DNA from: a virus
Reading direction: 5' to 3' (one strand)
Virus record (IMG/VR): IMGVR_UViG_3300020405_000038
Span: 1-20,238 of that record
Length of the DNA: 20,238 bases
Made by a program: the position numbers and the translations under genes. Below are positions 1-20,238 of the stretch, one piece after another. The notes beneath the pieces were generated by a model. The model searched no databases and was not told the origin of the DNA. It saw only the letters and a list, made by a program, of their open reading frames with translations. Position 1 is the first letter of the stretch. Each line of letters starts with the position of its first letter.

Positions 1-2
1 AG

Positions 3-356
3 AAAGAACTTCATTTAGACAAATTTGGTAATGATAGTGGTGGGAATTATAAAAGAACAGTTTGTAAAAAGTGTTCAAATAATGCATACAAAATAATAGA
101 ATCTTTGAAAAAAACAAATCCATACCCTTCAATAGATTACGTTTGTCCTATCTGTGAAAAAAATGAACAACAACAACGAAGTCATGGTAATAGTAAACAT
201 TATAAAATTAAAAAAAGTGTATGGTGTTTGGATCATGAACATGATACTGGTAAGTTTCGTGGTTGGCTTTGTCACAGTTGCAATACTGGTTTAGGTTTAT
301 TTCGAGATAGTGAAACTAATCTAAAAAATGCAATAAAGTATTTAAATAATGGTTGA
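3..356 (+). CDS. Recombination endonuclease VII-like nuclease, 5' end outside window
   Basis: The reading frame is open from the window edge, so 117 C-terminal residues are seen and the true start lies upstream; a TTG at 105 is in frame but lies inside the protein. Two zinc-binding Cys pairs are visible (CKKC near the edge, then CPIC and, further on, CHSC), together with the core LDHEHDTGKFRGWLCHSCN followed by GLGLF. This matches the endonuclease VII / His-Me finger family, in which the DH-HxTG segment carries the catalytic His and metal ligand and Cys residues hold a zinc. In T4 the relative (gp49) resolves branched DNA before packaging. Whether this copy is the resolvase or a stand-alone homing-type nuclease cannot be told from the fragment. 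Its stop codon overlaps the -35 box of the next promoter. Confidence 0.85.
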   Translation, partial: KELHLDKFGNDSGGNYKRTVCKKCSNNAYKIIESLKKTNPYPSIDYVCPICEKNEQQQRSHGNSKHYKIKKSVWCLDHEHDTGKFRGWLCHSCNTGLGLFRDSETNLKNAIKYLNNG

Positions 357-380
357 CATATTTTCTAGATATGCTATATT
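353..380 (+). promoter_or_regulatory. Sigma70-type promoter, TTGACA-N16-TATATT
   Basis: A perfect -35 box TTGACA (353-358) is followed after 16 bases by TATATT (375-380). The -35 overlaps the TGA stop of the endonuclease gene. The next ATG is at 424, leaving a leader of about 37 nt that ends in AAAGAAAGAGAGAT, a weak purine-rich ribosome-binding site. Consensus boxes like this fit a phage early promoter read by host RNA polymerase. Seen in sequence; activity is inferred. Confidence 0.7.
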
Positions 381-423
381 AATAATGTAAGTGATTCGTT
401 AATAAAAGAAAGAGAGATATATT

Positions 424-807
424 ATGATAAATGTGAATACAATTGTTAAGAAAACTGCTACTACTATCGAAGATGGTATAAAAAATCTTCTTGATGGTGC
501 TAAAGAAGATTATCTTAGTTGGACTAATCACGGTGGCACCAAAGAATTAAATGATATTAATCGTAAAATGATTACTGAGTTCAATGAAGGTTTTCGTGTC
601 AAACATGGTAGTAAGTATGTAAAAATTATGCAGAATAATGGTGGCTCTGCTTGGGGCTTTATTGTGAAAAATGATGGTGGCAAATTTCGTGCTGGTGATT
701 TGTTAATGTGTGCAGGGTATAATAAACCAGCTACCAATGGCGCTAGAGGGAATGTTCTTGATGGTAATTATGCCATACGTTGGACTGGTCCCCTCTACTT
801 GAAATAG
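424..807 (+). CDS. Conserved phage protein of unknown function (127 aa)
   Basis: The function is not recognised. The 127-residue protein has no signal peptide or membrane segment. The C-terminal half reads like a compact beta-rich fold: KYVKIMQNNGGSAWGFIV, then FRAGDLLMCAGYNKPATNGARGNV and a final RWTGPLY. I have seen this pattern (aromatic-Gly-Phe-Ile, then GD-L--A--KPA-N-ARGN) in hypothetical phage proteins and know no biochemical role for it. It is the only gene between a near-consensus promoter and an intrinsic terminator, so it can be transcribed on its own, unlike its operon-bound neighbours. This suggests an early host-takeover factor or a moron-type gene. The start ATG at 424 follows a purine-rich stretch at suitable distance. 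Confidence 0.8.
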   Translation: MINVNTIVKKTATTIEDGIKNLLDGAKEDYLSWTNHGGTKELNDINRKMITEFNEGFRVKHGSKYVKIMQNNGGSAWGFIVKNDGGKFRAGDLLMCAGYNKPATNGARGNVLDGNYAIRWTGPLYLK

Positions 808-816
808 AGTTAGGTA

Positions 817-856
817 AACCCGTCACCTCTCTCTCACTTTCACACATAGACGGGTT
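817..856 (+). other. Stem-loop with pyrimidine-rich loop in the 3' UTR
   Basis: AACCCGTC (817-824) and GACGGGTT (849-856) are perfect 8-bp complements around a 24-base loop rich in C and T. No T tract follows, so it is not itself a standard terminator. It sits directly before the terminator hairpin, 9 bases after the stop of the 127-aa gene. It may protect the 3' end of the transcript or act as a regulatory structure. Confidence 0.5.
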
Positions 857-858
857 AT

Positions 859-898
859 GGGGCAGATGTTCAGCACATACTGGATCTGCCCCTTTTTT
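859..898 (+). terminator. Intrinsic (rho-independent) terminator
   Basis: GGGGCAGAT (859-867) pairs perfectly with ATCTGCCCC (884-892), closing a 16-base loop, and six Ts (893-898) follow at once. A GC-rich 9-bp stem plus T tract is the classic intrinsic terminator and stands out strongly in this AT-rich genome. It ends the transcript begun at the promoter near 353 and insulates it from the operon starting at 911. Confidence 0.85.
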
Positions 899-910
899 AT
901 TGGAAAATTT

Positions 911-1213
911 ATGAGAAAAAAATTAAGAAATGTAAAAGCAATCGAACATGAAAAGAAACTCATGGAAAAGCTTTTGAAAAGAGTTGGGTACAAACCATCT
1001 GGTGGTAAATACAGACATGACTTTCCTGACTTGACAGTTGAATCTAAATATAAGACTTCTGATAGAATTTGTGGTAACGGTTTTAAGAAAAGACATGGTG
1101 TCACATATACTGGTACAGAACTTATGGGTATAGGAACTTTGCATAAATCGAATGCCGTTCCGATTAGAAAAGATAGCAGAGATGCTATCGATCAGGCAAA
1201 TATGAGGCGATAA
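911..1213 (+). CDS. Conserved T4-like phage protein of unknown function (100 aa)
   Basis: The protein is small and basic with no known catalytic motif. Its C-terminal third, YTGTELMGIGTLHKSNAVPI and a terminal MRR, matches a pattern I recognise from short conserved proteins of T4-like cyanophages (YxG--hhGIAxMHKSNxxPV...MRR). Their function is unknown. The start at 911 is preferred over the in-frame ATG at 857, because the region 859-898 is a terminator hairpin with a T tract that would otherwise encode an implausible N-terminus. The stop overlaps the next start (TAATG at 1211-1215), so the two are translationally coupled. Confidence 0.78.
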   Translation: MRKKLRNVKAIEHEKKLMEKLLKRVGYKPSGGKYRHDFPDLTVESKYKTSDRICGNGFKKRHGVTYTGTELMGIGTLHKSNAVPIRKDSRDAIDQANMRR

Positions 1214-1446
1214 TGAAAAAATATAAAATATATAACAGTAGATATCAATTATCTAAAAAATTAGGTGGTGCAGAAGTACCATCAAAACCAAATGTGTTTC
1301 ATGCAGATATATTTGATAATAGAAGTGGCATATGGAAGAGATGTGCCTTTCTAACAAGAAATACTTATGATGAGTGTCAACGTGAGGCTGATAAATACAT
1401 AAAGACGGGATATGAACCTGGTTTTACTTTCGTAGTAACTAAATAG
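1213..1446 (+). CDS. Hypothetical protein (77 aa)
   Basis: Not recognised. It is a 77-residue soluble protein, rich in Lys, Tyr and Arg, with no membrane segment. A central stretch, FHADIFDNRSGIWKRCAF, looks like two beta strands, followed by a helix with DECQREADKYI. Its start overlaps the stop of the upstream gene by one base, so it is very probably co-translated with it. Its last codons (ACT AAA TAG) contain the sequence AACTAAATA that recurs ahead of two other genes in the window. Confidence 0.7.
   Translation: MKKYKIYNSRYQLSKKLGGAEVPSKPNVFHADIFDNRSGIWKRCAFLTRNTYDECQREADKYIKTGYEPGFTFVVTK
1439..1445 (+). promoter_or_regulatory. CTAAATA motif, possible late-type promoter element
   Basis: AACTAAATA (1437-1445) occurs five bases before the ATG at 1451. 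The same nine bases occur before the genes at 14549 and 19476. It resembles, with two mismatches in eight bases, the T4 late element TATAAATA. Here it lies so close to the ATG that a transcript begun from it would have almost no leader, which weakens the case at this site. Confidence 0.25.
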
Positions 1447-1450
1447 TCGT

Positions 1451-2680
1451 ATGAAAAAATTTTCAACATATCTAGCTGAAGCCAAGAATACTCATATGGA
1501 ACATATTGAGGATAATATTCTTAATGGTGGTGTGAATGGTGCGAGAGAGTCACTAAACTTTCTACGTGCTATTAGAGATATGTTGGCTGGACGTTCAAAG
1601 TCAAGTGTAAATATATCTGTTAAGTGGGACGGAGCTCCTGCTATTTTTTGCGGTACTGATCCATCTGATGGTAAGTTCTTTGTAGCAAAGAAAGGTATAT
1701 TTAACAAAAATCCAAAAGTATATAAAACAACACAAGAAGTTAAAGCAGATACATCTGGTGATTTAAGTGATAAACTAGTGAAAGCACTTAGATTATTACC
1801 AGCTTTAGATATCAAAGGTGTTGTGCAAGGTGATTTTCTCTTCTCTAAAAAAGATTTGAAAGTACAATCAATTGAAGGTGAAAAGTATTTGACATTTCAC
1901 CCAAATACAATTGTCTATGCAGTACCAGCTGGCACACCACTTGCTAGTAAAATGATGAAATCAGAGATTGGTATAGTTTGGCATACAAGTTATAGTGGCA
2001 AAGATTTTGAAAGTATGACAGCCTCTTTTGGTAAAAATATTGCAAATAAATTTAAGCCATCGAAGAGTGTATGGAGTGTAGATGCTGAATATCAAGATGC
2101 ATCTGGTACTGCAACTATGACAGATAAAAAAACAGAAGAAGTAACTAAAATGTTATCTGATGCTGGTAGAATATTTCAGAAATTAGATGCTAAGAGTTTA
2201 AATGGTATTTCTGATAACGAAGAATTACTCATGAGAATGAAAACATTCTTAAACAAAAAAGTACGTGCTGGTAAAAGAATTACTAATGTAAAGAAAACTG
2301 TGCAAGATATGATTACGTATTTTCATGATTATTATAAGATTGAAAGTGATAAAAGAAAATCAGCTAAAGGTAAAGCTGGTGTGACAGAACGTAAAAAAGA
2401 AGTAATGAAATACTTCTCAAATACTAACAGAAGAAATCTAGAAAACATTTTAAATCTAATGAATGCTTTTGTAGATGTAAAATTAATCTTGATTGGCCAA
2501 ATGAGCAAAACTGCGAAGCTTAGAACATTTTTATCAACTACTAATGGGTTTCAAGTAACTGGTGAAGAGGGCTATGTTGCTATTGATAAAGTCGGTAAAA
2601 ATGCAGTAAAGTTAATTGATAGAATGGAGTTTAGTAGAGCCAATTTCTCAGATGAGGTTCTTAAAGGTTGGCAGAAATAG
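1451..2680 (+). CDS. DUF6267-like phage protein with KxDG nucleotidyltransferase motif (409 aa)
   Basis: This is a long phage protein that I assign to the family called DUF6267, from memory of its SVKWDGAPAIFCG segment. That segment holds K58-W-D-G61, the lysine motif (KxDG) used by DNA/RNA ligases and capping enzymes to bind AMP or GMP covalently. Strand-like VVQGDFLF (124-131) and TIVYAV (153-158) could correspond to later motifs of that fold, but I cannot align them securely. The C-terminal half (from about 210) is helical and lysine-rich. The N-terminus MKKFSTYLAEA resembles the capsid-targeting leader of T4 internal proteins (MKTYQEFIAEA in IPIII), with an LAE-A sequence where the prohead protease would cut. 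Role unproven: a ligase-like enzyme, possibly packaged in the head. No clear ribosome-binding site precedes the ATG. Confidence 0.8.
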   Translation: MKKFSTYLAEAKNTHMEHIEDNILNGGVNGARESLNFLRAIRDMLAGRSKSSVNISVKWDGAPAIFCGTDPSDGKFFVAKKGIFNKNPKVYKTTQEVKADTSGDLSDKLVKALRLLPALDIKGVVQGDFLFSKKDLKVQSIEGEKYLTFHPNTIVYAVPAGTPLASKMMKSEIGIVWHTSYSGKDFESMTASFGKNIANKFKPSKSVWSVDAEYQDASGTATMTDKKTEEVTKMLSDAGRIFQKLDAKSLNGISDNEELLMRMKTFLNKKVRAGKRITNVKKTVQDMITYFHDYYKIESDKRKSAKGKAGVTERKKEVMKYFSNTNRRNLENILNLMNAFVDVKLILIGQMSKTAKLRTFLSTTNGFQVTGEEGYVAIDKVGKNAVKLIDRMEFSRANFSDEVLKGWQK

Positions 2681-2853
2681 TATTCGTATTAGCTACGATA
2701 GTTGCCGAAGGAACTATTCAAGTAAAAGAATTTAACTGGAAACGACAATGTGAACTTGCATCAAAGGGTAGAATGATGTATACTCCTAATATTAAATATG
2801 TATGTATTGAAAGGATAGATGATGAAAGCTGGAAAAGTTTGGGGAACAACTGA
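2668..2853 (+). CDS. Small hypothetical protein (61 aa), TTG start
   Basis: The protein has 61 residues and begins MAEIVFVLATIVAEGTIQVK, then a Lys/Arg-rich middle and VCIERIDDESW near the end. It overlaps the 3' end of the 409-aa gene by 13 bases and the cupin gene by about 30. The start is a TTG with GAGG (2654-2657) ten bases upstream, an acceptable ribosome-binding site; no ATG is available at the N-terminal side. The N-terminal hydrophobic stretch is too short and charged to be a sure membrane helix and more likely forms a beta strand. Function unknown. The open frame filling the gap exactly supports a real gene. Confidence 0.6.
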   Translation: MAEIVFVLATIVAEGTIQVKEFNWKRQCELASKGRMMYTPNIKYVCIERIDDESWKSLGNN

Positions 2854-3166
2854 GTTAATTGAAGCCAACGGTGCTTTAGAATTTCACAAAATAGAAATGA
2901 TAAAAGGTGGTGTTTGTAGCAAACATCTACACAGATACAAATGGAATGGTTTCTTTGTTGATTCTGGTTCTATGCTTATAAGAGTGTGGCAAAGAGATTA
3001 TGACTTGATTGATGAAACAATATTAAAAGCTGGTGATTATACGAAAGTAAAACCAGGTTTATATCATCAATTCGAATGTCTAACATCTGGTGTAGCATTT
3101 GAATTATATTGGGCAGAATTTAATCATAATGATATAGCGAGGGAAAATGTCGGATTTCTACGATAA
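2822..3166 (+). CDS. Cupin-fold protein, phosphomannose isomerase-like
   Basis: This single-domain cupin has 114 residues. Motif 1 is visible as GGVCSKHLHRYKWNGFFVDSG, with the two His and the downstream residues expected to bind a metal. Motif 2 is GDYTKVKPGLYHQFE, with its His. Such short cupins resemble the C-terminal domain of type II phosphomannose isomerase / GDP-mannose pyrophosphorylase and other sugar-binding cupins. The substrate is unknown. It sits immediately before and overlaps (20 bases) a KDO-8-phosphate synthase gene, which favours a role in sugar-phosphate or lipopolysaccharide chemistry. The ATG at 2822 is chosen because AAGGA (2811-2815) lies six bases upstream; the adjacent ATG at 2819 is the alternative. 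Confidence 0.8.
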   Translation: MKAGKVWGTTELIEANGALEFHKIEMIKGGVCSKHLHRYKWNGFFVDSGSMLIRVWQRDYDLIDETILKAGDYTKVKPGLYHQFECLTSGVAFELYWAEFNHNDIARENVGFLR

Positions 3167-3941
3167 AGCATTTCTCCCAAACAAGATGCCAAGTCTTATT
3201 GCTGGACCATGTGTTTGGGAAAACTGGCCACTTATGTCTAGTATCTGTGAAAAACTAGTTAGAGATACAAATGATTTAGATATCAACTTTATATTTAAAT
3301 GCTCATTTGATAAAGCTAATCGTTCAAGTGTACATGGATATCGTGGTGAGAATGGCTTAGAAGGACTACGAAACATCAAAAAAGAATTTGGTTGTGAAGT
3401 TACAACTGATGTACATGAAGTTTCACAAGTTGATATAGTAGCAAGTGTAGTAGATATAATACAAGTACCAGCTTTATTGTGCAGACAAACAGATTTATTA
3501 AAAGCTTGTGCTGAAACTGGTTTACCTGTCAATGTTAAAAAAGGCCAGTTTTTATCACCACGTGAAATGGAAAATGTAGTAGAGAAGTTAGAATATTACG
3601 GGTGTAAAAAAATTATACTTACAGAACGTGGTACAACATTTGGTTATAACAATCTAGTTGTAGATTTTCGTTCAATAGATATAATGAAAAATTTTCATTA
3701 CCCAGTTTGTATTGATGCTACTCATAGTGTTCAAATGCCAGCTAGTAAAGGTTCTAGCACTGGTGGAAATAGAGAATATGCTGAACTTATGATGAAATGT
3801 GGTTTGGTTTCTGGAGCAGATATTGTGTTTGCAGAAATACACTCGGACCCAGATAATGCACCATGTGATGGGCCAAATATGCTAAAACTTACAGACTTAA
3901 ACAGATTTTTACTTGACATGAAGAAATATTACATATTATAA
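3147..3941 (+). CDS. kdsA: 3-deoxy-D-manno-octulosonate 8-phosphate synthase (KDO-8-P synthase)
   Basis: The enzyme condenses phosphoenolpyruvate with arabinose 5-phosphate to give KDO-8-phosphate, precursor of the inner-core lipopolysaccharide sugar KDO. The 264-residue protein is close to bacterial length and carries the family signatures KCSFDKANRSS (51-61), TDVHE (87-91), QVPALLCRQTDLL (106-118), LTERGTTFGYNNLVVDFRS (158-176) and DATHSVQ (190-196). C22 (in LIAGPC), H193, E230 and D241 (in PCDGPN) match in identity and closely in spacing the metal ligands C11, H185, E222 and D233 of the Aquifex enzyme. This is therefore the metal-dependent type. It overlaps the cupin gene by 20 bases and has GAGGG just upstream of the ATG. 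In a phage it is an accessory metabolic gene. A DAHP synthase is less likely because the arabinose-phosphate-type signatures are intact. Confidence 0.95.
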   Translation: MSDFYDKAFLPNKMPSLIAGPCVWENWPLMSSICEKLVRDTNDLDINFIFKCSFDKANRSSVHGYRGENGLEGLRNIKKEFGCEVTTDVHEVSQVDIVASVVDIIQVPALLCRQTDLLKACAETGLPVNVKKGQFLSPREMENVVEKLEYYGCKKIILTERGTTFGYNNLVVDFRSIDIMKNFHYPVCIDATHSVQMPASKGSSTGGNREYAELMMKCGLVSGADIVFAEIHSDPDNAPCDGPNMLKLTDLNRFLLDMKKYYIL

Positions 3942-3944
3942 ATA
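3913..3944 (+). promoter_or_regulatory. T4-type late promoter TATAAATA with an upstream TTGACA box
   Basis: TATAAATA at 3937-3944 is the exact T4 late promoter element, recognised in T4 by the gp55 sigma factor. It overlaps the kdsA stop codon and lies about 40 bases before the ATG at 3985. A perfect sigma70 -35 box, TTGACA (3913-3918), lies 18 bases upstream of it, so TATAAA could also act as a -10 for host sigma70. The gene ahead starts with AAGGA (3971-3975), nine bases before its ATG. Boxes are seen; dual use is inferred. Confidence 0.65.
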
Positions 3945-3984
3945 ATACTAAATTAACAGGTGTTAAGTCCAAGGAAAACACACT

Positions 3985-6900
3985 ATGAAAAAATTAGTAT
4001 TTACATTTGGTAGAATGAACCCTCCTACAATTGGGCATGAAAAACTAGCGAATAAGATAAAAGAAGTAGCGAGAAAACAAAATGCAACTCCACGGATCTA
4101 CCTATCCCACTCTCAGAATCCAAAGAAAGATCCCCTCTCATACAACGACAAGTACCGCTTTGCAACGAAAGCCTTCGGTATCGTTAAAAGATCACAATCA
4201 AAGCAAATCTTTCAGATATTACCAGAAATCGAAAAAGAAGGATTCACAGAAATCACAATGGTTGTTGGATCTGATCGTATAAATGAGTTCGATAGAGTTT
4301 TAAAAAAATACAACGGAAAAGATTATAACTTCAACAGTATAAAAACTGTATCATCTGGTGATAGAGATCCAGATGCACAAGGTGTTGAAGGAATGTCTGG
4401 TTCAAAATTGAGACAGACAGCCAAAGATGGCGATGAAAAAACATTTAAAAGTGGCTTAGCATCTAAGCTATCAGATGCAGATAAAAAATCAATTTACAAC
4501 AAAGTTCGTAAAAATTTAAAAGAGGCTGACATGGAATGGACAGAAGAAGATGACATAATTCTTGAACAAGTATTACAAGAATTAGAACTTACTGAACAAG
4601 AAGAAGATGATTTTGCTGAACTAGGTGAACTATATGAATTAAATGAAGTATTAAACTTTCAGCAAAGATTGAAAAAATCTAGATTGTTTAGAAGACTAGC
4701 ACCTAAGATTGCACGTATGAGAAAGATAGCGGCAAAGAAAATGAAAAGTCCCGCTAAACTTTTGAAACTTGCACAAAAAGCGGCAATAAAACTAATTCGA
4801 AAGAAAGTTGCTGGTAAGAAAGGTGCTAACTATGCAAACTTATCACCTGCTGACAAAATGAATGTTGATAGAAAAGTTCAAAGTAAGAAGAGTATGATAT
4901 CTAAAATAGCTAAAAGACTATTACCAAAGGTTAGAAAACAATCAATGGACAGAGTAGCACAAGCTAGAAAGGGTCCACAAAATGCTGAGTACGTACCTGA
5001 AGAGCTTGATGAAAGAAAAGGTACACCTAGAGTACATGCAAAAACATTTTCGAATTTGAATCTAAAGAAAGCAAGAGAACTCATGAGTCCTGCAAAACAT
5101 AGAGAAGACGGGATTCAACGTATAATGAAAGGTATGAATATAAGTAAAGTTAAAGCTACTAAGTATCATGATGATGTCATGAAGTCTTATGGTTTCAAGC
5201 CTGAATCAATAGAAGAGAAGTATGATTTGTATCATAAAGATTTTAGTGGTGCTATGCAACATGCTTATGCATATGCAAAGAAGAAGTTTGGTATGACAGT
5301 TGACAAAGGTGAGATTGATGATAAAGTTGCTACTGGCCCAAGAAAACCAGGTGTTGGTAAAACTAACAGATATTCTTTGAAGACAAATAAAGGTATGTTA
5401 CAAATTCAAGTATATAATAAGGGTGGTGCAAAGCCATATGAATTGAATATGTACAAAGAAGATAAGTCTGTTGTACCACAAGATAGAGATGTAAAAGACG
5501 AACCAGGTTCACAACCAAAAACTTACTACAAAGGTGTTGCTAAAGATAAGAAAGATGATAGATACAGAGCATTTAAGAGGGGTTCTGATAAACATCATGA
5601 CGATCCTTCAGCATATCCAGATAGTCACCCTGGAGATAAAGATGCAAAGACTAAACCAAGTAAGCATACTAAGAAATATCGTGATATGTTTGGTGAAAGT
5701 TTATGGGCAAATATTCATAAGAAAAGAAAAGAAGGCCGCCCAATGCGAAAGCCAGGTAGTAAAGGTGCCCCAACTGATCAAGATTTCAAGAATGCTAGAG
5801 GTGAATCATCTGAAATTGGAGAAGCGATACCTAAAAGCACTATGTATGCCTTAGTTCAGAAAGGTAAAGTAGTCGCAAAAGGCTCTAAGAGCGACATGAT
5901 GAGTAAAAAGAAAAAAGAGGGCGGAACAGTTTATAATGCACCAAGTAAAAAAGTTGGTGATGTTATCAAAGAAACTTACGTTGTAGAAGATGCTGGTGCC
6001 GCATTAAAGAAAAAATCAGAAAAGTCTGGTATACCTGTAGGTATATTGAGAAAAGTTTACAATCGTGGAATGGCCGCATGGAGAACAGGACATCGCCCAG
6101 GTGCTACACAGCAACAATGGGGTATGGCAAGAGTCAATTCTTTTATTACTAAAGGTAGTGGTACATGGGGTAAAGCTGATAAAGATTTAGCCGCGAAAGC
6201 TAGAGGTTCTAAGAAAGAAAGTATTGAAGAAAAAACATACATGCGAACTGATAGTAAGTTAAAGAACTTAAAAGTACCAGTAAAAAGAAAAAATAGAAAT
6301 GATACACTTGCTAAAAAGATAAAAGCACATGGTGATAAAAAAGAAGATGTAAATCTGATGAGAAAAGCAGAACAATCTGGTATTGATATCGATATTATCA
6401 AAGAAGTTTACAACAGAGGTTATGCATCATGGGAATATGATAAACCAAGATGTACACCAGAACAATGGGCTTTTGCGAGAGTTAATTCTTTTATTACACG
6501 TACTGGTGCCACATGGAATGAACACGACTACGACTTAGCAGAGAAAGTAGAAAAGCGAGGTCCATTAGAAATTGGTACAGATAAAATAAATGCTACATAT
6601 AGAAAAGACACACCAGGGCAAACAGATGAAAAGCCCAAGTTAATGAGAGTTCTATCACAAAGAGAAATCAAAGCGGCACATTGTGAAGACTATAATGTTG
6701 ATGATGATTTCTCAGGTAAAATTAAAAAGAGATTTAGAGATTTTGTCAAAGAAAGTGAAGATGAAGGTTGTCCTGTAGATTTATTTGATCACGTTTTAGA
6801 AGAAGCAGAGTATCAAGGTAAGAAAGTTACTTTAAATAATCCAACACGTTCTAGTGATGGTAAGAAAAAGTTTTATGTATATGTAAAGAATGAGAAGGGT

Positions 6901-7071
6901 AATGTAATTAAATTAGGTTTTGGTGATCCAAATATGGAAATCAAAAGAGATGATCCAGCAAGAAGAAAGTCATTTCGTGCAAGACATAATTGCGATAACC
7001 CAGGCCCAAAATATAAAGCTCGATACTGGAGTTGTTACCAGTGGAGAGCAGGTTCTAAAGTAGACAACTAG
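3985..7071 (+). CDS. Large modular phage protein with N-terminal cytidylyltransferase-like domain (1028 aa)
   Basis: Residues 1-178 form a nucleotidyltransferase of the NMNAT/cytidylyltransferase superfamily: FGRMNPPTIGHEKL carries the [T/H]xGH motif (T15-I-G-H18) and GMSGSKLRQ (136-144) the second nucleotide-binding signature. Then come an acidic linker (181-222), a very basic helical segment (226-325), a module with YHKDFSGAMQHAYAYAKKKF (416-435), and SLWANIHKKRKEGRPMRKPG (572-591). Two related repeats follow at 669-740 and 788-858, sharing VYNRGxAxW, QW-x2-ARVNSFIT and a final D-x-DLA; they resemble the DUF5824 module. The C-terminal end (959-1019) has FRARHNCDNPGP and YWSC, also common in marine phage proteins. 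Sequences LKE-A (178-181), IGE-A (611-614) and LEE-A (938-941) resemble T4 prohead protease sites. It is preceded by a late promoter, so a virion or head-assembly role is inferred. Confidence 0.85.
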   Translation: MKKLVFTFGRMNPPTIGHEKLANKIKEVARKQNATPRIYLSHSQNPKKDPLSYNDKYRFATKAFGIVKRSQSKQIFQILPEIEKEGFTEITMVVGSDRINEFDRVLKKYNGKDYNFNSIKTVSSGDRDPDAQGVEGMSGSKLRQTAKDGDEKTFKSGLASKLSDADKKSIYNKVRKNLKEADMEWTEEDDIILEQVLQELELTEQEEDDFAELGELYELNEVLNFQQRLKKSRLFRRLAPKIARMRKIAAKKMKSPAKLLKLAQKAAIKLIRKKVAGKKGANYANLSPADKMNVDRKVQSKKSMISKIAKRLLPKVRKQSMDRVAQARKGPQNAEYVPEELDERKGTPRVHAKTFSNLNLKKARELMSPAKHREDGIQRIMKGMNISKVKATKYHDDVMKSYGFKPESIEEKYDLYHKDFSGAMQHAYAYAKKKFGMTVDKGEIDDKVATGPRKPGVGKTNRYSLKTNKGMLQIQVYNKGGAKPYELNMYKEDKSVVPQDRDVKDEPGSQPKTYYKGVAKDKKDDRYRAFKRGSDKHHDDPSAYPDSHPGDKDAKTKPSKHTKKYRDMFGESLWANIHKKRKEGRPMRKPGSKGAPTDQDFKNARGESSEIGEAIPKSTMYALVQKGKVVAKGSKSDMMSKKKKEGGTVYNAPSKKVGDVIKETYVVEDAGAALKKKSEKSGIPVGILRKVYNRGMAAWRTGHRPGATQQQWGMARVNSFITKGSGTWGKADKDLAAKARGSKKESIEEKTYMRTDSKLKNLKVPVKRKNRNDTLAKKIKAHGDKKEDVNLMRKAEQSGIDIDIIKEVYNRGYASWEYDKPRCTPEQWAFARVNSFITRTGATWNEHDYDLAEKVEKRGPLEIGTDKINATYRKDTPGQTDEKPKLMRVLSQREIKAAHCEDYNVDDDFSGKIKKRFRDFVKESEDEGCPVDLFDHVLEEAEYQGKKVTLNNPTRSSDGKKKFYVYVKNEKGNVIKLGFGDPNMEIKRDDPARRKSFRARHNCDNPGPKYKARYWSCYQWRAGSKVDN
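5989..6558 (+). repeat. Two diverged tandem domain repeats inside the 1028-aa protein
   Basis: Two segments of about 70 residues (5989-6204 and 6346-6558) share KSGI/QSGI, VYNRG-x-A-x-W, QQW/EQW, ARVNSFIT, a G-x-TW pair and D-x-DLA-x-K. They are separated by a lysine-rich linker. Their order and spacing are preserved, so they arose by duplication of one DUF5824-like module, although the nucleotide sequences have diverged. Confidence 0.75.
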
Positions 7072-7080
7072 GAGGAAGAC

Positions 7081-8694
7081 ATGAGTTTAGAAAGTACTAT
7101 TAGAAAAGTGTTGTCTACTAAAGACAACTTACAAGAAGGAGATGCTACAAAAGCGGCTTCTGAAAAAATAAAAAGAGAAAAAGAGTCTGACAAAAGAAAG
7201 CATGACACAATGATGGATCGTGCTAGAAGTCTTGACACTAGAAATAAAAATAATCAAACTGAAGAAATGGATCCAACAAAACATGTTATGAAAAATAAAG
7301 ACACAGGTAAATATTGTGTTTATAATGCTAATAACAAAAAAGTTGCAGAGTTTGATAGCGAAGATGAGGCTAATGCATATGCTAAAAAGAATCATGACAA
7401 GCTAATGCAGAAAGAAGCAGTATCACCAGCACAACAAGCGGCCATAGCTATCTCGAAAAAAGAGAAAGGTGAAAAGCCAAAGAATGAAGAATTAGATGAT
7501 AATGATAAACCTGTTGTTAAGAAAGTTGTTAAGATGCTAAAGAAAGCAAGTAAAGCACATGCAGGACAAGCTGATGATTTAGAAAAATCTATGAGTGAAG
7601 ATTATCTAGATGATATCTTAGAGCAAATTCTAGATGAAGGTTATGAAGCTAAAGTATCAAAGATATTGAATAAGAAAGGTATCGATCATCATTGGAAAAA
7701 TGGTAAAGTTTATGTTGCGAAGAAAGATGTAAAAGCGGCTGAAAAGAAACTTAAAAAGAAAGCAGGCCCTGGTTTGGGTACTGCTGTTCGAATGATACCA
7801 GATATTATCGGTGAAGAAGTGCAGTTTGATTTACACATTCAAGAAGGTGTGTGGCATTATCCAGATGCAAGACAAGTTGCGAAGTTTAAGAAAGCTTTAG
7901 GTAAAAAGTTTATAGTTGGTAAAGATGGTTATCCAGCTAAAGATATAATACCATTTGGTGATGATGAATTGTATGATATGTTAGATGATGCATCTGATAA
8001 TAATCCTAAACAAGATGCACGTCCTATTTTTACAAGATGGATTAATGGAAGAATTAGAGATAACTATGGTGGCTATGGTAAGAAAACTTTAGCTATCGCA
8101 AAACAACTTGGTATTCGAGAGGAAGTAGAAATGAATGAAAATTCAGATGCAAAGAGATATGGTTTATCTCAAAGCTTGGTAGATGCAGTAGCATCAATTA
8201 TAGCTGGTAAAAAACCAACTAATGCTAAAGAAGACAATACTAATGATAAGTCTGATGATGGTGAAGGTTTAGATAAAGTACAACCAAAAGCACTTAAAAA
8301 GAAATTTAAGGATCGTAAAGATAAAGATATTGACAATGATGGTGATGTAGATTCTTCTGACAAATATATGCACAAAAAGAGACAAGCAGTTTCTAAAGCT
8401 ATATCAAAAGATGATGAAAAGTCTGCACCAAAAGCTGATGCAAAAGATGATGCTGATACAAAAGCTGATCCTAAGAAAAAGAAAAAGGGTAATGGTGAGC
8501 CAGTTGATACTAAGCCTACTATGAATGCTGAGAGTGTTCAGAAAGAAGAAATGACTGATGCTCAAATGAAAAAGAGAGAAGAAATAGTCAAAGAACTCAA
8601 AAAGAAATCAGACTATTTCAAAGATAAGTATGGTGAAAAAGCAGATGATGTAATGTATGCAACTGCTACTAAAATGGCAATGAAGAGTGTATAA
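7081..8694 (+). CDS. Modular, highly charged phage protein with calcium-loop motif (537 aa)
   Basis: The protein has no single known domain but is built from short modules I recognise from T4-like marine phage proteins. These are KHVMKNKDTGKYCVYNANNK and on to FDSEDEANAYAKKNHDKL (67-108), SPAQQAAIAISKKEKGEKP (115-133), KILNKKGIDHHWKNGKVYV (194-212), KDKDIDNDGDVDSSDKYMH (413-431) and a C-terminal KKREEIVKELKKK...YATATKMAMK. Residues 416-427 form an EF-hand/dockerin-like loop (D416, D418, D420, G421, D422, D424, D427) that probably binds calcium. Linkers are rich in K, D and E. LQE-G (17-20), LDE-G (184-187) and IQE-G (253-256) look like prohead protease sites. AGGAGG (7070-7075), overlapping the upstream stop, is a strong ribosome-binding site. 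It is co-transcribed with the 1028-aa gene; a virion role is inferred. Confidence 0.82.
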   Translation: MSLESTIRKVLSTKDNLQEGDATKAASEKIKREKESDKRKHDTMMDRARSLDTRNKNNQTEEMDPTKHVMKNKDTGKYCVYNANNKKVAEFDSEDEANAYAKKNHDKLMQKEAVSPAQQAAIAISKKEKGEKPKNEELDDNDKPVVKKVVKMLKKASKAHAGQADDLEKSMSEDYLDDILEQILDEGYEAKVSKILNKKGIDHHWKNGKVYVAKKDVKAAEKKLKKKAGPGLGTAVRMIPDIIGEEVQFDLHIQEGVWHYPDARQVAKFKKALGKKFIVGKDGYPAKDIIPFGDDELYDMLDDASDNNPKQDARPIFTRWINGRIRDNYGGYGKKTLAIAKQLGIREEVEMNENSDAKRYGLSQSLVDAVASIIAGKKPTNAKEDNTNDKSDDGEGLDKVQPKALKKKFKDRKDKDIDNDGDVDSSDKYMHKKRQAVSKAISKDDEKSAPKADAKDDADTKADPKKKKKGNGEPVDTKPTMNAESVQKEEMTDAQMKKREEIVKELKKKSDYFKDKYGEKADDVMYATATKMAMKSV

Positions 8695-9179
8695 TGATAA
8701 TCTATTGTGACATGGACATGGTTCTCTGCAACTTCTTGAAGGGTGCAGAGAAAACAACTGGTGAACCATTTCCAGATAAATCTGGTATGTCTAAAGATAA
8801 AAAGAAATCTATGATATCTGCAAAGAAAGATTTCTGGGATACTTTAGAGTGGATGCCTGGTGGTAAACAACTGTGGAAACATATCACAAAAGGTGGTGCA
8901 GATGTAAGAATACTATCTGCTTATGCAGAATGGGACCCTAACTGTAAAAGGGGTAAAAAAGTTTGGATAGCGAGAAATCTAAGTCCAAAACCTACTAAAA
9001 TACATTTAGTAAGAAGAGAGCAAAAGAAAGATTATGCTAGTGCTGATGCTTTATTGATTGATGATCATATCAAAAACTGCAAAGAATTTATCAATGCAGG
9101 TGGTAAAGCTATTCGTCATATAAATACTAGACAAACCATATCAGAGTTTAACTCAAAATATAAAGGTAAAGGAGAATAA
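8694..9179 (+). CDS. HAD-superfamily phosphatase, 5'(3')-deoxyribonucleotidase-like
   Basis: The 161-residue protein shows the four HAD motifs in order: D6-M-D8 (nucleophile and acid/base Asp) in YCDMDMVLCNF, S75 in RILSAYAEW, Lys in KRGKKVWI (85-92), and D123-D124 in LLIDDHIKNC. Short one-domain proteins of this form are usually 5'-nucleotidases acting on deoxynucleoside monophosphates, or polynucleotide phosphatases; the exact substrate cannot be read here. The usual Gly after the second Asp is replaced by Met, a mild deviation. The start overlaps the upstream stop (TAATG at 8692-8696). Its 3' end contains a TATAAATA late promoter, so the following genes can be read separately. Confidence 0.8.
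   Translation: MIIYCDMDMVLCNFLKGAEKTTGEPFPDKSGMSKDKKKSMISAKKDFWDTLEWMPGGKQLWKHITKGGADVRILSAYAEWDPNCKRGKKVWIARNLSPKPTKIHLVRREQKKDYASADALLIDDHIKNCKEFINAGGKAIRHINTRQTISEFNSKYKGKGE
9119..9126 (+). promoter_or_regulatory. T4-type late promoter TATAAATA inside the HAD gene
   Basis: An exact TATAAATA (9119-9126) lies 54 bases before the ATG at 9181. It falls within codons for His-Ile-Asn-Thr of the HAD protein. No -35-like box is visible upstream, as expected for a T4 late promoter. It would start the virion-protein genes that follow; AAAGGAG (9168-9174) then serves as ribosome-binding site. Confidence 0.55.
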
Positions 9180-9180
9180 G

Positions 9181-9765
9181 ATGGGATTATGGGGAGCAAC
9201 TGATGCCGATGAGGCTAAACCTAAGTTCTTGACTGGTGATCAGAAAGATGAGATTCAAGCTACTTCTAGTGGCTGGGTTATCGAAGCTGGTTCATCAATG
9301 ACTGGAAATGGCAATACTTCGGCTCAAAAAGAAGTTCTTGTAGCGATACGAGGACTAGCAACAAAAATAGGACAAGCAACAGTTGATAGTGTAGATTGGA
9401 ATATAACTACATTTGATAAATCTGAAGGTGGAACATTATCTCTAACTGTTCGATATAACGAAGCAGTTACAGTTACTGGAAACCCAACAGTTGCAGTTAC
9501 AAACGGAAACCAAGGTAGTGGTACAGGACGTGGACCTCATACACTTGCATATGCTAGTGGTTCAGGTACTAACGAACTAATCTTTACACTAGCAATTGGG
9601 GCTGCCAATGCGGCTACAAATGCAGATGACGTACTTACTGTTGGAGCACAAAACATTGCTTTAGCTGGTGGTACAATGGTAGATACAATCGGTGGTGGAA
9701 ATGCTGAAGTCGCAATTTCTTCTGCCCAGGGTACAGCTTGTGGAAGTATAACTGTCGTTGCATAA
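9181..9765 (+). CDS. Virion structural protein with C-terminal bacterial Ig-like domain (194 aa)
   Basis: The N-terminal 65 residues (MGLWGATDADEAKPKFL, then GWVIEAGSSMTGNGN) match a leader I recognise from structural proteins of marine T4-like phages. From about residue 68 the composition changes to a Thr/Val/Gly-rich beta sandwich: LSLTVRYNEAVTVTGNP, HTLAYASGSGTNELIF, DDVLTVGAQNIALAGGTM. This is the pattern of SwmB-type bacterial Ig-like domains found in surface proteins and phage virion decorations. Such domains are thought to bind carbohydrate or other cell surfaces weakly. The likely place is the capsid or tail surface. The gene follows a late promoter and has a good ribosome-binding site (AAAGGAG, six bases before the ATG). 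Confidence 0.75.
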   Translation: MGLWGATDADEAKPKFLTGDQKDEIQATSSGWVIEAGSSMTGNGNTSAQKEVLVAIRGLATKIGQATVDSVDWNITTFDKSEGGTLSLTVRYNEAVTVTGNPTVAVTNGNQGSGTGRGPHTLAYASGSGTNELIFTLAIGAANAATNADDVLTVGAQNIALAGGTMVDTIGGGNAEVAISSAQGTACGSITVVA

Positions 9766-9778
9766 TTAGGAGATAACC

Positions 9779-10435
9779 GTGGCTGATAAGAAGATTACTG
9801 AACTTACAGCCGCTACAAATCATGCAAGTACTGATTTATTGCTTGTAGTGAGAGATGCGGCTGGCACACCCACAAGTAGGAAAGCTACGTTTGCAAGTGT
9901 CTTTGCAAATGTTGCATCTCCTATGAATGTGACTAATCTGACTAATTTAAAAGCTAATACAACTGTATCTAGTAATAAAATAACTATTAATGCTAATACA
10001 ACTTTAGGATCAGCCGTAGTTACACTTAACGGTAAATTACAAACTGAAACTTCAGCAACTATCATAGGTAATAATGGTAAGTTACATGCAAACAATACTA
10101 TAACAGATGGTACTATTACAGTACCAATGTTACAAGTGACACCATTAGCAAATACTGCAGGTAGATTATTAATTAATGATAGAATACAAGTTGCAAATGC
10201 TGAAGCTAGATACTCATTAAAAGCAAGTGGAAGTCATACAGGTGTTACTTCTATAGATGTTGTACAAATTGTTGATGCAAAAGGTTTAAGATTACCAACA
10301 AAGTCTGCAAACCCTGCATCATCAAATGCCGCTGGACAAAGTATTTCCGCAGGCACTATTTTCTATAGTAATACATATCTGTATATTGCAACTGATTCTA
10401 ATACGATTAAGAGGATAGCACTACAAAATTTTTAA
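9779..10435 (+). CDS. Putative tail fibre / virion structural protein (218 aa), GTG start
   Basis: It begins MADKKITELTAATN, then STDLLLVVRDAAGTPTSRKAT, a leader shared by many phage tail-fibre and baseplate-associated proteins (MADKKISELTxA...). The middle (50-130) is low-complexity beta-rich sequence with repeated N-x-T patterns (LKANTTVSSNKITINANTTL), typical of fibrous trimeric proteins. The end, GTIFYSNTYLYIATDSNTIKRIAL, resembles the closing strand seen in such proteins. GTG at 9779 is preceded by AGGAG (9768-9772) at six bases, which fixes the start. It is in the same late transcript as the Ig-domain protein. Exact location in the virion is not determined. Confidence 0.7.
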   Translation: MADKKITELTAATNHASTDLLLVVRDAAGTPTSRKATFASVFANVASPMNVTNLTNLKANTTVSSNKITINANTTLGSAVVTLNGKLQTETSATIIGNNGKLHANNTITDGTITVPMLQVTPLANTAGRLLINDRIQVANAEARYSLKASGSHTGVTSIDVVQIVDAKGLRLPTKSANPASSNAAGQSISAGTIFYSNTYLYIATDSNTIKRIALQNF

Positions 10436-10446
10436 TGAGATAGCCC

Positions 10447-10842
10447 GTGTATGAAGATTTAACTGATGAAAACTTTATGTTATTTGCGGCAAAATATTAT
10501 GAGAATCCACATTGTACAGATTTGTTAGAATTTCATGATGATTTAAAGCGAATAAGATATTTAAAACGATTGTTTAAAAAGTATGAGCAATCTGGTGAAT
10601 TGAAAGAAAGATTAATACTGAATCACTTATTGGTATTATATAATGTATTTGATAATAGAGCAATGACACGTATATTGGTGTTTAAGCTAGAAGAACAACT
10701 GAAATACTTAAAACCTTTTTTATTATTTCTTAACTACTGGCGAGATGATATAGGGCTAATTAAAGGTAATAAGTTTGTTGATAGTAACATACCTTTAGAT
10801 GATGGAATAGTAAAGTTATTAAGAGATATAAATGGCGAGTAA
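10447..10842 (+). CDS. Conserved T4-like phage protein of unknown function (131 aa), GTG start
   Basis: This all-helical 131-residue protein carries a pattern I recognise from T4-like marine phages: YYENPHCTDLLEFHDDLKR, then LKRLFKKYEQSGELKERL, ILNHLLVLYNVF and LKPFLLFLNYW. I associate it with DUF7207, from memory. It has no signal peptide; the hydrophobic LLFLNYW segment is too short for a membrane helix. No biochemical role is known to me. The GTG at 10447 gives MYEDLTDENFMLF, matching how homologues usually begin; the ribosome-binding site is weak. It overlaps the next gene by 11 bases, and those two families tend to travel together, suggesting a shared virion or assembly role. Confidence 0.75.
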   Translation: MYEDLTDENFMLFAAKYYENPHCTDLLEFHDDLKRIRYLKRLFKKYEQSGELKERLILNHLLVLYNVFDNRAMTRILVFKLEEQLKYLKPFLLFLNYWRDDIGLIKGNKFVDSNIPLDDGIVKLLRDINGE

Positions 10843-11632
10843 AGTAGCAGATTTAATTTTTGTGTATTCTTTTCTGAAGAGATTAGTTACACCATTTAAC
10901 GAAACTAAAGCTTATCAGTTAGGTATAATTGATGAACGTGGTAAGAAGATTCGTAATCCCCAAACGAAAGCAGAGTTGGATTCTTTCAGTACTTTTGAAC
11001 GTCTAGTATTTAATATTAAAAAAATAATTGAAAGATTTCCAGGTGGTAAAAGTAAACTCGCATCATATGCCGCGGCATTATTTTTAATTAAAGAACACAA
11101 TAATCCAAAAGAAGAATATTCTACAAAAGAACTAATAGAAGCAGTGGAGAAAAATATGGGAGATTTAAAAGAAAATCAAATGTCTGAGAAAGAATTTGGT
11201 GATATGTTGTTCGCAAAAGAAACTGCAATCAGAGATGTCTCAGAAGCAATGAAATATAACTTTATGGTTTTAGATAGAGATGGTAGAGTCATGGGCATGA
11301 CTACTGGTGAAAAAGATGCAGAGAGAATGGCAAGAGGAGATAATATTAGAGGACAAACTGGTAGAGCAGTAAAGCTTAGAAGGCCAATGGCTCAAGCAAG
11401 AGGTGACAGATTAATTGGACAATTACCTGCACATAATCTTGGTGAAGATGTACCTGCTAATGCGACTGGTGCCGCTGTTGCTGGAACTGGTGATGATCCT
11501 GTGCATTGGAAAAAACCAGATGCAAGAAAGAAAGAAATGAGAAAGTATCTTGCCGATTACATGAAAAAAAGAAAGAAAAGAGAAGAAGCAAAAAATAAAG
11601 CCCAGATGCGAAAGTTAATGGGACTTGGCTGA
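10832..11632 (+). CDS. Conserved T4-like phage protein, probably virion-associated (266 aa)
   Basis: The N-terminal half is a family I recognise from T4-like marine phages: ADLIFVYSFLKRLVTPF, LGIIDERGKKIRN, STFERLVFNIKKIIERFPGG, SKLASYAAALFLIKEH. The middle (110-190) is less conserved and mixed. The C-terminal part has ANATGAAVAGTGDDPVHWKK, akin to the N-x-AGxG-x-xP spacer seen in relatives, then a very basic coiled tail KEMRKYLADYMKKRKKREEA. No enzyme motif is seen. The basic tail suggests contact with DNA or a scaffold. It starts inside the upstream gene and ends in TGATG, coupling it to the next. Confidence 0.75.
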   Translation: MASKVADLIFVYSFLKRLVTPFNETKAYQLGIIDERGKKIRNPQTKAELDSFSTFERLVFNIKKIIERFPGGKSKLASYAAALFLIKEHNNPKEEYSTKELIEAVEKNMGDLKENQMSEKEFGDMLFAKETAIRDVSEAMKYNFMVLDRDGRVMGMTTGEKDAERMARGDNIRGQTGRAVKLRRPMAQARGDRLIGQLPAHNLGEDVPANATGAAVAGTGDDPVHWKKPDARKKEMRKYLADYMKKRKKREEAKNKAQMRKLMGLG

Positions 11633-12171
11633 TGTTTTTTCTTAGTGAAAATTTTGTCACACAATCTGATTTAAGACAGGTTGAAAAGTATGCTGATAGA
11701 CTTTTCGCTAAAGTTGGTATTGATGTTGAGTTTACTCGGCATTTTGTTGATAGAGTAAATGATGAACGAAATAAGAAACAGATATCTCCCGCAGAATTAG
11801 TTAGAATATTCAATAAGACATATCAGAAGTTTGGCAAGGCGATAGCTAGACTTGGACCTGATGCTGAAGCGGTTATGAAAGACATGAAAACCGATATTAA
11901 CATGCCATTTGTTTTGAATTTAACAAAAGGTGGTATGCTAGAACTTATAGCAAAGACTGTTATGCGAAAAAAGAATTTCAAAACATCTAATAAAACATTT
12001 CCTGTTGAGAGTTGTAAAATACACAAGACAGGTAAAACTTTAAAGGAGGTAACAAATGTTATCAAGAATGTATCACTGGTGCAAAGACAGAGTGTCACAA
12101 AGGACATCATGGGATGGCGCCGCAATCATAGCACTTTCACTCGTAGTGTTGTTTCTAGGACAATGGGCTGA
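11632..12171 (+). CDS. Conserved phage protein with unusual C-terminal extension (179 aa)
   Basis: Residues 15-125 match a phage family I recognise but cannot name by function: EKYADRLFAKVGIDVEFTRH, FVDRVNDERNKKQISPAELVR, FNKTYQKFGKAIARLGPDAEA, TDINMPFVLNL and AKTVMRKKNFKTSNKTF. Relatives I recall stop soon after the NFKTSNK segment. Here the frame runs on for about 55 residues of Ser/Thr/Arg-rich sequence with no family resemblance. The last 116 bases overlap the membrane-protein gene at 12056 in another frame. Either the extension is tolerated read-through coding or a single-base indel near 12000 removed the original stop. The start is fixed by overlap with the upstream stop (TGATG). Confidence 0.72.
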   Translation: MFFLSENFVTQSDLRQVEKYADRLFAKVGIDVEFTRHFVDRVNDERNKKQISPAELVRIFNKTYQKFGKAIARLGPDAEAVMKDMKTDINMPFVLNLTKGGMLELIAKTVMRKKNFKTSNKTFPVESCKIHKTGKTLKEVTNVIKNVSLVQRQSVTKDIMGWRRNHSTFTRSVVSRTMG

Positions 12172-12238
12172 GTGGGCTTGTTATGCTGGTGTATTATGGG
12201 GCATTTGGACAATTGTAAAAGATCAAGCCTACGATTAA
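12056..12238 (+). CDS. Small two-helix membrane protein (60 aa), holin candidate
   Basis: Two hydrophobic helices are visible at about 22-37 (AAIIALSLVVLFLG) and 40-54 (ACYAGVLWGIWTIV), after an N-terminal amphipathic part MLSRMYHWCKDRVSQRTSWD. I recognise the WCKDRVSxRTSWDG start from small membrane proteins of T4-like marine phages. AAAGGAGGT (12042-12050), five bases before the ATG, is the strongest ribosome-binding site in the window, and it decides this start even though the gene begins inside the upstream frame. Size and topology would fit a class II holin, and spanin-like genes follow directly, but no holin signature proves it. Confidence 0.8.
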   Translation: MLSRMYHWCKDRVSQRTSWDGAAIIALSLVVLFLGQWAEWACYAGVLWGIWTIVKDQAYD

Positions 12239-12253
12239 TGAATGGAGTGAATA

Positions 12254-12628
12254 GTGGCTAGATTATACATTATAATTTTTATTGTTGCCATTCTGGGTAT
12301 TCTAAGTTATGGTGCTTACTACGTATACAATGACATTATGTCTAGAATGGCAACTCTTAGAGATAACAATGCAAAGATGGAAGTAGCAATACAATCTAAA
12401 GATGCAGTTATAAACGAAATTCAACAAAACCTAAATAAACAGATTGAGTTGACACAAAACTTGCAGAGTGGACTATCTAAGATAGAAAAAGAAAACAATG
12501 TTATCAAAGAACAGATAGATAACATTAATATATTAGAAAATAGTATTAATAATACTGATGAAACTGAAAGTACAATAAATGAACAAGTCGATCTTATATT
12601 TGACGGTATTAGTACTGCTACTCAGTAG
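12254..12628 (+). CDS. i-spanin-like inner-membrane protein (124 aa), GTG start
   Basis: One N-terminal membrane helix (about 5-25, YIIIFIVAILGILSYGAYYVY) is followed by a long heptad-rich coiled coil (30-100) exposed to the periplasm. This is the architecture of Rz-type i-spanins, which join an outer-membrane lipoprotein to fuse the two membranes in the last step of lysis. The next gene starts inside this one in another frame and encodes a lipoprotein, as in Rz/Rz1 pairs. The GTG at 12254 is chosen because GGAG (12244-12247) lies six bases upstream. The assignment rests on topology and context, not on sequence identity to a known spanin. Confidence 0.72.
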   Translation: MARLYIIIFIVAILGILSYGAYYVYNDIMSRMATLRDNNAKMEVAIQSKDAVINEIQQNLNKQIELTQNLQSGLSKIEKENNVIKEQIDNINILENSINNTDETESTINEQVDLIFDGISTATQ

Positions 12629-12965
12629 TTGTTCTAGTTTTAAACCAGAAAAAGAAATAGTAACTGTTGAAAAAATAGTTAAACCAACAATAGCTATTGC
12701 TTTGAAGCCTAGTCCAATAGAAATGAAAAATGCAGATGTGTTGGTTATAACAGAGCAAAATTTTGAAGAAGTCGTTGCTAAAGTAAAAGCAAAACAAAAC
12801 GGACAGTTTGTTGTATATGCACTTGATTTGAAATCATTTGAAAACTTAGCTATCAATATGGAACAAATCAAGAGATACATAGAACAGCAAAATGAAGTTA
12901 TTCTTTACTATGAAAGATCAGTAACATGGAAAGAGGGCGAGATACATGAGGAAGTTCTTCCGTAA
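12579..12965 (+). CDS. o-spanin-like outer-membrane lipoprotein (128 aa)
   Basis: MNKSILYLTVLVLLLSSCSS is a lipoprotein signal with lipobox LSSC, so C18 would be lipidated. The mature part starts with a Pro/Lys-containing linker (FKPEKEIVTVEKIVKPTIAI) and then a compact domain with VLVITEQNFEEVVAK, FVVYALDLKSFENLAINM and RYIEQQNEVILYYE. I recognise this domain from lipoproteins of T4-like marine phages. The gene begins 50 bases before the stop of the i-spanin-like gene in another frame, the embedded/overlapping layout known for Rz1. It is longer than classic o-spanins, so the domain may have an extra role. It overlaps the lipase gene by 20 bases. Confidence 0.75.
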   Translation: MNKSILYLTVLVLLLSSCSSFKPEKEIVTVEKIVKPTIAIALKPSPIEMKNADVLVITEQNFEEVVAKVKAKQNGQFVVYALDLKSFENLAINMEQIKRYIEQQNEVILYYERSVTWKEGEIHEEVLP

Positions 12966-13746
12966 CGAAAAAGGTAAAGAAGAAATACCACTTTGGCTAG
13001 ACTGGGATAATAAATATTGGTGTGCTTACTTCTTTGCAGAAGTTTCTGCTCTAGCTTATCATGATGGCACTAGAGTAAAGAGAGAACTTAAACAACTAGG
13101 TTTCAACTCTTATAGATTTCTAGATGTTGATGGTGCCCAATGTCATATATTTAATGATACTGAAAATATTGTTATTGCATTTAGAGGTACAGAGCCAGAT
13201 GAGTTCTCTGATGTAAAAGCTGATTTATTAGCATTGAAGAGAAAATCTAGAACTGAAGGACAAGTGCATATGGGTTTTAAGTTAGAACTCAGGAAAGTTT
13301 GGAATGATATTGTAGGCATATTAGATAAAAAGAAAACTCATAAGATATGGATATGTGGACATAGTTTAGGTGGTGCAATGGCAACATTGTGTGCTAGTAG
13401 ACTAGAAGAAAGAAATCCATTATTATATACTTATGGTTCACCTAAAGTAGGTGGTAAAGAATTTGTAGCTAACTGTGAAGTTGAACATTACAGATTTTGT
13501 AATAACAATGACATAGTTCCGTCTGTGCCATTTTGGTTAATGGGTTACAGACATCACGGTAACTTACAGTATATTAACTATTATGGTAATATACGTAATC
13601 TTACAGTATGGCAAAAGTTTAAAGACTCTATCAGAGGTAGATGGAAAGCTTTACGTAAATTGCAATTGTTTGATGGAATATATGATCACAATATTACGGG
13701 CTATTCTGATAAGATTAAAAAGATTTGGGAGAATAATCAGAAGTGA
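12946..13746 (+). CDS. Class 3 lipase family protein (alpha/beta hydrolase)
   Basis: The 266-residue protein has the class 3 lipase layout: oxyanion region IAFRGTEPDEF (77-87), nucleophile elbow GHSLGG (138-143, S140), LYTYGSPKVGG (160-170), Asp in NNNDIVPSVP (D189), and a late His in YDHNITGY (H248). These form the expected Ser-Asp-His triad. The family hydrolyses acylglycerols or phospholipids. There is no signal peptide, so it would act in the cytoplasm or reach membranes only at lysis. It lies between two lipoprotein genes next to the spanin-like pair, which suggests help in membrane breakdown or lipid recycling; both are inference. GAGGG (12933 region) precedes the ATG. Confidence 0.88.
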   Translation: MRKFFRNEKGKEEIPLWLDWDNKYWCAYFFAEVSALAYHDGTRVKRELKQLGFNSYRFLDVDGAQCHIFNDTENIVIAFRGTEPDEFSDVKADLLALKRKSRTEGQVHMGFKLELRKVWNDIVGILDKKKTHKIWICGHSLGGAMATLCASRLEERNPLLYTYGSPKVGGKEFVANCEVEHYRFCNNNDIVPSVPFWLMGYRHHGNLQYINYYGNIRNLTVWQKFKDSIRGRWKALRKLQLFDGIYDHNITGYSDKIKKIWENNQK

Positions 13747-13937
13747 AATACTTAATACCTGTAGCACTATTACTAAGTGCATGTTCGTATTTACCTGAAC
13801 CACTAAATGATCCGTATGTATCTGAGTTCGGTAAGAAATGTAACGAGAAGACTTGGAGTTATATTTGGATATATAAAAGAGGTGAGAATCTAACTGCAAG
13901 TGAAGAACAATGTAAAATACCAATAAGGAAACCTTAA
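13743..13937 (+). CDS. Small lipoprotein (64 aa), GTG start
   Basis: MKYLIPVALLLSACSYLPEP is a short lipoprotein signal with lipobox LSAC (C15). The mature chain is about 50 residues, with prolines near the start and two further Cys (KKCNEKTWSY and EEQCKIP) that could form a disulphide in the periplasm. The GTG start overlaps the lipase stop by four bases (GTGA), with GGGAG upstream. Size, proline content and context are as good for an o-spanin as those of the longer lipoprotein before the lipase, so which of the two pairs with the i-spanin-like protein is open. It could also be an outer-membrane exclusion lipoprotein. Confidence 0.75.
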   Translation: MKYLIPVALLLSACSYLPEPLNDPYVSEFGKKCNEKTWSYIWIYKRGENLTASEEQCKIPIRKP

Positions 13938-14171
13938 ATGACAATAATAGAAACTAGTTTAGGTGTAAAAGTAGATCCGAGTAGAATAGCATTATCTTCA
14001 GCGACACCAATTGTAAAATCTGGTGCATTCTATATTTTTAGTATTAGAGTTAGTTCAGATGATGTAAGAGAGTATTCTTTTACTAGTAGAGATAGAGCAT
14101 ACTCCATGAGAAAAGTTCTAATAGCACACTTAGAGAAAAAAATTAGACATGAAGAAAGAAAATCTGCATAA
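13938..14171 (+). CDS. Hypothetical protein (77 aa)
   Basis: Not recognised. It is a soluble 77-residue protein that looks like a short beta sheet (GAFYIFSIRVSSDDVREYSF) followed by a basic helix (YSMRKVLIAHLEKKIRHEER). No signal peptide or membrane segment is present. AAGGAAA lies six bases before the ATG. The gene follows directly on the lipoprotein stop and ends in TAATG, coupling it to the next membrane-protein gene, so it belongs to the same operon. Confidence 0.72.
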   Translation: MTIIETSLGVKVDPSRIALSSATPIVKSGAFYIFSIRVSSDDVREYSFTSRDRAYSMRKVLIAHLEKKIRHEERKSA

Positions 14172-14464
14172 TGTGGGAAATGATTGAAAGAATGATGAGT
14201 GATAGATTATGGATTTGGACTGCACTCGCTGGTTCTGTTGCGGGTGCTATCTTTGTCTCTTACATGAGAACTACAAGATTAGGCTTGTGGTTTTATGCAA
14301 AAGTAGATTTATTTCTAGATTATTTAATTAAAAGGTGGGGACTTACGTTTTTAGAACAGCCTGAAGATTCATGGAAACATAAGTATCCTATGATGCGCCA
14401 TAAAATAGATGAAATAGAAGAAAGACTCAAGCTTCTAGAGACAGAAAAGAAGTTTCTAGGATAG
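14171..14464 (+). CDS. Small membrane protein with C-terminal coiled coil (97 aa)
   Basis: One membrane helix is clear at about 13-31 (LWIWTALAGSVAGAIFVSY). It is followed by the segment TRLGLWFYAKVDLFLDYLIK, which may be a second amphipathic helix, then RWGLTFLEQPEDSWKHKYP and a short coiled coil (KIDEIEERLKLLETE). I recognise the RLGLW-YAKVD-FLD...QPEDxW pattern from conserved membrane proteins of T4-like marine phages; no function is established to my knowledge. Its place in the lysis region makes a holin or antiholin role possible. Confidence 0.75.
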   Translation: MWEMIERMMSDRLWIWTALAGSVAGAIFVSYMRTTRLGLWFYAKVDLFLDYLIKRWGLTFLEQPEDSWKHKYPMMRHKIDEIEERLKLLETEKKFLG

Positions 14465-14503
14465 TCAAAAATCTAACAAGTCTATACGACAAATAATAAC
14501 CAT

Positions 14504-14519
14504 AGTCAAATCTTTGACT
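14504..14519 (+). repeat. Short inverted repeat in an 84-base intergenic gap
   Basis: AGTCAAA (14504-14510) and TTTGACT (14513-14519) are perfect complements two bases apart, so the real stem is about 6 bp with an ATCT loop. No T tract follows. The gap (14465-14548) also holds AACTAAATA at 14522-14530. It may be a weak operator or processing site; nothing else is seen in this gap. Confidence 0.3.
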
Positions 14520-14523
14520 GCAA

Positions 14524-14530
14524 CTAAATA
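14524..14530 (+). promoter_or_regulatory. CTAAATA motif, possible late-type promoter element
   Basis: AACTAAATA (14522-14530) stands in a real intergenic gap, 18 bases before the ATG at 14549, after a gene end and a small inverted repeat. The same nonamer precedes the genes at 1451 and 19476. Placement fits a promoter for the 90-aa coiled-coil protein, but the match to TATAAATA is partial. Confidence 0.35.
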
Positions 14531-14548
14531 ATAGTAAGAGATTAACTA

Positions 14549-14821
14549 ATGTCTGAAAACGTAAATTTGTTCGAATACATAAACGATCTCCGTAAGGAAA
14601 GTAGAATGGAGTCCGATTTGTTGCACAGGAGAATTTCAGATATGAAAGATGAGTTGATGGCTGAAATTAAAGCCATGAGAAGTGAACAAAACGAAATCAA
14701 TCAAAAAATGGAGCAACGTGTAACTGCTCTCGAAAAATGGAAGTGGAGCATTGTCGGTGGTGCAATTGTTCTTGGCTTTCTCATCTCAATAGGTATGAAC
14801 CTAACAAAGTTCTTGACTTAA
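14549..14821 (+). CDS. Tail-anchored coiled-coil membrane protein (90 aa), XhlA/holin-like
   Basis: Residues 12-62 form an amphipathic coiled coil (LRKESRMESDLLHRRISDM...QRVTALEKWKW), followed by one C-terminal membrane helix (about 66-84, WSIVGGAIVLGFLISIGM). This layout, including LEKWKW just before the helix, is seen in XhlA-type haemolysin/holin-associated proteins and in many small phage membrane proteins. The N-terminus would face the cytoplasm. It is set apart from the lysis genes by an 84-base gap with its own possible promoter element. Its end overlaps the -35 box of the primase promoter. A lysis role is likely but not shown. Confidence 0.72.
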   Translation: MSENVNLFEYINDLRKESRMESDLLHRRISDMKDELMAEIKAMRSEQNEINQKMEQRVTALEKWKWSIVGGAIVLGFLISIGMNLTKFLT

Positions 14822-14841
14822 TCCAAACATTGTAGTATATT
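14813..14841 (+). promoter_or_regulatory. Sigma70-type promoter TTGACT-N17-TATATT, start of replication operon
   Basis: TTGACT (14813-14818) and TATATT (14836-14841) are separated by the ideal 17 bases. The -35 overlaps the last codons of the upstream gene. Transcription would begin about seven bases after the -10, at or next to the ATG at 14848, so the primase mRNA would be leaderless or nearly so. No ribosome-binding site lies between the -10 and the ATG. Confidence 0.65.
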
Positions 14842-14847
14842 GATGTA

Positions 14848-15867
14848 ATGTCATATATTGAATTGAAGTATATCAATATACTTTCTGGTAGGCTTTCACA
14901 GTTCAAACGAAAAAGTGATAACTTATTCAACTTTCGTTGTCCGTTCTGTGGTGATAGTCAAACTAATAAGTTAAAAGCTAGAGGGTATATCTATTCTAGA
15001 GAAAGTAAATTCTCTTACAAGTGTCATAACTGTGGTATTACATCTAGTATCGGTAATCTCATCAAACATGTAGACAATGCTTTGTTTAAAGAATATCGCA
15101 CGGAATCATTTATGGATACTCGTAGGATTACACCTGGTATGGATAAAAATAAATCGCAGGGAATTGTATTCACTAAGAGAAAATACCACTTTAACACACC
15201 TCTGAAAGCTTTGAAAAAAGTTTCTCAACTTAGATATGATCACCCAGTAAAGAAATATGTGACAAAACGTATGATACCAAATGAGTATCATAGAAAATTA
15301 TATTATGCACCACACTTTGCTAAGTTCGTGAATAGTCTAGTGCCAAGAAAACTATCAGAGAAGAATGATGAGCCAAGATTAATCATACCTTTCTTTGATG
15401 AGTATGAAAATCTGATGGGTTTTCAAGGTAGAGCATTCGGTAAAAATCCCTTAAAGTATATTACTATAATGTTAGATGAAGATAAGCCCAAAATATTTGG
15501 ACTAGATGAAGTTGACTGGACAAAGAAAGTGTATGTAGTCGAAGGCCCTATTGACTCTATGTTTCTACCAAATTCTATCGCTATGGCTGGGGCCGACGGT
15601 GGTGCATATATAAAAGACAAAATACAAAATGTAGTTCTTGTTTATGATAATGAAGCTAAGTCTAGTGAAATTACAAGCAAAATGTTTAAAAATATTTCAG
15701 ATGGTTACTCTATTTGTATCTGGCCAACTTTTTTAAAACAAAAAGATATAAATGATATGATACTGTCTGGATTGTCAAAAGTAGAGATTTTGCAAATTAT
15801 AAATGATAACACATTTGCAGATTTAAGAGCAAAAGTAAAACTTAGTGAGTGGAGAAAAACTGAATGA
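14848..15867 (+). CDS. DNA primase, T4 gp61-like
   Basis: The 339-residue protein has an N-terminal zinc finger (C31-PF-C34 in FRCPFCGDSQ and C59-HN-C62 in YKCHNCG) and a TOPRIM domain with VVEGPIDSMFL (E232, D236) and LVYDNE (D267). A region with RLIIPFFDEYENLMGFQGRA precedes the TOPRIM. These are the order and length of T4 gp61, which makes RNA primers for lagging-strand synthesis at the phage fork with the gp41 helicase. T4 gp61 itself is 342 residues. It is the first gene of an operon continuing into thyX with ATGA overlap. The N-terminus MSYIELKYIN has no ribosome-binding site upstream. Confidence 0.92.
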   Translation: MSYIELKYINILSGRLSQFKRKSDNLFNFRCPFCGDSQTNKLKARGYIYSRESKFSYKCHNCGITSSIGNLIKHVDNALFKEYRTESFMDTRRITPGMDKNKSQGIVFTKRKYHFNTPLKALKKVSQLRYDHPVKKYVTKRMIPNEYHRKLYYAPHFAKFVNSLVPRKLSEKNDEPRLIIPFFDEYENLMGFQGRAFGKNPLKYITIMLDEDKPKIFGLDEVDWTKKVYVVEGPIDSMFLPNSIAMAGADGGAYIKDKIQNVVLVYDNEAKSSEITSKMFKNISDGYSICIWPTFLKQKDINDMILSGLSKVEILQIINDNTFADLRAKVKLSEWRKTE

Positions 15868-16493
15868 TAGTATATCTGATTGATTCTATGGGATCAGATT
15901 TGAGTGTTGTGAATGCCGCAAGAGTTTCTTTCGATAAAGAGTCAACACAATTTGAAGACAGAGATGAGAAACTTATAAAATATCTCGCAGAGCATAATCA
16001 TTGGAGTCCATTTGGACATGCTTCTGTACAATTTAGAATCAAAGCACCTGTATTTGTTGCTCGACAATTAGTTAAGCATCAAGTGGGGTTAGTATGGAAT
16101 GAAGTAAGTAGAAGATATGTTGATGATGAACCAGAGTTTTATATACCAAAAGTATGGAGAAAACGTCCAGAAAAAAGTATAAAACAAGGATCAAGTGATG
16201 AGACTTTAGAGTACGATATAGCGGGTACAATGAAATTTGTACAACAGACATATAAGAATTTATTGAGTGAAGGAGTTGCACCAGAAATGGCTCGTATGGT
16301 TCTTCCTCAGAACATGATGACAGAATGGTTTTGGAGTGGTACACTTTATGCATTTGCTAGAGTGTGTAATTTAAGAATGAAAGAAGATGCACAAGCTGAA
16401 ACCAGAATAATAGCAGAACAAATTAACAAATTAACAAAAGAAATATTTCCTGTTTCGTGGAAATATCTAGTAGGAGAAGGCCATGCCAAGTAA
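15864..16493 (+). CDS. thyX: FAD-dependent thymidylate synthase ThyX
   Basis: ThyX methylates dUMP to dTMP using methylene-tetrahydrofolate and FAD/NADPH. The protein is 209 residues, near the usual size. It has SPFGHASVQFRIKAP (48-62), the signature region ARQLVKHQVGLVWNEVSRRY (66-85), LPQNMMTEWFWSGTLYAFAR (147-166) and LRMKEDAQAETR (170-181). The diagnostic motif RHR-x(7-8)-S appears as KHQ-x8-S (71-82), so both arginines are replaced (R to K, R to Q) while S82 and the following RRY are kept. It overlaps the primase stop (ATGA) and the reductase start (11 bases). In a phage it supplies dTTP for genome synthesis. Confidence 0.92.
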   Translation: MIVYLIDSMGSDLSVVNAARVSFDKESTQFEDRDEKLIKYLAEHNHWSPFGHASVQFRIKAPVFVARQLVKHQVGLVWNEVSRRYVDDEPEFYIPKVWRKRPEKSIKQGSSDETLEYDIAGTMKFVQQTYKNLLSEGVAPEMARMVLPQNMMTEWFWSGTLYAFARVCNLRMKEDAQAETRIIAEQINKLTKEIFPVSWKYLVGEGHAK

Positions 16494-18396
16494 TCATTTA
16501 CCGACAGAATACCAAGAATTTATACATCTCTCAAGATACTCTAGGTGGTTACCAGATAAAAAGAGAAGAGAGAATTGGGAAGAAACTGTTAGTAGATACT
16601 TTGATTTTTTTGAAGAGCATTTGAAAGAGCAGAATAATTATAAACTTACACCAGAAGAGAGAAAAGAATTAGAACTTGGTGTTCTATCACAAAAAGTAAT
16701 GCCATCAATGAGATGTCTAATGACGGCAGGTGAAGCACTCAAGAGAGAGAATATTGCTGGTTATAATTGTTCATATGTCGCAGTAGATTCACCAAGAGCA
16801 TTTGATGAAATACTGTATATTCTTATGAATGGTACTGGTGTTGGCTTTTCTGTAGAAAGACAAGATGTTTCTAAAATGCCTCTTGTAGCAGACGAGATGC
16901 ACCCTACTGATACTACAGTTGTAGTGCCTGACAGTAAGTTAGGTTGGGCTAAATCGTTAAAAGAAATTATTCATTTATTATATTCTGGCCAAATTCCAAA
17001 GTGGGATTTAAGTAAAGTAAGGCCAGCTGGAGCACCACTAAAAACATTTGGTGGTAGAGCATCTGGACCAGAACCACTCGATCAGTTGTTTAGATTTGCA
17101 ACAAACATATTTAAAAATGCAACTGGTAGAAGATTATCATCTTTAGAGTGTCATGATCTAGTATGCAAAATAGCCGAGATAGTTGTTGTGGGTGGAGTTA
17201 GACGTTCAGCACTTATCTCTTTAAGTAACCTTAGTGATGATCGTATGAGAGTCGCTAAATCAGGACAATGGTGGGAAGACAATGGGCAAAGGGCACTTGC
17301 GAATAATTCAGCATGTTATACAGAGAAGCCGGAGATCGGCATCTTCATGGACGAATGGAAAAGCCTCTACGATTCCAAATCTGGAGAACGAGGGATCTTC
17401 AATCGTGAATCTGCAAAAGAACAAGCTGGACGTAACGGTAGACGAGACAATGACTGGGATTTCGGCACAAACCCCTGCTCCGAAATCATCTTGAGGAGTA
17501 AACAGTTTTGTAACTTATCAGAAGTCGTAATACGTTCAACAGATACTATGAAGAGTTTAAAAGATAAAGTTAGATTAGCCACAATTCTTGGTACATTTCA
17601 ATCTACACTTGTAAATTTTAAATATCTCTCAAGCAACTGGAAAAAGAATACAGAAGAGGAACGTCTACTTGGCGTTTCTCTTACTGGTATTATGGACTCA
17701 TCATTGATGAATGGTAAAGATGAAGGACTAGAAAAAAGATTAGAACAGTTAAAGCAAGTTGCAGTAGAAACAAATGCAGAGTGGGCTAATAAAATTGGTA
17801 TACCACAATCAACTGCTATTACTTGTGTAAAACCATCAGGTACTGTATCTCAGTTAGTAGATTCTGCATCTGGTATTCATGCACGACATAATCCATATTA
17901 TATACGTACAGTACGTGCTGATAAGAAAGATCCTTTAGCACAGTATATGAAAGATGCAGGCTTTCCATGTGAAGATGATGTAATGAAGCCAGAGCATACT
18001 TATGTATTTTCATTTCCTATGAAAGCACCATCTGATGCAGTAATGCGACAAGATATGAATGCTATCGAACAATTAGAATTATGGCTCGTATATCAAAAGC
18101 ACTGGTGTGAGCATAAGCCATCTGTAACTATTTCTGTAAAAGAAAATGAATGGTTTGATGTTGGTGCATGGGTTTATAAGCATTTTGATTATATGAGTGG
18201 TGTTTCATTTCTACCTTACTCTGAGCATGTATATAAACAAGCACCATATCAAGATATTGAAGAGAAGAAGTATAACAAAGAAATGTCAAAGATGCCTTCA
18301 AATATTGATTGGAGTTTATTGTCAAAATATGAGAATACAGATATGACAGAAGGTTCTCAAGAGTTAGCTTGTGTTGCTGGTGGTTGTGAAATATAA
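16483..18396 (+). CDS. nrdJ: Adenosylcobalamin-dependent (class II) ribonucleotide reductase
   Basis: It reduces ribonucleotides to deoxyribonucleotides with a B12-derived radical. The 637-residue chain resembles the monomeric Lactobacillus-type triphosphate reductase. N330, C332 and E334 in TNPCSEI and C343 in KQFCNL have the same spacing as N406, C408, E410 and C419 of that enzyme. C96 (YNCSY) matches its C119, and the C-terminal C630-VAGG-C635 pair would re-reduce the active site. No separate small subunit is seen or needed. AGGAG lies six bases before the ATG, which overlaps the thyX end. Codons 281-340 are richer in C/G than the rest, a local compositional patch over the catalytic motif. 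B12 dependence ties phage growth to host cobalamin supply. Confidence 0.93.
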   Translation: MPSNHLPTEYQEFIHLSRYSRWLPDKKRRENWEETVSRYFDFFEEHLKEQNNYKLTPEERKELELGVLSQKVMPSMRCLMTAGEALKRENIAGYNCSYVAVDSPRAFDEILYILMNGTGVGFSVERQDVSKMPLVADEMHPTDTTVVVPDSKLGWAKSLKEIIHLLYSGQIPKWDLSKVRPAGAPLKTFGGRASGPEPLDQLFRFATNIFKNATGRRLSSLECHDLVCKIAEIVVVGGVRRSALISLSNLSDDRMRVAKSGQWWEDNGQRALANNSACYTEKPEIGIFMDEWKSLYDSKSGERGIFNRESAKEQAGRNGRRDNDWDFGTNPCSEIILRSKQFCNLSEVVIRSTDTMKSLKDKVRLATILGTFQSTLVNFKYLSSNWKKNTEEERLLGVSLTGIMDSSLMNGKDEGLEKRLEQLKQVAVETNAEWANKIGIPQSTAITCVKPSGTVSQLVDSASGIHARHNPYYIRTVRADKKDPLAQYMKDAGFPCEDDVMKPEHTYVFSFPMKAPSDAVMRQDMNAIEQLELWLVYQKHWCEHKPSVTISVKENEWFDVGAWVYKHFDYMSGVSFLPYSEHVYKQAPYQDIEEKKYNKEMSKMPSNIDWSLLSKYENTDMTEGSQELACVAGGCEI

Positions 18397-19439
18397 TGTT
18401 AATCTCAGAAGATATAAAACTGGATTATTCTGACGTATTGATTCGTCCGAAAAGATCCACACTTAAAACTAGAGCAAGTGTAGATATCGAAAGAAGATAT
18501 ATCTTTAGAAACAGTAAACGAGAATGGAGTGGTGTTCCCATAATGGCCGCAAATATGGATACTGTGGGAACTTTTAAGATGCATGAAGCATTATCAGACT
18601 TCAGAGTTATTACTTGTATAGCAAAAGCACTTAACAAATCTGATGATTGGTGGAAAATAGCATATAAAGGTACTCAAGATTTTCTAGGGTGTATGGCTGG
18701 TATATCTGACGAAGAGATGGAAGATGTCATAAAAGTTTGGAATAATACTCGTATGTCTTTTATTGGTATAGATGTTGCGAATGGTTATACTATAGCAGTT
18801 GTAGATGCTCTTAAAAAACTTAGAGAAAGACTTCCTCAAGCTACAATAGTTTGTGGAAATGTTGTAACTGCTGATATGACAGCCGAACTAATATTAGCTG
18901 GTGCAGATATCGTAAAAGTTGGTGTAGGCCCTGGGTCCGTTTGTACTACGAGAGTAAAAACAGGAATAGGTTATCCTCAATTATCTGCTGTTATTGAATG
19001 TGCTGATGCCGCTCATGGTTTAGGTGGACATATTATAGCTGATGGTGGTTGTAATAGTTCAGGTGATATTGTAAAAGCTTTTGCCGCTGGTGCAGATTTT
19101 GTAATGATAGGTGGTATGTTAGCTGGACATGATGAATGTAGTGGTGAATTAGTATTCGAAGATGATAACCCAGAGCCAGTTGGAATGCAGTTTTACGGAA
19201 TGGCATCAGAAACTGCTATGGAAAAACATGGTAAATTAATTACAAATGAGTATCGTGGCTCTGAAGGTAAAACTGTGACAGTTCCTTATAGAGGTCCAAT
19301 AAAACCTACAATAGTTGATATATTAAGTGGATTACGTTCAGCTTGTACTTATGTTGGTGCAAAGAATTTAAAACAACTAAGTAAGTGTACTACTTTTGTA
19401 CGTGTCAATAATACACACAATACGGTGTATGGCGTTTAA
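18396..19439 (+). CDS. guaC: GMP reductase
   Basis: It converts GMP to IMP with NADPH, feeding guanine nucleotides back to the adenine branch. At 347 residues it is the same length as E. coli GuaC. Signatures are VPIMAANMDTVGTF (47-60), the catalytic loop GVGPGSVCTTR with C183, GIGYPQLSAVIECADAAHG, IIADGGCNSSGDIVKAFAAG, IGGMLAGHDE (238-247) and FYGMAS followed by AMEKHG (266-279). The last items and the lack of a CBS domain favour GMP reductase over IMP dehydrogenase. It overlaps the reductase stop (TAATG) as the last gene of the nucleotide operon. Confidence 0.92.
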   Translation: MLISEDIKLDYSDVLIRPKRSTLKTRASVDIERRYIFRNSKREWSGVPIMAANMDTVGTFKMHEALSDFRVITCIAKALNKSDDWWKIAYKGTQDFLGCMAGISDEEMEDVIKVWNNTRMSFIGIDVANGYTIAVVDALKKLRERLPQATIVCGNVVTADMTAELILAGADIVKVGVGPGSVCTTRVKTGIGYPQLSAVIECADAAHGLGGHIIADGGCNSSGDIVKAFAAGADFVMIGGMLAGHDECSGELVFEDDNPEPVGMQFYGMASETAMEKHGKLITNEYRGSEGKTVTVPYRGPIKPTIVDILSGLRSACTYVGAKNLKQLSKCTTFVRVNNTHNTVYGV

Positions 19440-19446
19440 CTAAATA
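19440..19446 (+). promoter_or_regulatory. CTAAATA motif, possible late-type promoter element
   Basis: AACTAAATA (19438-19446) spans the guaC stop and lies 29 bases before the ATG at 19476. AGGGTAAG (19464 region) then supplies the ribosome-binding site. It is the third copy of this nonamer found at a gene start in the window, and its distance from the ATG suits a promoter. Confidence 0.4.
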
Positions 19447-19475
19447 AATGCAATCTTTCAACTAGGGTAAGAATT

Positions 19476-19667
19476 ATGCAAGATCCAGAAGAAGAAATTA
19501 CTTACGAACTCGAATGCTCAGAGTGTGGAGCAGAGTATGAAATCGTCAACATAAATAGTGATAAGAATGAACCTATTTATTGCCCATTTTGTGGGGCAGA
19601 TATTGATTTAGAAGATATCGAGGACGATGATGAGTATGACGAAGAATGGCAAGACGAAGACGAATGA
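19476..19667 (+). CDS. Small zinc-ribbon protein with acidic tail (63 aa)
   Basis: CSECGAEYEI (14-23) and CPFCGADIDL (36-45) give two CxxC knuckles of a zinc ribbon. The last 20 residues are almost only Asp and Glu (EDIEDDDEYDEEWQDEDE). Such small ribbons occur in T4-like marine phages without assigned function. An acidic tail can mimic DNA or bind basic host proteins, including RNA polymerase, but that is a guess. The ATG follows AGGGTAA. The gene overlaps the next one by about 38 bases, within the acidic tail. Confidence 0.8.
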   Translation: MQDPEEEITYELECSECGAEYEIVNINSDKNEPIYCPFCGADIDLEDIEDDDEYDEEWQDEDE

Positions 19668-20100
19668 ATATAGTAATCAATGGCTATTTAACGGAAAGCC
19701 TTTTACATCTGAAGATATAAAAAATTACGTAGGTTTTGTTTACATTATTATTGAACTTGATACACATAAAAAATATATTGGCAGAAAATACTTTTATCAA
19801 TTACGAAAAGTTAAAGGTAAATCTAAAAGAGTTAGATCAGAGTCAAATTGGAAACAATATTACGGATCATCTAAAGAATTACTAGCTGAAGTAGATAAAC
19901 ACGGAATATATAATTATAAAAGAATAATACTATCATTACATACTACTAAAGGTGATGTTAATTACGAAGAAGTAAAACAACAATTTAAACGTGATGTGTT
20001 AGAGAATGAAGAATATTATAATGATAATATCAATGGTAAGTGGTACAAGAAACCACTACATATAAGCGAACAAAGAATATACAGTAGGTTATTTGAGTGA
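19630..20100 (+). CDS. GIY-YIG-like endonuclease (about 156 aa)
   Basis: VGFVYIIIELDTHKKYIGRKYF contains the VYI...YIG core of GIY-YIG nucleases. Further signatures are SNWKQYYGSSKELLAEVDKHG, YKRIILSLHTTKGDVNYEEV and a late DVLENEEYYND. This form, with W-x-YYGSSKEL, is widespread in T4-like phages. The first Gly of GIY is replaced (VYI), as in many members. It could be a stand-alone homing-type or host-DNA-degrading nuclease. ATGs at 19627, 19630 and 19636 are all possible; 19630 is chosen because GAGGA (19620-19624) is five bases upstream. It overlaps the acidic zinc-ribbon gene. Confidence 0.8.
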   Translation: MSMTKNGKTKTNEYSNQWLFNGKPFTSEDIKNYVGFVYIIIELDTHKKYIGRKYFYQLRKVKGKSKRVRSESNWKQYYGSSKELLAEVDKHGIYNYKRIILSLHTTKGDVNYEEVKQQFKRDVLENEEYYNDNINGKWYKKPLHISEQRIYSRLFE

Positions 20101-20238
20101 TAGTTTCCTTTAAACATAAATTTCTATTCATTAAAACAAGAAAAACTGCAGGATCAACTTTCGAAAAGTTGGTGCAACCATATCTTGATAAAGATGCGGG
20201 AGATATCTGCACAGGCTCTATGCAAGATGGTACTCCAT
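20097..20238 (+). CDS. Sulfotransferase-like protein, 3' end outside window
   Basis: Only 47 residues are seen, starting at a GTG that overlaps the upstream stop (GTGA). The start MIVSFKHKFLFIKTRKTAGS followed by TFEKLV matches the opening of sulfotransferase-family proteins, where KFIFIHxPKTAGTS forms the loop that binds the 5'-phosphosulfate of PAPS. Similar short sulfotransferases occur in marine phages and may modify surface glycans or metabolites. The rest of the gene lies beyond the window, so neither length nor the 3'-phosphate-binding motif can be checked. Confidence 0.65.
   Translation, partial: MIVSFKHKFLFIKTRKTAGSTFEKLVQPYLDKDAGDICTGSMQDGTP

Follow-up and report, generated by a model that had tools for sequence, protein, structure and literature searches.

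The internal head proteins IPI, IPII, IPIII and Alt of bacteriophage T4 are a diverse cargo sharing only an N-terminal capsid-targeting tag of the layout M..[FY]..[FY][LI].E/A (a slash marks the bond cut), which gp21 cleaves after L/I-x-E; residues 4 and 7 of the tag determine targeting and residues 8 and 10 processing, and Alt is cut at both ends (PMC9026906, PMC3012670, PMC5694885). Inner-head proteins of phiKZ and SPN3US undergo several Glu-specific prohead-protease cuts each, which remove propeptides at S/A/G-x-E or A-x-E motifs (PMC5694885, PMC10052503). Polyvalent proteins of phages and conjugative elements are described, in the accessible part of Iyer et al. (2017, PMC5512222), as effectors made of several shuffled domains, whose packaging and injection are predicted and for which processing by internal zincin- or assemblin-like domains is proposed; a built-in peptidase is common among them, not universal, and that part of the paper makes no mention of cyanophages or of the modules considered here. 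Cyanophage virion proteins of the T4-GC190 type, which are cytidylyltransferase/NMNAT-like, are annotated as virion-associated or as possible carry-over, and the accessible parts of the reports on them mention neither a capsid-targeting sequence nor processing (PMC3037559, PMC10665884, PMC9602691).

The locus described here would be a variant of both the T4 internal proteins and the polyvalent proteins. Our window, a 20,238-nucleotide stretch from an uncultured phage, codes on its plus strand for proteins of 409 (1451..2680), 1028 (3985..7071) and 537 (7081..8694) residues. Their genes sit between DNA-metabolism genes, not head genes, and gp21 and gp23 are absent from the fragment. A marine relative of T4 seems here to pack enzymes into its head as cargo, with the head-protease motif at nearly every joint of its fusion proteins. 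T4 cargo consists of single proteins shedding a propeptide, whereas the long proteins of this locus are multi-module chains whose sites fall between the folded units; the families that make up the cargo here also differ from those of T4 (ligase-fold DUF6267, NMNAT-like, DUF5824, phrog_7595). Like polyvalent proteins, the chains join at least two effector domains per polypeptide in variable order, but their sites match a separate gp21; unlike the phiKZ and SPN3US cuts, those predicted here would part folded modules.

We consider it likely that the three genes code for prohead-core proteins cut by a gp21-type protease, and that the fusions release several small head proteins which are ejected with the DNA. 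The proteins would become part of the core of the prohead, where the phage's own prohead protease of the gp21 type (Peptidase_S77) would cut them. The 409-residue protein would enter by means of a T4-type 10-residue capsid-targeting sequence, lost after E10, and the two long proteins would be strings of small folded units, among them NMNAT-like, Lys-rich, phrog_7595 and two DUF5824 modules, on disordered linkers.

Protease sites and their controls

All seven [LI]xE[AGS] sites listed in a first-pass annotation of this DNA were found where it had placed them: LAE10/A in the 409-residue protein, LKE180/A, IGE613/A and LEE940/A in the 1028-residue protein, and LQE19/G, LDE186/G and IQE255/G in the 537-residue protein. 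Against shuffles of the same composition their number is above chance in the three proteins together (7 vs 2.67 expected, P=0.018), as are the totals for [LI]xE[AG] (7 vs 1.85, P=0.003) and for [LI]xE (25 vs 12.9, P=0.0006). The 1028-residue protein has 18 [LI]xE vs 6.5 expected and the 537-residue protein three [LI]xE[AGS] vs 0.75. Taken alone, the 409-residue protein has an ordinary count (1 vs 0.6 expected, internal [LI]xE not being raised), and what matters there is the position of the site, at residue 10 inside a T4-like tag, not the count.

The same holds on a larger scale in related phages, where 158 non-redundant module proteins contain 215 [LI]xE[AGS] sites vs 99 of the mirror image and 99.9±9.7 in local shuffles. 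The excess is specific to the spacing (257 sites where a single residue intervenes, and 95-127 at each of the other spacings) and avoids module cores (4 sites inside, 211 outside, P=4e-6); [LI]xE exceeds chance in accessible segments, as in substrates of gp21 (Peptidase_S77). The site profile, with Ala 2.2-fold enriched at P1' and L/I/V at P3, agrees with the T4 gp21 rule. The single-domain DUF6267 family shows no enrichment (15 vs 14 for the mirror image). Glu-rich composition, which the first-pass annotation had named as a likely source of chance hits, is ruled out as the cause by the spacing control, by shuffles made locally and within linkers, and by the mirror motif.

These controls also bear on the idea that the three proteins are intracellular metabolic or takeover enzymes and not head cargo, the motif being a by-product of Glu-rich linkers. 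Their location among DNA-metabolism genes and their richness in Glu and Lys would suit such a role, but with composition excluded by the shuffle and mirror controls, an N-terminal tag far above background, and T4-GC190 and S-CREM2 gp154 to gp156 and gp160 present in purified virions, we regard it as improbable. Other open reading frames of the loci have a milder excess of sites (492 vs 373 shuffled and 408 mirror).

The tagged 409-residue protein

The 409-residue protein belongs to DUF6267 (PF19782, E=1.5e-109) and is predicted to be a nucleotidyltransferase of the RNA/DNA-ligase fold behind an N-terminal capsid-targeting sequence. This sequence, MKKFSTYLAE/A (tag at 1451..1480; F4, Y7, L8, E10), agrees with MKTYQEFIAE/A of T4 ipII/ipIII (NC_000866) at all four mutationally defined positions (4, 7, 8 and 10), thus combining the aromatic residues 4 and 7, aliphatic residue 8 and Glu 10 of T4-type tags, and a gp21 cut is predicted after E10. 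In the AlphaFold (AF2) model (pLDDT 87) only residues 1-14 fall below 50, i.e. are disordered. This is the strongest of the sites. Such tags occur on 14 of 35 DUF6267 proteins, 11 of 158 module proteins and 28 of 888 others, vs a background of 0.08% per interior position. The tag is missing from many DUF6267 proteins, cyanophage ones among them.

K58-W-D-G (KWDG58-61), E373-G (EG373-374) and K387 are invariant across 46 sequences of the family. VIA-align matches the DUF6267 model to RNA ligases with Z of 7-8.3 over ~185 residues, ligases making up most of the 50 matches listed; Foldseek alone gives a weak match (E 0.2), and the DUF6267 profile found no relative in the PDB. The protein thus has a motif I of the form KxDG with later motifs in a nucleotidyltransferase fold, as in the RNA/DNA ligase superfamily, and its catalytic roles are predicted ones. 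Being a single enzyme with one tag, it does not fit the earlier polyprotein reading, which had covered all three proteins.

Modules and junctions of the two long proteins

The 1028-residue protein, a predicted head-internal polyprotein, was modelled with AF2 from 31 sequences, with deep coverage for the nucleotidyltransferase and phrog_7595 modules only. Each of the seven linkers between its predicted domains holds an [LI]xE (P=0.0005), which bears out the first-pass claim that sites lie near module edges. Module 1 (aa 1-182, 3985..4530; phrog_3041, E=3e-94; PF01467; pLDDT mostly >90) is cytidylyltransferase/NMNAT-like, and LKE180/A (4516..4527), identical in the relatives L009, L010 and L011, does mark the end of this domain as had been claimed, lying in a predicted helix at 164-182. 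An acidic segment follows (4558..4650) with a run of [LI]xE at 194, 199, 204, 215, 218 and 221, the last of which (LNE221/V) precedes module 2, a Lys-rich helical domain (aa 222-331, 4648..4977; phrog_23027, 59 matches in the loci); standalone relatives of this module are tagged at their start, e.g. MLSFKQFVSE/V in C48C1. LDE343/R (5005..5016), inside a linker of pLDDT<50 (330-355), precedes module 3. IEE411/K (5209..5220) adjoins a segment of pLDDT<50 (407-410) and precedes module 4 (aa 412-490, 5218..5454; beginning YDLYHKDF; defined by AF2 and 18 matches in the loci), relatives having LEE/K, LDE/A and similar at this junction.

In the second half of the protein, IGE613/A (5815..5826), inside a segment of pLDDT<50 (598-617), precedes module 7, a small alpha-beta domain (aa 614-661, 5824..5967; locus matches and AF2), and relatives have LGE/A, LDE/M, IDE/M or LDE/A here with unrelated linkers upstream. 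IKE663/T (5965..5976; pLDDT<50 at 663-667) is followed by a first DUF5824 copy (module 8, aa 668-744, 5986..6216; PF19141, E=4e-25), IEE749/K (6223..6234; pLDDT<50 at 744-783) by a second, DUF5824-like copy (module 9, aa 784-841, 6334..6507; second PF19141 stretch and AF2), and LAE853/K (6535..6546) lies inside the segment of pLDDT<50 at 842-859. LEE940/A (6796..6807) precedes module 10, a phrog_7595 domain (aa 941-1028, 6805..7068; E=2.5e-13); most relatives have [LIM]xE here, in fusions and in standalone genes alike, e.g. MKSYQQWLNE/AEYQGRKV. The [LI]xE in folded cores (27, 81, 101 and 807) are probably uncut.

The earlier list of sites for this protein was therefore correct in what it held but incomplete, LNE221, LDE343, IEE411, IKE663, IEE749 and LAE853 also lying at junctions. 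As the next residue at several junction sites is K, R, V or T, the small residue that it had placed after the cut (Ala, 2.2-fold) is a preference and not a rule.

The 537-residue protein is a predicted second polyprotein, with an excess of sites and modules (N1-N8) that recur elsewhere; modules of both long proteins do recur in other orders among the loci of relatives, as had been proposed. Near its N-terminus lies LQE19/G (7129..7140), T4 ipI also having a site after residue 19; it is weakly conserved (ISE/K in L010, VYE in L009). LDE186/G (7630..7641), before module N4, has E/G in five of five relatives (with L, V, F, V or Q at P3), and IQE255/G (7837..7848), before module N5, is [LI]xE/G in five of six occurrences, including the standalone MKSFDQLRLGLKE/G. 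Annotated phage records contain nothing that matches the protein, and no function emerged for modules 4, 7, N5 or phrog_7595 from searches of Pfam, PHROGs and PDB sequences.

Both long proteins lack an N-terminal targeting sequence, their starts being MKKLVFTFGRMNPP and MSLESTIRKVLSTKDNLQE. The only internal segment resembling one is KRFRDFVKE/S of the 1028-residue protein (aa 915-924, 6727..6756; profile score 13.6, vs 14.8 for T4 ipIII), absent in L009 and L010; six internal matches of at least 12.5 occur in the 158 module proteins and none in their reversed versions. It could be argued that cutting is confined to the N-terminal tag and a few sites, that the long proteins remain largely uncut within or on the head, and that the [LI]xE of their linkers dock the scaffold or some other partner; the T4 tag does split targeting (residues 4 and 7) from processing (8 and 10), and at some junctions P1' is Val, Thr, Lys or Arg. 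The linkers, however, are enriched in the processing half (aliphatic P3, Glu at P1, Ala at P1'), and the aromatic targeting half is rare internally, which makes targeting without polyprotein processing unlikely in our view.

With gp21 sites at module junctions, one precursor would free several small proteins in the head, and one fusion gene could deliver them all to the host. We see the balance as leaning slightly towards a true head polyprotein system, in which gp21 cuts one precursor per gene between its domains into separate injected proteins and recombination at these cuts would, in marine T4-like phages, exchange modules between genes for a single tagged module and chains 1000-1400 residues long. 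The core of the earlier polyprotein idea survives every control run; for the two fusions, packaging, cleavage and ejection are inferred.

Head proteins and virions of relatives

The closest sequenced relative, L009 (74% identical in the best segment), encodes a gp21 protease that itself has four sites vs 0.6, and its gp23 has the site LGE/A; ranking by sites does not cleanly isolate its head proteins (81 sites in the whole genome vs 60-70). Cutting by another protease, or only once the cell is infected, such as the self-processing proposed for zincin-containing polyvalent proteins in the accessible part of Iyer et al., where peptidases are built in (PMC5512222), seems very improbable to us, as the motif is that of the relatives' gp23 and family searches (Pfam, PHROGs) recognised no peptidase domain in either long protein.

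Standalone relatives of the fused modules are often tagged, and tagged cytidylyltransferases, of the same family as module 1, occur in the published virion proteomes of S-SM1 and S-CREM2; the S-SM1 virion protein T4-GC190 begins MKKFSAFLNE/A. Purified virions of S-CREM2 are reported to contain gp154 to gp156 and gp160, which come from the equivalent cluster. The S-CREM2 authors note that carry-over in CsCl could account for non-structural proteins. S-CREM2 gp6, gp14 and gp154 are both virion-detected and tagged. The association of tag and proteome is modest in this phage, with P=0.008 for a pattern widened after seeing the data and P of about 0.01 by hand for the original one (3/50 vs 0/166), and a broader pattern, sought in the first 35 residues, does not tell virion from non-virion proteins (P=0.13). 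A simple N-terminal pattern scan found no matches in HTVC008M, where tag-like starts deviate or may use other start codons (MTRYTKTMAE/A, MYNDLLVE/D), so that strict patterns under-count. We found no published virion proteome for any carrier of the long fusions.

The polyprotein idea gains support from the tag of the 409-residue protein, the tagged standalone modules, gp21 and the gp23 LGE/A of L009 and the tagged cytidylyltransferases in virions, and the three proteins are probably head-internal cargo that is injected. If so, tag and cleavage motif would allow the proteins that marine T4-like phages bring into their hosts to be recognised by sequence; DUF6267, DUF5824, phrog_7595 and phrog_23027, large families now annotated as hypothetical, would gain a function class as injected cargo, the recurring cytidylyltransferases of cyanophage virions would be explained, and the T4 internal-protein system would be widened from single proteins to polyproteins.

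Head proteins of S-CREM2 also contain the sites, with nine in gp22 (vs 2.4), five in gp21 (vs 0.5) and LTE56/A in gp23.

Excess of prohead-protease-like sites

The first-pass annotation had proposed that three products of the window, of 409, 1028 and 537 aa (1451..2680, 3985..7071 and 7081..8694, all + strand), are proteolytically matured, and had located in them seven sites of the T4 gp21 type, [LI]xE[AGS]. Every site is at the residue stated, and the counts lie above those of shuffled sequences both for this motif (7 versus 2.67, P=0.018) and for [LI]xE (25 versus 12.9, P=0.0006), so that the chance-level count that would have spoken against the proposal was not found. On its own, the site excess in the window would be modest evidence.

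The window is an entire IMG/VR viral fragment of 20,238 bases from a T4-like marine phage, whose relatives (Pelagibacter phage HTVC008M, Methylophilales phage Melnitz, phage C48C1 and cyanophages) are mostly filed under Kyanoviridae and carry a counterpart cluster flanked by gp41-type helicase and gp61-type primase. Among 2,524 ORFs of fetched loci, 195 resemble the 1028- or 537-aa protein; in these, [LI]x{k}E[AGS] occurs 257 times at k=1, the remaining spacings between k=0 and k=8 giving 95-127 each. With the selection tightened to 158 module proteins, there are 215 [LI]xE[AGS] sites; the mirror motif [AGS]Ex[LI] occurs 99 times, and shuffling gives 99.9±9.7 (local, 12-residue) or 98.3±9.7 (global). 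A weaker excess is seen in unrelated ORFs from these loci (492 versus 408 mirror and 373 shuffled), and DUF6267, the family of the 409-aa protein, shows none (15 versus 14 mirror). Module envelopes comprise 35% of residues in the 158 proteins yet hold 4 of the 215 sites, control spacings giving 15.6 inside and 80.2 outside (Fisher 4e-6 versus real sites). Ala is enriched 2.2-fold at P1', and L, I and V about twofold at P3, a preference matching the T4 gp21 rule L/I-x-E.

A Peptidase_S77 prohead protease is encoded by L009 (146,609 bases), which with L010 and L011 is among the contigs nearest to the window. Its gp23 carries LGE/A (slash, predicted cut) within the N-terminal region corresponding to that of the T4 gp23 cut; S-CREM2 gp23 has LTE56/A. 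The site-count method picks out known kinds of gp21 substrate in S-CREM2 (gp22, 9 versus 2.4; gp21, 5 versus 0.5). Separately, small cluster proteins (window:10832-11632 and, in relatives' loci, L170:28342-29235, L005:10464-10988 and L167:9306-9854) include a peptide that resembles the segment directly after the gp23 cleavage site (S-CREM2 gp160 GFTGAAAPEGPVAGYDPLM versus gp23 GFTGAAAPGGPNAGFDPVM; window ORF LGEDVPANATGAAVAGTGDDP), perhaps mimicking the new N-terminus of the capsid protein.

Sites at module junctions

For the 1028-aa protein, the AlphaFold2 model (31 sequences, mean pLDDT 68.6, pTM 0.40) consists of folded modules with long stretches of pLDDT <50 between them, and was read as eight domains and seven linkers. 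All seven linkers contain [LI]xE, against a mean of 2.7/7 in within-linker shuffles (P=0.0005). Module flanks in other phages are likewise marked by [LI]xE: module 7 is preceded by IGE/A, LGE/A, LDE/M, IDE/M or LDE/A with unrelated linkers upstream, module N5 directly by [LI]xE/G in 5/6 occurrences, and phrog_7595 mostly by [LIM]xE, whether in genes as short as 86 aa, in L013 (MKSYQQWLNE/AEYQGRKV) or in fusions as long as 1366 aa. Site 180 of the 1028-aa protein is identical in 3/3 close relatives; conservation of LQE19 in the 537-aa protein is weak. Processing of both long proteins at their junctions is predicted, and we consider it likely.

Module N7 (aa 387-443 of the 537-aa protein, window 8239-8409), among the commonest with 112 matches in the loci, contains DKDIDNDGDVDSSDKY, which is like a dockerin/EF-hand calcium loop.

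Capsid-targeting tags

T4 ipII and ipIII begin with MKTYQEFIAE/A (NC_000866), of which residues 4 and 7 are needed for targeting and 8 and 10 for processing (PMC9026906). The 409-aa protein begins with MKKFSTYLAE/A, placing F4, Y7, L8 and E10 at these positions, and its residues 1-14 are the sole segment below pLDDT 50 in its AlphaFold2 model (46 sequences, mean 87.4). The pattern M.{1,3}[FY]..[FYW][LIVMT].E is found at the N-terminus of 14/35 DUF6267 proteins, 11/158 module proteins and 28/888 others, and at 0.08% of interior positions. The tag on the 409-aa protein is very probably real.

The 1028-aa protein lacks an N-terminal tag and has an internal tag-like KRFRDFVKE/S at residues 915-924 (score 13.6; T4 ipIII, 14.8). 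Six internal matches in module proteins score at least 12.5, none of them within a module core; reversed sequences give zero. Tags are frequent on standalone module genes, as in C48C1 on the Lys-rich (MLSFKQFVSE), DUF5824 (MITFKKYLEE), phrog_7595 (MKKFKQYIDE/G) and cytidylyltransferase (MIKNFSQYLLE) genes. The deposited start of the last (CDS0089, L002:10622-12031) seems too far downstream; with an in-frame start further upstream, the product regains both the tag MIKNFSQYLLEEEREV and the first part of its NTase domain.

The published virion proteome of S-CREM2 (PMC10665884) includes the tagged, non-structural gp6 (SAM hydrolase, MKDFDSFLEE), gp14 (kinase, MKRFDAFLTE) and gp154 (cytidylyltransferase, MKNFSSFLTE/A); T4-GC190 of S-SM1, which begins MKKFSAFLNE/A, was likewise detected in virions (PMC3037559). 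Tags set against virion detection in S-CREM2 gave 3/50 versus 0/166 (P about 0.01, counted by hand) with the original pattern, and 5/50 versus 2/166 (P=0.008) with one that had been widened once the data were inspected; the authors of the S-CREM2 study caution that CsCl carry-over is possible. S-CREM2 gp12 (L168:7704-10313), annotated Cas9/Csn1 and virion-detected, has its T4-like targeting sequence (LRFASFMAE/A) displaced from the N-terminus to residues 17-26, making a CRISPR nuclease-like protein a possible, and unexpected, injected cargo. A literature search mostly outside subscription journals found no paper linking cyanophages or pelagiphages to capsid targeting of the T4 kind; in the single paper containing both terms, cyanophages appear just in the title of a reference.

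The DUF6267 protein and its neighbours

Invariant residues of DUF6267 (K58-W-D-G, E373-G and K387) correspond to ligase motifs I, IV and V. Foldseek matches of the 409-aa protein were weak, the best being to a DNA ligase at E 0.2. RNA ligases headed the VIA-align results (Naegleria RNA ligase, Z 8.3, rmsd 3.8 over 186; T4 RNA ligases 2 and 1, Z 7.4), and ligases made up most of the 50 matches listed. The tool itself classes Z values around 8 as borderline, but motif and fold agree, and we predict that the protein is a head-packaged covalent nucleotidyltransferase or ligase.

The interval separating the 409- and 1028-aa genes (window 2819-3941) holds a cupin gene and a DAHP-synthetase-I-family gene (PF00793, E=4e-61), the latter perhaps KDO-8-phosphate synthase-like. 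At window 12254-12965, an Rz-like spanin match (phrog_214) overlaps an ORF whose start, MNKSILYLTVLVLLLSSCSS, resembles that of a lipoprotein; the two are probably an inner/outer spanin pair.
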